DNA from: Cellulophaga sp. HaHa_2_95 | GTDB taxonomy: Bacteria > Bacteroidota > Bacteroidia > Flavobacteriales > Flavobacteriaceae | Direction of reading: 5' to 3' | DNA length: 64,000 bases | Assembly: GCF_019278565.1 (NCBI RefSeq) | Contig: NZ_CP058988.1 | Coordinates: forward strand, 868,001-932,000 | Shown: piece after piece, positions 1 to 64,000 of the stretch | Position numbering within the stretch: the first letter of the stretch is position 1 | How the letters are laid out: each line of letters opens with the position of its first letter | Position numbers and translations under genes: made by a program | The notes under the pieces: generated by a model | The model's input: the letters and a program-made list of their open reading frames with translations, nothing else | Told to the model about the DNA's origin: nothing | Database searches by the model: none

Positions 1-182
1 AGATTTCCCGTTAAGTAATAGGTTAAATCTTGTCTATTGGCGGTACCATCATAGTATACCCCGTTTGCGGATATCCCACCATTATATCGCAACCATTTCT
101 CTTTGTCAAGTTGGTCAAAATTAATACTTTGAGAATAGCAATAGGTGCTGAACATAAAGAGTAGAAGTAATAATTTCGTCAA
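1..182 (-). CDS. Exported protein, N-terminal part only (cut by window edge)
   Basis: Reading the reverse strand from a TTG at 182 gives a leucine-rich signal peptide ending near YCYSQ, followed by a mature start SINFDQLDKEKWLRYNGG and a tyrosine- and glycine-rich stretch that runs off the window edge. An in-frame TAA lies four codons before the TTG, so the start is well bounded. The layout (signal peptide, then short aromatic beta-like segments) fits an outer-membrane or surface protein of Flavobacteriaceae, but only about 60 residues are visible and I cannot name the family. It is divergent from bioF, with roughly 200 bp of shared upstream DNA. Confidence 0.6.
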   Translation of the reverse strand, partial: MTKLLLLLFMFSTYCYSQSINFDQLDKEKWLRYNGGISANGVYYDGTANRQDLTYYLTGN

Positions 183-374
183 TAGAAATACGGTTATTTA
201 GTTAAAATTACGTTAAATATACTAGATTTATATAATATTTTCGATGAATTACATGAAAATATATTCTCATAATAGGATTCTTTCATCATTCAAGAGTATT
301 GTTTGCTCGCGTTTCCGTAGTAAATAGATTAAAAAATATAACACCTTTTCTAAATCGTCTACTATAGTTAATAT

Positions 375-382
375 TACCTTTG
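375..382 (+). promoter_or_regulatory. Candidate -7 promoter element of bioF
   Basis: TACCTTTG matches the Bacteroidota housekeeping -7 core TAnnTTTG and lies 4 nt before the bioF ATG, which would give a very short leader. No clear -33 TTG partner is seen at ideal spacing. No BirA-type dyad was recognised in 183-386. Confidence 0.45.
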
Positions 383-386
383 TGTT

Positions 387-1547
387 ATGGCTAGCTTTCC
401 AGAAAAATTAAGTAAAAAACTAGAAGACCGCAGAGGACTTAACGCGCTTCGGTCTCTGCCGGTACAACAAAATCTGATAGATTTTTCTTCCAATGATTAT
501 TTAGGTTTTGCAAAAAACACCGTAATTTTTGAGGGTGCTGTTGCTTTATTGGCAGAAAAGAATCTGAAATTAAATGGTGCTACAGGTTCTCGATTAATTT
601 CGGGAAATTATGATCTGTATATTGAAGTAGAGGATACGATAGCAAACTTCCATGCCACAGCTACTGCCTTAGTATTTAATTCTGGTTATGATGCTAATGT
701 TGGTTTTTTTAGTGCCATCCCGCAACGCGGAGATTATATTTTTTATGATGAGTATATTCATGCGAGTATCCGTGATGGTATTGCACTTAGTACAGCTAAA
801 GGATATAAGTTTAAGCATAATAATGTAAAAGATTTACAGCGTGTTATTAGTCGGGTTTTAGAATTAGAGAAACATCAGGGTGCAGGAGTTGAGGTTTATG
901 TGGTGACGGAGTCTGTTTTTTCTATGGATGGAGATTCACCAGATCTTGTAGCGTTTGCTAATTTTTGTGAAATGCACAAACTCCATTTTGTGGTAGATGA
1001 AGCGCATGCCTTAGGTGTTTTCGGAAAAGAAGGCCGAGGTCTAGTTGCTGAATTAAATATTGCCCATCAAGTATTTGCACAAATTGTTACTTTTGGAAAA
1101 GGGATGGGTTGCCACGGCGCAGCAATTTTAGGAAGTGTGCAGCTAAAAGAGTATTTAGTTAACTTTTCCCGTAGTTTTATATATACTACAGGGCTGCCTC
1201 CACATTCCTTGGCTACAATTTATCTAGCTTATCAAGAGCTTGCTACATCAGCATCAATTTCAAGGCTAAAAAATAATATTAAGTACTTTAAGTCTCAATT
1301 AGAAAATTTCGAGCTTAAAGAATATTTTATAGAGAGTAATTCTGCTATTCAATGCTGTGTAATCTCAGGGAATGAAAAGGTGAAAAATTTGGCATCAGTC
1401 TTACAAAATAATAATTTTGGAGTAAAAGCAATTTTATCGCCTACAGTTGCTAAAGGGCAAGAGCGACTCCGATTTTGTTTACATAGTTATAATACAAAGG
1501 AGGAAATTTTTGATATTTTAACGGTATTGAAAAAATTAATGCATTGA
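387..1547 (+). CDS. bioF: 8-amino-7-oxononanoate synthase (KAPA synthase)
   Basis: This is a PLP-dependent alpha-oxoamine synthase of 386 residues, the usual length. It is expected to condense a pimeloyl thioester with L-alanine to give KAPA, the first step of biotin ring assembly. Visible fold-type I features are the glycine-rich GATGSRLISG near residue 65, FVVDEAHALG at 201-210 with the cofactor-binding Asp204 and His207, and the Schiff-base lysine Lys238 in TFGKGMG. 2-amino-3-ketobutyrate CoA ligase and serine palmitoyltransferase share this fold, but bioD and bioA downstream settle the assignment. It heads the group bioF, DUF2007 gene, bioD. Confidence 0.93.
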   Translation: MASFPEKLSKKLEDRRGLNALRSLPVQQNLIDFSSNDYLGFAKNTVIFEGAVALLAEKNLKLNGATGSRLISGNYDLYIEVEDTIANFHATATALVFNSGYDANVGFFSAIPQRGDYIFYDEYIHASIRDGIALSTAKGYKFKHNNVKDLQRVISRVLELEKHQGAGVEVYVVTESVFSMDGDSPDLVAFANFCEMHKLHFVVDEAHALGVFGKEGRGLVAELNIAHQVFAQIVTFGKGMGCHGAAILGSVQLKEYLVNFSRSFIYTTGLPPHSLATIYLAYQELATSASISRLKNNIKYFKSQLENFELKEYFIESNSAIQCCVISGNEKVKNLASVLQNNNFGVKAILSPTVAKGQERLRFCLHSYNTKEEIFDILTVLKKLMH

Positions 1548-1550
1548 TAT

Positions 1551-1937
1551 ATGATCGATAAATGGGTGACTATTGCTACGTTTGAATATTCCTCCGATTT
1601 GCAAGTTTTTAAGGCGAAATTAGAATCAGAAGGGATTACTGTTTTTGTAAAGGATGAGAATACGATAAATTCTGATCCTATGATTAGTAATGCCATTGGA
1701 GGAGCAAAAGTGCAAGTTTTTCAGGAGGATAAAGAGCGCGCTTTAGAGATATATGATAGTATTAGGGCGTACGCTATAGGAGATGATGGTTTTCCTATTA
1801 CCTGTCCCAATTGTAAAGCTCAAAAATCTGAAACTTATTATGCCCGAAAAAGTATTTTTTACAAACTCTTCCCATTTTTTGAAAAAAGAAAATACAAATG
1901 TCTAAATTGTAAGATGATTACAAACCCTTATTTATGA
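1551..1937 (+). CDS. DUF2007 domain protein with C-terminal zinc ribbon
   Basis: This is a 128-residue cytosolic protein. Residues 1-70 fit the DUF2007 family (putative signal-transducing, PII-like alpha/beta fold): it opens with VTIATFEYSSDLQVFKAKLE and has the family-like GGAKVQVFQED. The C-terminal part carries CPNC and CLNC pairs about 35 residues apart, likely a zinc ribbon. It starts 3 nt after bioF and overlaps bioD by 4 nt (ATGA), so the three genes should be translated from one message. The role in biotin synthesis is unknown; co-transcription is inferred from the spacing. Confidence 0.8.
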   Translation: MIDKWVTIATFEYSSDLQVFKAKLESEGITVFVKDENTINSDPMISNAIGGAKVQVFQEDKERALEIYDSIRAYAIGDDGFPITCPNCKAQKSETYYARKSIFYKLFPFFEKRKYKCLNCKMITNPYL

Positions 1938-2554
1938 AAAAACAATTATTTGTTACAGGTATCTCAACAGAAGTAGGTAAAACGATAGCATCTGCTATTC
2001 TAGTGGAAGCTTTGGAGGCCGATTACTGGAAACCGATACAAGCGGGAGAATTAGAGGATTCTGATAGTCATAAGATTGCAGCGCTTATTTCTAATACCAA
2101 GACTACAATTCATAAAAATAGTTATGCTTTAAAAACACCCATGAGTCCGCATGCAGCAGCAGCGATAGATGGGGTGGTTATCGATAGAGAAAAAATAGAA
2201 GAACCAGAAACAGAAAACCATTTAGTGATTGAAGGGGCAGGCGGATTATTAGTTCCTATAAATGATGAGGATACTATTTTAGATATTATCATGCCAAATT
2301 ATAAGGTTGTAGTGGTATCTAGGCATTATTTAGGAAGTATAAATCATACGCTGTTAACCGTAGGATGGTTGCAAGAAAGAAAGTATGATGTGGTTATTTT
2401 ATTTAGTGGAAACGAACAAAAAACCACCGAAGAAATTATACTGAAGAAAACAAAAGTTCCTTGTATTGGAAGGATAGATGAGGAGGCTGTTTTTGATAAA
2501 GCAACCATAAAAAAATATGCAGATCAGTTTAAATCGGCTTTAGAATTACTTTAA
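1934..2554 (+). CDS. bioD: Dethiobiotin synthetase
   Basis: This is an ATP-dependent cyclo-ligase that converts 7,8-diaminopelargonate and CO2 to dethiobiotin. The P-loop variant GISTEVGKT is at residues 9-17, the lysine of KPIQAGE lies near 30-36, and the family VIEGAGGLLVP segment is near residue 97. At 206 residues it is slightly short of the usual 220-230. It overlaps the preceding gene by 4 nt. Its last 9 nt overlap the end of the convergent glycosyltransferase gene, so no room remains for a separate terminator. Confidence 0.93.
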   Translation: MKKQLFVTGISTEVGKTIASAILVEALEADYWKPIQAGELEDSDSHKIAALISNTKTTIHKNSYALKTPMSPHAAAAIDGVVIDREKIEEPETENHLVIEGAGGLLVPINDEDTILDIIMPNYKVVVVSRHYLGSINHTLLTVGWLQERKYDVVILFSGNEQKTTEEIILKKTKVPCIGRIDEEAVFDKATIKKYADQFKSALELL

Positions 2555-4033
2555 ACGCTGGTAAATAACGGCCTTGCCAATTGTCTTAATGAGTGTGTAC
2601 TTTTTTTCTAAGTAGGTATTAGCATACCTGTTTTCATCAATTAATCTTTTATCTAGAAGTTGACTCCCTTCTTTTTTTACAATTATTTGTGGTTTTTTTA
2701 CTTCAAAGATGTACTTAATCTCCTCTGAAGTAGTTTTTCTGAGGTTTTGAGAATACGGAAATAATTCTGATCGGCAAATATTGCTAGGGTGTGTAGCAGC
2801 TTTTGTGGGTGGGTTGGTATTTAAAAGCCAATAGCCAATATGATACTCCGTGAATAAAATATTTTCAAAATTGATGTGATTTTTCTTTATGTAATTAGCT
2901 ACTTCAATGCCTTCACCATTGTAGAAAGTGCCTTTTTCAATTTTATTTTTTACGATCTGCGCATATTCTATATAGCTTTCTAAAGGAATTAAGAATAGTA
3001 CTACGACAAAGAATTTTTTATGAGTTTTGTTTACTATAAATGCAGTTTGATGAATTGCGATACCCACCAAAATGAGGAGCATTGGGTATAATTGTATTAA
3101 GTAATGACCATTTAAACGGCCACCCTTTATAAAAGATAAATACACGGTAAGGCTCACCAGAGCAATTAATTGAATTGCGGTATTTTTAAAATCTATTAAT
3201 TTTTTTCGCTTAGCGAAATATAAAAAGAGCAGAATTAACAGTAATAATGGAGCAAAACTAATAAGAGCGTTTCTTTTAGAATTAGCATAAACCATTGGAG
3301 CTTCTATAACAGAATTCCACCATAAGCTAAGATGCCCGTTTAAGAAATAGGGAAGTATGGTTAGTCCGATGATAAGGAGTATCCCAGATCCATAAAGTAT
3401 GGTGTTTCTAATTCCTGATTTTATATCTTTTGTGTTCCAATACGTATAGACGTAAAAAAGTCCAATCAGTGCAATAGGATAGGCCATGTTTAATTTTACC
3501 ATTGCCGTTAAGCCCATTAATATTCCGGAGGCTAATACCCAATACCATTCTTTGTGTTTTAGGATTAAATACAGGCTAGGGATAAAGAAAACCATGGAAA
3601 TATGCTCAGACATAACACCTTGCATACTCCCAAATAAACTTTGGAAAAACACACAAAAAATACCACACCAAATAGCTACTTTTTTTGTGCTTGCTTCAAG
3701 CGTTATTTTATACGTGTAGAATGATGTTATGGCGACGATTAACGCGCCAAAAAGCCGAATGATAAAAAGACTTTTTCCAAAAACATAGATGATTCCTGCA
3801 AAGAATAAAAAGTTTAAAGGCGGTTTTAAATCCCAAAGTTCTAGATAGGGCAGATGGCCATTAACCCATGATTGCCCCATAATAATAAAGGTACTTTCAT
3901 CACGGTCTATATAGTCTCTAAAAAAAAAGGGAAATCGAATAAAAAAAGAAGCAGCAAACAGCATATAAAAAACACTTATGTTTTTAAGATTGTTATATTC
4001 AGGACTTAAACGATTTAAGAGCTTTGTAAGCAT
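2546..4033 (-). CDS. GT39/ArnT-like membrane glycosyltransferase
   Basis: This is an integral membrane protein of 495 residues with about ten hydrophobic segments. It has the features of GT-C glycosyltransferases that use polyprenyl-phosphate sugars: an acidic DRDE in the first periplasmic loop (FFRDYIDRDESTFI, near 38-51) and DLKPPLNFL after the second acidic stretch. The C-terminal 130 residues are soluble and would face the periplasm. The likely job is transfer of a sugar to a cell-surface lipid, glycan or protein; substrate and acceptor cannot be read from the sequence. It sits on the opposite strand inside the biotin cluster and is probably unrelated to it. Confidence 0.8.
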   Translation of the reverse strand: MLTKLLNRLSPEYNNLKNISVFYMLFAASFFIRFPFFFRDYIDRDESTFIIMGQSWVNGHLPYLELWDLKPPLNFLFFAGIIYVFGKSLFIIRLFGALIVAITSFYTYKITLEASTKKVAIWCGIFCVFFQSLFGSMQGVMSEHISMVFFIPSLYLILKHKEWYWVLASGILMGLTAMVKLNMAYPIALIGLFYVYTYWNTKDIKSGIRNTILYGSGILLIIGLTILPYFLNGHLSLWWNSVIEAPMVYANSKRNALISFAPLLLLILLFLYFAKRKKLIDFKNTAIQLIALVSLTVYLSFIKGGRLNGHYLIQLYPMLLILVGIAIHQTAFIVNKTHKKFFVVVLFLIPLESYIEYAQIVKNKIEKGTFYNGEGIEVANYIKKNHINFENILFTEYHIGYWLLNTNPPTKAATHPSNICRSELFPYSQNLRKTTSEEIKYIFEVKKPQIIVKKEGSQLLDKRLIDENRYANTYLEKKYTLIKTIGKAVIYQRLK

Positions 4034-4064
4034 GCAATGGTTGTGTTTATTGGCTATTAATTAG

Positions 4065-4072
4065 CATCTTTG
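4065..4072 (+). promoter_or_regulatory. Candidate -7 element upstream of bioA
   Basis: CATCTTTG (consensus TAnnTTTG, one mismatch) is followed by CA and preceded by a TTG at 4041. bioA is cut off from bioD by a reverse-strand gene, so it needs its own promoter somewhere in 4034-4109. This is the best match seen there. Confidence 0.35.
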
Positions 4073-4109
4073 CAAGATATAAAAAAGACAGTCTCTTAAA
4101 TCTACAACA

Positions 4110-5378
4110 TTGAAAAAACTTTCAGACAGAGATAAAAAGCACATCTGGCATCCATTAACGCAACACAAATTGCACCCAACCATGTTGGCTATAGCAAAAG
4201 CTAAAGGATGTATTTTAACAGATGAAGATGGTAAGGAGTATATTGACGGAATTTCATCGTGGTATACAAGTGTTTATGGTCATTGCAATGATTTTATCAT
4301 AGAACGTGTTTACGCACAAATGCAGCAATTAGATCAGGTAGTATTTAGCGGTTTCACTCACGAGCCCGCTGTAAAATTATCTGAGGAGCTTATTAAAATA
4401 TTGCCTTCAAATCAAGAGAAACTATTTTTTTCGGACAATGGTTCTACGGCTACGGAGATAGGAATAAAAATGGCCTTGCAGTATCACTTTAATAAGGGAG
4501 ATAAGCGTAATGTTCTATTAGCGTTTGATAATGCTTTTCATGGAGATACCTTTGGGGCTATGTCGGTTTCTGGTTTGTCTGTGTATAATGGTCCCTTTGA
4601 AGAGTTTTTTATTGCCGTAGAACGTGTTGCAACACCCACCAAAGAAAATATTTCAGCTATTTTAGAGAAGCTAGAAAACAGATTGCAGAAGAATGATATT
4701 GCAGGGTTTATTTATGAGCCATTAATTCAGGGTGCAGCAGCAATGCAAATGCATGATCCAGAAGGTCTAGAAAAAATACTTGTCCTATTGAAAAAGTACG
4801 GGGTAATTACCGTCGCGGATGAGGTGATGACAGGTTTTGGGAAGACTGGAAAGTATTTTGCTTCTGACCACCTTGCTATACAGCCAGATGTTATCTGTAT
4901 GTCTAAGGCACTAACAGCAGGAATGGTTCCTATGGCGGCTACCAGTTGCACGCAGCAGGTCTATGATGCATTCTTTAGTACAGAAATAGCTAAAGGCTTA
5001 TTTCATGGGCATACCTATACAGCAAATCCGTTGGCATGTACTGCTGCTCTTGCCGGTATAGAACTGCTAACGTCTAAAGCGATGCAAGATAATATTGAAC
5101 GGGTAATTGCAGCTCACCAAAAATTTGATGTAGAAATAAAAGACCATCCTAAAGTTGCAAGAACAAGACAAACGGGAACTATTTATGCGCTAGACTTGGC
5201 TGTTGAAATGGAACGCTATGGAAATCTCCGTGATAAGTTAATGGCGCACTTTATGAGTCAAGGTATCTTTTTGCGGCCGCTTGGGAGTACTATTTATATT
5301 TCTGCACCATATGTAGTTACCAATGAGCAACTGAGAAAAATTTACGATAGTATTAAAGCAGTTTTAGCACTAATTTAG
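4110..5378 (+). CDS. bioA: Adenosylmethionine-8-amino-7-oxononanoate aminotransferase
   Basis: This PLP-dependent class III aminotransferase (422 residues) converts KAPA to 7,8-diaminopelargonate with SAM as amino donor. The N-terminal HIWHPLTQ segment and DGISSWYTSVYGH are typical of BioA. Asp237 lies in VADEVMTGFG and the Schiff-base lysine is Lys266 in ICMSKALTAG. The start is TTG at 4110; no ATG gives the expected N-terminus. A beta-ketoacyl synthase gene starts 12 nt after the stop, so the two are probably co-transcribed. Confidence 0.94.
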   Translation: MKKLSDRDKKHIWHPLTQHKLHPTMLAIAKAKGCILTDEDGKEYIDGISSWYTSVYGHCNDFIIERVYAQMQQLDQVVFSGFTHEPAVKLSEELIKILPSNQEKLFFSDNGSTATEIGIKMALQYHFNKGDKRNVLLAFDNAFHGDTFGAMSVSGLSVYNGPFEEFFIAVERVATPTKENISAILEKLENRLQKNDIAGFIYEPLIQGAAAMQMHDPEGLEKILVLLKKYGVITVADEVMTGFGKTGKYFASDHLAIQPDVICMSKALTAGMVPMAATSCTQQVYDAFFSTEIAKGLFHGHTYTANPLACTAALAGIELLTSKAMQDNIERVIAAHQKFDVEIKDHPKVARTRQTGTIYALDLAVEMERYGNLRDKLMAHFMSQGIFLRPLGSTIYISAPYVVTNEQLRKIYDSIKAVLALI

Positions 5379-5390
5379 AAAGAATATATT

Positions 5391-6563
5391 TTGAACTTAC
5401 CAATATCAATCACAGCAATAGCTTCTATTTCACCATTGGGAATTACCCAAAAAGAAATTTGGGAACAATATTTACAAGATGAAACCTCATTATCTACATT
5501 AAATTTTGATGGTACTGATACTTGGGTTGGTGCTTTGGGAACAAAAGCCAAAGAAGAAATTTTGGCGTTAAAAGAATCAGATAGTAAGTATAAGAGTTTG
5601 GATGATAGTGTGCTCTTTGCGTTGTTTGCGTCAAGGGCGGCAATGAAAATTTCAGGATGGAAAAAAGAGGCTAATTTTGGTGTGAACATAGGTTCTTCAA
5701 GAGGAGCAACGGCTCTTTTTGAAAAATATCATGAAGAATATCTCAAGAATAAAACCTCTTCTACCTTAGCGTCGCCTACAACTACCTTGGGGAATATTTC
5801 TTCTTGGATTGCTCATGATCTGCAAACACAGGGTCCAGAAATATCACATTCCATTACTTGCTCTACAGCACTCCATGCCTTATTGAATGGTTTCGCTTGG
5901 ATTAAAAGTGGTCTGGTAGATAAATTTATGGTGGGTGGTAGTGAGGCGCCATTAACTCCTTTTACCATTGCACAGATTAGAGCACTAAAAATTTATGCAA
6001 GAGAGACGTCCTCTGTTGGTTTTAAGTATCCTTGTCAGGCTTTCAACCTAAAGAAAACTCAAAACACCATGGTGTTGGGAGAAGGTGCTTCTGTTGTATG
6101 TTTGGAGCAAGGGGTTCCGGATAATGCCTTAGCAGTTATTGAGGGTATTGGCTATGCTACGGAAATATTAAAACATAATATTTCTATTTCTACAGATGCA
6201 GTCTGTTTTCAACGTTCTATGAAAATGGCTTTGGGAGATATAAATCCTGATGATGTAGATGTTATTGTAATGCATGCGCCGGGAACAATAAAAGGCGATT
6301 CTTCAGAAATAATGGCTATTGAGAAAATATTTTGTAACAAAGTTCCGTTCTTGACTACTAATAAATGGAAGATAGGTCATACGTTTGGAGCTTCGGGCAT
6401 GTTGAGTTTGGAGTTAGCATTGTTAATGATGCAACATCAAAAGGCTATAAAAGTTCCTTATGTAAGCTATGATTCTGTTCCTGAAACTATATCAAGAGTA
6501 CTTATAAATGCTGTTGGTTTTGGGGGCAATGCAGTAAGTATCTTACTGAAAAGAGTAACCTAA
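5391..6563 (+). CDS. Beta-ketoacyl-ACP synthase (KAS I/II-like) in the biotin cluster
   Basis: This is a 390-residue condensing enzyme with a complete Cys-His-His triad: Cys157 in SITCSTALHALLNG, His295 in VIVMHAPGT and His330 in KWKIGHTFGASG. It would extend acyl-ACP by a malonyl-ACP-derived C2 unit. It lies 12 nt downstream of bioA, which suggests a dedicated part in making the pimeloyl precursor, because no bioC, bioH, bioW or bioG is present in this window. General fatty-acid synthesis is the alternative. The TTG start at 5391 is needed to keep the first beta strand (ISITAIASISPLG). Confidence 0.85.
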   Translation: MNLPISITAIASISPLGITQKEIWEQYLQDETSLSTLNFDGTDTWVGALGTKAKEEILALKESDSKYKSLDDSVLFALFASRAAMKISGWKKEANFGVNIGSSRGATALFEKYHEEYLKNKTSSTLASPTTTLGNISSWIAHDLQTQGPEISHSITCSTALHALLNGFAWIKSGLVDKFMVGGSEAPLTPFTIAQIRALKIYARETSSVGFKYPCQAFNLKKTQNTMVLGEGASVVCLEQGVPDNALAVIEGIGYATEILKHNISISTDAVCFQRSMKMALGDINPDDVDVIVMHAPGTIKGDSSEIMAIEKIFCNKVPFLTTNKWKIGHTFGASGMLSLELALLMMQHQKAIKVPYVSYDSVPETISRVLINAVGFGGNAVSILLKRVT

Positions 6564-6581
6564 CCAACTAAATTAGACATT

Positions 6582-7160
6582 ATGGATCAATGGTTTGAAG
6601 CACTAAATTTATTTGAGAAAGTATATTGGCTAGTTGCAGGAGTGTCATCAGTGATATTTCTAGTGCTGCTAATTCTTACGGTAGTCGGAGGTGATTCTGA
6701 AGGTATTGGAGAAGATGTCGATGCAGAAATAGAAGGAGATACAGGAATAGATTTTCAGTTTTTATCTTTTAAAAATTTAATGGGTTTCTTTACCATCTTT
6801 GGATGGTCTGGAATTGCAGCACTAAGTGGGGATTTACCTCGTTTTTGGGTGGTAGCGATTTCTATCAGTTGTGGCTTGCTAATGATGTTGGCCATGGCTT
6901 CTTTATTCTACTACCTTGCAAAATTACAAAGCAGTGGTACCCTAAATCTTAAAAATGCGATTAACCAAGTAGGTGAAGTATACTTAACGGTGGGTGCAGA
7001 TCGTTCTTTTATTGGTAAAGTTAGTATTAATGTACAAGGAACCTTACGCGAATTAGAAGCGCTTACAGAAGAGCATTCAGATTTGCATCAAGGTAATGTT
7101 GTACGCGTAAAAACCGTAACCGATAATGGAATCTTAATTGTTGAACTTTTAAATAAATAA
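6582..7160 (+). CDS. NfeD-like membrane protein with OB-fold tail
   Basis: This is a 192-residue membrane protein. It has a hydrophobic segment near 17-38, an acidic loop (DSEGIGEDVDAEIEGD), two further membrane segments at about 66-115, and a C-terminal beta-rich region (130-192) ending GNVVRVKTVTDNGILIVELLNK. That pattern fits the NfeD/YqiJ family, in which a soluble OB domain follows membrane helices. It is 6 nt ahead of a flotillin gene. NfeD and flotillin (YqiJ-YqiK) commonly form such pairs and act together in membrane microdomain organisation; that role is inferred from the family. Confidence 0.8.
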   Translation: MDQWFEALNLFEKVYWLVAGVSSVIFLVLLILTVVGGDSEGIGEDVDAEIEGDTGIDFQFLSFKNLMGFFTIFGWSGIAALSGDLPRFWVVAISISCGLLMMLAMASLFYYLAKLQSSGTLNLKNAINQVGEVYLTVGADRSFIGKVSINVQGTLRELEALTEEHSDLHQGNVVRVKTVTDNGILIVELLNK

Positions 7161-7166
7161 CCAAAT

Positions 7167-8603
7167 ATGCTACTATTACCTTTACAATTAGGCGGAGGAT
7201 CCGCAGCATTGCTAACCATAGGTTTTGCAATTTTATTCTTTTTCATCATTATTATCTCCTTTATTAGAAGGTACAAGCGTTGTCCTTCAGATCGTATTCT
7301 TGTAGTCTACGGTAAAGTAGGTAATGGTAATTCTGCACGATGTATTCATGGTGGGGCTGCCTTTATTTGGCCTGTAATTCAAGATTATGAGTTTCTAGAC
7401 TTAACCCCTATTTCTATAGAGGTTAATTTAGTGAATGCATTAAGTAAGCAGAACATTCGTGTGAATGTACCTTCTAGATTTACGATTGGTATTTCTACTG
7501 AGCCAGGAATAATGCAGAATGCAGCAGAACGTCTTTTAGGGCAAGGAATGCAAGAAGTTCAGGATTTAGCAAAAGAAATTATTTTTGGGCAGCTTCGTTT
7601 AGTTGTTGCTTCTATGGATATTGAAGAGATTAACTCTGATAGAGATAAGTTTTTGACGAATATTTCACAGAGTGTTGAATCAGAATTAAAAAAAGTAGGA
7701 CTTAAATTAATCAACGTAAATATTACAGATATTGTTGATGAATCTGGGTATATTGAAGCTTTAGGTAAGGAAGCAGCAGCACATGCTATAAATGCAGCAC
7801 GTAAATCTGTAGCCGAGAAAAATAGAGATGGTTCTATTGGAGAAGCAAATGCAGTACAAGATGAGCGTACCCAAGTTGCTGCAGCAAATGCGCAAGCGGT
7901 AGAAGGAGAAAACATTGCAAAGATTAATGTAGCAAATTCAGATTCTTTGCGTCGTCAAAGAGAAGCGGAAGCAGAACGTACGGCTATTGCTTCAGAGAAA
8001 GTACAATCGGCAAAAGCATTAGAAGAATCTTATGCAGCAGAAAAAGATGCGGAATTAGCGAGAGCAGAACGTGTTCGTAGTTCTCAAATGGCCGATATTG
8101 TAGTACCAGCGGAAATAGATAAAAAGAAAGTAGAGATAGATGCAGAAGCAGATGCAGAACGTACAAGGCGTATTGCAAAAGGTGAGGCAGATGCCATCTT
8201 ATTTAAAGCTCAAGCAGAAGCGCAAGGTTTACTAGAAATCTTAACGAAGCAAGCACAAGGTCTTGATCAAATTGTAAAAGCAGCGGGTAACAATCCTAAA
8301 GATGCGGTATTATTATTAGTAGCAGATAAACTTCCTGAATTAGTGAAAACGCAAGCTGAAGCAATTAAAAATATTAAAATTGATAAAGTAACCGTGTGGG
8401 ATTCTGGAGCCAAATCTGCTGATGGAAAAGGGTCTACAGCTAATTTCATTTCAGGAATGTATAAATCAGTTCCACCATTACAAGAGATGTTTAATATGGC
8501 AGGAATGCAATTACCTGAATATTTAAAAGGTAAAGATGTTCCTATAGAAGATGTTAACGAAGTAGAGGGTGACAAATCACCATCTAAAAAAGGAGAGTCA
8601 TAA
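7167..8603 (+). CDS. Flotillin/SPFH-domain protein (YqiK-like)
   Basis: This 478-residue protein has an N-terminal membrane segment (about 12-33), then an SPFH/band-7 domain (35-220, including CIHGGAAFIWPVIQDY and VNVPSRFTIGISTEPG). A long coiled coil rich in Ala, Glu and Arg (about 210-375) follows, with repeated EAEAER and EADAERT segments, and then a charged tail. This is the normal flotillin plan. It should oligomerise on the inner face of the cytoplasmic membrane and scaffold microdomains together with the NfeD-like partner. A hairpin terminator follows 30 nt after the stop. Confidence 0.9.
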   Translation: MLLLPLQLGGGSAALLTIGFAILFFFIIIISFIRRYKRCPSDRILVVYGKVGNGNSARCIHGGAAFIWPVIQDYEFLDLTPISIEVNLVNALSKQNIRVNVPSRFTIGISTEPGIMQNAAERLLGQGMQEVQDLAKEIIFGQLRLVVASMDIEEINSDRDKFLTNISQSVESELKKVGLKLINVNITDIVDESGYIEALGKEAAAHAINAARKSVAEKNRDGSIGEANAVQDERTQVAAANAQAVEGENIAKINVANSDSLRRQREAEAERTAIASEKVQSAKALEESYAAEKDAELARAERVRSSQMADIVVPAEIDKKKVEIDAEADAERTRRIAKGEADAILFKAQAEAQGLLEILTKQAQGLDQIVKAAGNNPKDAVLLLVADKLPELVKTQAEAIKNIKIDKVTVWDSGAKSADGKGSTANFISGMYKSVPPLQEMFNMAGMQLPEYLKGKDVPIEDVNEVEGDKSPSKKGES

Positions 8604-8633
8604 GCAAAAGCTATTGAATTAACAGTATAATGG

Positions 8634-8669
8634 AGTCCTATTGAAAATTATTTCAATGGGACTTTTTTT
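8634..8669 (+). terminator. Intrinsic terminator after the flotillin gene
   Basis: AGTCC plus ATTGAAA (8634-8646, with one G-U pair between) pairs with TTTCAAT and GGACT (8651-8663) around a 4-nt loop, followed by a T7 run. Confidence 0.85.
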
Positions 8670-8713
8670 AGTAAACATGAATTTCTTTATTGGGATTTGA
8701 ATTACAAAAAGGT

Positions 8714-8721
8714 TATTTTTG
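8714..8721 (+). promoter_or_regulatory. -7 promoter element of bioB
   Basis: TATTTTTG matches TAnnTTTG. It overlaps an in-frame TTG at 8719, so that TTG cannot be the translation start if transcription begins about 7 nt further on. This favours the ATG at 8743. Confidence 0.7.
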
Positions 8722-8742
8722 GCAATCGATAAAACGAGCTAC

Positions 8743-9834
8743 ATGAGCGAGATGAGACACAACTGGACAAAAGAAGAAATACTTGAGATCTATAACAAAC
8801 CTATGATGGAGTTGTTATATGATGCTGCTACGATACATAGAAAAAACCATGATCCTAATACGGTTCAAGTTTCTACTTTATTATCGATAAAAACAGGAGG
8901 TTGTCCAGAAGATTGTGGCTATTGTCCGCAAGCGGCACGTTATCATACCGGGGTTGAAGGGAATGATTTAATGACCGTTCCTCATGTAAAAGCTCAGGCA
9001 TTGAGAGCAAAGGCCTCAGGAAGCTCAAGAGTTTGTATGGGTGCAGCATGGCGTAATGTAAAAGACGGACCAGAATTTGATCAAGTACTTGAAATGGTGC
9101 GTACCATTAACAAGCTAGATATGGAGGTTTGTTGTACTTTAGGTATGATTACTGAAAACCAGGCAAAACGTTTAGCAGAAGCGGGTTTATATGCTTACAA
9201 TCACAATTTAGATACCTCAGAAGACTATTATAAAGATGTAATTTCTACAAGAGCATTTGAAGATCGTTTAGATACGATTAGCAATGTGCGTAAAACCAAC
9301 GTTACCGTGTGTAGTGGTGGTATTATAGGTATGGGAGAAAAGTTAGAAGATAGAGCAGGAATGTTAGTTGCTTTAGCGTCACTAAACCCACAGCCAGAAT
9401 CAGTGCCTATTAATGCATTGGTAGCTGTAGAAGGTACTCCTATGGAAGATATTGAGCCAATCGCAATTTGGGATATGCTTAGAATGGTAGCTACTACAAG
9501 AATTGTTATGCCAGAAACGCAAGTTCGTTTGTCCGCAGGGAGAACAGAAATGAGTAGAGAAGGTCAGGCTATGTGTTTCTTTGCAGGAGCAAATTCTATT
9601 TTTGCAGGTGATAAATTATTAACGACTCCTAATCCAGACGTAAATGATGATATGGAGATGTTTAAGCTTTTAGGTTTAAATCCTCAAAAACCATTTACAA
9701 AAGTATCTCAACCCAAAACAGTTGAAGCGCATGATTCAGAATTTCAAACCTTGGGGGAAAAGCCTAAATGGACAAGACCTGGACATACTATTGAGCGAAA
9801 CGAAACTGCTAAGGCTAAAGCAAAATTATCTTAA
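8743..9834 (+). CDS. bioB: Biotin synthase
   Basis: This radical-SAM enzyme (363 residues from this ATG) inserts sulfur into dethiobiotin to form biotin. The radical-SAM cysteines are Cys54, Cys58 and Cys61 in CPEDCGYCPQ, which bind the 4Fe-4S cluster. Other family segments are GSSRVCMGAAWR, YNHNLDTSEDYY and RLSAGRTEM. A longer reading from a TTG at 8719 would add eight residues, but that codon lies in the promoter core and BioB proteins normally begin close to the RHxW segment. It has its own promoter and lies about 2.2 kb after the rest of the biotin genes. Confidence 0.96.
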   Translation: MSEMRHNWTKEEILEIYNKPMMELLYDAATIHRKNHDPNTVQVSTLLSIKTGGCPEDCGYCPQAARYHTGVEGNDLMTVPHVKAQALRAKASGSSRVCMGAAWRNVKDGPEFDQVLEMVRTINKLDMEVCCTLGMITENQAKRLAEAGLYAYNHNLDTSEDYYKDVISTRAFEDRLDTISNVRKTNVTVCSGGIIGMGEKLEDRAGMLVALASLNPQPESVPINALVAVEGTPMEDIEPIAIWDMLRMVATTRIVMPETQVRLSAGRTEMSREGQAMCFFAGANSIFAGDKLLTTPNPDVNDDMEMFKLLGLNPQKPFTKVSQPKTVEAHDSEFQTLGEKPKWTRPGHTIERNETAKAKAKLS

Positions 9835-9836
9835 AG

Positions 9837-9857
9837 TCTAGTAATTCTAGATTTTTG
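9837..9857 (+). terminator. Weak possible terminator after bioB
   Basis: TCTAG (9837-9841) and CTAGA (9847-9851) form a short 5-bp stem followed by a T5 run. The stem is short, so this is tentative. Confidence 0.35.
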
Positions 9858-9913
9858 AAGCGATAAAGTAGCTTTTTGTAGAAATTTTATGAAGGTTTCC
9901 TTGATAGGATTTT

Positions 9914-9921
9914 TAAATTTG
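9914..9921 (+). promoter_or_regulatory. -7 promoter element of the cupin/JmjC gene
   Basis: TAAATTTG, followed by CA, matches TAnnTTTG and lies 24 nt before the TTG start at 9946. Confidence 0.6.
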
Positions 9922-9945
9922 CAGTTATTTTAAAACTGATTATCA

Positions 9946-10815
9946 TTGAAGTTAATTGATATTCCAAGGGTAAGTCAAATTACAAAAGCGGAGTTTGTTG
10001 CAAACTACTTTAAGCCTCAGAAGCCTGTTGTTATAGAACGGTTTATTGAAGACTGGCCTGCGTACAGAAAATGGAATCTAGAATATATAAAAACGGTTGC
10101 TGGAGATAAAACAGTTCCCTTATATGATGATCGTCCAGTGAGCCATAAAGATGGTTTCAATGAGCCGCATGCTAAAATGAAAATGGCAGATTATATTGAT
10201 CTGCTTAAAAAAGAACCAACAAAATTTAGAATCTTCTTATGGAACATTTTTAAAGAAGTTCCTGCGCTACAAAAAGATTATACGTTTCCGGACTTTGGAT
10301 TAAAGCTATTAAAAGGCTTGCCAATGCTCTTTTTTGGTGGTAAAGATTCTTTTACTTTCATGCACTATGACATTGATTTAGCTAATATTTTTCATTTTCA
10401 CTTTGAAGGTAGGAAAGAAATCATTCTTTTTGATCAATCTCAAAATAAGCACCTATACAAGGTTCCACATTCTTTAATTACCCATGAGAGTATAGATTTT
10501 TCAAATCCAGACTATGAGAAATGGCCGGCATTAAAAAATGCTGTAGGCTATAAAACCTATCTGGAACATGGCGAGGTACTGTATATGCCAGAGGGCTATT
10601 GGCATTATATGAAATACATTACACCAGGTTTTTCTATGAGTTTACGCGCTATGGCCCGAAGGCCAAAGAATTTAGTCCAAGCAGCATACAATATTCTAAT
10701 TATGCGCTATTATGACAATACTATGCGAAAGCTGTATGGTCAAAAATGGATTGATGGTAAAAATGAAAAGGCTATACGTCGAACAAATACGTATATGGAT
10801 AGTGCAATCAAATAA
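9946..10815 (+). CDS. Cupin-like/JmjC-domain protein, putative Fe(II)/2-oxoglutarate oxygenase
   Basis: This 289-residue soluble protein resembles the cupin_8/JmjC family. PVVIERFIEDWPAYRKW near 27-43 is the family entry segment. The metal-binding triad is visible as His140-Tyr-Asp142 in FMHYDIDLANIF and His220 in MPEGYWHYMKY. Family members hydroxylate protein or RNA-associated targets using iron and 2-oxoglutarate; the substrate here is unknown. The start is TTG at 9946, chosen because it follows the promoter core and keeps the first conserved strand. Confidence 0.82.
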   Translation: MKLIDIPRVSQITKAEFVANYFKPQKPVVIERFIEDWPAYRKWNLEYIKTVAGDKTVPLYDDRPVSHKDGFNEPHAKMKMADYIDLLKKEPTKFRIFLWNIFKEVPALQKDYTFPDFGLKLLKGLPMLFFGGKDSFTFMHYDIDLANIFHFHFEGRKEIILFDQSQNKHLYKVPHSLITHESIDFSNPDYEKWPALKNAVGYKTYLEHGEVLYMPEGYWHYMKYITPGFSMSLRAMARRPKNLVQAAYNILIMRYYDNTMRKLYGQKWIDGKNEKAIRRTNTYMDSAIK

Positions 10816-10822
10816 GAATAGA

Positions 10823-10830
10823 TATATTTG
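10823..10830 (+). promoter_or_regulatory. -7 promoter element of the small outer-membrane protein gene
   Basis: TATATTTG, an exact TAnnTTTG match followed by CC, lies 42 nt before the ATG at 10873. Confidence 0.65.
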
Positions 10831-10872
10831 CCCTCTTAAAAATTAGTACACTAACAATTTAAATATAATAAA

Positions 10873-11367
10873 ATGAAAAAAGTATTAGTTGCTTTAACAA
10901 TGATTTTAGGTGTTTCTTTTGCAAATGCTCAAGCTTACAGTGGTAAAGACGATGCAAAATTTCAAATCGGAGCTAATTTCCAAGATAACGGAACAGGGAT
11001 AGGGGTTACTTATGACTACGGAATGGGAGAAAATTTTTCTATTGGAGCTACTGCGGGCTATGTTTTAGGTGTGGACGATGTTATCGACGCTGATTTCGGA
11101 GATAGATTTGATCTAAAAGCAAGATTTAATGCAAATCTTGGTAGCGTAATGCAATTACCAGATAATATGGATGTTTATCCAGGTTTAAACTTAGGATTAA
11201 AGAATTTTGGTGGTCACTTAGGTACACGTTATTTCTTTAGCGATGGTTTTGGTTTATTTGCGGAAGCTTCAGTTCCTTTTGCAAAATATAAAACTGATGA
11301 TTTGTCTCCTGCAGAAGAATTGAATAATCAATTTGTGTTTAGCTTTGGGGCTACATTTAACTTATAG
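10873..11367 (+). CDS. Small outer-membrane beta-barrel protein (DUF6646-like)
   Basis: This is a 164-residue exported protein. The signal peptide (residues 1-20, ending SFANAQA) is followed by alternating hydrophobic and glycine strands such as FQIGANFQDNGTGIGVTYDY and FSIGATAGYVLG. It ends with a phenylalanine near the C-terminus (VFSFGATFNL), as do many outer-membrane barrels. About eight strands are plausible. Function is unknown; I would place it with the OmpA/OmpW-sized barrels of Flavobacteriaceae. It is monocistronic, between its own promoter and a bidirectional terminator. Confidence 0.75.
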   Translation: MKKVLVALTMILGVSFANAQAYSGKDDAKFQIGANFQDNGTGIGVTYDYGMGENFSIGATAGYVLGVDDVIDADFGDRFDLKARFNANLGSVMQLPDNMDVYPGLNLGLKNFGGHLGTRYFFSDGFGLFAEASVPFAKYKTDDLSPAEELNNQFVFSFGATFNL

Positions 11368-11388
11368 TAAAATATTTTTCATAAAAAA

Positions 11389-11418
11389 GGGCGATTGTAA
11401 AACAATCGCCCTTTTTTT
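11389..11418. terminator. Bidirectional terminator between the barrel gene and recX
   Basis: GGGCGATTGT (11389-11398) pairs with ACAATCGCCC (11402-11411), loop AAA. A T-run follows on the plus strand and an A-run precedes it, so it can serve both converging genes. It slightly overlaps the recX stop region. Confidence 0.88.
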
Positions 11419-11893
11419 ATTTAATTAATTCTGTTATTTTCTCATAGACCAAATGACTTTCCCAACCTCGATACAAAAGGTAATCTGCCAGTTTTTTTCT
11501 TCTTTTTTGAATGTTCTTTTCAGAGATCGCATTTAATCTTTTTTCAGCTAGTAGTGTCAAAGTTTCTAGGTAGTCATCTTCATCTATCTCCTTAAGAGCT
11601 GTAGTGATGTTGTATTTAGAGATACCCCGTTGTTTAAGCTCGTTAACGATACGGTTTTTGCCCCATTTTTTTATATTGAATTTTCCTCTAGCAAAGCTTT
11701 TAGAAAAGCGTTCTTCATTTAAGAAATTGTCTTGAATGAGTGCATAGATAATTTGGTCTATGGCGCTGGGTATCATGCCCATATCTTTAAGCTTTTGGTT
11801 TACTTCTTTGTGGCATCGATCTTGATATGCACAATAACTTTCTAGCTTTTTCTTAGCTTCATCAAGGGTGTAAGAGGGTTGGTAATTATTCAA
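11417..11893 (-). CDS. recX: Regulatory protein RecX
   Basis: This is a 158-residue all-helical protein with three repeated three-helix modules, as in RecX. Typical segments are CHKEVNQKLKDMG near 33-45, RFSKSFARGKFNIKKWGKNRI near 82-102, and a final LLYRGWESHLVYEKI. RecX binds RecA filaments and limits recombinase activity in the cytosol. The length matches the family. Its stop lies in the bidirectional terminator shared with the upstream barrel gene. recA is not in this window. Confidence 0.88.
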   Translation of the reverse strand: MNNYQPSYTLDEAKKKLESYCAYQDRCHKEVNQKLKDMGMIPSAIDQIIYALIQDNFLNEERFSKSFARGKFNIKKWGKNRIVNELKQRGISKYNITTALKEIDEDDYLETLTLLAEKRLNAISEKNIQKRRKKLADYLLYRGWESHLVYEKITELIK

Positions 11894-11943
11894 TATTGCG
11901 TTCTTTTAAGCGCTAAATATACTAAAACGTACCTAGTGTAAAC

Positions 11944-11972
11944 AAAAAAAGCGACCCTTTGTTAAGGGTCGC
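11944..11972 (-). terminator. Terminator of the rng gene
   Basis: GCGACCCTT (11951-11959) pairs with AAGGGTCGC (11964-11972) around TGTT. On the reverse strand the stem is followed by a T7 run. It begins immediately after the rng stop codon. Confidence 0.87.
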
Positions 11973-11976
11973 TTTT

Positions 11977-13536
11977 TTAATATATGGTTTTGCCGTCTTT
12001 GTTTTTAAAACGGTATTCTAGATACGTATACGCATCTCTAGGTTGTATTTTGATCCACTTTTTGTACTCTAAAAACCATTTAGAGCGAATAGATGGAAAA
12101 CCTTTGGTGATATAGGCTGCAATGAATGGATGAATGTTTAAAGTAACAGCATTATCCTTTGCTGGGCCATTGAGTAATTTTTCAAGGTCGGCATTAATTT
12201 TATCAATTAAAACAATAGGAGCTTCTACTTCTTGACCTTTCTGATTCGGGTCTTCTTCCGTTGTTTTAATATTCATTTCGGGCCTAACCCTTTGTCTTGT
12301 AATTTGTATAAGTCCAAATTTACTAGGAGGCAAAATCTTGTGTTTTGCGCGGTCGTCTTTCATTTCATCTCTAAGATGATCAAACAATTTTCTCCTATTT
12401 TCTCCTTTGGTCATGTCAATAAAGTCTACCACGATAATTCCACCCATATCTCTAAGGCGTAATTGTCTGGCAATTTCAGAAGCTGCAAGTAAGTTTACTT
12501 CAAGGGCAGTTTCTTCTTGATTTTTTGCTTTATTAGATCGGTTACCACTGTTTACATCTACAACATGCAGTGCTTCAGTATGTTCGATAACCAAGTAAGC
12601 ACCTTTGCTCATTGCTGCGGTGCGTCCAAAAGAGGTTTTAATTTGCCGTTCTATTCCGAATTTCTCGAAAATAGGTACGGTATTGTCACTATACAATTTA
12701 ACAATAGATTCTTTTTCTGGGGCAATTTCAGCCACATAGTCTTTTACTTGCTCATAAAGTACCTCATCGTCTACATGAATTCCTGTAAAGGAATCATTAA
12801 AAACATCTCTTAATATAGATGATGCTCTATTAAGTTCTACCAGAACTTTTGACGGGTGTGGAGCTTTGTATAATTTTTTACACATTACTGACCATTTTGC
12901 CAGTAAGTTTTGTAGATCTTTGTCGAGTTCTGCGACTTTTTTGCCTTCGGCAACTGTTCTTATAATAACCCCAAATCCTTTAGGTTTAATACTCTTAACG
13001 AGTCTTTTAAGCCTATCTTTTTCTTCACTACTTTCTATTTTTTGAGAAACAGAGATTCGTTCAGAAAAGGGAACCATTACTAAATAGCGCCCAGCTATTG
13101 AAAGTTCTGAGCTTATTCTTGGTCCTTTAGTAGATATTGGTTCTTTAACAATTTGCACTAATAAAGATTGGTTGGCTTTTATTACATCTGTAATAACGCC
13201 ATCTTTATTGATATCTTCTTCAAATGGAAAGTCTTTTAATGAAAAGTCTTTTAATTTTCCCGAGCTAGCTTGTTTTATAAACTTCAACATAGTTGATAGC
13301 TGAGGGCCTAAATCATGGTAGTGCAAAAATGCATCCTTCTCATAACCAACATTTACAAAAGCAGCATTTAAACCGGTAACGGGTTTTCTAACTTTGGCAA
13401 TAAAAATATCACCAACAGAAAAATTGTTACTGTCTTCTACTTTTTGTAATTCAGTTAATTTTCCATCCTTTAATAAGGCAAAATCGACGGTATCGGAACT
13501 AGATCTTACGATTAATTCTCTATTCACCTGAATCAA
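11977..13536 (-). CDS. rng: Ribonuclease E/G family endoribonuclease
   Basis: This 519-residue enzyme fits ribonuclease G (CafA) in length; it lacks the long scaffold tail of RNase E. An S1-like RNA-binding region occupies residues 38-140 (VGDIFIAKVRKPVTGLNAAFV). The metal-binding catalytic aspartates are Asp327 in VVDVNSG and Asp371 in IIVVDFIDM. It should process rRNA 5' ends and start mRNA decay. The reading opens at TTG 13536; a GTG three codons later (before NRELIVRSSS) is also possible. It follows HU and a small basic gene on the same strand, with hairpins in the leader that could affect its expression. Confidence 0.93.
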   Translation of the reverse strand: MIQVNRELIVRSSSDTVDFALLKDGKLTELQKVEDSNNFSVGDIFIAKVRKPVTGLNAAFVNVGYEKDAFLHYHDLGPQLSTMLKFIKQASSGKLKDFSLKDFPFEEDINKDGVITDVIKANQSLLVQIVKEPISTKGPRISSELSIAGRYLVMVPFSERISVSQKIESSEEKDRLKRLVKSIKPKGFGVIIRTVAEGKKVAELDKDLQNLLAKWSVMCKKLYKAPHPSKVLVELNRASSILRDVFNDSFTGIHVDDEVLYEQVKDYVAEIAPEKESIVKLYSDNTVPIFEKFGIERQIKTSFGRTAAMSKGAYLVIEHTEALHVVDVNSGNRSNKAKNQEETALEVNLLAASEIARQLRLRDMGGIIVVDFIDMTKGENRRKLFDHLRDEMKDDRAKHKILPPSKFGLIQITRQRVRPEMNIKTTEEDPNQKGQEVEAPIVLIDKINADLEKLLNGPAKDNAVTLNIHPFIAAYITKGFPSIRSKWFLEYKKWIKIQPRDAYTYLEYRFKNKDGKTIY

Positions 13537-13553
13537 TTTTTATCTATTTGTGG

Positions 13554-13642
13554 GCATGCCAAAGGCATGCTTAACAAATAAATGATTAAACAATATACGT
13601 AACAGGTTTATTAAACCTGATGAAATTCTTACGAAGAATTTC
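13554..13642 (-). promoter_or_regulatory. Three consecutive hairpins in the rng leader
   Basis: In the 148 bp between the small basic gene and rng there are three perfect stems: GAAATTCTT/AAGAATTTC (13622-13642, loop ACG), CAGGTTT/AAACCTG (13603-13619, loop ATT) and GCATGCC/GGCATGC (13554-13570, loop AAA). None has a T-run, so they look like leader RNA structure rather than terminators. Confidence 0.55.
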
Positions 13643-13666
13643 TATGTCAATGAACGTATTAAAATG

Positions 13667-13693
13667 AAAAAGTAGTTGTTACAACTACTTTTT
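13667..13693 (-). terminator. Hairpin overlapping the stop of the small basic gene
   Basis: AAAAAGTAGTTG (13667-13678) pairs with CAACTACTTTTT (13682-13693) around TTA. The stem contains the TAG stop codon of the upstream small gene, and a T5 tail is part of the stem on the reverse strand. It would separate hup plus the small gene from rng, at least in part. Confidence 0.7.
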
Positions 13694-13774
13694 CTTGTGA
13701 CGATTAGCTCTTCTACGCTTCTTGCGCTTATGTGTAGCTACCTTATGTCTTTTTCTCTTCTTACCACTTGGCAT
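13685..13774 (-). CDS. 29-residue highly basic protein (possible ribosome-associated peptide)
   Basis: A short reverse-strand gene encodes a peptide beginning MPSGKKRKRHKVATHK and ending RANRHKKK. Twenty of its 29 residues are Lys, Arg or His. It lies 30 nt downstream of hup on the same strand and ends inside a terminator hairpin, so it looks like a real gene rather than chance. I recall very similar peptides at this position in other Bacteroidota. The composition suggests rRNA or DNA binding, for example as a small ribosomal component, but no function can be proved from the sequence. Confidence 0.75.
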   Translation of the reverse strand: MPSGKKRKRHKVATHKRKKRRRANRHKKK

Positions 13775-13804
13775 AAAACTATACTTTTTAGATTAATATT
13801 TTTT

Positions 13805-14095
13805 TTACTTTACTTCTACATTACTTTTAACACTCTCTACAAAAACCTTCGCTGGTTTAAAAGAAGGAATGTTATGTGCTGGAATCTTAATAGTTGTATT
13901 CTTTGAAATATTTCTACCAGTTTTTTCAGCTCTTGTCTTGATGATAAAACTACCAAAACCTCTTAAATATACATTGTCACCATTTTCCAATGAATATTTA
14001 ACCTCTTCCATAAAAGATTCTACAGTCGCCTGTACATCTCCTTTTTCAATCCCCAGTTTTTCTGAGATTCTCGTTACAATATCCGCTTTCGTCAT
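13805..14095 (-). CDS. hup: HU/IHF family DNA-binding protein
   Basis: This is a 96-residue histone-like protein. The N-terminal helices (MTKADIVTRISEKLGIEKGDVQ) are followed by the beta-arm signature GFGSFIIKTRAEKTGRNISKN and the arm tip IKIPAHNIPSFKPAK. The conserved Asn-Ile-Pro at the arm tip corresponds to the bending proline of HU. It should bind and bend DNA non-specifically as a homodimer and help organise the nucleoid. It has an excellent promoter core 38 nt upstream and is probably co-transcribed with the small basic gene that follows. Confidence 0.92.
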   Translation of the reverse strand: MTKADIVTRISEKLGIEKGDVQATVESFMEEVKYSLENGDNVYLRGFGSFIIKTRAEKTGRNISKNTTIKIPAHNIPSFKPAKVFVESVKSNVEVK

Positions 14096-14132
14096 TTTTT
14101 GAAATAGTTTTATCTATGTTTTTTTCGGGTTG

Positions 14133-14140
14133 CAAATATA
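14133..14140 (-). promoter_or_regulatory. -7 promoter element of hup
   Basis: On the reverse strand TATATTTG, followed by CA, is an exact match to TAnnTTTG, 38 nt upstream of the hup ATG. Confidence 0.75.
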
Positions 14141-14195
14141 TAAATTAAAATTCAATCTCCATCTTAAAGAGTTTAATTTTAAGGATATAAACCAT

Positions 14196-14203
14196 TACTT
14201 TTG
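14196..14203 (+). promoter_or_regulatory. -7 promoter element of mutY
   Basis: TACTTTTG matches TAnnTTTG. It includes the first in-frame TTG (14201), which argues that mutY translation starts at the ATG at 14222. Confidence 0.65.
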
Positions 14204-14221
14204 ATACATAGTATTTTTCAA

Positions 14222-15259
14222 ATGACTTTTTCAGCTAAAATTCTCCGTTGGTACGATGCAAATAAAAGGAATCTTCCTTGGAGAAGCACCGTTAACCCTT
14301 ACAATATATGGCTTTCTGAAATTATGCTTCAGCAAACTCGTGTTGCTCAAGGTACACCTTATTATTTAAAGTTTGTTGAAAATTTTCCAACGGTAAAACA
14401 TTTAGCAGCGGCTAGCGAAGAGGAAATTTTAAAACTTTGGCAAGGATTAGGCTATTATTCAAGAGCAAGGAACCTTCATGCCACCGCAAAAACCGTCACA
14501 AATGAGTTTGATGGGCAATTTCCAGATACTTATAAAGAGCTATTGAAGCTTAAAGGCGTGGGAGATTATACGGCAAGTGCAATTGCTTCTATTAGCTTTA
14601 ATCTTCCGGAACCCGTAGTAGATGGAAATGTCTATCGGGTTTTGTCGCGGTATTTTGGAGTTTCTTTACCTATTAATAGTACAGAAGGTATAAAGTACTT
14701 TAAGATCTTAGCCCGCGAAGTAATGAGTGCTAAGAATATTCGGGATTATAATCAGGGTATAATGGAGTTTGGGGCTATCCAGTGTGTGCCTAGTAGTCCT
14801 GATTGCACCATTTGTCCTTTAAGTGCAAGTTGTGTAGCGCTTAAAGACAATAAGGTAAAAGAATTACCTGTTAAAATAAAAAAGACAAAGGTTCGAGATA
14901 GGTTTTTTAATTATTTGGTTTTATTAGGAGACAATGGTCATTCTCTATTAAAGCGACGAACAGGAAAAGGAATATGGCAAAATTTATATGAATTTCCTTT
15001 AATAGAATCTGAGGTCGCTATAACCAATGTCGATGTTCAAACGGAACTGGAACAGTATGGTATTCTTGATCAAAAGTTTGAATTTTATAAGTTTAATGAG
15101 GAAGTGATTGTTCATAAATTATCCCATCAACATTTAAAAACTCATTTTTGGATTGTTACCTTAGAGGGGGATGTTCCTAATGGGGTGCCCTTTCAAGAAA
15201 TTGATAAATTTCCTGTACCTGTTTTGGTGGCAGATTTCATTAAAACGTTTAAATTTTAG
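14222..15259 (+). CDS. mutY: A/G-specific adenine DNA glycosylase
   Basis: This base-excision repair enzyme (345 residues from this ATG) removes adenine paired with 8-oxoguanine. The helix-hairpin-helix is LKGVGDYTASAIASISF. Catalytic Glu33 lies in WLSEIMLQQT and Asp134 in PVVDGNVYRVLSR. The 4Fe-4S cysteines are at 188, 195, 198 and 204 (CVPSSPDCTICPLSASC). A C-terminal NUDIX-like domain (about 220-345) recognises 8-oxoG. A TTG seven codons upstream is in frame but lies in the promoter core. It is followed by ssb, gldE and gldD, a standard order in Flavobacteriaceae. Confidence 0.95.
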   Translation: MTFSAKILRWYDANKRNLPWRSTVNPYNIWLSEIMLQQTRVAQGTPYYLKFVENFPTVKHLAAASEEEILKLWQGLGYYSRARNLHATAKTVTNEFDGQFPDTYKELLKLKGVGDYTASAIASISFNLPEPVVDGNVYRVLSRYFGVSLPINSTEGIKYFKILAREVMSAKNIRDYNQGIMEFGAIQCVPSSPDCTICPLSASCVALKDNKVKELPVKIKKTKVRDRFFNYLVLLGDNGHSLLKRRTGKGIWQNLYEFPLIESEVAITNVDVQTELEQYGILDQKFEFYKFNEEVIVHKLSHQHLKTHFWIVTLEGDVPNGVPFQEIDKFPVPVLVADFIKTFKF

Positions 15260-15267
15260 TACTTTTG
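15260..15267 (+). promoter_or_regulatory. -7 promoter element of ssb
   Basis: TACTTTTG overlaps the mutY stop codon by its first base and lies 17 nt before the ssb ATG. A second match, TATATTTG at 15274-15281, is too close to the ATG to leave a leader. Confidence 0.5.
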
Positions 15268-15283
15268 ACCAAATATATTTGTT

Positions 15284-15757
15284 ATGAGTGGTACATTAAA
15301 TAAGGTAATGCTAATTGGGCATTTGGGTGATGAGGTAAAGATTCACTATTTTGAAGGAGGAAACTGTATTGCACGTTTTCCTTTGGCAACAAATGAATCC
15401 TATACCAATAGACAGACAGGAGAAAAAGTGACAAATACAGATTGGCATAATATTGTTATTCGTAATAAAGCAGCTGAGGTATGTGAAAAATACTTGAGCA
15501 AAGGAGATAAGATATATGTAGAAGGTAGATTAAAAAATAGGCAGTGGCAAGGAGAAGATGGTCAGCCTAGATACACTACAGAAGTACATGTTCAAGACTT
15601 TACCTTTTTGACAACAAAAGCAAATTCTGGAGCGGTACAAAATAATCAACCTACTTCAAACGTTCAGAATACGGCGACAAGCAAACCCGTTGATGCTCCA
15701 GCGGCATCTAATCAGGTAGCTAATGCACCAGAACAAGAAGATGATTTACCATTTTAA
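15284..15757 (+). CDS. ssb: Single-stranded DNA-binding protein
   Basis: This is a 157-residue SSB with an N-terminal OB fold (residues 1-108; MSGTLNKVMLIGHLGDEVKI, NTDWHNIVIRNKAAEVCEKYLSKGDKIYVEGRL). A flexible Asn-, Ala- and Pro-rich linker leads to the acidic tip EQEDDLPF that recruits repair and replication proteins. It should act as a tetramer on ssDNA at forks and repair sites. The next gene, gldE, starts 22 nt downstream. A DUF3127 protein at 50529-50912 ends in almost the same tip. Confidence 0.95.
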   Translation: MSGTLNKVMLIGHLGDEVKIHYFEGGNCIARFPLATNESYTNRQTGEKVTNTDWHNIVIRNKAAEVCEKYLSKGDKIYVEGRLKNRQWQGEDGQPRYTTEVHVQDFTFLTTKANSGAVQNNQPTSNVQNTATSKPVDAPAASNQVANAPEQEDDLPF

Positions 15758-15779
15758 ATTAAAACTTAATTTTTAAACT

Positions 15780-17108
15780 TTGGATCCAGACCCCTTTAGG
15801 CAGTTTTTAGCTTTTGTTGCTTTTGATAGCGCCTTGGCACTTAAATTAGCAGTGCTTTTTATATTATTATTGTGTTCTGCATTAATATCAGGGGCAGAAG
15901 TGGCATACTTTGGCTTGTCTGCATCAGAGATCAACGCCATTGACGAAGAAAAAACGGCAAAAGGAGGTGTTGTTGTAAGATTATTAGAGAAGCCTAAAAA
16001 GCTTTTGGCTACAATTTTAATTGCAAATAATGCTATAAATATCGCTATCGTTTTACTGTTTAGTGCTATTGGAGATCTAATGTTTGAAGAGGTTACTTAT
16101 AAATTGTTTGGCTTTTTATCTGTACGTTTTCTTTTAGAAGTGGTAGTCGTAACTTTTCTGATCTTAATGTTCGGTGAGATTCTGCCTAAAGTCTATGCTA
16201 ATAGAAACCAGAAGAGTTTTGCTTTTACCATGTCTTACCCGTTAAAAGTGCTTGATGTTATTTTTACACCATTGAGCGCGCCCATGAGGTCTATAACCTT
16301 ATTCTTGCATAAGAAATTAGGAAAACAGAAATCTAGTTTAAGTGTAGATCAATTGTCTCAAGCTTTAGAGCTTACTTCAGAAGGGGATACCACTAAAGAA
16401 GAACAGAAGATTTTAGAAGGGATAGTTTCTTTTGGGAATACGGATACCAAGCAGGTAATGCGGCCTCGTATAGATATTTTTGCATTGAATGTAGATATGA
16501 AATTTCTGGAGGTTATTGAAGAAATTAAGAAAAGAGGATATTCTAGAGTTCCTGTATTTGCAGAGAATGTAGATAATGTAAAAGGGGTGTTGTATGTAAA
16601 AGATTTGCTTCCTTATATAGATAGAAAAACTTTTAATTGGATGACCTTGGTGCGGGAGCCTTATTTTGTTCCTGAAAATAAAAAGTTAGATGATTTGTTA
16701 TTAGAGTTTCAGGAGAAGAAAAACCATTTAGCAGTGGTAGTAGATGAGTATGGCGGTACTTCGGGAATTGTAACTTTAGAAGATATTATAGAAGAAATAG
16801 TAGGAGATATTAGTGATGAGTTTGATGACGAAGATCTTATTTTTTCAAAACTAGATGATAATAAGTATTTATTTGATGGTAAAACGGCCCTGAAAGATTT
16901 TTACCGAGTTATTAAGATTGATGACGAAACAAATTTTGAAGAACGTAAAGGTGAATCTGAAACTATAGCAGGTTTTATTCTTGAAATCGCAGGAAGCTTT
17001 CCTAAAAGGGGAGAGGTTGTTGAGTTTGATGGGTTTACTTTTGTTATAGAAAGTTTAGATAAGAAAAGACTAAAACAGATAAAAGTTATTTTGCCAAATG
17101 AAGAATAG
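15780..17108 (+). CDS. gldE: Gliding motility-associated protein GldE (CNNM/CorC-like)
   Basis: This 442-residue membrane protein has an N-terminal DUF21/CNNM region (three to four membrane segments, residues 20-170, with SALISGAEVAYFGLSASEIN). A CBS pair follows (about 205-330, VMRPRIDIFALN and VVVDEYGGTSGIVTLEDIIEEIVGDI), then a C-terminal CorC/HlyC-type transporter-associated domain. The plan is that of CorC/TlyC ion-efflux proteins, but position directly before gldD identifies it as GldE. The TTG at 15780 is the only start that keeps the first membrane segment. Its end overlaps gldD by 11 nt. Confidence 0.92.
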   Translation: MDPDPFRQFLAFVAFDSALALKLAVLFILLLCSALISGAEVAYFGLSASEINAIDEEKTAKGGVVVRLLEKPKKLLATILIANNAINIAIVLLFSAIGDLMFEEVTYKLFGFLSVRFLLEVVVVTFLILMFGEILPKVYANRNQKSFAFTMSYPLKVLDVIFTPLSAPMRSITLFLHKKLGKQKSSLSVDQLSQALELTSEGDTTKEEQKILEGIVSFGNTDTKQVMRPRIDIFALNVDMKFLEVIEEIKKRGYSRVPVFAENVDNVKGVLYVKDLLPYIDRKTFNWMTLVREPYFVPENKKLDDLLLEFQEKKNHLAVVVDEYGGTSGIVTLEDIIEEIVGDISDEFDDEDLIFSKLDDNKYLFDGKTALKDFYRVIKIDDETNFEERKGESETIAGFILEIAGSFPKRGEVVEFDGFTFVIESLDKKRLKQIKVILPNEE

Positions 17109-17658
17109 GTTAGTTGTTTTTTTAGTTGTTACAATATTAGCTGTAGCAGGGTGTACGGAAGATAGTATAATGCCAAAACCAAAAGCTATGCTGCGTTTGG
17201 ATTATCCTATGGCGAATGAGGTGCTGTTAGAAACAGATCGTTTTTCGTTTAATTATAATGATCGAGCTAAGCCTATAATCAAAAATCAAAATGCTATTGT
17301 TATAGATTACCCTTCTATGCGTGGTTCTATATTTGTGACGCATAAAAAAGTAGAGGGTAATTTGAATAAGCTGATCGCAGATGCAGAAAAATTGTCTTTA
17401 GATCATATGAAAAAGGCAGATAATATTCAGCCTAGAACATTTATTAATGAGGAAAATAAGGTATATGGCACTTATTTTCAAATCATAGGGGATGCCGCTT
17501 CGCAATCGCAGTTTTATTTAACAGATAGTGTTCAGCACTTCATAACAGGCTCTGTCTATTTTTATTCTAAGCCTAATTACGATTCTATTTTGCCCGCAGC
17601 CAATTATCTTCAGGAAGATATGCGCGCTATTATGGAAACTTTGCGTTGGAAAAACTAA
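17098..17658 (+). CDS. gldD: Gliding motility lipoprotein GldD
   Basis: This 186-residue lipoprotein has a hydrophobic leader and lipobox (LAVAGC, Cys19). The mature part has KPKAMLRLDYPMANEVLLE and DYPSMRGSIFVTHKKVEGN, typical of GldD. GldD is needed for gliding in Flavobacterium and probably sits in the cell envelope with other Gld proteins. It overlaps gldE by 11 nt, so the two are translationally coupled. This pair is the clearest marker that the organism belongs to the gliding Bacteroidota. Confidence 0.92.
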   Translation: MKNRLVVFLVVTILAVAGCTEDSIMPKPKAMLRLDYPMANEVLLETDRFSFNYNDRAKPIIKNQNAIVIDYPSMRGSIFVTHKKVEGNLNKLIADAEKLSLDHMKKADNIQPRTFINEENKVYGTYFQIIGDAASQSQFYLTDSVQHFITGSVYFYSKPNYDSILPAANYLQEDMRAIMETLRWKN

Positions 17659-17670
17659 CGAAGAAACTCC

Positions 17671-18087
17671 TTATTTTAAAAGAGCTTCTGCGTTTTCAAT
17701 ACTTGTATTCATTTTATCTCTTAAAGCTTTTACTTTAACCTCTTCCTCGTCTAAAAAGCGTTGCTTTTCTTTGGTTAATTTTTTCCCTTTCATGATCTCA
17801 TCAGATTCAAAACGATCGCCAAAACCTTTCATCCATTCCATCATAGATTTGTTGGCATCTCTTAAGTCTGCTTGAGCGTTTAAGAGTGTTTCCGTGGAAT
17901 CTGTTTCTTGAATTTTTTCATCTATTTTGCTAATCAATCTTCCTATAGTGCTCATTTTAGGCATCACTTCATCGTGAACCGCCATGACTTGTTGCATTTG
18001 TGTAGGGACTTCTTTTGTGTCAGAATCTTTGCAAGAAAAGGTTAATGATATTGCTATAACTGAGAGGATAAGGCCTAGTTTTTTCAT
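17671..18087 (-). CDS. Small helical lipoprotein, function unknown
   Basis: This is a 138-residue lipoprotein. The signal peptide MKKLGLILSVIAISLTFSC carries the lipobox cysteine at 19, and the rest is almost entirely helical and charged (DLRDANKSMMEWMKGFGDRF, EEEVKVKALRDKMNTS). Heptad-like spacing suggests a helical bundle. Similar small lipoproteins are common in Flavobacteriaceae and some are annotated as viral A-type inclusion-like only because of their coiled coil. Its stop lies 13 nt from the convergent gldD stop with no hairpin between. Confidence 0.7.
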   Translation of the reverse strand: MKKLGLILSVIAISLTFSCKDSDTKEVPTQMQQVMAVHDEVMPKMSTIGRLISKIDEKIQETDSTETLLNAQADLRDANKSMMEWMKGFGDRFESDEIMKGKKLTKEKQRFLDEEEVKVKALRDKMNTSIENAEALLK

Positions 18088-18173
18088 AATTTATTATTGT
18101 ACTGCAAAGATACTATATCTTTCTTTTTTAAAGTTTGCAAAGCGCGGTTAGAATGTTTTTTTGTTGAACTGTT

Positions 18174-18217
18174 AAAAAAAACCCTTCAAAACTAAATAAT
18201 TAGCATTGAAGGGTTTT
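18174..18217 (-). terminator. Terminator of the M16 peptidase operon
   Basis: AAACCCTTCAA (18179-18189) pairs with TTGAAGGGTTT (18206-18216). On the reverse strand it is followed by a T-run. It lies 23 nt beyond the stop of the second M16 gene. Confidence 0.8.
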
Positions 18218-18239
18218 GGGTGTTATTTTAAGGTTTTAT

Positions 18240-20318
18240 TTACTCAAAATCGGCATCTGTAATTCCTTTATTAACAGTAGCGGAAATTAATTTGCTTTCC
18301 ATTTTTTGCGGACCTAAAGAAGCAGATTTTGTGCCTGGAAATTTAATTCCTTCTATTTCTTGATAGTCAGATAATTCAGCCTCTTGTGCTTGTGTCTGTC
18401 CGTTCATGCTAGTAGTAGAAACTTCTTTCACCTTAAGGCCTGTTTCAACTGCGTAGAAATAAGAAGCAGAAACTACTTCTCCAGGAACATCAATTTTATA
18501 CGCTTTTACTCCATTAACGTCTTCAACACCTGCAAGTTTTGCCTTTCCGGTAGCCATAAACGTCTGTTCAGGAAAAATACCTAAAGCGTTTTTCATGTCG
18601 GCAACCATATTCTCTGGCAAAGGCATTTTGTTGCCACCTTGTTTCATGTATAATTCATCACCTTTAGCTATAACACCTTGCATAGGAGCGTCATTCATAT
18701 ACATCGTCATAGCGTATTTGTCTGCCGTTCTTTTTTCTTCTGTTTTTATCTTAGATCCCATTGCGGAGCCTTCGTAAACCAAGATTAGAGAAGTGATAGC
18801 ATTTATTTTGTCTTTTCCGCCAATAGCTTCAAAATAATTGTCAATTACGGTTTGTGCAGATACACCTTCTGGTAATGCAGCATTGTAATCGGGCTTTTCG
18901 GTCGAATTTATTTTTTTATCGTAATACTTTACAGGAATTGTTTTTCCGTTGAAAGTTACTTTTTCTAAATTCTCAAGAACTTCACTTCCTTTACCGGCAA
19001 CGACTATTCTGGCGTTAGCAGTCGTGAAATACTTGTTGGCAGCTTTTTGTACATCGGCAACCGTTACAGCATTGATGCGTTCTAGATAGGTCTTATAGTA
19101 ATCTTTAGGTAATCCTTCTGTCTCAATGTTTAAAGCATACCCAGCAATAGTTTCTGGGCGCTCTAATGCCATTATAAAACGACCGATATACTTAGCCTTT
19201 GTGTTTGCTAAATCTTTTTCAGTAACAGGCTGTGTTTTGATTTTATCTATTTCTTTTAAGATTTCAACGATAGAACTATCGGTTACCGCATTTCTAACTT
19301 GAGCAGTAGCTCTAAATCTTGCGGGTGCATATTTGTCATTACCTAGGCTAGAGTAGGAGCCATAAGTATATCCTTTATCTTCTCTTAAATTTAAAAACAA
19401 ACGTCCTTCTCCGCCACCACCAAGAATTTGGTTGGTAATTAAAGCTGGAAAGTAATCTGGATCACTCATTTTTAAGTCTACTAAACTTTCTACAGCTATT
19501 TCAGATTGTACAGCATTAGGTACATCTACAAAGTTTATTTGTGTGTATTGAACGTCTGAAGGTTTAGAGAATTGAAATGATGGAGGTGTTGCCTTTGTCC
19601 AAGTGGTAAAATTCTTCTTAACTAATTTCTCTACCTCTTTTACGTTCACATCACCAATAATAATTAGGTAAGCATTAGCAGGGACAAAATAGTTGGAGTA
19701 AAACTTTTGAACATCAGTAAGATTAATGTTGTTAATGCTTTCTGCGGTACTGAACTCTCCATAAGGATGATTTTTTCCGTAAGCTAAAGCAGTTTGTGCT
19801 TTGTTGGCGATAGAGGCTACATCATTCTCTTCCGATTTAATTCCAGTAAGAATTTTTTCTTTTTCCTTATCAAATTCTTCCTGTGTGAAGTTAGGATTTA
19901 TAGCGGCATCAGCCATCAATTCAATAATTCTAGGAAAATATTTAGATAAAGAAGAAGCAAAAGCGCTTTGTGATCCAAAATTGATACTAGCGCCTAGAAA
20001 ATCAACCTCTTGGTTGAAATCATCTTTAGAGATCGTTTTGGATCCATTTCCTAATAAGCTAGAAACGAATGCGCTTACACCTGCTTTGTCTCCTTCTGCA
20101 ACTGGTGGGTTGTCTATTCTTAACTGAATAGAAACTCTTGGTAGCTTATGATTCTCAACCACTAAAACTTTAAGTCCGTTTTTAAGTTCAAAACGTTGTG
20201 GCTCTTTTAAATTGATTTCTGGAGCAGGTCCTGCCTTAGGCATGACACTCCTGTCTATTTGTGCATTGGATGCCATGGCAAATAATGCAAAAACTAATGT
20301 AATATATATATTTTTCAT
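18240..20318 (-). CDS. M16 peptidase-like protein, zinc site absent, with extra C-terminal domain
   Basis: This is a 692-residue exported protein. The signal peptide is MKNIYITLVFALFAMASNAQ. Two M16 half-domains follow (about 45-250 and 260-470). The position where active M16 enzymes have HxxEH reads VSAFVSSLLGNGSK, so this subunit cannot bind catalytic zinc. RxxxxY-type contacts remain (REDKGYTYGSYSSLG). Residues 480-692 form an extra beta-rich domain resembling a LolA-like lipoprotein-carrier fold. It follows a catalytically complete M16 gene by 28 nt. The two probably form an alpha/beta heterodimer like mitochondrial processing peptidase, acting in the periplasm. Confidence 0.85.
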   Translation of the reverse strand: MKNIYITLVFALFAMASNAQIDRSVMPKAGPAPEINLKEPQRFELKNGLKVLVVENHKLPRVSIQLRIDNPPVAEGDKAGVSAFVSSLLGNGSKTISKDDFNQEVDFLGASINFGSQSAFASSLSKYFPRIIELMADAAINPNFTQEEFDKEKEKILTGIKSEENDVASIANKAQTALAYGKNHPYGEFSTAESINNINLTDVQKFYSNYFVPANAYLIIIGDVNVKEVEKLVKKNFTTWTKATPPSFQFSKPSDVQYTQINFVDVPNAVQSEIAVESLVDLKMSDPDYFPALITNQILGGGGEGRLFLNLREDKGYTYGSYSSLGNDKYAPARFRATAQVRNAVTDSSIVEILKEIDKIKTQPVTEKDLANTKAKYIGRFIMALERPETIAGYALNIETEGLPKDYYKTYLERINAVTVADVQKAANKYFTTANARIVVAGKGSEVLENLEKVTFNGKTIPVKYYDKKINSTEKPDYNAALPEGVSAQTVIDNYFEAIGGKDKINAITSLILVYEGSAMGSKIKTEEKRTADKYAMTMYMNDAPMQGVIAKGDELYMKQGGNKMPLPENMVADMKNALGIFPEQTFMATGKAKLAGVEDVNGVKAYKIDVPGEVVSASYFYAVETGLKVKEVSTTSMNGQTQAQEAELSDYQEIEGIKFPGTKSASLGPQKMESKLISATVNKGITDADFE

Positions 20319-20346
20319 GTGTGCTTTATTTATCTCAGGGTGCTAA

Positions 20347-21669
20347 TTAATTCGCTGGTTTTTCTTCTGGTAAATATTCTAAAACAACTCTTTGGTTAGG
20401 ATTTAGGTATTTTTTAGCAACGGCTTTAATCTCTTCGCGAGTAATAGATCTGTAAATGTCAATTTCAGTGTTGATTAGGTTGGTGTCATCATAAAGCATA
20501 TAGTTACTTACTAATGAATTAGCAATACCTTCAACACTGGCATTAGAATTCACGAAATTATTTTCAAATATATTCTGAAGTTTTTGAAATTCATTTTCGG
20601 AAATTAATTCCGTTTGTAGTTTTACAATTTCTTCGTCAATTTCTTTTTGAATTGCTTCTAGGGTGTTTTCACCTACGGGTAGTCCGCCTACGATATAAGT
20701 TCCATAATCTTCTTGAGAACCGTTGAACGCAAACACTTGTAGTGCCATTTTCTTTTCATCAACAATTTTCTTGTACAGTCTTGAGCTTTTACCATCACTT
20801 AAAATAGTGGAGACCATATCTAATACATAAGCTTCTCTATTGGTTTGTTCAGGAGTACGATATCCTAACATGATTAATGGAATTTGAATGTTTGGATCTC
20901 TAAATTCTGCTTTGATTGTTTGTGTAATAGGCTCTTCCTTAAAAGTCTCTCTTTTAATAGCGTCACCTTTTGGAATGCTGCCAAAATAATCTTGAATCAT
21001 TTTTTTTGTAGCGCTCATCTCAAAATCTCCAGCAACCACTAGTGAAGCGTTGTTAGGAACATAGTACATTTTGTTAAACTTTTTAAAATCCTCTAAAGTA
21101 GCACTCGCTAAGTGCTCTAAAGAACCAATAGTTTGCCAGCGGTAAGGATGGTTTTTAAATAAGTTTTTGGACATTACTTCTCTCCAACGGCCATAAGGAG
21201 CATTATCATAGCTTCTTCTCTTTTCTTCCTGAACAACTTCTTTCTGTGTGTCTACGCCAATTTTATTAATGATAGGATGTAGCATACGTTCAGATTCTAA
21301 CCATAATCCTAATTCAAGGTTGTTAGAAGGGAAAACTTCATAATAATAGGTTCTGTCTTGTGTGGTGTTTGCATTATTTTGGCCTCCATTGGATGCCACA
21401 ATTTCAAACCATTTACCGCGCTCAATATTTTCTGTTCCTTCGAAAAGCAAGTGCTCAAAGAAGTGAGCGAAACCTGTTTTTTCTGGATCTTCATCTTTAG
21501 CGCCCACATGATACATTACGGCAGTTGTTACTAATGGTGCACTATTATCTTGGTGTAAGATAACGTGTAGACCATTTTCTAAGTCATACTCTTCAAAAGC
21601 CACTTCTTGGGCTTGCATCCCAAGAGCAACTAAGGAAAGTGATGCAGCTAGAACTAATTTTCTTCTCAT
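20347..21669 (-). CDS. M16 family zinc metallopeptidase, catalytic subunit
   Basis: This is a 440-residue exported protease: signal peptide to MQAQ (about 1-21), then the inverted zinc motif HFFEH at 69-73 in GFAHFFEHLLFEGT. The third ligand is supplied from EEKRRSYDN near residue 149. The second half-domain (about 230-430) is complete. M16 enzymes degrade or trim peptides held in a closed chamber; the substrate here is unknown. It is the first gene of a two-gene operon with an M16-like partner that lacks the zinc motif. Confidence 0.9.
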   Translation of the reverse strand: MRRKLVLAASLSLVALGMQAQEVAFEEYDLENGLHVILHQDNSAPLVTTAVMYHVGAKDEDPEKTGFAHFFEHLLFEGTENIERGKWFEIVASNGGQNNANTTQDRTYYYEVFPSNNLELGLWLESERMLHPIINKIGVDTQKEVVQEEKRRSYDNAPYGRWREVMSKNLFKNHPYRWQTIGSLEHLASATLEDFKKFNKMYYVPNNASLVVAGDFEMSATKKMIQDYFGSIPKGDAIKRETFKEEPITQTIKAEFRDPNIQIPLIMLGYRTPEQTNREAYVLDMVSTILSDGKSSRLYKKIVDEKKMALQVFAFNGSQEDYGTYIVGGLPVGENTLEAIQKEIDEEIVKLQTELISENEFQKLQNIFENNFVNSNASVEGIANSLVSNYMLYDDTNLINTEIDIYRSITREEIKAVAKKYLNPNQRVVLEYLPEEKPAN

Positions 21670-21878
21670 TTTAATAGTGTTATATAGTATTGTTTGCCGA
21701 TAAATTTAAGAATTATTGACAATAATTTGACTATTTGTATCTGGGAATTATCATTTGTTACAATAAAATGGACTTTTTTCTACAATTACTTTTTAAATAA
21801 TTGATTATTAGTAGATTGTGTTATGAGTGCTGCCTTTTTTTTCTTAAATTAAACGAAGTAATTTAAAATGATAAGATT

Positions 21879-22322
21879 ATGAAAAAATTTACGCTACCCA
21901 TTAGGTTTGGTATTGCTACTAGTGGTTGTTTAATTGCCTATTTTCTCGTGTTGTCCTTATTTAATTTACATGTTAATGGGTTCTACAGTTTATTTAATAG
22001 TATAATTACTGGTTTCGGGATTTATGAGGCTATTAAGTTCACTAAAGTTTTAAAAGGGAAAACATTTGATTACCGCCAAGGATTTGCTGCAGGAATTACG
22101 ACCGGTTTTCTTGCCACCCTAATTTTTACGGTGTTTTTTGCCTTTTATGCCACAGAAATTAATATTGAATTTTTGCCTGAACTTTCTAAAGTATGGTTTA
22201 AGGAATATCATACGGGAGAGGGTTTGTTGTTTTTTACCGTGGCGATAATGGGCTTTGCTACATCAGTAGTACTTACCTTAGCATTTATGCAGTTGTTTAA
22301 GTCTTCTAATAATTTAAAATGA
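21879..22322 (+). CDS. DUF4199 family membrane protein
   Basis: This is a 147-residue protein with four hydrophobic segments (about 10-30, 38-54, 72-95 and 118-140). The second and third are separated by a KTFDYRQGFAAGITTGF stretch typical of DUF4199. No catalytic residues are seen. The family is widespread in Bacteroidota and of unknown function. The DNA upstream (21670-21878) is AT-rich with no promoter I can call firmly. Confidence 0.78.
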   Translation: MKKFTLPIRFGIATSGCLIAYFLVLSLFNLHVNGFYSLFNSIITGFGIYEAIKFTKVLKGKTFDYRQGFAAGITTGFLATLIFTVFFAFYATEINIEFLPELSKVWFKEYHTGEGLLFFTVAIMGFATSVVLTLAFMQLFKSSNNLK

Positions 22323-22372
22323 TTTTAAGTTTAATTTCCTTAAAAAACACTTGCTGGTTAAGTATTTAGCAG

Positions 22373-22380
22373 TATATTTG
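22373..22380 (+). promoter_or_regulatory. Promoter core of the rplU-rpmA operon
   Basis: TATATTTG, followed by CA, is an exact -7 match, with a TTG at 22351-22353 as -33 partner (19 nt between). The leader then holds a short hairpin, CGCCTA/TAGGTG with one G-U pair, near 22384-22403. Confidence 0.75.
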
Positions 22381-22433
22381 CACCCGCCTAATGAAATAGG
22401 TGATAAAATATTGATTAATAACAAACACAAGCT

Positions 22434-23081
22434 ATGTACGCAATTGTAGAGATAGCAGGGCAGCAATTTAAAGTTGCGAAAGACCAAAAAGTGTATGTTC
22501 ACCGTTTACAGAACGAAGAAGGTAGCAAAGTTACTTTTGACAACGTTCTTTTATTAGAAGACGGTAGCAACATTACTATTGGCGCCCCAGCTATAGACGG
22601 AGCCGCTGTTGAGGCAAAAGTCATTAAGCACCTTAAAGGTGACAAAGTAATCGTTTTTAAGAAAAAAAGACGTAAAGGTTACAAAGTTAAAAACGGTCAC
22701 AGACAGTATTTAACTGAATTAGTAATTGAAAGCATAGTTTCTTCAGGTGCTAAAAAAGCAGAGAAGAAAGCAGAGCCTAAAAAAGAAGCTGTAAAAGCCG
22801 CTCCTAAAAAAGCAGCCGCTAAAGCTACTGACAAAGCTGACGACTTGAAAAAAGTTGAAGGTATTGGGCCAAAAATTGCTGAAACATTGGTTGCTGCAGG
22901 AATTTCAACTTTTGCTGAATTAGCAAAAACTGATGCTGCAAAAATCTCTGAAATCATCGCCGACGTTCGTGGAAATCACGTAACTGACACATGGCCAGCG
23001 CAAGCTAAATTAGCTGCTGAAGGTAAGTGGGATGAGTTGAAAAAATGGCAAGATGAATTAGATGGTGGGAAACCAGCATAA
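22434..23081 (+). CDS. rplU: Ribosomal protein bL21 with C-terminal helix-hairpin-helix extension
   Basis: Residues 1-103 are an ordinary bL21 (MYAIVEIAGQQFKVAKDQ, FKKKRRKGYKVKNGHRQYL). The protein does not stop there. A Lys/Ala-rich linker (105-137, AKKAEKKAEPKKEAVKAAPK) leads to a compact domain (138-215). That domain contains KKVEGIGPKIAETLVAAGI, a helix-hairpin-helix of the kind that binds nucleic acid, and a tryptophan-containing helical end. The total of 215 residues is about twice normal. I recall similar extensions in other Flavobacteriaceae. It is transcribed with rpmA, 26 nt downstream. Confidence 0.95.
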   Translation: MYAIVEIAGQQFKVAKDQKVYVHRLQNEEGSKVTFDNVLLLEDGSNITIGAPAIDGAAVEAKVIKHLKGDKVIVFKKKRRKGYKVKNGHRQYLTELVIESIVSSGAKKAEKKAEPKKEAVKAAPKKAAAKATDKADDLKKVEGIGPKIAETLVAAGISTFAELAKTDAAKISEIIADVRGNHVTDTWPAQAKLAAEGKWDELKKWQDELDGGKPA

Positions 23082-23107
23082 GTTTAACAAAATAAAACCG
23101 TAACAAA

Positions 23108-23368
23108 ATGGCACATAAGAAAGGTGTAGGTAGTTCTAAAAACGGTAGAGAATCAGAATCGAAACGTTTAGGTGTTAAGATTTTTGGTGGTCAGGCTGCT
23201 ATTGCTGGTAACGTATTAGTTAGACAGCGTGGAACTAGACACAATCCAGGTGAAAATGTATACGCAGGAAAAGATCACACTTTACACGCTCGTGTAGATG
23301 GTATCGTAAAATTCCAAAAGAAAGCGGGAGGGAAATCTTTCGTATCTATTGAGCCTTTCGAAGCTTAA
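23108..23368 (+). CDS. rpmA: Ribosomal protein bL27
   Basis: This is an 86-residue protein of standard length. It begins [20 protein letters not shown] and contains the conserved [23 protein letters not shown]. The N-terminal tail reaches the peptidyl-transferase centre of the 50S subunit. There is no N-terminal extension of the kind cleaved by Prp in Firmicutes. It follows rplU in the usual order and is closed by a hairpin terminator. Confidence 0.97.
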
Positions 23369-23394
23369 GAGATAATTTCTTTATACAAAATAAT

Positions 23395-23430
23395 ACCCTT
23401 TATTGCTTTCATTAGCGATAAAGGGTTTTT
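23395..23430 (+). terminator. Terminator after rpmA
   Basis: ACCCTTTAT (23395-23403) pairs with ATAAAGGGT (23418-23426), with inner GCT/AGC pairs, followed by a T5 run. Confidence 0.8.
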
Positions 23431-23522
23431 GCGTTGCACCCTAACTTTACTTAATCATAATACCTGCTTAAACTTAAGATTAAGCCAATCTTGTACTTTT
23501 CAAAATTAAATACAGGTATTGC

Positions 23523-25112
23523 GTGTTCTCAAAACTATTCCTTTTCTTTCTTTTCATTTTTTTAAATACAGCGCAACTCATTTCTCAGGAAGCGGAGCAA
23601 TTTGGTGTAGCTAAGGATAGTATTGATCTTGTTTTTATAAGGTTAAATGAACGCCTTAAAAGTGAATTAAAATCTTCAGATACGCGAACTACAGCTACAG
23701 CACACTTGAAGCTAGGCATTTTTTGCCAAGAGAATGAAGTGTATTCTGAAGCTATAAATCAGTTTAACAAAGCAATTTTATTACTAGGAAAAGAAAATCA
23801 TGAAAGTTTATTTCTCGAATTAGTAAATAGACTGGGAATTGTTCATTTACAACTTAAAAACTATAAGGAAGCGGAAAATTATTTCCGAATAGGACTTGAA
23901 AAAGCTTCGTTGCAAAAAAATAAGACGCAATTAGCCTATGCCAAAAGTAATCTTGGAACTTCTTTTGAAAAGCAACAACGATATGATGAGGCTTTGAAAT
24001 TTCAAAAAGAAAGTATAGAATTATACTTAGCGCTTGAAGATGTCGAAGGGGTATCTATCGTGTATGAAAATATAGGGAGTGTCTACGAAGATTTAGAACA
24101 GTATCAAAAAGCACTTGGTTATTTTCAGAAATCTCTGGAATATCATGCATCAACTACAGATGCACGCTTCGCAAATATTTTAAATAATTTGGGTGATGCA
24201 TACCGGAAATCAAAATCGTGCGAGAAAGGTTTTCAATATACTCAAAAAGCGCTAGAGGTTTCCAAAACACTCGGCAATGCTCATGAAGTGGCTAGTAGTC
24301 ATAAAGATTTGGCAGAGAATTTTGAATGTTTGGGAAACTATGCAATGTCCGTATATCATCTAAATGAATTTATTCGTATCGACAAAGAAAATAAACGAGT
24401 GCAAAATGCTAACCAAGGGCGTGCACTTCAGATTATTTATGATACAAAGGAGAAGGAGTCGCGAATTCAATTGTTACTACAAAATAGCAAGATTGATCGT
24501 GCTCAGAAGGCAATACTTATGGTTTCCGTAGTGTGTTTTTTCATTTTCATAATTCTTGGGTATAGGAATGTAAAGAAAAAACGTATACAGACAGAAAAGG
24601 AAGCTAGATACAAGCAACAACTGTTACAGGTAGAGTTAAGTAAAAAGCATTTGGAAGAAGAGAATTTACTGCGGGAAGTAGCGGTTAAAAACGCATCATT
24701 ATCAAGATACAGCTTGTATATCTCTCAGAAAAATAAAATGTTGGCAGACTTTTCGCTGACCCTGAAGAATTCGTTAGAAAGAAATAATATAGATTTAAAA
24801 AGGAAGCTTAAAGCCTTGATTAAGGAAATCGATTTTAATTTATCACAGGAGCAGGAATGGGGGGAGTTCATGGTGCTGTTCCAAGAAACGCACCCAGCAT
24901 ATCAAGATCAAATTAATAGCAAGGCCTTGGAGGTTTTGTCTCCGGCAGAATTTAGATTAAGTATTCTTTTAAAGCTTGGGTTGTCATCTAAAGAAATAGC
25001 TTCAATTTTAAGATTAACACCCGATAGTGTTAGAGTTTCTAGATACCGTCTAAGAAAAAAATTACCCATTACCTCTAAAGAAGATTTAACTGCTTTTTTG
25101 CGTTCCATATAG
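23523..25112 (+). CDS. TPR-repeat membrane-anchored LuxR-type transcription regulator
   Basis: This 529-residue protein has a signal-like N-terminus (to LISQ), then five to six tetratricopeptide repeats (about 60-290; for example YSEAINQFNKAILLL, YDEALKFQKESIELY, YQKALGYFQKSLEYH). A transmembrane helix (about 337-358) and a coiled coil (360-430) follow. The C-terminal helix-turn-helix (about 470-525, SPAEFRLSILLKLGLSSKEIAS) is of the LuxR/sigma-4 type. So a periplasmic TPR sensor is joined through the membrane to a cytosolic DNA-binding domain. The start is GTG at 23523. It stands directly upstream of a TonB receptor and phytase and is the likely regulator of that locus. Confidence 0.83.
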   Translation: MFSKLFLFFLFIFLNTAQLISQEAEQFGVAKDSIDLVFIRLNERLKSELKSSDTRTTATAHLKLGIFCQENEVYSEAINQFNKAILLLGKENHESLFLELVNRLGIVHLQLKNYKEAENYFRIGLEKASLQKNKTQLAYAKSNLGTSFEKQQRYDEALKFQKESIELYLALEDVEGVSIVYENIGSVYEDLEQYQKALGYFQKSLEYHASTTDARFANILNNLGDAYRKSKSCEKGFQYTQKALEVSKTLGNAHEVASSHKDLAENFECLGNYAMSVYHLNEFIRIDKENKRVQNANQGRALQIIYDTKEKESRIQLLLQNSKIDRAQKAILMVSVVCFFIFIILGYRNVKKKRIQTEKEARYKQQLLQVELSKKHLEEENLLREVAVKNASLSRYSLYISQKNKMLADFSLTLKNSLERNNIDLKRKLKALIKEIDFNLSQEQEWGEFMVLFQETHPAYQDQINSKALEVLSPAEFRLSILLKLGLSSKEIASILRLTPDSVRVSRYRLRKKLPITSKEDLTAFLRSI

Positions 25113-25248
25113 CCCTTTTTTGCTATTGTTTCTAGTAGGTTATTGCAATGTAAATTAATCTTTATTGTTGCCTTGTTGTTTCCTTTGTTTTAAGCCATTG
25201 TTGCCATTTTGTTTTCATTAAAAAAACATTCTATGTGTTTGATATACA

Positions 25249-25256
25249 TAATTTTG
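25249..25256 (+). promoter_or_regulatory. -7 promoter element of the receptor-phytase operon
   Basis: TAATTTTG matches TAnnTTTG and lies 15 nt before the receptor ATG. Upstream, ATTGTTGCC occurs twice (25164-25172 and 25197-25205), 33 bp apart, as a possible operator. Confidence 0.5.
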
Positions 25257-25271
25257 GACTGTAAATAACCA

Positions 25272-28142
25272 ATGAAAATGAAAACAAAAAAATCTTTAAA
25301 ATTTATGCTATTCCTGCTTTTTGTTGCTTGTAGCAGTATAGTGGTCAATGCTCAAAATGGCAATGTGGAAGGTACAATCTCTGATGAAAACGGATTAATT
25401 GTGCCCGGGGCTACCGTACTTATTCCGTCCTTAAAAAAGGGAGTGGTGTCCGACTTTGATGGTCACTTTTCTTTTGTTCAAATTCCGGCGGGTACCCATT
25501 TGCTCACTATTTCATATTTAGGGTATGGAGATATGGATCAAGTGGTAACTGTTTTAGAAAATAAGACCACATCTGTTCAGTTTTCTATTGCACCCAAAAG
25601 TTTGGAGTTAGAAGGAGTAGAAGTGGTAAGTTACGGTTTGAGCAGTCAAGCTAAAGCCTTAAATACTCAAAAAAATAATATGAATATTACCAATGTGGTC
25701 TCAACAGATCAGATAGGTAAGTTTCCAGATTCGAACATTGGTGATGCTGTAAAACGTATTCCAGGTATCACCATGCAGGTAGATCAGGGAGAGGCACGCA
25801 ACATTATTATTCGTGGATTATCTCCGCAATTAAATTCGGTAACCTTAAATGGTAGCCGTGTGCCTTCTGCTGAAGGAGATAATAGAAATGTGCAGATGGA
25901 TTTAATTCCAGCAGATATGATTCAGACCATTGAGGTAAGTAAGGCGGTTACTCCAGATATGGATGCTGATGCATTGGGAGGTTCTGTAAATTTGATTACT
26001 AAAACGTCACCACAAGGATTTAGGCTTTCGGCAACAGCGGGTTCAGGGGTAAATTTTATTACAGATAAGCCCATCTATAATGGTTCCTTTCTTCTAGGAG
26101 ATAGGAGTGATAATGGTAAATTTGGTTGGATGGTTTCTGCATCTTATAATAATAATGATTTTGGGTCTGATAATGTTGAGGCAGAGTGGACCGATGAATT
26201 TGAGTATAATACAGGGGTAGATGATGCTGATGGGGAGCCTATTTTGGAAGAAGTAGCGGTAGATCCTTATACGAATGTTTTTGAACAGCGAGAATATTTG
26301 GTGCAACGGGTAAGACGTAGCTTTTCTGCAAATATGGATTACAAAATAGATGGGAATAATACACTCTTTTTAAAGAGCATATATAACTGGAGAGATGATA
26401 GAGAGAATCGATTTAGGCTTCAAAGTGAAATTTTAGATGCGGAAGATATAGCGCTAGGAGATTTTACAATAACGGACGGAATTCCAACTATGTTTCCTGC
26501 TGAAGTGGCTCGTGAGACGAAAGGGGGTATTGATAATAAAAGAAACAAAAACAGACGTTTAGAAGATCAGCGTATGCAAAACTATAGCCTTGGAGGTAAG
26601 CATCTGTGGGGTGATCTAAAAGTGGATTGGATGACCTCTTTTGCTAAGGCTTCTGAGGAACGATTAAATGAGCGTTATTTTGTATTTGCTTCTGAGTATG
26701 TCGTTTCAAATGATAATACGGACACACGTTTCCCTATAATGACGGCTACCAATGCTTCTGATGCATCTTTAGAGAATTTTGAATATGATGAAATAACCGA
26801 AGAGAATCAGTTTACCAAAGAGGAAGATTTTAATGTGTTTGTAAATTTTGAATTGCCAACAGATTTCTTTGGGCAGGGTGATGGTACACTGAAGTTTGGT
26901 GCTAGAGCCCGAATGAAAACAAAGTTACGTGAAAATGATTTTTTTGAGTATCATTTGGAAGACGACTATCCAACACTAGCTTCAACGGTTACTAGAAATA
27001 TCTCTCATGCTGATTTTTTAGCGGGGAGCAAATATCAGATAGGCTCTTTTGTAGATGAGGAGTGGTTAGGTTCTTTAAATCTTGTGAATGGCGAGGCTAT
27101 TCCGGATGAGTTTTTGAGAGAAAATTATACGGTAGACGAGAATGTTTTTGCAGGATATGTCATGGCAAATCAAAAACTATCTGAAAATTTAGGAATGCTT
27201 TTTGGGGTGCGTTTGGAGCATACAGAAGTAACCGCTATAGGAAACCGAATTGCAGATGAAGAAAATTTAGAAGGTGAGATAACGGCAGAAAGCTCCTATA
27301 CTAACGTAATGCCTGGAGTGCATTTTAAATATACGGTTTCTGATGCTACCGTGCTGCGTTTGGCATGGACAAATACCTTGGCAAGACCAAATTATGCAGA
27401 TCTGGTCCCTTCTGTAGATGTAGTTTCTGGAGATGAAGAAATTGTATTAGGGAATCCAAACTTGGAAGCAACAACCGCAATGAATTTTGATTTGATGGCA
27501 GAACATTATTTTGAAAGTTTAGGCTTGCTTTCTGGGGGTCTGTTTTACAAAAATATTGATAACTTCATCTATACTTTTGTAGGGGAAACTACAGATGATA
27601 CGTATGGGGCAGGTACTGCAGGATATGATATTTTTCAGCCGTTAAATGGCGAGGGTGCTAGCATATTTGGCGCCGAATTTGCTTTTCAGCGCCAATTAGA
27701 TTTCTTACCTGGTTTTGCTAGAAATTTTAGTGTGTATCTTAATTATACCTTTATCACGTCTGCGGCAAATGGTATCATGAATGAGGACGGTGATGAAAGA
27801 GACGATGTAGACTTGCCTAATACGACCCCTAATACTTTTAATGCTTCCTTGGCGTATAATGATAAAAGGTTCTCCGCCAGATTATCAGGAAATTTTACAG
27901 ACGCTTATATTGATGAGCTAGGAGGAAATGATTTTGAGGATCGTTATTATGATACTCAGTTTTTCTTAGATTTTAATACTAGTTATAAGGTGAGTGCTGG
28001 CCTTAGCATATATGCCGATATTAACAATATTACGAATCAACCCCTACGCTATTTCCAAGGCGTAAAAGAACGGACGCAGCAGATGGAGTACTACGGACAG
28101 CGTTTTACTATTGGATTAAAATATGACTTGTTTAAAAAGTAA
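25272..28142 (+). CDS. TonB-dependent outer-membrane receptor (phytate locus)
   Basis: This is a 956-residue receptor. After the signal peptide (to VVNAQ, about 28 residues) comes a carboxypeptidase-D-like domain (30-115, GNVEGTISDENGLIVPGATV), then the plug (about 140-250, GDAVKRIPGITMQVDQGEA and NIIIRGLSPQLNSVTLNG). A long 22-strand type barrel ends FTIGLKYDLFKK. It should import a ligand across the outer membrane using TonB energy. No SusD partner is present, so a small ligand is more likely than a glycan. A beta-propeller phytase gene follows, and phytate or an inositol phosphate product is the best guess for the ligand. Confidence 0.9.
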   Translation: MKMKTKKSLKFMLFLLFVACSSIVVNAQNGNVEGTISDENGLIVPGATVLIPSLKKGVVSDFDGHFSFVQIPAGTHLLTISYLGYGDMDQVVTVLENKTTSVQFSIAPKSLELEGVEVVSYGLSSQAKALNTQKNNMNITNVVSTDQIGKFPDSNIGDAVKRIPGITMQVDQGEARNIIIRGLSPQLNSVTLNGSRVPSAEGDNRNVQMDLIPADMIQTIEVSKAVTPDMDADALGGSVNLITKTSPQGFRLSATAGSGVNFITDKPIYNGSFLLGDRSDNGKFGWMVSASYNNNDFGSDNVEAEWTDEFEYNTGVDDADGEPILEEVAVDPYTNVFEQREYLVQRVRRSFSANMDYKIDGNNTLFLKSIYNWRDDRENRFRLQSEILDAEDIALGDFTITDGIPTMFPAEVARETKGGIDNKRNKNRRLEDQRMQNYSLGGKHLWGDLKVDWMTSFAKASEERLNERYFVFASEYVVSNDNTDTRFPIMTATNASDASLENFEYDEITEENQFTKEEDFNVFVNFELPTDFFGQGDGTLKFGARARMKTKLRENDFFEYHLEDDYPTLASTVTRNISHADFLAGSKYQIGSFVDEEWLGSLNLVNGEAIPDEFLRENYTVDENVFAGYVMANQKLSENLGMLFGVRLEHTEVTAIGNRIADEENLEGEITAESSYTNVMPGVHFKYTVSDATVLRLAWTNTLARPNYADLVPSVDVVSGDEEIVLGNPNLEATTAMNFDLMAEHYFESLGLLSGGLFYKNIDNFIYTFVGETTDDTYGAGTAGYDIFQPLNGEGASIFGAEFAFQRQLDFLPGFARNFSVYLNYTFITSAANGIMNEDGDERDDVDLPNTTPNTFNASLAYNDKRFSARLSGNFTDAYIDELGGNDFEDRYYDTQFFLDFNTSYKVSAGLSIYADINNITNQPLRYFQGVKERTQQMEYYGQRFTIGLKYDLFKK

Positions 28143-28176
28143 CCGTTTTAAGTGTATTTCAATTAAAGAAAGTAAG

Positions 28177-29202
28177 ATGAAAAAAATAGTAGTATATAGC
28201 GTATGGTCCTTTTTGGTAATGAGCGCATGTAAGTCAGATAAATTACCTGCAGTGGCTCCAGATGTTAAGACCGAAAAAACTTTAAATGATACGGATGACC
28301 CTGCTATCTGGATAAACCCCACTGATGCCTCAAAAAGTATTGTTTTTGGTACAGATAAGGAAACGAATGGTGCTGTATATGCATTTGATTTACAAGGTAA
28401 AATTATAGCGAGTAAGACCATTAGAGATATAAAACGGCCTAATAATGTAGATCTTGCCTATGGTTTTAAGTTAAACGATTCTTTAAAGACCGATGTTCTT
28501 TTGTTTACGGAACGTGAAAAAAATCAAATTAGAATGTTTTCCGTGCCAGCTATGAATCCCTTAGATAATGGCGGATTCAAAGTTTTTGAAGATGAAGGAA
28601 ACTCAGCGTTTACATATCCCATGGGAATTAGCTTATATTCTTCACCTAAAGATGGCGCTTTGTATGCTATTGTAGGGCGTAAGGCAGGGCCAGAACTAGG
28701 ATATTTGTATCAGTATAAAATTTCAGCCGATACATTGGGTGTGGTAAAATCTTCTTTAGTTCGGAAATTTGGAAAATTTAGTGGTAAAAAAGAGATTGAG
28801 GCTATCGCTGTAGATTCGGAATTAGGTTTTGTTTATTATTCTGATGAACAACACGGTATCCGTAAATATTATGCAGAACCTACCATGGGTGATGACGAGC
28901 TTGGCTGTTTTGGAGGAGCTCTTTTTCAAGAAGATATAGAAGGTATTGCTCTTGCGCGTTACAAAGATGGTACGGGCTATATAATAGTATCAGATCAGCA
29001 GAAAGGACAGTTCAATATTTTTTCTAGAACTACAAATGAATTTATAAAAGCAGTTAATTTATCAACCTTAGAGACTGATGGTTGTGATGTGGTAACAGTG
29101 CCTTTAAATGCAACCTTTAAAAACGGTCTTTTTGTGGCAATGAATGATGAGAAAGATTTCTTTTTCTATGATTTGGCCAAATTGGGATTGGAACGACAAT
29201 AA
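28177..29202 (+). CDS. Beta-propeller phytase, lipoprotein
   Basis: This 341-residue lipoprotein has its lipobox cysteine at 18 (LVMSAC). The mature part follows the 3-phytase/beta-propeller phytase pattern: TDDPAIWINPTDASKSIVFGTDKE, RPNNVDLAYGF, GRKAGPELGYLYQY, KEIEAIAVDSELGFVYYSDE and EGIALARYKDGTGYIIVSDQ. The many acidic residues are those that bind calcium and phosphate. It should release phosphate from myo-inositol hexakisphosphate at the cell surface or in the periplasm. A reading from 28123 would add 18 residues, but the ATG at 28177 starts exactly at the signal peptide. It lies 34 nt after the receptor gene. Confidence 0.88.
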   Translation: MKKIVVYSVWSFLVMSACKSDKLPAVAPDVKTEKTLNDTDDPAIWINPTDASKSIVFGTDKETNGAVYAFDLQGKIIASKTIRDIKRPNNVDLAYGFKLNDSLKTDVLLFTEREKNQIRMFSVPAMNPLDNGGFKVFEDEGNSAFTYPMGISLYSSPKDGALYAIVGRKAGPELGYLYQYKISADTLGVVKSSLVRKFGKFSGKKEIEAIAVDSELGFVYYSDEQHGIRKYYAEPTMGDDELGCFGGALFQEDIEGIALARYKDGTGYIIVSDQQKGQFNIFSRTTNEFIKAVNLSTLETDGCDVVTVPLNATFKNGLFVAMNDEKDFFFYDLAKLGLERQ

Positions 29203-29216
29203 ATAAAGGGAATATA

Positions 29217-29250
29217 ATAAGGGCTAACTTTTATAGTTAGCCCTTATTAA
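29217..29250. terminator. Bidirectional terminator between phytase and SDR genes
   Basis: ATAAGGGCTAACT (29217-29229) pairs perfectly with AGTTAGCCCTTAT (29235-29247) around TTTAT. The AT-rich base of the stem gives T-rich ends on both strands. Both converging genes end next to it. Confidence 0.85.
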
Positions 29251-29252
29251 TT

Positions 29253-30359
29253 TTACCATTTCTGATTTCTAAATTTCTTACCTCTTGCAAAAGTTACCGT
29301 TTCTGATAGATAATCCTCAAGATTATATTCTGGAATGGGTAAGATGCTTTCTAGAAGTGTCGTGTCCCACTCATGAGGTTTTGAGGTCATATAGGGGTGT
29401 AAATGAACACCTATGGTTTCATAATAAAAAGCTTCCAGTTTAGATGTGAAACCTGTAGAAGCGTTAATGAGGTCTTCTGTAAATGAGAAGTTGGTGTATT
29501 CAACAGCTTCTAATATTTTGGCGATACCTTTCATCATATTGGTCTCTTTAGAGTGTACAATATTTAATTGTTCAATATCTGTAGCAATTACTTTAGCGAT
29601 GACTTGTGCGGCATAATCTGTAGGGATAATATTTAATCCCGTAGTGGCCGTGGTGGTAATACGTACGGCATCATCTGAGCCGTTGTTGTTAAAAAACTTT
29701 GCAAAGAGATAGAATACCATATACTTAGAAATAAAGTAATTTGGACTTTCCGTGATGTTGCCTCCAAGGACACTCGGTCTTAGTATTTGTATCGGAATGT
29801 TTTTTTCTTTTCCAGCTTCAATTAAGAATTTCTCAGAAGCATGCTTGGAAGCTTCATAGTGATTGCGATAATTTTCGCCCTTTAATATGCTGTAATCGTT
29901 TTTAATAAGTCCGCCAATATTCCCTGCGGCAAATGCAGTACTTATATAGACAAATTTAGTAATGTGTTTATAGAACGCATAAAAGATGTCTTTGGTGAAT
30001 TGTAAGTTTTCTTTGAAAATTTCTTGTTTTGCATTGGGGTCTGTAGATAGGTTTACAAAACCGGCAGAGTGAATAAAATAATCAATATGATTTTTGGAGC
30101 CTAAAAAAGAAGCTGGATTTAATAATTCATCGGCATCAATGACGCTAATCTTATTAAAAACCTCTGCTAGGTTATTCTTAATAAACTCTGGAGCATATTC
30201 GCTTGTAATCACATTTTTAATGCGATTTTCAGGAGATATTGTGGCTCTTTTTCGAACAGGAAGATAAATACGTTCGATAGTGTCAAAGCGCTGTTCTATG
30301 AGAGAAAATAATACTCTAGAACCTAATGTTCCAGTTGCTCCCGTTAAAAGTATGTTCAT
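29253..30359 (-). CDS. Extended SDR, acyl-thioester reductase-like (NAD_binding_4)
   Basis: This is a 368-residue soluble protein with a Rossmann glycine motif, GATGTLGSRV, at 7-16. It also has the male-sterility/fatty acyl reductase type segments DYFIHSAGFVNL, FVYISTAFAAG and the catalytic pair Tyr-x-x-x-Lys in HYEASKHASEK. That family reduces acyl-CoA or acyl-ACP thioesters, or acts on related NAD(P)-bound substrates. The protein is a stand-alone reductase domain without carrier or adenylation domains. The substrate cannot be told; some flavobacterial relatives are annotated simply as NAD-dependent epimerases. Confidence 0.75.
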   Translation of the reverse strand: MNILLTGATGTLGSRVLFSLIEQRFDTIERIYLPVRKRATISPENRIKNVITSEYAPEFIKNNLAEVFNKISVIDADELLNPASFLGSKNHIDYFIHSAGFVNLSTDPNAKQEIFKENLQFTKDIFYAFYKHITKFVYISTAFAAGNIGGLIKNDYSILKGENYRNHYEASKHASEKFLIEAGKEKNIPIQILRPSVLGGNITESPNYFISKYMVFYLFAKFFNNNGSDDAVRITTTATTGLNIIPTDYAAQVIAKVIATDIEQLNIVHSKETNMMKGIAKILEAVEYTNFSFTEDLINASTGFTSKLEAFYYETIGVHLHPYMTSKPHEWDTTLLESILPIPEYNLEDYLSETVTFARGKKFRNQKW

Positions 30360-30380
30360 TTGTTTGGTGGTCTAAGCGTA

Positions 30381-30427
30381 AAAAATCAAAAATCCTTATT
30401 TCATGATAAAATAAGGATTTTGATTTT
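30381..30427 (-). terminator. Terminator of ahcY
   Basis: A long stem formed by AAAATCAAAAATCCTTATT and AAATAAGGATTTTGATTTT (with one bulged A) lies between the ahcY stop and the SDR start. The reverse strand gives a T-rich tail. Confidence 0.8.
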
Positions 30428-30441
30428 AATAGTTCAATGTT

Positions 30442-31758
30442 CTAGTACCTATAGTATTCAGGCTTAAATGGACCTTCAACTTTAACACCTATATATGATG
30501 CTTGTTCTGGCTTTAATTCTGTAAGTTCTACACCTAAACGAGCTAAGTGTAAAGCAGCTACTTTTTCATCTAAATGCTTAGGCAGCATGTAAACTTCGTT
30601 CTTATATTTATCATTGTGGTTCCAAAGTTCTATTTGAGCTAGCGTTTGGTTAGTAAATGAGTTACTCATTACAAAACTAGGGTGCCCAGTTGCGCAACCT
30701 AAGTTTACTAAACGTCCTTCTGCTAATAAAACAATATCAGAACCATCAATAGTATATTTATCTACTTGAGGTTTAATTTCATCTTTTGTATGACCGTAGT
30801 TTTTGTTCAACCAAGCCATGTCAATCTCATTATCAAAATGGCCAATATTACAAACGATAACTTTGTCTTTCATTGCTTGAAAATGCTCTCCGCGAATAAT
30901 ATCTTTATTCCCTGTAGTCGTGATGACGATATCTGCATTACCAACAACAGTTTCTAGCTTTTTAACTTCAAAACCATCCATTGCCGCTTGTAAAGCGCAA
31001 ATAGGGTCAATTTCTGTAACGGTAACAATAGAACCAGCTCCTTTAAACGAAGCAGCAGTACCTTTACCAACATCACCGTAACCGGCAACTACTACTCTTT
31101 TACCAGCAAGCATAGTATCTGTTGCTCTTCTAATAGCATCTACAGCACTCTCACGACAACCATATTTGTTATCAAATTTAGATTTAGTAACAGAGTCATT
31201 TACATTTATAGCAGGCATTGGAAGCGTACCATTTTTAACCCTTTCGTAAAGTCTATGAACTCCTGTAGTTGTTTCTTCAGATAAACCTTTAATACCTTCC
31301 GCAAGCTCAGGGTATCTATCTAAAACCATGTTGGTTAAATCACCACCATCATCTAAAATCATGTTTAGTGGCTTACGATCTTCACCAAAGAATAATGTTT
31401 GTTCAATACACCAGTCAAATTCCTCCTCGTTCATACCTTTCCAAGCATAAACAGGAACTCCTGCAGCAGCAATAGCAGCAGCAGCCTGATCTTGTGTTGA
31501 GAAAATGTTACAAGAACTCCAAGTTACTTCAGCGCCAAGGGCAACTAAAGTTTCTATAAGAACTGCTGTTTGAATGGTCATGTGTAAACAACCAGCAATA
31601 CGTGCACCTTTTAAAGGTTGCTCGTCTTTGTATTCTTCTCTTAATGACATTAATCCTGGCATTTCAGCCTCTGCCAAATTAATCTCTTTTCTACCCCAAT
31701 CTGCTAGAGTAATGTCTTTTACCTTGTTCGGTATATAAGAAACAGTTTTAGTGCTCAT
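30442..31758 (-). CDS. ahcY: Adenosylhomocysteinase
   Basis: This 438-residue enzyme hydrolyses S-adenosylhomocysteine to adenosine and homocysteine, clearing the product of methylation. Family segments are [19 protein letters not shown] near 53-71, [21 protein letters not shown] (substrate and NAD site), the Rossmann motif AGYGDVGKG, and the C-terminal KPEYYRY that reaches into the neighbouring subunit. NAD-bound homotetramer, cytosolic. The gene has its own promoter with a hairpin at the expected mRNA 5' end, and a strong terminator. Confidence 0.97.
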
Positions 31759-31796
31759 ATCCTTTTTTATTTTTACTTTCGTTAAATAGCAATTTT

Positions 31797-31826
31797 ATCA
31801 CTAAGAATTTAGTGATTGCAAAGGTA
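31797..31826 (-). promoter_or_regulatory. ahcY promoter core and 5'-end hairpin
   Basis: On the reverse strand TACCTTTG (31819-31826) matches TAnnTTTG. Just downstream, ATCACTAA and TTAGTGAT (31797-31816, loop of 4) form a perfect 8-bp stem that would lie at or next to the mRNA 5' end. Confidence 0.55.
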
Positions 31827-31834
31827 CTAAAGCA

Positions 31835-32467
31835 ATGCCTCTTTACAAAACAATTACGGTAACACCTAGCATAACAGTTTTTATCTGGCAAGTAACAGAG
31901 TCTGAGGACCAACTGGCTAAGGGAATTATACTTACAGATAACTGTGCAAACAGATTAGCAGGTATGAAGTCTGAAGCGCATAGAAGAGGTTTTTTAAGTA
32001 TTAGACACTTATTGGCAGAGGCTGGTTATACGGGTCATAACTTATATTATGATGCGAATGGCAAACCACATTTAAATGATGGGAACCATATTTCTATAAC
32101 GCATTCCCATGATTTTACAGGAATAATTGTAGCGCTAACAGATGAGGTAGGGATTGATATTGAGTTGCAGCGCGATAAAATAATGAAAATTGCACATAAA
32201 TTTACACAACCAGAAGAATACAGGACACTTGCAAATGCTGACGCTATCATCCGAAAATTAACCATTGTTTGGGGGGCCAAAGAGGCGATATATAAAATCT
32301 ACTCAGAAAAAGGCTTAAGTTTTTTGCAGCATATTGATGTTAAAGAATTTGATTTGGAAGACGAAGAATCTATTGCCGAGATTATGTATCAAGGAAAAAA
32401 CTCTTCGTATTCGGTAGATTTTTTAGAATTTGAAGGCTACACCTGTGTATACTCTGTTAAACTATAA
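31835..32467 (+). CDS. 4'-phosphopantetheinyl transferase superfamily protein
   Basis: This 210-residue Sfp-type enzyme transfers phosphopantetheine from CoA to a serine on a carrier protein. The two magnesium-binding motifs are visible: VGIDIELQRDK (the G-x-D motif) and WGAKEAIYKIYSEKGLSF (the W-x-KEA motif). At 210 residues it is nearer to the Sfp than to the short AcpS class, although it could still serve fatty-acid ACP. It starts 77 nt from the divergent ahcY and is followed 7 nt later by a thiamine-binding-like gene, so it may head that operon. Confidence 0.85.
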   Translation: MPLYKTITVTPSITVFIWQVTESEDQLAKGIILTDNCANRLAGMKSEAHRRGFLSIRHLLAEAGYTGHNLYYDANGKPHLNDGNHISITHSHDFTGIIVALTDEVGIDIELQRDKIMKIAHKFTQPEEYRTLANADAIIRKLTIVWGAKEAIYKIYSEKGLSFLQHIDVKEFDLEDEESIAEIMYQGKNSSYSVDFLEFEGYTCVYSVKL

Positions 32468-32473
32468 CATAAA

Positions 32474-32734
32474 ATGAATATTTCTGTTGAGCTCACGCTT
32501 TCCCCTTTACAAGATACTTTTGAACCTATAATTATCGCGTTTATAAAAAAGCTTAGAGATTCTGGTTTAACAGTATTAGAAAACCCGCTCAGTACGCAAG
32601 TGTATGGGGAATATGATGTAGTAATGTCTTTTCTCCAAAACGAAATAAAAGAAGCTTTTGAGCTCATGGATAATGGCCTGTTGTTTATGAAAATTGTAAA
32701 ATCAGACAGGAGCGATTATGAGCCCCATTTTTAA
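32474..32734 (+). CDS. Thiamine-binding-like protein (MTH1187/YkoF family)
   Basis: This is an 86-residue soluble protein with one ferredoxin-like alpha/beta unit: VELTLSPLQDTFEPIIIAFI, then a helix and the strand STQVYGEYDVVMSFLQNEI. This is the small YKOF/MTH1187 (Thiamine_BP) family, whose members bind thiamine or related molecules. The gene overlaps the PnuC-like transporter gene by 17 nt. That tight linkage is why the transporter may handle thiamine rather than nicotinamide riboside. Confidence 0.75.
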   Translation: MNISVELTLSPLQDTFEPIIIAFIKKLRDSGLTVLENPLSTQVYGEYDVVMSFLQNEIKEAFELMDNGLLFMKIVKSDRSDYEPHF

Positions 32735-33347
32735 TTTTTTCTTTGAACAATACGCGCAGTATGAAACACATCATATTGTTTTAGAAATTGTTGCTGTAAT
32801 TTTCGGGCTTCTATCGGTCGTATTCTCTAAACAGAATAATATACTAGTCTATCCAGCGGGTATGTTTAGTACGGCAATCTTTGTATACCTATTAGCTATT
32901 TGGGGGCTTTTGGGAGATATGATGATAAATGTATACTATTTTATCATGAGTGTGTATGGCTGGTACGTATGGACGCGGAAGGTAGATAATGAACATACTA
33001 CTCCTATATCCAAAACAACAGTTAAAGAACACAAAATAGCTGCTATTATCTTTTTTTCTACCATTGTTTTTGTATTTGTTGTGTACCAAATTTTTGATAA
33101 GTGGACTAGCTGGACTGCTTATGTTGATACTGTAACTACAGCCATCTTTTTTGTTGGAATGTGGTTGATGGCAAAACGGAAAGTGGAAAATTGGTTATAT
33201 TGGATCATCGGAGATATAATCTCAGTTCCCCTATATTTTTACAAAGGCTTTACATTCACAAGCCTTCAGTACCTTATATTTACATTTATTGCAATTTTTG
33301 GATATGCTGCATGGAAGAAAACTTTAAACAAGAACCTTCAGACGTAA
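32718..33347 (+). CDS. PnuC-family vitamin transporter (nicotinamide riboside or thiamine type)
   Basis: This 209-residue membrane protein has seven predicted hydrophobic segments. It carries the PnuC pattern: SVVFSKQNNILVYPAGMFST, YYFIMSVYGWYVWTRK (the W-x-x-W region of the substrate site) and WLYWIIGDIISVPLYFYKG. PnuC proteins are facilitators that rely on phosphorylation of the imported vitamin inside the cell. The next gene, a NadR-like kinase overlapping by 37 nt, fits that trapping role. The flanking thiamine-binding-like gene favours the PnuT (thiamine) subtype, but sequence alone does not decide. Confidence 0.85.
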   Translation: MSPIFNFFFEQYAQYETHHIVLEIVAVIFGLLSVVFSKQNNILVYPAGMFSTAIFVYLLAIWGLLGDMMINVYYFIMSVYGWYVWTRKVDNEHTTPISKTTVKEHKIAAIIFFSTIVFVFVVYQIFDKWTSWTAYVDTVTTAIFFVGMWLMAKRKVENWLYWIIGDIISVPLYFYKGFTFTSLQYLIFTFIAIFGYAAWKKTLNKNLQT

Positions 33348-33874
33348 TAAAAATCGTTTTATTCGGGCCTGAATCTACAGGGAAAACCACTTTGTCCGGA
33401 CAACTGGCGCGTTATTATAACTCGGTTTGGGTACCAGAATATGCAAGAGAATATTTGCAGGATAAATGGAACGAAGAAAAAAAAACATGTGAGCCCAAAG
33501 ATTTACTGCCTATTGCGGCGGGTCAAATGAAATTAGAAAACAAGCTTGCTAAAAAAGCTAATAAAGTTTTGATTTGCGATACTGATTTATTGGAAACCAA
33601 AGTATATTCGGAGGCGTATTATATTGGCCATTGCGATCCCGTTTTAGATAAGTATGCACTTCAGAACACCTATGATCTTTATTTTTTAACTTATATTGAT
33701 GTACCGTGGGAAGAAGATGATTTGAGGGACAAACCCTTAGAGCGAGAGAAAATGTTTCAATATTTTAAAGATACGTTAGATAGGTATAACCGCAAATATA
33801 TCATATTAAAAGGCGATAAAGCAACTAGATTAAGAACAGCAATAGAACACATAAATACACTATTAGACCAATGA
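33311..33874 (+). CDS. NadR-like P-loop kinase (vitamin kinase)
   Basis: This 187-residue AAA/P-loop protein has Walker A GPESTGKT at 19-26, the following VWVPEYAREYL, and CDTDLLETKVYSEAYYIG. These match the ribosylnicotinamide-kinase domain of NadR. It lacks the N-terminal HTH and the nucleotidyltransferase domain of full NadR. The ATG at 33311 lies within the end of the PnuC gene; an upstream reading would only add residues from another frame. It is predicted to phosphorylate the vitamin brought in by the PnuC-like protein, nicotinamide riboside or possibly thiamine. Confidence 0.8.
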   Translation: MEENFKQEPSDVIKIVLFGPESTGKTTLSGQLARYYNSVWVPEYAREYLQDKWNEEKKTCEPKDLLPIAAGQMKLENKLAKKANKVLICDTDLLETKVYSEAYYIGHCDPVLDKYALQNTYDLYFLTYIDVPWEEDDLRDKPLEREKMFQYFKDTLDRYNRKYIILKGDKATRLRTAIEHINTLLDQ

Positions 33875-35415
33875 CAGCATTTTCAAACCAAGACAAACAA
33901 CAATTAGTTTCTAAAGGAATAGCAGCCGAAAAGGTTTTGAAACAAATAGAAACGTTCAAAGAAGGTATTCCATTCGTAAAATTAGAGAAAGCAGCAGTTG
34001 TAGACGGAGGAATACTAAAATTCTCTGCCGAGGAGGAGAAGAAGTTTATCGAATCTTTTGATGCTGAAAAAAATAAAAAATCCTTATTAAAATTCGTTCC
34101 TGCATCTGGTGCGGCATCACGTATGTTTAAAGCCTTTTTTAATTTCTTGGAAAAATACAATCCGGAAGAAGAAGAGTTAGATGCTTATATAAGCAGAACA
34201 GGAGATAAAGACATAAAGAAGTTTTCTGAGGAGTTGATTCACTTACCTTTTTACGAAATAATACAATTAAGAATAAAAGGCACATATACTACTGAAGGTG
34301 AAGAATTATTCCTTTTCGTGAAAGAAATGCTGAGTGAGCAAGGTTTAAATTATGGCTTTTACCCTAAAGGCCTATTACCATTTCATAATTATGGCGATTA
34401 TGCTGCGACGCCATTTGAAGAGCATTTGAAAGAGGCTGCGCTATATGCAAGTGCGGAAGGGGAGGCTAATTTACACTTTACCATATCTGAGCAACATGGT
34501 GAGATGTTTAATAACGAGTTTGATACCATAAAGGAGCGTGTGTCTGCAGTGACAAACGCTTCATTTAATGTAAGTTACTCTTTCCAAAAAGCGGAAACAG
34601 ATACTGTTGCTGTTACTATGGATAATAAAATTTTCAGAGAGCTAAACGGTTCTATACTTTTTAGACCAGGAGGTCATGGCGCGCTGATAGAAAATTTAAA
34701 TGAGCAAGACGCAGATATCATTTTTATAAAAAATATCGATAATGTGGTGCCTTCAAGAAATATTGAAGAAGTAGCCAATAGTAAAAAAGTATTAGCGGGA
34801 CTTCTAATAGAACTTCAGAATAAAGCATTTAAATATGCTCAGGTGTTGGAAGATAAATCGAGCTTAAATTTTGATACAATGATGGAGATTAAGTCGTTCT
34901 TAGAGAAAGATTTAAACGCTAGATTTTCAGCTATTTTTGAAAGTTATACGATTGATGAGCAGATAGAGATTCTCATCGATAAAATAAACAGACCGATTCG
35001 TATTTGTGGAATGGTGAAAAATGAAGGAGAGCCTGGAGGAGGGCCTTTCTGGATTAAAGGTGCTAAAGGTAATGCATCGCTTCAGATTATAGAATCTGCA
35101 CAGATAGATGCTTCAAATGCCAGTCAAATGAGTATTTTAAAAAATTCTACACATTTTAATCCAGTAGACTTAGTATGTGGGGTAAAGAATTCTAAAGGAG
35201 AGAAATTCAACTTAATAAATTTTGTAGATGTAAAGCAAGGCTTTATTACGGAAAAAACTAAAGACGGTAAGGAGCTAAAAGCCTTAGAGCTTCCGGGTCT
35301 ATGGAACGGAGCAATGGCTTTCTGGAATACTATTTTTGTAGAAGTACCACTAGTAACCTTTAATCCTGTAAAAACAGTGAACGATTTATTTAAAAAATCG
35401 CATCAGGTAAGCTAG
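33871..35415 (+). CDS. DUF4301 family protein
   Basis: This 514-residue soluble protein overlaps the kinase gene by 4 nt (ATGA). DUF4301 members look like a nucleotidyltransferase-type fold: KFVPASGAASRMFKAF near 64-79 resembles a glycine-rich sugar-nucleotide loop, GILFRPGGHGALIENLNE-like residues lie near 266-283, and DIIFIKNIDNVVP follows. RICGMVKNEGEPGGGPFW is a strongly conserved block. The reaction is unknown. Operon position suggests a link to vitamin or cofactor metabolism, but it could be an independent passenger. Confidence 0.8.
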   Translation: MTAFSNQDKQQLVSKGIAAEKVLKQIETFKEGIPFVKLEKAAVVDGGILKFSAEEEKKFIESFDAEKNKKSLLKFVPASGAASRMFKAFFNFLEKYNPEEEELDAYISRTGDKDIKKFSEELIHLPFYEIIQLRIKGTYTTEGEELFLFVKEMLSEQGLNYGFYPKGLLPFHNYGDYAATPFEEHLKEAALYASAEGEANLHFTISEQHGEMFNNEFDTIKERVSAVTNASFNVSYSFQKAETDTVAVTMDNKIFRELNGSILFRPGGHGALIENLNEQDADIIFIKNIDNVVPSRNIEEVANSKKVLAGLLIELQNKAFKYAQVLEDKSSLNFDTMMEIKSFLEKDLNARFSAIFESYTIDEQIEILIDKINRPIRICGMVKNEGEPGGGPFWIKGAKGNASLQIIESAQIDASNASQMSILKNSTHFNPVDLVCGVKNSKGEKFNLINFVDVKQGFITEKTKDGKELKALELPGLWNGAMAFWNTIFVEVPLVTFNPVKTVNDLFKKSHQVS

Positions 35416-35431
35416 GGAGTGTAGTTTAAAG

Positions 35432-35479
35432 TGTGTAAATTTTATACATATTTATAGGGAAAAGACACACATATATACA
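35432..35479 (+). promoter_or_regulatory. Upstream activator sites of PepSY-like gene 1
   Basis: TGTGTA-AATTT-TATACA (35432-35448) is an imperfect palindrome of the TGTATA-N5-TATACA type. A second TATACA half-site ends at 35479. Their centres lie 130 and 99 nt upstream of the C of the -12 element, matching the spacing in the other four copies. The sites lie between the DUF4301 stop and its terminator. Confidence 0.65.
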
Positions 35480-35503
35480 TAGTACACCAACATTTAAATT
35501 ATA

Positions 35504-35538
35504 AAAACCTCTGTAAATCAATGATTTACAGAGGTTTT
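35504..35538. terminator. Hairpin terminator after DUF4301, inside the enhancer-promoter spacer
   Basis: AAAACCTCTGTAAATC (35504-35519) pairs perfectly with GATTTACAGAGGTTTT (35523-35538) around AAT. It ends the DUF4301 message and lies between the activator sites and the sigma-54-like promoter of the next gene. Confidence 0.88.
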
Positions 35539-35555
35539 CTGTTTTTGAATGATTA

Positions 35556-35571
35556 TGGCACTATTGTTTCT
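35556..35571 (+). promoter_or_regulatory. Sigma-54-like promoter of PepSY-like gene 1
   Basis: TGGCACTATTGTTTCT fits TGGCAC-N5-TTGCW except that the -13 G is T. The -12 C lies 52 nt before the ATG. All five paralogues share this deviation. Confidence 0.6.
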
Positions 35572-35621
35572 TTATACTAATCGAGTTTAAAAAACAAATG
35601 TAGAATTTAATTACACGATAT

Positions 35622-35927
35622 ATGAAACAGTTAGTATTTGCAACAGCATTAGCCATAGGAAGTTTAGGTACTATAACAGCAACAGAAACTACTCCGATAT
35701 TCCATGATGGTATTATGGAGGGGATATTTGCTCAAGATTTTTCGGAGATAAAGATAGAGGCCTTACCAGAGGAAATTACTGCAGCTCTAGCTAAAAATTT
35801 TCCGGGAGCAACAATTTCTCAAGCTTTTGTAAATGAAGAAGCAGAATATAAATTAATAGTAACCAGCGAGGCTGGGGAAGAAATGGAATTATATGCCGAT
35901 GCCGAGGGGAACTGGTTAGATATGTAA
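35622..35927 (+). CDS. Small exported PepSY-like protein 1 (divergent member)
   Basis: This is a 101-residue exported protein: signal peptide (about 1-20, ending TITATE), then an acidic linker and a single PepSY-like unit (FSEIKIEALPEEITAALAKN, then YKLIVTS, ending LYADAEGNWLDM). It aligns along its length with the four tandem copies downstream but is clearly diverged from them. It shares their promoter and activator-site layout, so it belongs to the same regulon. Such small PepSY-like proteins are periplasmic; function is unknown, and a chaperone-like or inhibitor role in the envelope is only a guess. Confidence 0.8.
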   Translation: MKQLVFATALAIGSLGTITATETTPIFHDGIMEGIFAQDFSEIKIEALPEEITAALAKNFPGATISQAFVNEEAEYKLIVTSEAGEEMELYADAEGNWLDM

Positions 35928-35963
35928 GAATTTGTTAGTAGATAAAGTTAGTTAGTTTGGTTT

Positions 35964-35998
35964 AAAAGGAGTTGCGGGGGCAACTCCTTTTTTTTGTG
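35964..35998 (+). terminator. Terminator after PepSY-like gene 1
   Basis: AAAAGGAGTTGC (35964-35975) pairs with GCAACTCCTTTT (35980-35991) around GGGG, followed by more T residues. Confidence 0.9.
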
Positions 35999-36107
35999 CA
36001 TAAAATTCACTAGCACAAAGGTTTTGGCGTCGCTATTGATTTTCTAATAACACAAATTTTGGTGGAGCGGCAAGTAGTTTATGTTTGCTATCATAGGTAG
36101 TGATTTT

Positions 36108-36154
36108 TGTATACAAATTATACAACAGCTCTTAAGATTACCCAATACTATACA
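36108..36154 (+). promoter_or_regulatory. Upstream activator sites of PepSY-like gene 2
   Basis: TGTATACAAATTATACA (36108-36124) is a perfect inverted repeat with a 5-nt spacer, the best copy in the array. TTACCCAATACTATACA (36138-36154) is the second, half-conserved site, 30 bp further on. Centres are 129 and 99 nt upstream of the -12 C. Confidence 0.7.
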
Positions 36155-36230
36155 GATTGGTTCTTAATGAAAATAATATAAATCACTATAAATCATGTGT
36201 TTAGTGTTTTAAAATCCTGTTTTTGTGTTT

Positions 36231-36246
36231 CGGCATTATATTTTCA
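36231..36246 (+). promoter_or_regulatory. Sigma-54-like promoter of PepSY-like gene 2
   Basis: CGGCATTATATTTTCA has GGCA at -24 and TTTC at -12 with the correct sigma-54 spacing. It ends 48 nt before the ATG. Confidence 0.6.
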
Positions 36247-36293
36247 ATAGAAGTAATAAGTTTAATAATTAATAACACTAAAATATAGATATC

Positions 36294-36599
36294 ATGAAAA
36301 AATTAATTTTAGCATCAGCATTTGCATTTGTAGGTTTAACAGCATTTGCTCAAACAGGAGAAGAAGTAGCAATGGCAGAAACAGCAGTAGTTTCGGCAAC
36401 ACAAGATAGTTTTTCAGAAATTGAAACATCAGCATTACCAGAAGCGGTTTCTTCTGCGGTTGCGACAAACTATCCGTCTGCAACAATTGATAAGGCATAC
36501 GTGAACGATCAAAAACAATACAAATTAGAAGTTTCATTAGAAGACGGTACTTCAGGTACACTATACGCTGATGAAAATGGTAATTGGATTGAAATGTAA
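36294..36599 (+). CDS. Small exported PepSY-like protein 2 (array copy A)
   Basis: This is a 101-residue protein with signal peptide MKKLILASAFAFVGLTAFAQ (cleavage after AQ likely). An acidic stretch and the PepSY-like core follow: FSEIETSALPEAVSSAV, YPSATIDKAYVNDQKQYKLEV, and the tail TLYADENGNWIEM. The core fits the PepSY-like/beta-lactamase-inhibitor-like family (one alpha plus beta-hairpin unit). It should be periplasmic or secreted. First of four tandem near-identical copies. Its expression is probably controlled by the sigma-54 activator encoded just after the array. Confidence 0.82.
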   Translation: MKKLILASAFAFVGLTAFAQTGEEVAMAETAVVSATQDSFSEIETSALPEAVSSAVATNYPSATIDKAYVNDQKQYKLEVSLEDGTSGTLYADENGNWIEM

Positions 36600-36638
36600 T
36601 AATACCCCATAATTATTTTTTATCAATTTAGTTTGTTG

Positions 36639-36672
36639 AAAGGGACTGTATCATATACAGTCCCTTTTTTTG
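36639..36672 (+). terminator. Terminator after PepSY-like gene 2
   Basis: AAAGGGACTGTAT (36639-36651) and ATACAGTCCCTTT (36655-36667) pair around CAT, followed by T residues. Confidence 0.9.
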
Positions 36673-36701
36673 TTTGGAGGGTCCGATAGCATAGTAGTAT
36701 T

Positions 36702-36748
36702 TGGATACATATTATACAATACCCGTAAAGTTTACCCGAAAGTATACA
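36702..36748 (+). promoter_or_regulatory. Upstream activator sites of PepSY-like gene 3
   Basis: TGGATA-CATAT-TATACA (36702-36718) and TTACCC-GAAAG-TATACA (36732-36748). Centres are 129 and 99 nt upstream of the -12 C. The surrounding bases have drifted, yet the half-sites and spacing are kept, which argues for function. Confidence 0.68.
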
Positions 36749-36824
36749 AGCCCGATAGTCTTGTTAAAAACTTAACTATATATAAATCAGTTGTTTATGG
36801 TTTAAAAATCCGATTTTTGTGTTT

Positions 36825-36840
36825 CGGCATCATATTTTCA
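36825..36840 (+). promoter_or_regulatory. Sigma-54-like promoter of PepSY-like gene 3
   Basis: CGGCATCATATTTTCA differs from the copies at 36231, 37422 and 38020 only inside the non-conserved spacer (one T to C). It ends 49 nt before the ATG. Confidence 0.6.
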
Positions 36841-36888
36841 ATAGAAGTACTAAGTTCAATTATAGATAACACTTAAAATATAGATATT

Positions 36889-37194
36889 ATGAAAAAAATA
36901 ATTTTAGCATCAGCATTTGCATTTGTAGGTTTAACAGCAGTTGCTCAAACAGGAGAAGAAGTAGCAATGTCAGAAACAATAGTAGTTTCAGCAACGCAAG
37001 ACAGTTTTTCGGAAATCGAAACATCAGCATTACCAGAAGCGGTTTCTTCAGCGGTAGCGACAAATTACCCGTCTGCAGCGATTGATAAGGCGTATGTAAA
37101 TGATCAAAAACAATATAAAATAGAAGTTTCGTTAGAAGGTGGTACTACAGGTACACTTTATGCTGATGAAAATGGGAATTGGATTGAAATGTAA
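36889..37194 (+). CDS. Small exported PepSY-like protein 3 (array copy B)
   Basis: This 101-residue copy differs from copy A at about ten positions. These include Lys-Ile-Ile in the signal peptide (MKKIILAS), a Ser for Ala in VAMSET, Ala for Thr in YPSAAIDK, and EGGTTGTLY where the others have EDGTSGTLY. The last change affects a beta-turn in the PepSY-like core. The signal peptide, the ALPEAVSSAV helix and the NWIEM tail are kept. It is the most diverged of the four tandem copies in both gene and upstream region, suggesting that the array is not being fully homogenised. Confidence 0.82.
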   Translation: MKKIILASAFAFVGLTAVAQTGEEVAMSETIVVSATQDSFSEIETSALPEAVSSAVATNYPSAAIDKAYVNDQKQYKIEVSLEGGTTGTLYADENGNWIEM

Positions 37195-37235
37195 TAACAC
37201 CAGTAATTGATTTGTATCAAGTTAGTTTGGTTGAG

Positions 37236-37266
37236 AGGGACTGTATTTTATACAGTCCCTTTCTTT
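37236..37266 (+). terminator. Terminator after PepSY-like gene 3
   Basis: AGGGACTGTAT (37236-37246) and ATACAGTCCCT (37250-37260) pair around TTT, followed by a T-rich tail. Confidence 0.88.
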
Positions 37267-37298
37267 TATTTCAGACGTAGTGTAACCTACATATTGTT

Positions 37299-37345
37299 TG
37301 TTTACAAATTATACAGTAGGTCTATATTTTACCCAATACTACACA
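37299..37345 (+). promoter_or_regulatory. Upstream activator sites of PepSY-like gene 4
   Basis: TGTTTA-CAAAT-TATACA (37299-37315) and TTACCC-AATAC-TACACA (37329-37345). Centres are 129 and 99 nt upstream of the -12 C. Confidence 0.68.
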
Positions 37346-37421
37346 GGTTTATTTTTAGCGAAAATAATGTAATACACTGTATATTAGATATTTAATTTTT
37401 TAAAATCCTGTTTTTGTGTTT

Positions 37422-37437
37422 CGGCATTATATTTTCA
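37422..37437 (+). promoter_or_regulatory. Sigma-54-like promoter of PepSY-like gene 4
   Basis: CGGCATTATATTTTCA, identical to the element of gene 2, ends 50 nt before the ATG. Confidence 0.6.
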
Positions 37438-37486
37438 ATAGAAGTAATAAGTTTAATAATTAATAACACTTTAAAATATACATATT

Positions 37487-37792
37487 ATGAAAAAATTAAT
37501 TTTAGCATCAGCATTTGCATTTGTAGGTTTAACAGCAATTGCTCAAACAGGAGAAGAAGTAGCAATGGCAGAAACAATTGTAGTTTCGGCAACACAAGAT
37601 AGTTTTTCAGAAATTGAAACATCAGCATTACCAGAAGCGGTTTCTTCTGCAGTGTCTTCAAACTATCCATCTGCAACAGTTGATAAAGCATACGTAAACG
37701 ATCAGAAACAATACAAATTAGAGGTTTCATTAGAAGACGGTACTTCAGGTACCCTTTATGCTGATGAAAACGGGAATTGGATAGAAATGTAA
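37487..37792 (+). CDS. Small exported PepSY-like protein 4 (array copy C)
   Basis: This is a 101-residue exported protein of the tandem family. It differs from copy A mainly by Ile for Phe before the signal cleavage region (TAIAQ), Ile-Val for Ala-Val after the AET segment, VSSNYPS where copy A has VATNYPS, and Val for Ile in ATVDKAY. The DNA between copies C and D, including terminator and activator sites, is nearly the same, so these two are probably the latest duplication. Same predicted location and core as the other copies. Confidence 0.82.
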   Translation: MKKLILASAFAFVGLTAIAQTGEEVAMAETIVVSATQDSFSEIETSALPEAVSSAVSSNYPSATVDKAYVNDQKQYKLEVSLEDGTSGTLYADENGNWIEM

Positions 37793-37833
37793 TAAGACCA
37801 TTGACAAATTTGTATCACGTTAGTTTGGTTGAG

Positions 37834-37864
37834 AGGGACTGTATTTTATACAGTCCCTTTCTTT
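37834..37864 (+). terminator. Terminator after PepSY-like gene 4
   Basis: AGGGACTGTAT (37834-37844) and ATACAGTCCCT (37848-37858) pair around TTT, followed by a T-rich tail. Confidence 0.88.
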
Positions 37865-37896
37865 TATTTTAGACGTAGTGTAACCTATAGATTATT

Positions 37897-37943
37897 TGTT
37901 TACAAATTATACAGTAGGCCTAAATTTTACCCAATACTATACA
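37897..37943 (+). promoter_or_regulatory. Upstream activator sites of PepSY-like gene 5
   Basis: TGTTTA-CAAAT-TATACA (37897-37913) and TTACCC-AATAC-TATACA (37927-37943). Centres are 129 and 99 nt upstream of the -12 C. Confidence 0.68.
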
Positions 37944-38019
37944 GGTCGGTTTTTGATTAAAAAAATATAAAATACTGTAAATCAGTTATTTAATTTTTTA
38001 AAATGCTGTTTTTGTGTTT

Positions 38020-38035
38020 CGGCATTATATTTTCA
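38020..38035 (+). promoter_or_regulatory. Sigma-54-like promoter of PepSY-like gene 5
   Basis: CGGCATTATATTTTCA, identical to those of genes 2 and 4, ends 50 nt before the ATG. Confidence 0.6.
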
Positions 38036-38084
38036 ATAGAAGTAATAAGTTTAATAATTAATAACACTTTAAAATATACATATT

Positions 38085-38390
38085 ATGAAAAAATTAATTT
38101 TAGCATCAGCATTTGCATTTGTAGGTTTAACAGCAGTTGCTCAAACAGGAGAAGAAGTAGCAATGGCAGAAACAACTGTAGTTTCAGCAACACAAGATAG
38201 CTTCTCGGAAATCGAAACATCAGCATTGCCAGAAGCGGTTTCTTCTGCAGTCTCTTCAAATTATCCATCTGCAACAATTGATAAGGCATATGTAAACGAT
38301 CAAAAACAATACAAATTGGAGGTTTCATTAGAAGACGGTACTTCAGGTACACTTTATGCTGATGAAAACGGGAATTGGATTGAAATGTAA
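38085..38390 (+). CDS. Small exported PepSY-like protein 5 (array copy D)
   Basis: This is a 101-residue exported protein, last of the tandem copies. It matches copy A closely, with TAVAQ at the end of the signal peptide, Thr-Val after AET, and VSSNYPSATIDK as in copy C. The PepSY-like core and LYADENGNWIEM tail are unchanged. Its terminator lies about 100 bp before the response-regulator gene. The regulator has its own housekeeping-type promoter, so it is not simply read through from the array. Confidence 0.82.
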   Translation: MKKLILASAFAFVGLTAVAQTGEEVAMAETTVVSATQDSFSEIETSALPEAVSSAVSSNYPSATIDKAYVNDQKQYKLEVSLEDGTSGTLYADENGNWIEM

Positions 38391-38429
38391 CAACACCAGT
38401 AATTGATTTGTATCAAGTTAGTTTGGTTG

Positions 38430-38464
38430 AAAGGGACTGTATTTTATACAGTCCCTTTCTTTTT
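38430..38464 (+). terminator. Terminator after PepSY-like gene 5
   Basis: AAAGGGACTGTAT (38430-38442) and ATACAGTCCCTTT (38446-38458) pair around TTT, followed by a T-rich tail. Confidence 0.9.
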
Positions 38465-38503
38465 TTAAGATAATTTTAAAACGTTTCATCAGTCTGAATG
38501 AGG

Positions 38504-38511
38504 TATATTTG
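38504..38511 (+). promoter_or_regulatory. -7 promoter element of the NtrC-type regulator gene
   Basis: TATATTTG is an exact TAnnTTTG match, 33 nt before the ATG at 38544. The regulator therefore appears to be made from a housekeeping promoter, unlike its presumed targets. Confidence 0.65.
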
Positions 38512-38543
38512 ACGTACGTATATAGGACCACAATACTTAGCTT

Positions 38544-39896
38544 ATGCCTAGAATTTTAATAATTGAAGATGATGCCGCTTTTTGTCAAATGTTACAACGC
38601 TTTCTAACAAAGAAAGGGTATGAGGTAGAGACAAGCTTTACGGCAGAAGATGCTAAACAAAAATTTAAAGTTGGTGCATTTGAAATGGTTATTACAGATC
38701 TACGTTTACCCAATTACGACGGGATAGAATTATTAACAGATATCAAAACAATGAATGCTAAGGTTCCTGTTTTGGTTATGACGAGTTATGCTGAGGTGTC
38801 TACAGCAGTAACTGCGATGAAAAAGGGTGCTTTTGATTATATCTCCAAACCGTTTACTCCAGAAGAGATGGTAATGCTTGTAGAAAATGCATTGGATCAA
38901 AAAACAACGCCGGTAGAAAAAAATGCAGAGCCAAAGGCCAAGGAGTCCCAAGATAAAGTGGAGGTAAGTGCAAGTAACGGTATTAAAGGAATTAGTGAAG
39001 CCTCTAAAAAGTTGCATGAATACATAAAATTGGTGGCGCCTACAGATATGTCTATTCTCATTACCGGAGAAAGTGGTACGGGAAAAGAGGTTACGGCAAA
39101 GTCTATTCATGATACCAGTAAAAGAAAAGGTTTTAATTTTATAGCAGTAGATTGTGGAGCTATCCCAAAAGAGATTGCAACAAGCGAATTTTTTGGTCAT
39201 GTCAAAGGGAGTTTTACCGGTGCTATCGAAGATAAGATAGGTCATTTTGAAGCTGCAAATGGCGGCACACTGTTCTTAGATGAAATAGGAAATCTTTCTT
39301 ATGAAAATCAAATACAACTCCTAAGAGCGCTTCAGGAACGAAAAATTAAAAGAGTAGGGAGTACCAAAGAAATTTCTGTAGATGTTCGTGTTATTACCGC
39401 GACTAACGAAGATTTAGTAGAAGCGGTTGAAAAGGGAACATTTAGAGAAGATTTGTACCATAGGATTAATGAATTCTCTATAGAAACACCTTCGCTGCAA
39501 GAACGTTTTGAAGACTTGCCATTGTTTGCAGATTTTTTCTTAGATAAGGCAAACAAGTCTCTTGATAAACGTGTGATGGGTTTTTCAGATGAGACTACCG
39601 CCGTATTTAAAGCCTATCATTGGCCTGGGAATTTAAGAGAATTACAGAATATTATCAAAAGATCTGTTTTACTTACTACAGGAGATATCATCCAAACAGA
39701 AGTATTACCAAAAGAGCTTTTTGAGGTCAACAAAAAAATAGCGCCCGATAATTTCTCTAAAGATGCTTACGAGAAAGATCAAATTATAAAAGCTTTAAAA
39801 GAAACAAATTTCAATAAATCTAAAGCGGCAAAATTATTGAAGGTTACTCGCAAGACTTTATACAATAAAATTAATCAGTATAATCTGGATTTATAG
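38544..39896 (+). CDS. Sigma-54-dependent response regulator, NtrC family
   Basis: This 450-residue activator has the classic three parts. A receiver domain (1-120) has phospho-acceptor Asp52 in VITDLRLP. The AAA+ domain (about 145-375) has Walker A GESGTGKE at 175-182, GSFTGA at 222-227 (the GAFTGA loop that contacts sigma-54) and GGTLFLDEIG. A Fis-type helix-turn-helix (about 425-450, NKSKAAKLLKVTRKTLYNKI) completes it. It should bind paired upstream sites and remodel sigma-54 polymerase. The five adjacent PepSY-like genes, each with paired palindromes and a -24/-12-like element, are the obvious candidate targets. Confidence 0.95.
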   Translation: MPRILIIEDDAAFCQMLQRFLTKKGYEVETSFTAEDAKQKFKVGAFEMVITDLRLPNYDGIELLTDIKTMNAKVPVLVMTSYAEVSTAVTAMKKGAFDYISKPFTPEEMVMLVENALDQKTTPVEKNAEPKAKESQDKVEVSASNGIKGISEASKKLHEYIKLVAPTDMSILITGESGTGKEVTAKSIHDTSKRKGFNFIAVDCGAIPKEIATSEFFGHVKGSFTGAIEDKIGHFEAANGGTLFLDEIGNLSYENQIQLLRALQERKIKRVGSTKEISVDVRVITATNEDLVEAVEKGTFREDLYHRINEFSIETPSLQERFEDLPLFADFFLDKANKSLDKRVMGFSDETTAVFKAYHWPGNLRELQNIIKRSVLLTTGDIIQTEVLPKELFEVNKKIAPDNFSKDAYEKDQIIKALKETNFNKSKAAKLLKVTRKTLYNKINQYNLDL

Positions 39897-42339
39897 TCTT
39901 ATCGGCTCTCAAAGCTAGGGTAAGCGCTATAACATAATTTTTAAGTTGCTGGTATTTTGCTTTAAGCTCTTTATCACTTAGCTCATCGCGTTTAAGTTTT
40001 TCAAAAGATTCAAGGATGGTGATGGCATCTGTAGCCTCTAATTGTCTAAACATAGCAAGCATTTTATGAGACGTAGCATTTATTTGTGCCAGATTTTTAG
40101 TGCTTGTTGCTTTGTTTAAGATTTCAATGTTGTCCTCTGTATCTCTTAAAAAAGTGTCTATCAGGTCTTTCAGCCCTTCATTAGAATCATCTAAAAATGA
40201 TGTAATAGTTTTTAAACTAAATAAAGTAGACTTGCTTTCGTGAATTTGTATTTCTTGTTCTTTTTCTTTTAAGATTATTTCTGGAAATAATTGTGCTAGA
40301 CGCCCTAAAAACTGATCTTTAGAAAAAGGTTTCTGTAAAACGGTATCAAAACCAGCGGTACTGTAGGTAGAAGTTTCTAAATCCTTTCTTCCCGTCATGG
40401 CAAGAATAGGTTGTTTATTGTAATGACTGTAACGGCCACTCTTCAGCTTTTCTAAAACTTCAAAACCATTTATTGTCGGCATTTGTATATCCGTAAGAAC
40501 CGCACTATATGTTAGATTTTCTTTAAGGCCGATAGCATTGAAATCAGCGTAAGAAATAGTATTGATATTAGAGCTTTCACAAACCTCATGCAGTAATTTT
40601 CGCATCGCAATATCATCATCTATAATCAATAACGTGATTTTATTTTCTTCAAAGTTGATTTCCTTTTTTTCTGATGAAGCAATTTGCGTTTCGGATAACT
40701 TTAAAGGAATCGTAAACGTAAATGTGCTCCCTTGATCTTTATCACTTTGCAATCCTATATTACCTTGGAGTAATTCTGTTAATTTTTTTGAAATTGTTAA
40801 CCCTAAGCCATAACCTCCGTATTTTTTTTCTGTACTGTCGTCAGCTTGCGTAAATTCTTTAAATATATGCTCCTGTTTCTCTTTTTCAATACCAATACCG
40901 CTATCTATAACCTGTATTCTTGTTTTGTATAGGGTGTTGTTTTCAATAGTTACTGTAGCCACAACTTTTATAAAACCTTCTTGGGTAAACTTGTAGGCAT
41001 TGCTAATAAGGTTGGTTAAAATTTGTCGGATCCTAAAGGGGTCACCTATTAGTGTTTGGTGTAGTTTCTTATCAATGACAATCTGAAGCTCTATAGGTTT
41101 GTTTTTATATAATTCTTCCAGGTTTTGTGCGGTTTCCTGAATCAAATCTGGTAAAAGAAAAGGAATGTTCTCTATCTTTAATTTGCCCGCTTCAAGTTTT
41201 GAGAAGTCTAACAAATCATTCACTAAATTATCTACATAAGTGGCTGCAGATTTTACATTTTTTAGATAGCCAACTTGTTTACCGGTTAAGCCTGTGTTTT
41301 CCATCAATTCAGAATAGCCCGTAATGGTATTTAATGGAGTTCTTAAATCATGGCTCACGGTAGAAATAAGTTGTTCGCGACTTTTTAAAAGCGATTCAGA
41401 AAATTTCTTTTCTTCTTCCAAATGCTGACGATAAGTTTGCACACGCCAATAATCTCTAGTGATTAAAAATGTAAAGATGCCAACCGTAAGAAATGCGAGT
41501 ATTGCCGCGCCGCTTGCTAACCGAGTACTTCGTTTTAAAATTTCTTGTTTTTTTAAATTATCCGCGTGAGTTGCGGCAATAATTTCCTGTTCAAAGGCGC
41601 TTACAATACTTCTTAATTGTTGCGATAAATCTAAATCGTTCTGGTTAATTTCTCGCTCCTTATCAGCTAATGCACGCTGTGTTAAGGCATCTTTTTCTTT
41701 GGCTTCATTTAGTAAGTTTCTTGAAGCATTTATAATGGAATCTATTTTTTCAGGACTATGGTTTTCTTTTGGGGCATTGTCATTTAAGATGAGCGCAAGC
41801 TTTTCAATAACACTTTTGGCTTTCGGAGATAATTCATCAATATTCGGTGCAATACTTTTGGCAGTAATTTTACCCAATGAAAGTTCCATCGTATTAAATT
41901 TTGCTAGAGCAACATCTAAAGAACTATTGGCTTCGCTTTTTAGTTTTAATCGCCTTAATTCTTCGTTGTTATAGGTTTTTAATTTCAAAAGATTCTGTAC
42001 GCTATCTAAAAGCTGCACTTGATAATCGCTAGTAACTACTTCCTTTAGTGAGTCTATTTCTGCAGAAACGACATCAATTTTTTTAGCATATGCCGTAAAA
42101 TTCTCTTTGGTTTTGGTCTGTAATGCTAATTTAGATAAACTTTCAGCCTCATAAAGTTGGGTTAGTAAAGAGCCCGTTTTAATAAACTTTACATCATTCT
42201 CACCAGAAGTATCTGTAGCAAGGTAACTCTTAATCTCTGATAGGATGAAAATTCCAGAAATAACCGCCAAACCTACTAGTATTAAATAGCTTAATACAAT
42301 TCTGAAGGTGAACTTGTTTTTAGATTTATTTTTTTTCAT
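39871..42339 (-). CDS. Hybrid histidine kinase with receiver and HPt domains
   Basis: This is an 822-residue sensor from the ATG at 42339; a TTG 13 codons upstream is also in frame. Order: membrane helix, a long helical periplasmic sensor (about 35-265), a second membrane helix (about 275-295), HisKA with His330 in VSHDLRTPLN, and HATPase (GYGLGLTISKKL). A receiver with Asp617 in VLTDIQMP and a C-terminal HPt with His758 in SHKMLAMF follow. Signal flow would be His-Asp-His and then to Asp52 of the convergent NtrC-type regulator. The 3' ends of the two genes overlap by 26 bp. The sensor domain resembles a four-helix bundle; its ligand is unknown. Confidence 0.92.
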   Translation of the reverse strand: MKKNKSKNKFTFRIVLSYLILVGLAVISGIFILSEIKSYLATDTSGENDVKFIKTGSLLTQLYEAESLSKLALQTKTKENFTAYAKKIDVVSAEIDSLKEVVTSDYQVQLLDSVQNLLKLKTYNNEELRRLKLKSEANSSLDVALAKFNTMELSLGKITAKSIAPNIDELSPKAKSVIEKLALILNDNAPKENHSPEKIDSIINASRNLLNEAKEKDALTQRALADKEREINQNDLDLSQQLRSIVSAFEQEIIAATHADNLKKQEILKRSTRLASGAAILAFLTVGIFTFLITRDYWRVQTYRQHLEEEKKFSESLLKSREQLISTVSHDLRTPLNTITGYSELMENTGLTGKQVGYLKNVKSAATYVDNLVNDLLDFSKLEAGKLKIENIPFLLPDLIQETAQNLEELYKNKPIELQIVIDKKLHQTLIGDPFRIRQILTNLISNAYKFTQEGFIKVVATVTIENNTLYKTRIQVIDSGIGIEKEKQEHIFKEFTQADDSTEKKYGGYGLGLTISKKLTELLQGNIGLQSDKDQGSTFTFTIPLKLSETQIASSEKKEINFEENKITLLIIDDDIAMRKLLHEVCESSNINTISYADFNAIGLKENLTYSAVLTDIQMPTINGFEVLEKLKSGRYSHYNKQPILAMTGRKDLETSTYSTAGFDTVLQKPFSKDQFLGRLAQLFPEIILKEKEQEIQIHESKSTLFSLKTITSFLDDSNEGLKDLIDTFLRDTEDNIEILNKATSTKNLAQINATSHKMLAMFRQLEATDAITILESFEKLKRDELSDKELKAKYQQLKNYVIALTLALRADKTINPDYTD

Positions 42340-42519
42340 GGCTGTAAGTGACCTATGGTAATTACGTTCTTTTTTCAAAAAAAGTTGGTGTTTAAGATGT
42401 TAAATTAGTACTAATAGACGTAAAGTTACTAGGTGTTGTTTAAAAAAGGCATAATTGAGCTGAAATAGTTAAGCTTTTATTTTTTTATGCTATTTAGGGC
42501 TAATTAAGAAATACGATAC
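42340..42519. other. Intergenic DNA upstream of the TPP riboswitch
   Basis: This AT-rich stretch separates the histidine kinase from the riboswitch-controlled receptor. I see no gene, no TGTATA-type palindrome and no clear promoter for the kinase. Confidence 0.5.
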
Positions 42520-42527
42520 TATCTTTG
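42520..42527 (+). promoter_or_regulatory. -7 promoter element ahead of the TPP riboswitch
   Basis: TATCTTTG matches TAnnTTTG. Transcription would start about 7 nt later, right at the beginning of the riboswitch aptamer. Confidence 0.65.
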
Positions 42528-42530
42528 CTG

Positions 42531-42630
42531 CATCTCAAAGGGGTGCAAAATTCTAAAATTCGTTTTTAGAACGTAGCTGAGATTATACCCAATGAACCTG
42601 GGCGGGTAATGCTGCCAAGGGACGCGTACA
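42531..42630 (+). ncRNA. TPP riboswitch (THI element)
   Basis: The conserved aptamer blocks are all present and in order: AAAGGGGTGC (42537-42546), GCTGAGATTATACCC, AATGAACCTG, and GGGTAATGCTGCCAAGGGA. A variable arm, with TTCTAAAA and TTTTAGAA pairing, lies between GGGGTGC and GCTGAGA. Downstream (42634-42663) two mutually exclusive hairpins can form, CTTTTCG/CGAAAAG and CGTAATTT/AAATTACG, a possible expression platform. There is no T-run, so I cannot tell whether control is transcriptional or translational. Thiamin pyrophosphate should repress the receptor gene that follows. Confidence 0.93.
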
Positions 42631-42748
42631 TCACTTTTCGTAATTTTGCGAAAAGAAATTACGCTACATTGTATGTTTATTTTTAAACCGATTACCAAAC
42701 AAACAAAAAGAGTAATTGCCCCTTTTATTCGTCACTTAATATATACGA

Positions 42749-44965
42749 ATGAAAATTATTTTCACAGTACTTTCCGTTTTAAGCATTAGTTTTTATACCA
42801 ATGCACAGCAACAACAGGCTACAGATTCTTTAGAGGGAAAAAAGGTGGTTTTAGATGAGGTTTTTGTATCTGCAATCCGAGTAACGAAAGCAACTCCTGT
42901 TACTTTTTCAAACTTAACCAAAGAGCAAATAAAGCCAAGAAATTTAGGGCAAGATATTCCAATTTTAATGAACTTTTTACCCTCTGTAGTGACCACATCC
43001 GATGCTGGTGCTGGTGTAGGGTATACGGGTATTCGTGTTCGTGGTAGTGATGCAACTCGCGTGAATGTCACCATAAACGGAATTCCTTATAACGATTCAG
43101 AATCTCATGGAACATTTTGGGTAAACATGCCAGATTTTGCTTCTTCTACAGAGAGTTTGCAATTACAACGTGGTGTTGGTTCTTCTACGAATGGGGCAGG
43201 AGCTTTTGGGGCAAGCCTTAATGTACTTACGGATGCTATTTCTCAAGATGCTTATGCGCATATTTCTTCTTCTATAGGGAGTTTTAAGACCTTAAGAAAT
43301 ACCTTGAAATTTAGCACTGGTTTACTAAATGATCAGATAGAAATATCTGGAAGACTATCTCAAATTAATTCCGATGGGTATATTGATAGAGCAACATCAG
43401 ATCTGGAATCTTACTTTTTGCAAGCTGCTTATAAAGATGAAAATACGTTGATAAAAGCACTGCTTTTTGGGGGGCATGAAGTTACGTATCAGTCTTGGTA
43501 CGGTACACCACTTGCTAGAATAAATAATGATGAACAAGGAGTAGAAGATTTTATTGTTGCTAACGGACTTACAGAGAGCGAAGCAGAAAACTTAAGAAAT
43601 TCTGATCGTAGGTATAATTATTATACCTATGAAAATGAGGAAGATAATTACAAGCAGAATCATGCGCAGTTGTTATGGAATGAAACTTTAAATGAGAATT
43701 GGAGTACCAACTTAGCGCTACATTATACGAAGGGAAGTGGTTATTTTGAGCAATTAAAAGAAGATGATGATTTTGATACCTATGGTTTTACCCCAATTAC
43801 GGTAGACGGAGAAGAAGTAAATAGTACGGATGTAATTCGCAGACGCTGGCTAGATAATGATTTTTATGGGACTGTTTTTTCGGCCAACTACAGAAAAGAG
43901 AAAGTAGATTTAATTCTTGGTGGCGGCTGGAACAAATATGAAGGAGATCATTTTGGAGAAGTTATTTGGGCAAGGTATGCAAGTACTAGTAGCATCAGGG
44001 ATCGGTATTATGATGATAACTCTACTAAGACCGACTTTAATATTTTTTCTAAAATAAATTATAAATTAGATGATCAATGGAGTCTTTTTGGAGATTTACA
44101 GTATAGAACAGTAGGTTATCAAGCCAATGGTGATGATACGGGAATAGTAGATGATACCTTTAATTTCTTCAACCCTAAAGCGGGGATTACTTTTGATTTG
44201 AACTCAAATAATAATTTTTATTTCTCCTATGCTGTAGCGAATAGAGAACCAAATAGAAATGATTATGAAAGTGGTAACCCAAAACCAGAAAGGCTAAATG
44301 ATTTTGAGTTGGGTTGGCGTTATATTTCTAATACACTGCAATTAAATACCAACGTTTATTACATGGGGTATAAAGATCAGTTAGTGTTAACTGGTGCCTT
44401 GAATGATGTTGGTGCTCCATTGAGAGAAAATGTAGGTGATAGTTATAGATTAGGAGTAGAAGTAGAGGCTAATGTTTCTTTGGGTGCTAAATTTGCCTTC
44501 AGACCAAATATTACCTTAAGTGCAAATAGGAATAAAGATTTTGTATTTCAAAGAGATGGCGAATTGCAAAACCTTGGGGATACAGAAATAGCATTTTCAC
44601 CAAGTGTAATAATTGGCGGTGCATTGGTATACATGCCTACAGATAATTTGCAATTATCACTGTTAGGGAAGCATGTAGGAGAGCAATATATGGGCAACAT
44701 AGATGCTAGTAGCTCTAAATTAAAAGCTTATTCTCAGTTTGATTTTAATGTACAATACGAAATTGTTACCAATTCGTTTATTAAGAGTGTTGTGTTGTCT
44801 GGTCTGGTGAATAATATTTTCAATGAACTATATGAGTCTAATGGCTATTTTTTTACTTTTGATGACACATGGTCTAATCCAGGGGTAACAACCACAATAG
44901 AAGGGGCAGGTTACTACCCGCAAGCAGGAACAAATTTCTTGGTAGGGGCAACTTTAAATTTCTAA
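42749..44965 (+). CDS. TonB-dependent receptor, predicted thiamin uptake
   Basis: This 738-residue outer-membrane receptor has a signal peptide to YTNAQ (about 19 residues). The plug (about 35-160) has LDEVFVSAIRVTKATPVTFSNL, LPSVVTTSDAGAGVGYTGIRVRG and FGASLNVLTD. The barrel ends with a phenylalanine (FLVGATLNF). There is no carboxypeptidase-D-like N-terminal domain. The TPP riboswitch just upstream gives the assignment: it should import thiamin or a precursor and be shut down when TPP is plentiful. This matches riboswitch-controlled OMP-type thiamin receptors known in Bacteroidota. The inner-membrane partner could be the PnuC-like protein at 32718. Confidence 0.88.
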   Translation: MKIIFTVLSVLSISFYTNAQQQQATDSLEGKKVVLDEVFVSAIRVTKATPVTFSNLTKEQIKPRNLGQDIPILMNFLPSVVTTSDAGAGVGYTGIRVRGSDATRVNVTINGIPYNDSESHGTFWVNMPDFASSTESLQLQRGVGSSTNGAGAFGASLNVLTDAISQDAYAHISSSIGSFKTLRNTLKFSTGLLNDQIEISGRLSQINSDGYIDRATSDLESYFLQAAYKDENTLIKALLFGGHEVTYQSWYGTPLARINNDEQGVEDFIVANGLTESEAENLRNSDRRYNYYTYENEEDNYKQNHAQLLWNETLNENWSTNLALHYTKGSGYFEQLKEDDDFDTYGFTPITVDGEEVNSTDVIRRRWLDNDFYGTVFSANYRKEKVDLILGGGWNKYEGDHFGEVIWARYASTSSIRDRYYDDNSTKTDFNIFSKINYKLDDQWSLFGDLQYRTVGYQANGDDTGIVDDTFNFFNPKAGITFDLNSNNNFYFSYAVANREPNRNDYESGNPKPERLNDFELGWRYISNTLQLNTNVYYMGYKDQLVLTGALNDVGAPLRENVGDSYRLGVEVEANVSLGAKFAFRPNITLSANRNKDFVFQRDGELQNLGDTEIAFSPSVIIGGALVYMPTDNLQLSLLGKHVGEQYMGNIDASSSKLKAYSQFDFNVQYEIVTNSFIKSVVLSGLVNNIFNELYESNGYFFTFDDTWSNPGVTTTIEGAGYYPQAGTNFLVGATLNF

Positions 44966-44994
44966 GGAGCACTTACGTGTATTTATAAGTAACA

Positions 44995-45024
44995 GGGATT
45001 TCTTTTTTAGAAATCCCTTTTTTT
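44995..45024 (+). terminator. Terminator after the thiamin receptor gene
   Basis: GGGATTTCT (44995-45003) pairs with AGAAATCCC (45009-45017) around TTTTT, followed by a T-run. Confidence 0.9.
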
Positions 45025-45054
45025 ATTTCTTATTTTAGTCTAAAATTTTAATAA

Positions 45055-46029
45055 ATGAAGGCCATTCAAAAATTGCGATGGGGAATAATTGGTTGTGGAG
45101 CAGTAACCGAAGTAAAAAGTGGTCCACCTTATCAATTAACCTCGGGTTTTAGTTTAGATGCTGTAATGCGAAGAGACTTACAGAAAGCAGAAGATTACGC
45201 CAAAAGACATGGAGTGCCCCATTTTTATAAGGACGTAGAGAACATCATCAATAATCCAGAGATTGATGCTGTTTATATCGCAACACCACCAGATACACAT
45301 AAATTATATGGTTTAATGGTGGCCAAAGCAGGCAAACCTTGCTGTATAGAAAAGCCTTTAGCGCCAAGTTATGAAGATGGGGTAGCAATAGTGAAAGCCT
45401 TTAAAGCTAAAAATGTACCGCTATTTGTAGCATACTACAGGCGCTCATTGCCGCGTTTTTTACAGGTTGAAAAGTGGTTGAAAGAAGATAAAATTGGAGA
45501 AATTAGGCATATCAACTGGAGTTTCTCTAAGCCTGCGAATGATGTTGATTTAAGTAAAACGTACAATTGGCGGACCGATGCTAAAATTGCTCCTGGAGGT
45601 TATTTTGATGATTTGGCAAGTCACGGTTTGGATTTATTTGCGTATTTATTAGGAAACTTTAAAGAGGTTTCCGGAATGAGTCTAAATCAGCAAGGTTTGT
45701 ATTCTGCAAAAGATGCAATCACGGCAACGTGGATGCATGAAAGTGGTGTTACAGGGACTGGAAGTTGGAATTTTGGTGCTTTCAAAAGAGCGGATAGTGT
45801 AACACTTATAGGGTCAAAAGGGACGATTCGTTTTTCGGTATTTAAAGAAGAGGCTGTTATTTTAGAAAATGTGGATGGTATAGAGGAGCTGTTTATCGAA
45901 AACCCTAAGCACGTACAGCAATATCATGTGGCGAATTTAAAAGCAGATTTAATGGATGGTATCCCGCATCCATCAACCGGAGATACGGCTTTGCACACGA
46001 GTTGGGTAATGAGCCAGATTTTAAAATAG
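45055..46029 (+). CDS. Gfo/Idh/MocA family NAD(P)-dependent oxidoreductase
   Basis: This 324-residue soluble enzyme has an N-terminal Rossmann fold (RWGIIGCGAVTEVKSGPPY near 7-25) and the family segments DAVYIATPPDTH and CCIEKPLAPSYED, where the EKP lysine is catalytic. The C-terminal alpha/beta domain has GGYFDDLASHGLDLF (substrate side). Members oxidise or reduce sugars, inositols or related polyols. The substrate is not clear; an inositol derivative is possible, but the gene is 16 kb from the phytase locus and nothing links them directly. It converges on a lipoprotein gene only 3 nt away. Confidence 0.87.
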   Translation: MKAIQKLRWGIIGCGAVTEVKSGPPYQLTSGFSLDAVMRRDLQKAEDYAKRHGVPHFYKDVENIINNPEIDAVYIATPPDTHKLYGLMVAKAGKPCCIEKPLAPSYEDGVAIVKAFKAKNVPLFVAYYRRSLPRFLQVEKWLKEDKIGEIRHINWSFSKPANDVDLSKTYNWRTDAKIAPGGYFDDLASHGLDLFAYLLGNFKEVSGMSLNQQGLYSAKDAITATWMHESGVTGTGSWNFGAFKRADSVTLIGSKGTIRFSVFKEEAVILENVDGIEELFIENPKHVQQYHVANLKADLMDGIPHPSTGDTALHTSWVMSQILK

Positions 46030-46032
46030 AGT

Positions 46033-46482
46033 TTAATTAGTAACAGAGATTACGCCATTTCCTGCAGAAACACGATACTCAAGCATATTGTAGAATCTTT
46101 GATCCTCATCAAGTTTCGTTAATAATTGACCGGTAAATAAACTGTAATTGTACTCGTCACATTCACAAGTTACAGAATTTCTGCTGGTATCTAAGGTCAT
46201 TGTAGAGCAGTTGCTTGGTGTATGGTTAGGGCAGCTAGCCTCAAAAGCTCTGTAGCCAGCAAAAGCAGATAAGGTTTTGATTACAAAAATACCTCTTGTT
46301 CCAGCCTGAGAATTGCTGATATAAATGGCGCTTCCTTCGTTGGTTAAATCACTATATAATGGTAAATTAGTGTTAATATCAAATCTAAATCCTATCTCTT
46401 GTAAATAGGGATTTCTGTCGGAGGTATCCGTGTCACAAGCAAATAGTAATATCAATAAAAAAAAAGCTAAAATTCTTTGCAT
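46033..46482 (-). CDS. Rieske-like lipoprotein without a complete iron-sulfur site
   Basis: This 149-residue lipoprotein starts at the ATG at 46482, which begins exactly at the signal peptide; its lipobox is LLFAC (Cys16). The mature part has the fold markers of Rieske-type proteins: FEASCPNHTPSNC and VTCECDEYNYSLFTGQLL. The strict CxH ... CxxH cluster ligands are not there. The first motif is CPNH and the second CECD, so a 2Fe-2S cluster is unlikely. Such Rieske-like lipoproteins are common in Flavobacteriaceae and of unknown use. Confidence 0.7.
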   Translation of the reverse strand: MQRILAFFLLILLFACDTDTSDRNPYLQEIGFRFDINTNLPLYSDLTNEGSAIYISNSQAGTRGIFVIKTLSAFAGYRAFEASCPNHTPSNCSTMTLDTSRNSVTCECDEYNYSLFTGQLLTKLDEDQRFYNMLEYRVSAGNGVISVTN

Positions 46483-46532
46483 AACATACTTGTATTTTAA
46501 GAATACAGAAACAAAGTTGAACAAAAAAAATG

Positions 46533-46569
46533 TATATTTGTCTTAAATCCTCTATAAAAAAGAGGATTT
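46533..46569 (+). promoter_or_regulatory. greA promoter core and attenuator-like leader hairpin
   Basis: TATATTTG (46533-46540) is an exact -7 match. AAATCCTCT (46545-46553) pairs perfectly with AGAGGATTT (46561-46569) around ATAAAAA and is followed by TTCTTATTTTAT. The hairpin would lie at the very start of the mRNA and resembles a terminator. Confidence 0.6.
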
Positions 46570-46593
46570 TCTTATTTTATAAAACGCTTAGTT

Positions 46594-47070
46594 ATGAGTA
46601 ACAAATCATATTATACACCAGAAGGATTAAAAAAGTTGAGAGACGAACTTAATCAGCTAAAAGATATAGAACGTCCGAAGGCATCAAGGGATATAGCAGA
46701 AGCTCGAGATAAAGGTGATTTATCTGAGAATGCAGAATATGATGCAGCAAAAGAAGCACAAGGTTTATTGGAGCTTAGAATTTCTAAGCTAGAAGAAACT
46801 TATGCCAATGCGCGTTTAATAGATGAATCTCAATTAGACACTTCTAAGGTTTTGGTATTATCAACGGTAAAGTTGAAAAATCAGAACAATGGCATGGAGA
46901 TGAAATATACATTAGTTGCTGAAAGTGAGGCTGATTTAAAGACTGGAAAAATATCGGTAAACTCTCCAATTGGGAAAGGTTTATTAGGTAAAAAAGTGGG
47001 AGAATCTGCGGAAATAACAATTCCTAACGGTGTTTTAAAATTGGAAATTTTAGAAATTACTAGGTCTTAA
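46594..47070 (+). CDS. greA: Transcription elongation factor GreA
   Basis: This is a 158-residue protein of normal length. The N-terminal coiled coil (about 1-75) includes YYTPEGLKKLRDELNQLK and the acidic hairpin tip region ARDKGDLSENAEYDAAKEAQG. The C-terminal globular domain has NSPIGKGLLGKKVGE, the usual signature. It enters the RNA polymerase secondary channel and stimulates cleavage of backtracked RNA. The leader hairpin suggests transcriptional self-control, as reported for the greA leader of Escherichia coli. Confidence 0.95.
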   Translation: MSNKSYYTPEGLKKLRDELNQLKDIERPKASRDIAEARDKGDLSENAEYDAAKEAQGLLELRISKLEETYANARLIDESQLDTSKVLVLSTVKLKNQNNGMEMKYTLVAESEADLKTGKISVNSPIGKGLLGKKVGESAEITIPNGVLKLEILEITRS

Positions 47071-47143
47071 TTGGCAAATTTTTAATAAATTGAATTAAAA
47101 TCGGTTTTCAAGCGCATTGCAAATTGATAAATGTACAAGTCCA

Positions 47144-47578
47144 ATGTTTGAGTTAACATATAAATCGGTTGCAACCTCAAAGCTTACTAAAGCAGATATT
47201 TTAGCGATTAGGGATACGGCTATTAAAACTAATGAAGTTCACAATATCACCGGATGCTTAGTTTTCTACAATAATCATTTTATTCAAATTTTAGAAGGAA
47301 AAGAAGCACTTGTTAAAGAGGTGTTTTATAAAATTTCTGAAGATGATAGGCACTCCAATGTTCATATTTTATATGAAGGTCGAAAAGATCAACGATTTTT
47401 TCCAGATTGGAATATGGCATTCACAGATATAAATGCTAGCTCTGGTGAAGATGCAGAAGTTAAAAGCTATGCCAATAATTTACTATTGCTTTCAGAGTTT
47501 ATCGATAAGCCAACCACAACTTTAAAAATGTTTTGGAGTGGTATTAATAAGTTAATAATAAATCCTTCAATTATTTAA
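47144..47578 (+). CDS. BLUF-domain photoreceptor (blue light, FAD)
   Basis: This 144-residue protein is essentially a single BLUF domain with a short helical tail. The flavin-site residues have the exact spacing seen in AppA (Tyr21, Asn45, Gln63): Tyr6 in ELTYKSV, Asn30 in IKTNEVHNITG and Gln48 in HFIQILEG. The first in-frame codon is a TTG at 47117; the ATG at 47144 is preferred because BLUF proteins begin right at this strand. No output domain is attached, so signalling must be through a partner. It sits between greA and a HIT gene, 14 nt from the latter. Confidence 0.87.
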   Translation: MFELTYKSVATSKLTKADILAIRDTAIKTNEVHNITGCLVFYNNHFIQILEGKEALVKEVFYKISEDDRHSNVHILYEGRKDQRFFPDWNMAFTDINASSGEDAEVKSYANNLLLLSEFIDKPTTTLKMFWSGINKLIINPSII

Positions 47579-47591
47579 ATCCTACACTACC

Positions 47592-47984
47592 GTGGCTAGT
47601 ATTTTTACAAAAATCATCAATGGGGAAATTCCCTGTTATAAAATAGCAGAAAACGAAGATTTTTTTGCATTCTTAGATATCAATCCGAATGCAAAAGGGC
47701 ATACCCTATGTATTCCTAAGAAAGAGGTAAATAAGATCATGGATCTCGATGATGCCACCTATATAGGCTTAATGGCCTTTTCTAAAAAAGTTGGGCAGGC
47801 TCTTGAAAGTGCTATTGATTGTAAGCGGGTAGGTATGACGGTAATTGGTTTGGAAGTACCTCATGTTCACGTGCATTTAATTCCGCTTAATGAAATGAAA
47901 GATGCGACTTTTCAGCATAAAGTGAAATTCTCAGAAGAAGAGTTTATAGCAATTGCCGAAAAAATAAAAGCTGAATTAGCTTAA
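47592..47984 (+). CDS. HIT family nucleotide-binding protein
   Basis: This 130-residue protein has the histidine triad VPHVHVHLIPL near 95-105 and the N-terminal IFTKIINGEIPCYKIAEN typical of the Hint branch. It should hydrolyse purine nucleoside phosphoramidates or related adenylates. The start is GTG at 47592, 14 nt after the BLUF gene, which implies co-transcription. greA next to a HIT gene is a familiar order in Flavobacteriaceae, with BLUF as the extra member here. Confidence 0.9.
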   Translation: MASIFTKIINGEIPCYKIAENEDFFAFLDINPNAKGHTLCIPKKEVNKIMDLDDATYIGLMAFSKKVGQALESAIDCKRVGMTVIGLEVPHVHVHLIPLNEMKDATFQHKVKFSEEEFIAIAEKIKAELA

Positions 47985-48016
47985 TCACTTCCATTAATTA
48001 GATACTGCATTAGTTT

Positions 48017-48373
48017 TTACTGAAGGAAACTACCTTGTAGTAAAAAGTATACTCCAATACCAACAATGGCAATTAATACTAAGGCTATCATATAAAATAG
48101 TCCCGTGAATTTTATGGCGCTCTTTTGTGGAATTGCCATTTTCTGGTAATATTCAAAAACGCGTTCTATATCAGGGGTCCAAGTTACAGGGTAAATTTTA
48201 GTGCCACATTTTTTGCACTCCAATTCAGAAGTTACTTCATTGGTGGTTTTGTGAATGAATTTCCCGTAAGAATGCTTTTGAAAAAAAGACAATTTTAAGC
48301 CTTGATTAAAACATTCGGGACAATTGTTTGTTAATGCTGCTTCTTTTATAACTTCTAATTTTATCTCTGCCAT
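48017..48373 (-). CDS. Zinc-ribbon membrane protein, function unknown
   Basis: This is a 118-residue protein. An N-terminal treble-clef or zinc-ribbon is suggested by CPEC (about 18-21) and CKKC (about 53-56), followed by a linker and one transmembrane helix (about 91-113). It begins 3 nt after the stop of a histidine kinase gene, so it is very likely co-transcribed. It may serve as a membrane-bound partner of the kinase, but I recognise no family beyond the general layout. Confidence 0.68.
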   Translation of the reverse strand: MAEIKLEVIKEAALTNNCPECFNQGLKLSFFQKHSYGKFIHKTTNEVTSELECKKCGTKIYPVTWTPDIERVFEYYQKMAIPQKSAIKFTGLFYMIALVLIAIVGIGVYFLLQGSFLQ

Positions 48374-48376
48374 AGC

Positions 48377-49525
48377 TTACGAATTTAATTTAAAAGTAAT
48401 TTTCATTACGGTACCCTCTTTGCTAGAGGTTAGTACTTTTATTTTTCCTTTGTGGTATTCTTCTACAATGCGCTTTACTAACGATAAGCCTAAGCCCCAG
48501 CCTCTTTTTTTAGAAGTGAATCCAGGATTAAATATGGTGTTAAAATCTCTTTTCAAAATCCCGTGTCCCGTATCAGACACTAAAATTACAGCATGATTCC
48601 CTTCTTTTAAAATTTCAATACTAATACTGCCCTTGCCCCGCATGGCATCTATCCCATTTTTAACTAAATTTTCAATCGTCCACTGGAATAATGATTTATT
48701 TAAAAGTACAGGAAGGTGGTCTGCTTTACTATTGAATGAAAAATGAATCAATTTAGAACTTCTTAGTTTTAGGTAATCAAAAGCATTTTTTGTTTCCGCA
48801 ACAATATCCTGCTCTGCTAAAATTGGAAGAGAGCCTATTTTAGAGAATCGTTCCGTAATTGTTTCTAGTCTAGAAATGTCTTTTTCTATTTCTTCCGTAA
48901 TATTCGGATTTATATTTTCTGCTTTCAAGAGTTCATTCCACCCGAGTAACGAGGTTAAGGGCGTGCCTATCTGATGTGCCGTTTCTTTCGCCATACCTGC
49001 CCAAAGTTTATTTTGTTCAGATGATTTATTGGTTTTGAAAAAGAAATAAATCACGGCTCCAAAAAGAAATATAATTAGAAGAAGGGCTATAGGGTAATAT
49101 TTTAATTTGTTTAATACATCAGAATTGCCATAGTATAAAGTGGCTAATTCTTCACCTTTATAATCTATTTTTATAGGCGTGTTCTCACCTTCAAATTTTT
49201 TTATTTTTTTCTGAATGAATGAGGTGTCTGCTGTAATTTCTTTTGGCATATTACTCACTTTTATAGCACCATCTCTATTCACCAAAATCATTGGTGTGGT
49301 CGTATTATTTTGAAATATTTTTAAGGGTAAATTTCCGGGGTCTGCATCTGCAGGCAATGCTTGTAACTCTACTAAGGCGCTAGCCCAAATTTCTACCTTG
49401 TTACGTTCTTCTTCTTTAAACTTTTTAAAGAAACTATTTGTATTCCAAAGAATTAGACTTACAATAACAAAAGAGGTTATTTGTAAGATTATTGTTATAG
49501 TTTTCTTTTCAGGACTGAAGTTCAT
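48377..49525 (-). CDS. Sensor histidine kinase (orphan)
   Basis: This 382-residue kinase has two membrane helices (about 9-28 and 143-164) that enclose a small periplasmic sensor of about 110 residues. The cytosolic part has phospho-acceptor His184 in KETAHQIGTPLTSLLGW, an N box in WTIENLVKNGIDAM, and G boxes VSDTGHGIL and GWGLGLSLVKRIV. No response regulator is adjacent; the neighbour is a zinc-ribbon membrane protein. Kinases with this E-T-A-H-Q-I-G-T-P box are common in Bacteroidota. Confidence 0.9.
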   Translation of the reverse strand: MNFSPEKKTITIILQITSFVIVSLILWNTNSFFKKFKEEERNKVEIWASALVELQALPADADPGNLPLKIFQNNTTTPMILVNRDGAIKVSNMPKEITADTSFIQKKIKKFEGENTPIKIDYKGEELATLYYGNSDVLNKLKYYPIALLLIIFLFGAVIYFFFKTNKSSEQNKLWAGMAKETAHQIGTPLTSLLGWNELLKAENINPNITEEIEKDISRLETITERFSKIGSLPILAEQDIVAETKNAFDYLKLRSSKLIHFSFNSKADHLPVLLNKSLFQWTIENLVKNGIDAMRGKGSISIEILKEGNHAVILVSDTGHGILKRDFNTIFNPGFTSKKRGWGLGLSLVKRIVEEYHKGKIKVLTSSKEGTVMKITFKLNS

Positions 49526-49625
49526 TCAAACAATTGCTTATAGTGCTCACAATATAACGTAAAATGTGAAAAATTATTCTATCTATTTGATAAGTTGTTA
49601 TTTTCATTTTTGAACCTATTTTATG

Positions 49626-49633
49626 TATTTTTG
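49626..49633 (+). promoter_or_regulatory. -7 promoter element of the flavin reductase gene
   Basis: TATTTTTG, followed by CA, matches TAnnTTTG. An in-frame ATG at 49623 overlaps it and so should not be the start; the ATG at 49641 follows. Confidence 0.7.
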
Positions 49634-49640
49634 CACGACT

Positions 49641-50522
49641 ATGCGAGAAATGATTTCTATACTTCCTGATGAGGTTACCACAGCAAAATTACATGGCTAT
49701 TTGTTAGGGGCTGTAGGTCCTAGACCCATTGCCTTTGCGAGTACATTGGATGAGAATGGAAGACCTAATTTATCGCCATTTAGTTTTTTTAATGTGTTTA
49801 GTGCTAATCCGCCAATATTAATTTTTTCTCCTGCACGTAGAGTTCGTGATAATACCACAAAGCATACTTTAGAGAATTGCTTGCAGACCAAAGAAGTGGT
49901 TATCAATGTGGTGAATTTTGATATGGTACAACAAATGTCTCTTTCTAGTACAGAATATCCAGAAGGAGAAAATGAATTTAAAAAAGCAGGGCTAACTATG
50001 TTAGCTTCCGAAGTAGTTGCGCCATTTAGAGTGGCAGAATCTCCTGTTCAGTTTGAATGCAAAGTTATTAAAATAGAGGCCTTAGGTGAAAATGGAGGGG
50101 CAGGGAATTTAATTTTTTCTGAAGTTGTAAAAGTTCATGTGGATAAGGCAATTTTAGATGAAAATGGAAGTATTGATCAGCGAAAAATAGATCTCGTAGC
50201 TAGAATGGGAGGTAATTGGTATAGCAGAGCAAATGAGGGTTTGTTTGAGGTGCCCAAGCCATTGTCTTCATTGGGAATAGGGATTGATGGCATACCTGCG
50301 GAAATTCGTTCCAGTACTATATTAACGGGGAATGATTTAGGGATGTTAGGAAATGTAGAGATGTTACCTACAGAAAAAGAAGTTCAAGAGTTTTTAGCTT
50401 CAAATCTGGAGCTGCGAGTGATCATTGATGCTGATGATAAAAAATTAATTCATAGTAAAGCACAGGAATATTTACATAAAAATGACGTACTTTCCGCTTG
50501 GAAAGTATTATTATCAAATTAA
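49641..50522 (+). CDS. Flavin reductase family protein
   Basis: This 293-residue FMN-binding protein belongs to the split-barrel flavoreductase family. GYLLGAVGPRPIAFASTLDENG is the FMN phosphate entry segment, followed by NLSPFSFFNVFSANPPILIFSPAR. Members reduce flavins or act as DIM6/NTAB-type oxidoreductases. The C-terminal 70 residues lie outside the core barrel. The ATG at 49641 was chosen over one at 49623, which sits in the promoter core; an ATG at 49650 is also possible. A DUF3127 gene follows 6 nt later in the same transcription unit. Confidence 0.87.
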   Translation: MREMISILPDEVTTAKLHGYLLGAVGPRPIAFASTLDENGRPNLSPFSFFNVFSANPPILIFSPARRVRDNTTKHTLENCLQTKEVVINVVNFDMVQQMSLSSTEYPEGENEFKKAGLTMLASEVVAPFRVAESPVQFECKVIKIEALGENGGAGNLIFSEVVKVHVDKAILDENGSIDQRKIDLVARMGGNWYSRANEGLFEVPKPLSSLGIGIDGIPAEIRSSTILTGNDLGMLGNVEMLPTEKEVQEFLASNLELRVIIDADDKKLIHSKAQEYLHKNDVLSAWKVLLSN

Positions 50523-50528
50523 GAGAAA

Positions 50529-50912
50529 ATGGAAGTAGAAGGAAAAGTGAAAATGGTTGGGGAAACTCAAACCTTTGGAAATAACGGATTTAGAAAAAGA
50601 GAAATTGTCGTTACTACAGAAGAACAATATCCGCAACATATTATGGTAGAGTTTGTTCAAGATAAGTGTGACTTATTGAACAGCGTAAGTGTTGGACAGC
50701 CTATTAAAATTGGAATTAATTTACGAGGTAGAGAGTGGGTTAATCCACAAGGAGAAACAAAATACTTTAACTCTATTCAGGGTTGGAGAATTGAAAGTGC
50801 TCAGCCACAAGCTTCTAATAGCAGTGCGGGTATACCTCCAGCACCACCAATGGATTCTTTTCAGCCAGCAGATGATTTAAATGAAGAAGATCACGACGAT
50901 TTACCTTTTTAA
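50529..50912 (+). CDS. DUF3127 protein, OB-fold with SSB-like acidic tip
   Basis: This is a 127-residue protein. Residues 1-95 form a five-strand OB-like unit (MEVEGKVKMVGETQTFG, KREIVVTT, PIKIGINLRGREW) typical of DUF3127. A flexible Ala/Ser/Pro linker then leads to the C-terminal tip EEDHDDLPF. This tip almost copies the end of the SSB protein encoded at 15284 (EQEDDLPF), suggesting that it recruits the same partners. It could bind single-stranded nucleic acid, but that remains inference. Co-transcribed with the flavin reductase gene. Confidence 0.83.
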   Translation: MEVEGKVKMVGETQTFGNNGFRKREIVVTTEEQYPQHIMVEFVQDKCDLLNSVSVGQPIKIGINLRGREWVNPQGETKYFNSIQGWRIESAQPQASNSSAGIPPAPPMDSFQPADDLNEEDHDDLPF

Positions 50913-50932
50913 ATTAATACATAATTGAAGAG

Positions 50933-50971
50933 AAGACCTGTTTAGTTTTTTACTAAACAGGTCTTTTGTTT
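50933..50971 (+). terminator. Terminator after DUF3127
   Basis: AAGACCTGTTTAGT (50933-50946) pairs perfectly with ACTAAACAGGTCTT (50952-50965) around TTTTT, followed by a T-rich tail. Confidence 0.92.
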
Positions 50972-51007
50972 TTTATAGACTTTGACGTATTTTGAGGTCA
51001 AAAAAAA

Positions 51008-51667
51008 TTGAATAAAGAACTAAACTACAAGCCTATGGTTTTTCTTTCTGAGGAATTAATTTTTCCTGATGTTTCAGAGGCTAACCACGAAGGTATGCTT
51101 GCTGTTGGAGGAGATCTTTCTCCCGAACGGCTATTATTGGCTTATAACAGCGGAATTTTTCCTTGGTTTAATGAGGATTCTCTGATTTTATGGTGGAGTC
51201 CAGATCCCCGAATGGTATTGTTTCCTCAAAAAATAAAAATTTCTAAAAGCATGCGTAAGGTGATTAGAGATCGCCAATTTACCTTAACTAAAAATGTAGA
51301 TTTTAAAACAGTATTAGAGTATTGTTCTATGGTTGAAAGAAAAGACCAAGACGGCACCTGGATTACAGAAAAGATGAAAGAGGCCTACCTGAAGCTCCAT
51401 GATGAAGGTGTAGCGCATTCCTATGAAGTTTGGGAAAATGATACTCTTGTGGGTGGTTTATATGGGATAGATTTAGGGCATGTTTTTTGTGGTGAAAGTA
51501 TGTTCAGTTTAGTCAGTAATGCGTCTAAGTTTGCTTTTATTAGTTTGGCAGAAGAGCTTATTTCTAAAGAGTATAAGCTTATAGACTGTCAAGTATATAC
51601 GGCTCATCTAGAGAGTTTGGGCGCAGAAGAAATTTCTAGATCAGATTTTATTAAATTTTTGAAGTAA
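51008..51667 (+). CDS. aat: Leucyl/phenylalanyl-tRNA--protein transferase
   Basis: This 219-residue enzyme adds Leu or Phe from tRNA to N-terminal Lys or Arg of proteins, marking them for ClpAP in the N-degron pathway. The family core is clear: MLAVGGDLSPERLLLAYNSGIFPWF, WWSPDPRMVL, and LVGGLYGIDLGHVFCGESMFS. The start is TTG at 51008; the first ATG is eight codons in (MVFLSEEL) and is the alternative. The length fits the family. Confidence 0.93.
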   Translation: MNKELNYKPMVFLSEELIFPDVSEANHEGMLAVGGDLSPERLLLAYNSGIFPWFNEDSLILWWSPDPRMVLFPQKIKISKSMRKVIRDRQFTLTKNVDFKTVLEYCSMVERKDQDGTWITEKMKEAYLKLHDEGVAHSYEVWENDTLVGGLYGIDLGHVFCGESMFSLVSNASKFAFISLAEELISKEYKLIDCQVYTAHLESLGAEEISRSDFIKFLK

Positions 51668-51721
51668 GGCAAAAATGTAACATTCCAAAGGCATTTGCTA
51701 CTAACATATAAAGGTGATTTT

Positions 51722-52339
51722 ATGTTTGGTGGAGGTAGTGGTGCAGGAATGGCTCAGGTGTATCGCAATAATATTAAATTGTTGCGTAAAACCAATAGGT
51801 TTAATTCTGCCCGAACATTTACTACTACAAAAAAAGAATATGCTAAAGTCGCAGGAGGTAGTGTTGCGTTGAAAAAAATAAGCGTAGCGCAGCTTCGTGA
51901 AATAAGACGACAAGTACTTCAAAATAGAAAGCAAGATAGGCAAAAAAGTGTACTGATATCTACGGCGGTTTTCGTGCCATTGTTACTCTTGTTTGCTTAT
52001 GTAATCTCAATGTTTTTTGCAAATGAAAACGCAATTCAAGCAAATAATTTAAAATTAGCAACTGCAGCTAATCTCAAGCACTATAATTTTTACATGAGTG
52101 ATGCTGCTATTTGGTTGCAACAACAAAAGCTTGCTAATGCCATTTTTCAATATAGAAAGGCCAAGGAGTTATTCCCAGAAAAGTTTGCTGTAAATTATAA
52201 GTTGACACAGGTATTACTGAGTACTTGTGCATCAGATTCTTTATATTGTGAAGAAGCAAAAGAAAGTGCAATACGCTTGAAGGATAAGTATCCTGATAGA
52301 GAAGAAGTGTTAAGGTTAGTAGCTTTTTTGCAAGACTAG
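51722..52339 (+). CDS. Membrane protein with a TPR-like C-terminus, function unknown
   Basis: This 205-residue protein has a glycine-rich N-terminus (MFGGGSGAGMAQVYRNN), a basic region (KISVAQLREIRRQVLQNRKQDRQK), one transmembrane helix (about 78-100), and a helical C-terminus with a TPR-like repeat (LANAIFQYRKAKELFPE). I suggest a cytosolic basic domain and a periplasmic or outer TPR. A TTG at 51695 is in frame, but the ATG at 51722 gives the better N-terminus. The family is not recognised. It is convergent with the DUF2490 gene. Confidence 0.65.
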   Translation: MFGGGSGAGMAQVYRNNIKLLRKTNRFNSARTFTTTKKEYAKVAGGSVALKKISVAQLREIRRQVLQNRKQDRQKSVLISTAVFVPLLLLFAYVISMFFANENAIQANNLKLATAANLKHYNFYMSDAAIWLQQQKLANAIFQYRKAKELFPEKFAVNYKLTQVLLSTCASDSLYCEEAKESAIRLKDKYPDREEVLRLVAFLQD

Positions 52340-52349
52340 ACTTTGAAGA

Positions 52350-53039
52350 TTATAAAGTAAATACTAAGGTGGAATTTAAAAAGAATACCTGAGCTAGCTC
52401 TTTATTGTAATCCTCTAATCGGTATTCTAAACCTACTTGTAATTTTGTGTTAGAATTTAGTTTATAACCAATTTGGGAGGAAAAGCGTTGATCATAGCTA
52501 GGTTTTTTTGTTCTAGCTAAACTTAATAAACTTTCTGTAGAAAAAATAAAATAGGGTTCGCCAATATCAAGTTTTTCACCTTTTAACGGCACATCCGCAG
52601 CAAGTCTACCTCTAAACCTATGCGTTGTTAAGGAAGGAGATATACGTTGTTCTATGCGTGTCCTAAAGCCATACCTGATGTTGTTAGGTTTAAATTTGTA
52701 ATTGTACTGTTCTGTAATTCGTAATTCATTTTCTCTTTCCTTTTCAAAAGGGGCTCTGAACCGGTATTGTACACCTAATGCAATACTTTTGTTGATCGCA
52801 ATTTTTAAATCGGAGAAATGAGCAAAATCAATCTGTCTTGTTTGTAGTTGAAGGGCGTCTTCCTTATAGAAATACGTCCGATTACTAACTGAAAAATTGG
52901 TAGCATAAAGCGGAGAAACTTTATGATTTACAGAAATTTGAGGTTGTAGGTATCCCGTAAAATCAGATTGCGCGATACTAGGAGATAGGATAAACAAGGC
53001 GCAAAAGAGTAGTCCTAGTTTAATATAAGACGTGGTCAT
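52350..53039 (-). CDS. DUF2490 family outer-membrane protein
   Basis: This is a 229-residue exported protein with a signal peptide to SPSIAQ (about 24 residues). The mature part is a run of amphipathic strands such as YRFRAPFEKERENELRITEQYNYKF, IRYGFRTRIEQRI and TKLQVGLEYRLEDYNK. It ends in alternating hydrophobic residues (STLVFTL), the pattern of DUF2490 barrels. About ten to twelve strands are plausible. Function is unknown. The start overlaps the end of the upstream small exported gene by 20 nt. Confidence 0.78.
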   Translation of the reverse strand: MTTSYIKLGLLFCALFILSPSIAQSDFTGYLQPQISVNHKVSPLYATNFSVSNRTYFYKEDALQLQTRQIDFAHFSDLKIAINKSIALGVQYRFRAPFEKERENELRITEQYNYKFKPNNIRYGFRTRIEQRISPSLTTHRFRGRLAADVPLKGEKLDIGEPYFIFSTESLLSLARTKKPSYDQRFSSQIGYKLNSNTKLQVGLEYRLEDYNKELAQVFFLNSTLVFTL

Positions 53040-53595
53040 AATTTGGCAGTAATGATTTTCTAATCTTTAAGAACGTACCTTCAGCATTAAAGAGAATTTC
53101 AAATTGCTCATATCCTCTTTCTTGCTTGGCATCTACAACCAATTCATAATTTACAGAGGGTAACATTAAATTTTGAAAAGCGTTCTTAAATGTTTTATCT
53201 ATAGGGTCTTCTGCAGTATACTGTTGCTGTATTTTTTTAATTTTAAAAGAAATAAAATGAGTGCTTAGATAGTTCTGGATTGCTTTGTAGGTTTCATTAG
53301 GTACATCAATTGCTTTTATGCTAATTTCAATATCTTCTAAAACCCCTTCTTCATTAAATTCTATACTATACCACAATTTATCTTTTCTAAATTTGGCTTC
53401 GTAGCTTATCTTTAAACTATCTATTTCTTTGTAATATTTTAGTTTTTTCGCAGCGACAACTTTATCTTTTAGCAAGTCATGCGCAGCACTTGGAAACTCT
53501 TTTTTCTTAATGCGAAACTCGCGCTCGTGTTTTACTTGGGCTAAAAGAGTATTACAGCCACAGAATAAGATTAGGATTAAAATTTTATACTTCAT
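53020..53595 (-). CDS. Exported protein of unknown function
   Basis: This is a 191-residue protein from the ATG at 53595, which begins the signal peptide (MKYKILILILFCGCNTLLAQ). The cysteine within the leader is not in a clear lipobox. The mature part is alpha/beta (FPSAAHDLLKDKVVAAKKLKYYK, then LWYSIEFNEEGVLEDIEI). The second stretch resembles a PepSY-like beta-hairpin, but the match is too weak to assign. It overlaps tag upstream by 11 nt and the DUF2490 gene downstream by 20 nt, so the three form an operon. Confidence 0.65.
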   Translation of the reverse strand: MKYKILILILFCGCNTLLAQVKHEREFRIKKKEFPSAAHDLLKDKVVAAKKLKYYKEIDSLKISYEAKFRKDKLWYSIEFNEEGVLEDIEISIKAIDVPNETYKAIQNYLSTHFISFKIKKIQQQYTAEDPIDKTFKNAFQNLMLPSVNYELVVDAKQERGYEQFEILFNAEGTFLKIRKSLLPNYDHVLY

Positions 53596-54148
53596 TATAT
53601 CTAAAACAGGTTGTTTCGTGATCATTTACCATACCCGTAGCTTGCATTTGAGCGTATATTACGGTACTGCCTACAAATTTAAAGCCTCTTTTTTTTAAGT
53701 CTTTGCTAATAGTATCGGATAATGGAGTGTTTGCTGGTGCTAATTTATAGTTTTCTACGGAATTTTTAATGGGTTTGTGGTTCACAAATTCCCAGATGTA
53801 AGCGCTAAAACTACCAAACTCTTCCTGTATTTTTTGGTAGGCAACAGCATTAGAAATGGTGGCATTTATTTTAAGTTTGTTTCGTATGATACCTTTATCT
53901 TGAAGTAACTCTTCAATTTTAGCAGCATCATAGTTCGCTATTTTTTTATAATCAAAAGAGTCAAACGCTTTTCTGAAATTTTCTCTTTTTCGTAGAATGG
54001 TAATCCAACTCAGCCCAGCTTGGAAGGTTTCTAGAATTAAAAATTCAAAAAGCTTATCATCATCTTTTACAGGTACTCCCCATTCTAGATCATGATAAGC
54101 TTCATATAAATCATCACCTTGGCACCATCCGCATCGTTGTTTCTCCAT
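53585..54148 (-). CDS. tag: 3-methyladenine DNA glycosylase I
   Basis: This 187-residue base-excision enzyme removes 3-methyladenine from DNA. Typical segments: CGWCQGDDLYEAYHDLEWGVPVKDDDKLFEFL (4-37, with the zinc-binding Cys and His), FQAGLSWITILRKRENFRKAF, GIIRNKLKI, and the C-terminal FVGSTVIYAQMQATGMVNDHETTCFR, whose His and Cys complete the zinc snap. The length is normal. It heads an operon with two exported-protein genes with which it shares no obvious function. Confidence 0.94.
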   Translation of the reverse strand: MEKQRCGWCQGDDLYEAYHDLEWGVPVKDDDKLFEFLILETFQAGLSWITILRKRENFRKAFDSFDYKKIANYDAAKIEELLQDKGIIRNKLKINATISNAVAYQKIQEEFGSFSAYIWEFVNHKPIKNSVENYKLAPANTPLSDTISKDLKKRGFKFVGSTVIYAQMQATGMVNDHETTCFRYNEV

Positions 54149-54228
54149 TTAAACGCTTTTTGTATTTGTATACTAACAGAGCTTAAAGATAGTGGAGAAA
54201 TTTGTTAGGGAATAAGGCAAAATGCGAT

Positions 54229-54585
54229 TTATTCTAAATACACTTTTAATTCTCCGCTTTCTATTGCTTGTTCAATATTAGCATCGACAGAAGAAAAGAA
54301 TCTAAAAAAAGGTTTGCCATCCTGTCTTATTAATGATGCTATTTGATTATGATCACTAATTGCCTTGTACTCTTTAATAACAAGTTTTGTTCCTACCAAG
54401 CTATTAAAATCGGCTAAAGCACCTCTTTTAATGATGAAATTTTTTCTAGGAAAATCGATGTGTTTGTAGTGTTCGCCATTAGGGTTGGCAAGTACTACTA
54501 CAGTACCTTCTTGAAGGTTTGTTGTTTGACTATGTCCACCTAGAGTAAACATCGCCATAAAAATAAAAATAATGAAAGTTTTCAT
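54229..54585 (-). CDS. Small exported protein, function unknown
   Basis: This is a 118-residue protein with signal peptide MKTFIIFIFMAMFTLGGHSQ and a mature domain of about 98 residues. The domain is alpha/beta with VVVLANPNGEHYKHIDFPRKNFIIKRG and KPFFRFFSSVDANIEQAIESGEL. It is compact, with no cysteine and no obvious catalytic set. I do not recognise the family. It stands alone, divergent from the TetR gene, and the two share 150 bp of upstream DNA. Confidence 0.65.
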   Translation of the reverse strand: MKTFIIFIFMAMFTLGGHSQTTNLQEGTVVVLANPNGEHYKHIDFPRKNFIIKRGALADFNSLVGTKLVIKEYKAISDHNQIASLIRQDGKPFFRFFSSVDANIEQAIESGELKVYLE

Positions 54586-54692
54586 ATGTTTTAGGTTTAA
54601 AGTTTATACTAAATTTCTAAGTCAAATATAAAAATTGCCTTTTAAAATATTAGTTATACTTTCGTTAAATAATGTTAAACTATTGTAATGTG

Positions 54693-54713
54693 ATAGTAAT
54701 ACTATTATATTCG
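54693..54713 (+). promoter_or_regulatory. Palindromic operator candidate and promoter core of the TetR operon
   Basis: ATAGTA-A-TACTAT (54693-54705) is a perfect inverted repeat that abuts TATATTCG (54706-54713), one mismatch from the TATATTTG -7 element. The overlap with the promoter suits autorepression by the TetR protein encoded 24 nt downstream. Confidence 0.5.
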
Positions 54714-54736
54714 TAATTGTAATTAAATTAAATAAG

Positions 54737-55423
54737 ATGGACCAGCTTTTACAATCGGTTAAAATTGCCATAAATAACAAGATTTATCTCAAAGATCCTG
54801 AGTCGTCAGAATTAGGTAAAAAAATTATTGAACACAGTATTTTATTAATCCATGATATTGGTTTTGAAAAATTTACCTTTAAGAAATTAGGAGAATTAAT
54901 CAAATCAAACGAGAGTTCTATATATAGGTATTTTGAAAACAAACACAAACTACTTTTGTATTTGGCTTCATGGTATTGGGGCTGGTTAGAGTACCAGTTG
55001 GTGTTTTCTACGAATAGCATTGCAGATCCTTCTCAAAGACTTCGAAAAGCTATAGAAGTGTTAGCTAAAACCATAGAACAAGATTCTCATTTCTCACATA
55101 TTAATGAGGTGGTTCTAAGTAAAATTGTTATTAATGAATATTCAAAATCATATTTAACTAAAGAGGTAGACGAGGAAAATAAAGATGGTTATTTTATTAT
55201 CTATAAACGTCTAATTTTACGTCTGTCTAGTATGATACAAAATGTGAATCCAGATTATGGATATTCCTCTAGTTTGGCAAGTACTATTTTAGAAGGCTCC
55301 TTACATCAGTTTTTTCTAAAGGATCATTTCCCGACGCTTACGGATTGTCATGATCCAAAATCACCAACCAACTATTTTTTAGAATTAGTATTTAAAACCT
55401 TAGCACCAACAACAAATGGCTAA
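54737..55423 (+). CDS. TetR/AcrR family transcription regulator
   Basis: This 228-residue repressor has an N-terminal helix-turn-helix (about 28-72), where ILLIHDIGFEKFTFKKLGELI and SNESSIYRYFENKHKLLLYL are the TetR signature. A helical ligand-binding and dimerisation domain follows. It overlaps the ABC transporter gene by 8 nt and heads a four-gene export operon. A perfect small palindrome lies across the promoter core, so it is probably autoregulated. Confidence 0.88.
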   Translation: MDQLLQSVKIAINNKIYLKDPESSELGKKIIEHSILLIHDIGFEKFTFKKLGELIKSNESSIYRYFENKHKLLLYLASWYWGWLEYQLVFSTNSIADPSQRLRKAIEVLAKTIEQDSHFSHINEVVLSKIVINEYSKSYLTKEVDEENKDGYFIIYKRLILRLSSMIQNVNPDYGYSSSLASTILEGSLHQFFLKDHFPTLTDCHDPKSPTNYFLELVFKTLAPTTNG

Positions 55424-57083
55424 AAATGCACTTACTGCTTGGCAACGTTTAATAGGATTATTAAAACTTGATAAGCGAGACATTCTACAAACATTCTATT
55501 ACGCAATTTTTGCAGGTATCGTAAACTTGACACTTCCATTAGGGATTCAGGCTATTATCAATTTAATTCAAGGAGCACAAATAAGTACCTCTTGGATTGT
55601 TCTTGTAGTTCTGGTAACCGGTGGTGTTGCCTTTGGGGGTTTACTACAATTAATGCAAATTAGGATTATAGAGAATGTACAGCAAAAAATATTTACGAGG
55701 GCTTCATTTGAGTTTGCGTATCGCTTTCCAAAAATTAAGATGAGTGAACTAAGGGATTATTACCCTCCAGAATTAGCCAATAGATTTTTTGATACCATAA
55801 ATGTCCAGAAATCTTTAGCGAAAGTCTTGTTAGATTTTCCTGCGGCATTGTTGCAGATAATCTTTGGACTTCTGTTGCTTTCTTTTTATCACCCATTCTT
55901 TATACTGTATGGCTTATTGCTTTTAATTCTTATCTATGTTGTGTTTAAATTTACCGCTAGAAAAGGGTTAGAAACTAGTTTGTCAGAATCCAAATACAAG
56001 TATAAAGTGGCACACTGGCTTCAAGAGGTGGCAAGGTCGTTAGTGAGTTTTAAACTTTCGGGAGAAACCAACCATGCATTAAGAAAGAATGATACCTTGG
56101 TGGGGGAATATCTAGATGCACGTGAAAGTCACTTTAGGATTTTGGTCATTCAGTTTATTCAAATGATTGGCTTTAAAGTTTTGGTAACTGCTGGTTTGCT
56201 GCTTATAGGAGGACTTTTAGTGCTAAACCAAGAAATGAATATTGGGCAATTTGTAGCGGCAGAAATTATTATTTTATTAGTCATTACCTCTGTAGAGAAA
56301 TTAATAAAAGGTTTAGAAACGGTGTATGATTTATTGACTTCCCTCGAAAAGTTAGGGCAGGTGGTAGATAAAGAATTGGAATCTCAAGAGGGTGAAACTC
56401 CGTTAACGGCTTCATCAGAATTAACGATAGAGGTTTCGGAGGTAAGTTATATTCCTCAAGGTGCTACACACAAGGTAATAGACGATGTGTCTTTAACATT
56501 TATACCTAGAAGCACCACGCTTTTAATGGGGGCAAATGGCTCTGGAAAAACAACATTGTTGCGGTTAATCTCGGGATTAATTCACCCAACCGAAGGTGCG
56601 GTTTATGCCAATAATATTTCGTTAGAGAATATTTTGCCCAATCATTATAGAAACTTTATGGGGCAATCTTTAACAGAGGAAAGTCCGTTTGAAGGGACTA
56701 TTTTAGATAACATCACTTTTGGTGATGAAGCAATTTCTCAAAAAGATTTGTATTGGGCCATTGAAAACACGGGACTTACCAAATTTGTAAAAGAACAGCC
56801 AAAAGGTATTCATACCATCTTATTCCCAGAGGGGCAGCAAATACCTCATAATGTGGCAAAAAAAATAGTGTTGGCTAGGGCCATTGTAAGAAAGCCAAAA
56901 TTATTAATTTTAAAAGAGCCTCTAGATCAATTGGATGAAATAGAAGCGCTTAAAATAATGGATTTTCTAAGCGATAAAAGCAATCCTTGGTCTGTTGTTG
57001 TCGTGAGTCACGATGTAAAATGGTTTAGCCGTGTAGATAGAATGATTACACTTCAAGATGGAAAAATTGTTAGTACTAATTAA
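55416..57083 (+). CDS. ABC exporter (HlyB-like) with degenerate ATPase motifs
   Basis: This 555-residue protein has an N-terminal membrane domain (about 20-300, six helices) and a nucleotide-binding domain (335-555). Walker A (GANGSGKTT, 372-380), a Q-loop (FMGQSLTEESPF) and the switch His532 are intact. The Walker B aspartate is replaced: LLILKEP has Lys500 before Glu501. The C-loop position reads EGQQIPHNVAKK instead of LSGGQ. No C39 peptidase domain is present. A homodimer would lack a standard composite ATP site. Some related Bacteroidota exporters have relaxed C-loops, so this may be a family trait. Confidence 0.87.
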   Translation: MAKNALTAWQRLIGLLKLDKRDILQTFYYAIFAGIVNLTLPLGIQAIINLIQGAQISTSWIVLVVLVTGGVAFGGLLQLMQIRIIENVQQKIFTRASFEFAYRFPKIKMSELRDYYPPELANRFFDTINVQKSLAKVLLDFPAALLQIIFGLLLLSFYHPFFILYGLLLLILIYVVFKFTARKGLETSLSESKYKYKVAHWLQEVARSLVSFKLSGETNHALRKNDTLVGEYLDARESHFRILVIQFIQMIGFKVLVTAGLLLIGGLLVLNQEMNIGQFVAAEIIILLVITSVEKLIKGLETVYDLLTSLEKLGQVVDKELESQEGETPLTASSELTIEVSEVSYIPQGATHKVIDDVSLTFIPRSTTLLMGANGSGKTTLLRLISGLIHPTEGAVYANNISLENILPNHYRNFMGQSLTEESPFEGTILDNITFGDEAISQKDLYWAIENTGLTKFVKEQPKGIHTILFPEGQQIPHNVAKKIVLARAIVRKPKLLILKEPLDQLDEIEALKIMDFLSDKSNPWSVVVVSHDVKWFSRVDRMITLQDGKIVSTN

Positions 57084-57091
57084 AGAGAATT

Positions 57092-58441
57092 ATGCTTAAT
57101 ATATCTAATAACGTATTGAATAAAACGGTAGATCTTGGAATCTATAAGGCTACAAGACGCGTTTTTCATAAGAGACATTACAAGTATTTCAATAGATTTT
57201 TAATTGGGTCTGCTTTATTTGGAGTTATAGTATTGTTTTTGCCTTGGACTCAGAATGTTCGTGGTAAAGGATCATTAACATCTTTAAGGCCAGATCAGCG
57301 CCCACAAACTATACAATCGCCCATACCAGGGCGTATTGAAAAGTGGTTTGTGCAAGAAGGAGATTTTGTACACAAAGGAGATACTATTCTATTTATATCC
57401 GAGGTGAAAAATGAATATTTTGATCCTAAACTAGTAGAGCGTACAGGAGATCAAATTAAGGCAAAAGAAATGTCTGTAGTCTCTTATGAAGGGAAAGTAA
57501 AAGCTTTAAACAACCAGATCGGTGCGTTAGCAACAGAACGTGGTTTAAAATTGCAACAAGCTAAAAATAAACTCTTGCAGTCAAAATTAAAAGTACAAAG
57601 TGATAGTATTGATTTGATGGCAGCAAATACTAATCTTGAAATTGCAGAGCGTCAATATAGTCGTACTGTACAATTGCAAGAAGAGGGTCTTAAGGCGGTT
57701 ACTGATGTAGAGACAAAAAGATTGAAACTTCAAGAAACACAGGCCAAATTAATCTCTCAAGAGAATAAATTATTGGCTAGTAGAAATGAGATTCTAAATG
57801 CTTCCGTAGAGGTGAGCAGAGTGCAAGCGGAGTATACGGATAAGATTTCTAAAGCACAGAGTGATATGTATACCGCGCAATCAGGTCAGTATGATTCTCA
57901 AGCACAAGTTACTAAGCTAGAAAATCAATTTACCAACTATGAAATGCGTAATGATATGTACTACATAAAAGCACCTCAGAGTGGTTATATCAACAAAGCA
58001 ATCAAAGCAGGTATTGGAGAAACATTTAAAGAAGGCGATAAATTAGTGGGCATAATGCCTTCGGTCTATGATAAGGCTGTAGAGATGTTTATAGAGCCTT
58101 TAGATTTGCCATTAATACATAGAGGAGAAAAAGTGCGTATAGAGTTTGATGGATGGCCTGCTATTGTATTTAGCGGCTGGCCAAATGCCTCTTATGGTAC
58201 GTATGGCGGTATCGTAGTGGCGGTAGAAACGTTTATTAGTCCCAATGGAAAGTACCGTGTGCTCTTAGCTCAGGATCCTGAAGACCAAGCCTGGCCCGAT
58301 GAGATTCGTGTAGGATCAGGAGCAAGTACTATTGCATTGTTGGAAGATGTGCCTATTTGGTATGAACTCTGGCGTCAATTAAATGGCTTCCCGCCTAATT
58401 ATTATCAGCCAACATCAGAAACAACTAAGGACAAAAAGTAA
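57092..58441 (+). CDS. HlyD-family periplasmic adaptor of a type I-like exporter
   Basis: This 449-residue membrane-fusion protein has one transmembrane helix (about 36-55) and a lipoyl-like half (RPQTIQSPIPGRIEKWFVQEGDFVHKGDTI). A long coiled-coil hairpin (about 115-285) and then the second lipoyl half and beta-barrel (YYIKAPQSGYINKAIKAGIGE) follow. It joins the inner-membrane ABC protein to a TolC-like channel. It starts 8 nt after the ABC gene, and its stop overlaps the next start by 1 nt. Confidence 0.9.
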   Translation: MLNISNNVLNKTVDLGIYKATRRVFHKRHYKYFNRFLIGSALFGVIVLFLPWTQNVRGKGSLTSLRPDQRPQTIQSPIPGRIEKWFVQEGDFVHKGDTILFISEVKNEYFDPKLVERTGDQIKAKEMSVVSYEGKVKALNNQIGALATERGLKLQQAKNKLLQSKLKVQSDSIDLMAANTNLEIAERQYSRTVQLQEEGLKAVTDVETKRLKLQETQAKLISQENKLLASRNEILNASVEVSRVQAEYTDKISKAQSDMYTAQSGQYDSQAQVTKLENQFTNYEMRNDMYYIKAPQSGYINKAIKAGIGETFKEGDKLVGIMPSVYDKAVEMFIEPLDLPLIHRGEKVRIEFDGWPAIVFSGWPNASYGTYGGIVVAVETFISPNGKYRVLLAQDPEDQAWPDEIRVGSGASTIALLEDVPIWYELWRQLNGFPPNYYQPTSETTKDKK

Positions 58442-59841
58442 TGAGAAAGGTTTTTTTATATAGTCTTTTGTTTTTTAGCTTTTGTGTAAGTGCACAAGAG
58501 TTGGGTGCGGAGGTGCTAAACTTTAAGGAGTATTTAGGGTACGTAAAAAAATACCATCCTATTGCGAAGCAAGCAGCTTTAACTTTAGATGTGGGGCAGG
58601 CAAAACTGCTAAAAGCCAGAGGGGGTTTTGATCCTAAAATCGAAGTAGATTATGGTACAAAACAATTTAAAGGCACCGAGTATTATGACAAATTAAATGC
58701 CGTGTTTAAAATTCCGACTTGGTATGGGGTTAATTTTAAAGGGGCTTTTGAGCAGAATGAAGGTGTGTACTTAAATCCAGAAGCTACAGTTCCCGAAGAT
58801 GGTCTGTATAGTGCTGGTGTGAGTATGTCTATCGGGCAAGGACTGTGGATCAATGATCGGATGGCCACATTGAAAAAAGCTAAGTATTTTAGAGAGCAAT
58901 CTAAAGCAGACCGAGATATTTTGGTAAACCAAGTTTTGTTCGATGCTGCAAAGGCCTATTTTGATTGGTTGCAGGCGTATAATGAGAACATAATATTTGA
59001 TAGTTTCTTGTCTAATGCAGGCATTCGCCTAGACGGGGTTAAAAAAAGTGCGTCTTCAGGGCAAATTGCAGCAATTGATACTGTAGAGGCTACCATAACT
59101 TTACAGGATAGAGCGCTAAATTTAGAGCAAGCAAAAGTAAGATTGATGCAGAAATCATTAGAACTATCAAGCTTTTTATGGCTGGATAATGTGCCTATTG
59201 AACTTCAGGAAAATGTTATTCCTGATGAAAATGTAGCTGGAGATATCAATAAGACTTTAGGAATTAATGGCGTACCCCTAGATAGTTTTACAATAGAAAA
59301 TCACCCTAAATTAAAATCGCTGACCTATAAAATGGATGGGTTACGGGTAGATAAAAATTTAAAGGCGAATAAATTATTACCAAAAATAGAAATTGAATAT
59401 AATTTTTTAACCGAAACACCAGAGTATTTGAATTCATTACAAACGGATTATTATAAAGGGGGAATACGTTTTCAGTTGCCCTTATTTCTAAGAAAGGAAC
59501 GTGGAGATTTAAAATTGGCAAAATTTAAATTGCAAGATGCCAAGTATGAATTGGATAATGCCGAAATTGTTATTAAAAATAAAGTAATTGCCATGTACCG
59601 AGAGTTGGCATCTTTTGAGAATCAGAATGTCCTTATTGCAGCTATGGTAGAAAATTATGAGACTTTATTGGCTGCAGAAGAGCGTAAATTTAGCTTCGGA
59701 GAAAGCTCTTTGTTTTTAATCAATTCACGAGAAAATAAACTTATAGAATCTAAATTGAAACAAAATTCTGTTCAAAATAAATTCTTTGTAACTAAAGCCA
59801 AATTATTTAATAGCTTAGCAATAAATCCTAAAGATTTATAA
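58441..59841 (+). CDS. TolC-family outer-membrane efflux protein
   Basis: This is a 466-residue protein with a signal peptide to CVSAQ (about 19 residues). Two similar halves of long helices and short strands follow, as in TolC. Segments include YFDWLQAYNENIIFDSFLSNA, IAAIDTVEATITLQDRALNLEQAK and, in the second half, FGESSLFLINSRENKLIESK. It should form the trimeric outer-membrane duct of the exporter. Its start codon overlaps the HlyD stop (TAATG). No secreted substrate gene is obvious next to it. Confidence 0.9.
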   Translation: MRKVFLYSLLFFSFCVSAQELGAEVLNFKEYLGYVKKYHPIAKQAALTLDVGQAKLLKARGGFDPKIEVDYGTKQFKGTEYYDKLNAVFKIPTWYGVNFKGAFEQNEGVYLNPEATVPEDGLYSAGVSMSIGQGLWINDRMATLKKAKYFREQSKADRDILVNQVLFDAAKAYFDWLQAYNENIIFDSFLSNAGIRLDGVKKSASSGQIAAIDTVEATITLQDRALNLEQAKVRLMQKSLELSSFLWLDNVPIELQENVIPDENVAGDINKTLGINGVPLDSFTIENHPKLKSLTYKMDGLRVDKNLKANKLLPKIEIEYNFLTETPEYLNSLQTDYYKGGIRFQLPLFLRKERGDLKLAKFKLQDAKYELDNAEIVIKNKVIAMYRELASFENQNVLIAAMVENYETLLAAEERKFSFGESSLFLINSRENKLIESKLKQNSVQNKFFVTKAKLFNSLAINPKDL

Positions 59842-59850
59842 TGTTACAAC

Positions 59851-60783
59851 ATGCCAAATAGCAAGACAAAAGGATACCGTTTATTGGGCCATGCTGGGGC
59901 CTATCTAAAAAGATCTCGGAAACTTCGTGTAGGTTTTAAAGGCTTCTTAAAGGATATGCTCTTTATTTTAGTGGGTATTTTTTCTGCAGCTTTTGGTTTG
60001 GAAAGTTTTTTGCTTCCAAATAAATTTATAGATGGTGGGGCAACAGGTATTTCTTTGCTTGCTACAGAAATTTTTGCTTTACCACTGCCTATTTTAATAT
60101 TGGTAGTAAACGTTCCTTTTTTAATCATGGGCTATAAGGTGATTGGTAAAACCTTTGCAGTAAAGGCTACAATTGCTATTCTAGGTTTGGCCTTAGTACT
60201 ATCTACCGTACATTTTCCGGAAATTACCCAAGACAAACTCTTGGTTGCAGTTTTTGGTGGTTTCTTCTTAGGGGCAGGTATTGGTCTATCTATTCGTGGT
60301 GGCGGAGTATTAGATGGGACCGAGGTATTAGCTATTTTTTTAAGTAGAAAATTAGGAACAACTATTGGTGATATCATTATCTTAATTAACATTGTCATTT
60401 TTTTAGCAGCGGCCTATTTCTTATCTATTGAAACAGCTCTATATTCAATGTTAACCTATTTATCTGCCTCCAAGACATTAGATTTTGTGGTAGATGGTAT
60501 TGAAGAATATACTGGCGTTACCATAATCTCAGGTAAGAGTGAAGAAATAAGAGTCATGATTTCTGAAAAATTAGGGAGAGGTTTAACCGTATATAGAGCC
60601 AAAGGTGGTTTTAGTAAAGATGGTGGCGCTCAAAAAGATTATGATGTTATTTATACCGTTATTACAAGATTGGAAATACGCAGGTTGAATATAGAAATAT
60701 CTAAAATAGATGCTACGGCTTTTGTGGTGATGAATAGTATAAATGATACTAGAGGCGGAATGATTAAAAAGAGACATTTGTAA
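59851..60783 (+). CDS. YitT family membrane protein (DUF161/DUF2179)
   Basis: This 310-residue protein has a basic cytosolic start followed by five to six hydrophobic segments (about 29-195), including GLESFLLPNKFIDGGATGISLL and LGAGIGLSIRGGGVLDGTEVLA. The latter is the YitT signature. A C-terminal DUF2179 domain follows (about 220-305, VTIISGKSEEIRVMISEKLGRG). The function of YitT proteins is not settled. It begins 9 nt after the TolC-like gene and may be carried on the same message, though it is usually found alone. Confidence 0.88.
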   Translation: MPNSKTKGYRLLGHAGAYLKRSRKLRVGFKGFLKDMLFILVGIFSAAFGLESFLLPNKFIDGGATGISLLATEIFALPLPILILVVNVPFLIMGYKVIGKTFAVKATIAILGLALVLSTVHFPEITQDKLLVAVFGGFFLGAGIGLSIRGGGVLDGTEVLAIFLSRKLGTTIGDIIILINIVIFLAAAYFLSIETALYSMLTYLSASKTLDFVVDGIEEYTGVTIISGKSEEIRVMISEKLGRGLTVYRAKGGFSKDGGAQKDYDVIYTVITRLEIRRLNIEISKIDATAFVVMNSINDTRGGMIKKRHL

Positions 60784-60869
60784 GTTTTCTTTTATTTTTT
60801 CTACAAACATGACGTAACTCAGTTTTTTAGTGAAACTCAGTATTTAATTTTACCCCAAATAAACCTGTC

Positions 60870-61505
60870 ATGAATATTTTAGAAACCAAAAAAACATCCC
60901 AAGAAATTTCTCAGTTATTAAGTGCTAGTTTACTAAAAGCGGTAAGCTATCAGGAGTACCGCGCTACTGTTTCAGCATTAGTCGCAGATGGTTTGTCTAC
61001 AGGAACTGTTCAGAATGATGCGCTTGCAAATTATACACTGCTTAATGATAAGCGCATGAAGCGTTTGGATAAAACACTTAAATTTTCTGAAGATGTTATT
61101 GAGGGTGTATCCAAGATAAACAAGAAAGTAACCTGGTTGGTGCTCACAGAGAGTTGGTGTGGTGATGCGGCACAAACCATGCCTGTGATGAATAAATTAG
61201 CAAGTCTCAATCCTAATATTGAGTTTAAAGTTATTCTGCGTGATGAGAACTTAGAATTAATGAATCAGTTTTTGACTAATGGTACTTTGTCTATTCCTAA
61301 ATTATTAATGATTGATGATGCCACAAATACGGTGTTTTCAGAATGGGGTCCTAGACCTTCTAAGGCAACACAATTGGTTGCGGAATATAAAAATACACAT
61401 GGGGCATTAACTCCAGAATTTAAGCAAGATTTGCAAATTTGGTATACAAAAGATAAAGGAGTAAATACAGCGGAAGATTTATTATCGGGCCTTCTCTTGA
61501 AATAA
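60870..61505 (+). CDS. Thioredoxin-fold protein with a single active-site cysteine
   Basis: This is a 211-residue cytosolic protein with no signal peptide. The fold is shown by VTWLVLTESWCGDAAQTMPVM, then LSIPKLLMID with the cis-proline. Only the first cysteine of the usual CxxC is present (WCGDA), so it cannot work as a standard dithiol oxidoreductase; a monothiol or structural role is more likely. An N-terminal helical segment of about 85 residues precedes the fold. The 3' end overlaps the convergent TonB-like gene by 24 bp. Confidence 0.82.
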   Translation: MNILETKKTSQEISQLLSASLLKAVSYQEYRATVSALVADGLSTGTVQNDALANYTLLNDKRMKRLDKTLKFSEDVIEGVSKINKKVTWLVLTESWCGDAAQTMPVMNKLASLNPNIEFKVILRDENLELMNQFLTNGTLSIPKLLMIDDATNTVFSEWGPRPSKATQLVAEYKNTHGALTPEFKQDLQIWYTKDKGVNTAEDLLSGLLLK

Positions 61506-62219
61506 ATAGGTGATGGTACCTTTTTGGCTAGCTTTTGTAGATTTGTTGAAAGATGCTTTGTAAGCATATTCTAAAGCGTTATCTATTAAACAGCCATTAC
61601 TAGTGCTAGAGCTGCTCTTATTGAAGTTGGCATCCGTTACGGTACCTTGACTATCGACAACAATATTAACTACTATTTTGCCGCCTTCTATGCACGTATA
61701 AATAGGTACAGGTAAACTATAATGGTTTCTGTTTATTAAAGAGTAAGAAATAGAAGTTCTGCGTTTTGCTAAATTATTAGTGGGTACATCTTTTTGCGCT
61801 TCGCGTTCCCCTAGTAATTCTTTTGCTTCTTGACGCTTTTTCTTAAGTTCTTTAAGGCTGGCTGCATATTGGCCAGAATCAGAGGTTAGAAGTTCATTGG
61901 GTTCATCACTATCAGAGCTAGTTTCGGCTTCTTCCATTAACTCTTCCAGTGTTTTTAAAGGCTCTGGGTTTCCAAAACTAGCTTTTGCAGTTTCGTTAAA
62001 TGCCATATGGCTTTTGATAGCTTCTGCTTCTGCTTGGTCTTGCAGTTCTTGTTCCTCTTCTTCTAGAAGTTCTTCGGGTTCTTCTTCGAGTAAAGCTAAT
62101 TCCACCACGTATTCTTCTTTTTCCTTAGCACCCAAGTGTATGTTGTATAAACCCAACACCATGATCGCCATGGAAAGAAATGTGATTAGTAATGAAAGTT
62201 GACTTTTGTTTAAACTCAT
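61482..62219 (-). CDS. TonB-like energy transducer family protein
   Basis: This is a 245-residue membrane-anchored protein. A short cytosolic start and one transmembrane helix (about 5-23) are followed by a very acidic spacer (LLEEEPEELLEEEEQELQDQ) and a charged helical stretch. The C-terminal domain (about 170-240) has YTCIEGGKIVVNIVVDSQGTV, resembling the TonB C-terminal fold. The spacer is glutamate-rich rather than the proline-rich type of classic TonB. An upstream GTG at 62234 is in frame; the ATG at 62219 is preferred. A role with envelope or outer-membrane proteins is likely, but ExbB and ExbD are not nearby. Confidence 0.72.
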   Translation of the reverse strand: MSLNKSQLSLLITFLSMAIMVLGLYNIHLGAKEKEEYVVELALLEEEPEELLEEEEQELQDQAEAEAIKSHMAFNETAKASFGNPEPLKTLEELMEEAETSSDSDEPNELLTSDSGQYAASLKELKKKRQEAKELLGEREAQKDVPTNNLAKRRTSISYSLINRNHYSLPVPIYTCIEGGKIVVNIVVDSQGTVTDANFNKSSSSTSNGCLIDNALEYAYKASFNKSTKASQKGTITYLFQEKAR

Positions 62220-62289
62220 ATTCCTAATAACCACTTTTTTAGAATATTATTTTATCAAATCGACGAACAACAATGAAAATGTCCCTTTT

Positions 62290-63000
62290 CTAAAGATTTT
62301 CTTCAGCATCGGGATTTAATAGCTTGTTAAATTCCTCTGTAGTTATTGCATTATCTACGTTGTAATCGCCTATTTTGGTTCTTCTAAGTGACGATAAATG
62401 TGCACCAGAGTTTAGAGCAATTCCGAAATCATGCGCTAGAGATCGGATATAGGTTCCTTTGCTACACGCTACTCTAAAAGAAACTACAGTAGCTTCAATA
62501 CCTGTAATTTCAAACTCATGAATAGTGATAAGGCGTTTTTTTATTTCAACTTCTAGACCTTCTCTTGCATATTCGTACAAACGTTTACCATCTTTTTTCA
62601 ATGCAGAAAAAATGGGAGGTGCTTGCTCTATTTCTCCTAAAAACTGTTGGGTAGCTTCTTTTATCATAGCTTCCGTAATATGTTCCGTAGAAAAGGTTTC
62701 ATTAATTTCAGATTCTAAATCATAAGAAGGTGTCGTACCTCCTAAAGTAATAGTCCCTGTGTATTCTTTAGCCTGACCTTGTAGTTCGTTGATTGTTTTG
62801 GTAGATTTCCCAGTGCAAATAAGCAGTAAGCCTGTTGCCAAAGGATCTAAAGTACCTGCGTGACCAACTTTTATTTTTTTAAGCTCAAACTTTCTTCGGA
62901 TGCTCCACTTTATAGAGTTTACTGCTTGAAAAGAAGACCAATTTAATGGTTTGTCAATCAAAAGTGTTTGTCCGTCTAAGAAATCTTCTTTAGTTTTCAA
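62290..63000 (-). CDS. truB: tRNA pseudouridine(55) synthase
   Basis: This 236-residue enzyme isomerises U55 in the T-loop of tRNAs. The catalytic aspartate lies in the signature KVGHAGTLDPLATGLLLICTG near 41-61, with LLIDKPLNWSSFQAVN at the N-terminus and RVACSKGTYIRSLAHDFG in the core. The start is TTG at 63000. It follows uppP by 20 nt on the same strand, in the usual DUF3098-uppP-truB order of Flavobacteriaceae. Confidence 0.95.
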   Translation of the reverse strand: MKTKEDFLDGQTLLIDKPLNWSSFQAVNSIKWSIRRKFELKKIKVGHAGTLDPLATGLLLICTGKSTKTINELQGQAKEYTGTITLGGTTPSYDLESEINETFSTEHITEAMIKEATQQFLGEIEQAPPIFSALKKDGKRLYEYAREGLEVEIKKRLITIHEFEITGIEATVVSFRVACSKGTYIRSLAHDFGIALNSGAHLSSLRRTKIGDYNVDNAITTEEFNKLLNPDAEENL

Positions 63001-63020
63001 TAGCTATTTTTAAATGCGTA

Positions 63021-63815
63021 TTATCCAAAATATCCGTAAGCAATGGCGATAAGGCCAACAATGAAACAATAGATAGAAAAATAAGAAAGCTTACTTTTCT
63101 TTACGAGTTGAATCATCCAAGTACATGCTCCTAATCCGGCAACAAATGCGGCTATAAAGCCAGCACCCATAGCAACATTATTATCACCGTCAAAAGTAAG
63201 TTCTCCTCCTAATAAATCTTTAAAAATCTTACCAAAAATTAAAGGTACTACCATCAAGAAAGAAAAACGTGCTGCTTTGGTTTTATCTACACCTAGTAAT
63301 ACCGAAGTAGAAATTGTAGCGCCACTTCTAGAAATACCAGGAAGCATTGCTATCGCTTGAGAAATTCCTACAAGAAAAGCATTTTTAAAACTAACTTTCT
63401 TGTCTGTGTCTTTGGCTTTATCTGCAAAATAAAGAAGTACGGCAGTTACTAATAACATGTACCCTACAAAACGAACATTACCTCCAAAAAAGCTTTCCAA
63501 TTGTTCTTCAAAAAACAAACCAACGAAAACCGCTGGCAACATTGAAATAATAATTTTTACAGAAAATTGTGTTTCGTCGTTCCATTTAAATTGAAAAAGG
63601 CCACGAAGTAGTTCCCATATATCTTTTCTGAAAACAACAATGGTACTAAGTGCCGTAGCAAAATGGAGTACCACAGTAAATAAAAGACTCTCTTCTGGAA
63701 CAGAATGATCGCCTAAAATAGCTTTTCCTAATTCTAAATGTCCACTTGATGAAACAGGTAGAAACTCTGTTAATCCTTGAATTATTCCAAGAATTATTGC
63801 GTCTATTACTTCCAA
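63021..63815 (-). CDS. uppP: Undecaprenyl-diphosphatase (BacA type)
   Basis: This 264-residue membrane enzyme recycles undecaprenyl pyrophosphate for peptidoglycan and O-antigen synthesis. The two catalytic motifs are GLTEFLPVSSSGHLELG near the N-terminus and LPGISRSGATIS in the middle. About eight hydrophobic segments are visible. The start is TTG at 63815, directly after the stop of the upstream DUF3098 gene, and no ATG keeps the first motif intact. Confidence 0.95.
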   Translation of the reverse strand: MEVIDAIILGIIQGLTEFLPVSSSGHLELGKAILGDHSVPEESLLFTVVLHFATALSTIVVFRKDIWELLRGLFQFKWNDETQFSVKIIISMLPAVFVGLFFEEQLESFFGGNVRFVGYMLLVTAVLLYFADKAKDTDKKVSFKNAFLVGISQAIAMLPGISRSGATISTSVLLGVDKTKAARFSFLMVVPLIFGKIFKDLLGGELTFDGDNNVAMGAGFIAAFVAGLGACTWMIQLVKKSKLSYFSIYCFIVGLIAIAYGYFG

Positions 63816-64000
63816 TTAGTCTTTCTTATGAGGGTTTAACAAAATAGCATAGATTTCTATTCCTAAGCCAATAAGCACTAAAGTAGGTGCCAAACGGATT
63901 CTTCTAAAACTATAAATTTCAGGGTTAAAAACATTTGGATCATCACTACCGCCACCGCTCATTAATATAAAACCTATTACAATAAAGGCAAGGCCAATAA
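63816..64000 (-). CDS. DUF3098 family membrane protein, C-terminal part
   Basis: The reverse strand reads through the window edge and gives about 60 residues: a hydrophobic segment ending FIVIGFILMSGGGSDDPN, then VFNPEIYSFRRIRLAPTLVL, a second membrane segment, and the end ILLNPHKKD. This is the DUF3098 pattern (two membrane helices). In many Flavobacteriaceae the gene lies between ftsX and uppP, which suggests ftsX lies just outside the window. Confidence 0.8.
   Translation of the reverse strand, partial: IGLAFIVIGFILMSGGGSDDPNVFNPEIYSFRRIRLAPTLVLIGLGIEIYAILLNPHKKD

Follow-up and report, generated by a model that had tools for sequence, protein, structure and literature searches.

Five ORFs of 101 aa, all on the forward strand, precede the gene of an NtrC-type response regulator in Cellulophaga sp. 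HaHa_2_95. A preliminary description proposed that this regulator (the gene starting at 38544) controls all five through sigma-54. The question raised by the locus is whether its sequence, and that of related genomes, bears out such a regulon. The window analysed is a 64,000-nucleotide stretch of contig NZ_CP058988.1 (positions 868,001 to 932,000), and its features are collected in Table 1. Regulator 38544 very probably switches on the five adjoining genes, as judged from sequence and comparison.

Table 1. Features of the five-gene locus, with positions counted from the first letter of the window
Feature	Position	Strand
Enhancer dyad TGTGTA-N5-TATACA, gene 1	35432..35448	+
Downstream half-site TATACA, gene 1	35474..35479	+
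Terminator-like hairpin after DUF4301 gene, between gene 1 enhancer and core; contains IHF-type site	35504..35538	+
IHF-type site, gene 1, perfect WATCARNNNNTTR	35516..35528	+
Sigma-54-type core GGCA-N7-TTC, gene 1	35557..35570	+
PepSY-like exported protein 1, 101 aa	35622..35927	+
Enhancer dyad, gene 2	36108..36124	+
Direct half-sites TACCCA and TATACA, 10 bp apart, gene 2	36139..36154	+
IHF-type site, gene 2, one mismatch	36191..36203	+
Sigma-54-type core, gene 2	36232..36245	+
PepSY-like exported protein 2	36294..36599	+
Enhancer dyad, gene 3	36702..36718	+
Half-site TATACA, gene 3	36743..36748	+
IHF-type site, gene 3, perfect	36785..36797	+
Sigma-54-type core, gene 3	36826..36839	+
PepSY-like exported protein 3	36889..37194	+
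Enhancer dyad, gene 4	37299..37315	+
Direct half-sites TACCCA and TACACA, gene 4	37330..37345	+
IHF-type site, gene 4, one mismatch	37382..37394	+
Sigma-54-type core, gene 4	37423..37436	+
PepSY-like exported protein 4	37487..37792	+
Enhancer dyad, gene 5	37897..37913	+
Direct half-sites TACCCA and TATACA, gene 5	37928..37943	+
IHF-type site, gene 5, perfect	37980..37992	+
Sigma-54-type core, gene 5	38021..38034	+
PepSY-like exported protein 5	38085..38390	+
Terminator-like hairpin between gene 5 and regulator	38429..38459	+
Similar hairpins after genes 1-4	35964-35991, 36638-36668, 37233-37263, 37831-37861	
NtrC-type response regulator: receiver, sigma-54 activator with GSFTGA loop, Fis-type HTH	38544..39896	+
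Hybrid histidine kinase: HisKA, HATPase, receiver, weak Hpt match; convergent with regulator; probable partner	39871..42378	-

Sites upstream of the five genes

A dyad, a second site and a core were found before all five genes, as first reported, and recomputation gave the same distances, with dyad centres 130, 129, 129, 129 and 129 nt upstream of the core C (genes 1-5) and the centre of the second 17-mer at 99 nt in every case. The description of this second site held for its right half, which matches TATACA at 6, 6, 6, 5 and 6 of 6 letters (TACACA in one gene) and is centred 93.5 nt upstream of the C of the GG-N10-TC core in all five genes, but not for a second inverted repeat, as the left half matches TGTATA at only one of six letters throughout. 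A half-site in the same orientation lies 10 bp before it, reading TACCCA in genes 2, 4 and 5, TACCCG in gene 3 and GACACA in gene 1. Rather than two dyads, the predicted activator sites comprise a single dyad and, in phase with it, half-sites.

A strict pattern of two TATACA 23-26 apart followed by the core had four matches in the 4.54 Mb genome, all at the locus, and none when read backwards; the remaining gene was missed because its second site is TACACA. Genes 2-5 are near-duplicates and the five promoters are therefore not independent cases. Among 54 promoters, counted where complete and scoring at least 15, there were 176 half-sites compared with 35.6±6.2 (maximum 55) in 200 Markov-shuffled sets, although these promoters are related by descent and the shuffles take no account of kinship. 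Phasing of the half-sites was best at 10.5 bp among eight periods tried.

A candidate IHF-type site lies between enhancer and core in all five genes. In the same 54 promoters a perfect site, scored with the IHF consensus AATCA(A/G)-N4-TTA, was present in 25, against 0.47±0.72 in 300 shuffles (maximum 4) and none of 54 in a neighbouring control window; allowing up to one mismatch, the site was present in 44 of 54 against 9.1 in shuffles. The genome has two HU/IHF-family genes. These counts suggest that an IHF-type protein may bind between enhancer and core.

Regulator, kinase and exported proteins

All three domains of regulator 38544 (receiver, sigma-54 activator and Fis-type HTH) exceed their Pfam cut-offs. 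The activator loop is GSFTGA, as it is in 44 of 47 relatives' loci, the other three having GAFTGA; in a scan of 80 named loci for this loop, a strict filter left 50 out of the count. The genome contains one clear match to rpoN (E 3e-51) and four strong sigma-54 activator genes, of which regulator 38544 is one. In 43 of 47 loci the regulator is followed by a hybrid kinase gene on the opposite strand, and this neighbourhood makes the kinase probably its partner. The Hpt match of the kinase is weak (E 0.052). Its sensor was modelled as all-helical (pTM 0.43, 49 of 56 relatives used), and Foldseek matches to the model, none below E 0.001, were led by McpS (E 0.004, TM 0.31), with the TorS sensor at rank 16 (TM 0.25). 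CHASE3 matched weakly in three of 50 sensor-family members, the window kinase not among them. These likenesses of the modelled sensor are only a lead.

Identity to protein 2 is 92-96 % for proteins 3-5 and 39 % for protein 1. Each has a signal-peptide-like start and a helix-plus-sheet domain. Scores against Pfam PF11396 (PepSY_like) were 17.8-26.8 bits, below the cut-off of 28.3, and the proteins are therefore named PepSY-like rather than assigned to the family. By both sequence and fold the best PDB matches were the PepSY_like/DUF2874 structures 3DUE and 3DB7 (phmmer E 0.0013 for 3DUE). The top five Foldseek matches were all putative periplasmic Bacteroides proteins, 3DUE being named DUF2874 (probability 0.91-1.00, TM 0.38-0.44, E 0.026 or weaker); none reached E 0.001, and the fold alignment left out 11 of 75 non-redundant relatives. 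For proteins of this type their describers could only propose an inhibitory role (PMC2954215).

Observations on such proteins elsewhere raise the alternative that the same wiring responds to iron, haem or another metal instead of envelope stress, with the PepSY-like proteins serving that response. PepSY-like BT0922-BT0923 of Bacteroides thetaiotaomicron are reported to rise about 2-5 fold on iron depletion (PMC10434189), a PepSY gene is lower in an iron-regulator mutant of Bizionia (PMC9478572), and in Porphyromonas a two-component locus related to haemin includes a DUF2874 protein (PMC3764172). However, the matches in trans to the promoter profile described below that were followed led to RND efflux operons, further PepSY-like genes, a glycosyltransferase and gdh-type loci, and we regard a metal signal as unlikely. 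It would leave the regulatory wiring unchanged.

Distribution of the promoter type among relatives

Of 47 loci, 40 have PepSY-like ORFs upstream of the regulator and in its orientation (36 of 40, and four of seven more); none was found there in the other seven. Among 80 named loci, which share genomes with the 47, PepSY-like genes occur in 73 and a core with at least two half-sites in 68. A promoter profile (R1), built from promoters that had at least two half-sites (six of 54 had fewer and were left out), was searched against this and related genomes. At E≤1e-4 it matched in 40 of 47 regulator-bearing genomes, this genome included, and in none of 47 same-family genomes without the regulator (best 4.3e-4), a control that compares different lineages. 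The promoter type thus tracks the regulator. Ten of the 17 regulator-bearing genomes that gave no profile row also matched at this threshold, although one match (G144) may belong to another activator. Seven of the 47 regulator-bearing genomes had no R1 match at E≤1e-4. Outside the family, only three of 18 regulator-bearing genomes matched at E≤1e-4. Three relatives also have a profile match upstream of an RND efflux operon.

Sequence and comparison thus establish the module, its sites, their spacing and their co-occurrence with the regulator. Conservation is partly inertia because promoters and genes share descent. In G050, contig C5 carries the regulator and kinase and contig C1 the DUF4301 and PepSY-like genes; the PepSY-like genes have kept the promoter there. 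As far as sequence comparison goes, the relatives give independent support for the regulon.

The genome has three other strong activator genes, one of them by gdh, so that the sites might be real and served by one of these, the neighbouring regulator being coincidental. Several matches could be read in this way. In G027, G117 (contig C19) and G144, R1 matches have TTGC cores and TGGGTA-type sites and lie near gdh or a gene for a 120-aa protein, itself a weak match to the PepSY profile (E 9e-5 and 9e-4); in G000, a dyad array with a TTGC core precedes a glycosyltransferase gene. The TTGC cores by gdh and heat-shock genes are, however, unlike the core of the PepSY regulon, and PepSY-like gene, promoter and regulator stay together across genera. 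Together with the lack of profile matches at E≤1e-4 in the 47 genomes without the regulator, this makes another activator improbable.

The core and its -12 box

The spacer first given as GGCA-N9-TTC is in fact GGCA-N7-TTC, that is GG-N10-TC over 14 nt, which is sigma-54 spacing. The core C lies 52, 49, 50, 51 and 51 nt upstream of the A of the ATG (genes 1-5). The GG and the 10-nt spacing match a sigma-54 promoter, but the -12 box is TTTC instead of TTGC. The G of the sigma-54 -12 box is held to be nearly essential. It is absent in 113 of 115 promoters and TTGC occurs in none of the 115, which have TTTC or relatives instead; this count took cores scoring at least 15 with at least two half-sites, and the score mildly favours T at the position of the G. 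Outside the family there were three clear PepSY promoters, and TTGC occurs in one of them (G220, core TGGCATG-N4-TTGC).

That the core is instead a promoter for the primary sigma factor, of the kind peculiar to this phylum, on which the upstream sites act, would suit the missing G and the GSFTGA loop, but is very improbable given that the GG-N10-[T/C]C spacing stays constant where flanking sequence has diverged, that the G220 core has TTGC at the same spacing, that the regulator has a sigma-54 domain and that the primary-sigma consensus, judged by eye, does not fit these cores.

Two accounts of the TTTC box were rejected. Co-variation with the GSFTGA loop is ruled out by G142 (GAFTGA with TTTC) and G220 (GSFTGA with TTGC cores). 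As a general core of this genome, TTGGCA-N6-TTTC had 30 matches against 10 backward, yet 26 of the 30 were inside ORFs of at least 120 aa and only one, before an ompH-like gene, was within 260 nt before an ORF. The canonical TTGGCA-N6-TTGC was not enriched by number in the genome (six matches against seven backward); four of its six matches were intergenic, three of these before grpE, dnaK and lon as named by eye from translations.

Proposed regulon and known systems

The explanation that we hold with high confidence is a locally encoded sigma-54 regulon, in which a phosphorelay would drive sigma-54 transcription of periplasmic PepSY-like proteins. Control of the five genes by regulator 38544, as originally proposed, is supported by its domains, the single clear rpoN, the promoter tracking the regulator and the promoter kept in G050. 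The membrane hybrid kinase would sense a cell-envelope condition and pass phosphate from His to Asp and then, via its weak Hpt-like end, to the regulator. Phosphorylated regulator would assemble on the dyad and in-phase half-sites, which span about -141 to -105 when +1 is placed 12 nt after the C. An IHF/HU-type protein would bend the stretch that separates this enhancer from the core, and the AAA+ ring would open sigma-54 polymerase at GG-N10-TC. Each PepSY-like gene here appears to form a self-contained cassette, complete with promoter and terminator, and duplication would therefore multiply output. The exported one-domain proteins probably act by binding a partner in the periplasm and holding it in check; an envelope protease is a plausible candidate, as is the kinase itself, in which case they would provide feedback. 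A further reading, which we consider doubtful, is a lineage-wide sigma-54 regulon in which almost uniform loss of the -12 G has weakened closed-complex binding and imposed full dependence on the dedicated activator and the IHF-bent loop, while PepSY-like proteins act back on the helical sensor of the kinase as a tunable feedback with gain set by cassette number.

NtrC-family two-component sigma-54 regulons share the receiver, AAA+ and Fis-type HTH domains, sites upstream of a GG-N10-C core and an IHF-type site between. This locus differs in its periplasmic PepSY-like targets, in one dyad with in-phase half-sites, in a mostly TTTC -12 box and in a probable hybrid-kinase partner. In ZraSR-ZraP of E. 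coli and Salmonella, a sigma-54 response regulator lies next to, and activates, a gene encoding a small periplasmic protein. The likeness is one of layout only; ZraP is not PepSY-like and zraP is divergent from zraSR, whereas the present system has a hybrid kinase and between one and five genes in tandem. The proteins resemble PepSY_like/DUF2874 (PF11396; 3DUE, 3DB7) in signal-peptide-like start and helix-plus-sheet domain, but have one domain where BVU2987 has a tandem pair (PMC2954215). Sigma-54 control has been predicted in Flavobacteriia, heat-shock genes included, in the main text of PMC12316311, and heat-shock genes with sigma-54-type cores also occur in this genome; PepSY has no occurrence in that main text. 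In agreement with the preliminary description, which knew of no account of this regulon, none was found in the literature searched (main texts, with thin coverage of subscription journals). The present analysis adds to that description the IHF-type site, the hybrid kinase, the terminator after each gene and the TTTC -12 box.

By linking PepSY-like (DUF2874) proteins to a single kinase, regulator and promoter type, the regulon would make their function testable. It would also supply many naturally occurring sigma-54-type promoters whose -12 box is unusual, alongside the TTGC promoters that the same genome carries.

Organization and conservation of the PepSY-like locus

The 4.54 Mb genome containing the window carries five tandem ORFs of 101 aa each, with signal-peptide-like starts (judged by eye), between a DUF4301 gene and the gene for an NtrC-type response regulator. 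A hybrid histidine kinase gene faces the regulator gene in convergent orientation. Since a terminator-like hairpin lies 3′ of every one of the five genes, including between the fifth and the regulator, each looks like a separate cassette. A structure model of protein 2 was confident at residues 41–100 (helix plus sheet), and the best PDB matches by both sequence and fold were 3DUE and 3DB7. Pfam scores fell under the cut-off and the fold match was weak in E, and the proteins are therefore termed PepSY-like only. The sensor region of the kinase was predicted to be helical and, in the protein encoded in the window, had no Pfam match. Among named genomes, the closest counterpart of the regulator was that of Cellulophaga baltica (96 %), in a comparison that may omit the window's own record.

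Features located in the window
Feature	Position	Strand	Remark
HU/IHF-family gene	13829–14095		One of two in the genome
Hairpin	35504–35538		Contains IHF-type site of gene 1
NtrC-type response regulator gene	38544
Hybrid histidine kinase gene	39871–42378	−
TPP-riboswitch-like stretch	42560–42640
TonB-dependent-receptor-like gene	42749		Named by eye

The TPP-riboswitch-like stretch, judged against the riboswitch consensus, precedes the TonB-dependent-receptor-like gene; an Rfam search of the window at gathering scores gave zero matches, this stretch included.

Regulator matches at E≤1e-100 were present in 48 of 149 Flavobacteriaceae genomes (own genome counted), with identities of 56–100 % in 47 and 42 % in one. 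Of the 47 loci besides the window, 40 (36 of 40 plus 4 of 7) had PepSY-like ORFs upstream of the regulator and on its strand, and 43 had the hybrid kinase gene downstream of it in the opposite orientation. The four loci lacking the kinase include the 42 % relative and one that stops at the edge of its contig. In 80 named loci, which overlap partly with this set (several genomes being the same) and have an incomplete upstream flank in some cases, PepSY-like ORFs were found in 73, and a sigma-54-type core with at least two activator half-sites in 68.

Promoter architecture

The preliminary description had placed a dyad and a second site at fixed distances upstream of a GGCA-N9-TTC core in all five genes. 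These distances were confirmed; the core is in fact GGCA-N7-TTC, and no dyad is present at the second site, where one of six letters of the left half agrees in all five genes. Half-sites (TA[C/T][A/C]CA and complements) numbered 176 in 54 promoters, five from the window and the remainder from 33 loci of relatives, versus 35.6±6.2 in shuffles. They clustered near −135, −124, −104 and −94 from the last C of the core, and minor groups lay around −114 and −82. Their phasing was fitted best by 10.5 bp among the eight periods compared, a descriptive figure as the promoters are related. Judged from sequence, the pattern looks like an array along one helix face, with a dyad followed by half-sites two and three turns downstream.

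The described layout, correct in its distances, had overlooked a further conserved stretch between enhancer and core, near TAAANNNCTGATAATCAGNNNTTTA in an alignment of 48 promoters. Both halves of this stretch were read as the IHF consensus, WATCARNNNNTTR. Perfect matches occurred at −72 to −34 in 25 of 54 promoters (0.47±0.72 in 300 shuffles), in 15 of 34 when one promoter per locus was counted, and in 0 of 54 in the adjoining control window of −110 to −73. In the window, the site is perfect in genes 1, 3 and 5 and has one mismatch in genes 2 and 4.

Across 115 promoters, the −12 letters were TTTC in 86, TTCC in 11, TCTC in six, TCCC in five and others in seven; TTGC was found at this place in none and G at the usual −12 position in two, with a core-picking score that mildly favours T. 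Outside the family, three PepSY promoters were clear: that of genome G220 had TTGC, and the other two had neither TTTC nor TTGC. TTTC may therefore be a derived trait of this regulon within the family. In the own genome, TTGGCA-N6-TTGC was not above control (six matches versus seven for the backward motif). Four of the six were intergenic: one was beside another activator gene, and three preceded genes identified by eye as grpE, dnaK and lon, with TGACA/TGTCA-type repeats closely upstream of two of these three cores. The three cores probably mark a sigma-54 heat-shock regulon, in agreement with the sigma-54 control of heat-shock genes in the phylum predicted in PMC12316311.

Association between promoter and regulator

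A sequence-only promoter profile (R1), built from 48 promoters, was applied to two sets of 47 genomes, one carrying the regulator (the own genome among them) and one lacking it. With a threshold of E≤1e-4, it matched 40 of the first set and none of the second (best 4.3e-4). The seven misses comprised two genomes lacking any match at E≤0.1 (G087 and G022) and five with weaker matches (G111, G031, G100, G041 and G053). Among 17 regulator-bearing genomes contributing no row to R1, ten had a match, of which that in G144 may belong to another activator. As the two groups represent different lineages, this is an association and not proof. G050 offers the clearest natural experiment: contig C5 carries the regulator and kinase, and C1, away from the regulator, carries a homologue of DUF4301 (67 %) together with a PepSY-like gene that has retained the promoter upstream.

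Among 198 genomes of the class, the regulator was found at about 48–53 % identity in 18 from other families. At seven of these loci, with 1.5 kb flanks, a PepSY-like ORF lay upstream in one and the core/half-site score detected a promoter in none. R1 matched three of the 18 genomes at E≤1e-4 (G220, G194 and G321) and seven at E≤0.01. Clear PepSY-like ORFs followed the matches in G220, G228 and G321, and were placed before the regulator in G228 and G321. This indicates that the module extends past the family, though patchily.

R1 matches elsewhere than at the regulator preceded more PepSY-like genes (profile E of 7e-27 or better) in G080 (two), G030 (two), G094 and G073. In G117, G094 and G089, a match preceded the adaptor gene of an RND efflux operon; Pfam confirmed the adaptors in the first two, the G089 adaptor and the pump genes were assigned by eye, and G094 has a poor core. 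In the own genome, a TGTGTA/TATACA array stands before the gene of a family-2 glycosyltransferase; its core, TGGTACG-N4-TTGC, lies at a different distance. In G117 (contig C19), G144 and G027, the matches lie near gdh or near a 120-aa protein that weakly matches the PepSY profile; their cores are of the TTGC type and their sites of the TGGGTA type, and they may belong to a different activator. No clear target was evident for four weaker or partial matches (G023 C1:1486357, G121, a third one of G080 and one of G001). Separately, a further NtrC-type activator lies near gdh, together with a canonical core and a small ORF rich in Cys; in G027, a comparable small ORF is found again, ahead of gdh and with TGGGTA-type sites.

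Implications for regulation

The module is conserved, its promoter geometry is fixed, and its components co-occur. By analogy with known families, the hybrid kinase would phosphorylate the regulator, which would activate sigma-54-dependent PepSY-like promoters by DNA looping via an IHF-type bend. A signal from the envelope is speculative, as is an inhibitory or feedback role for the PepSY-like proteins; partner inhibition is proposed for the 3DUE family in PMC2954215. Elsewhere in the phylum, PepSY-like proteins have been linked to two-component systems and to iron (PMC10434189, PMC9478572 and PMC3764172), so the signal may instead be a metal or haem. A description of this regulon was not found in the literature searched. 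On sequence grounds, the PepSY-like system is a real, well-conserved sigma-54-type regulon, with textbook wiring and with targets and a −12 box that depart from the textbook.
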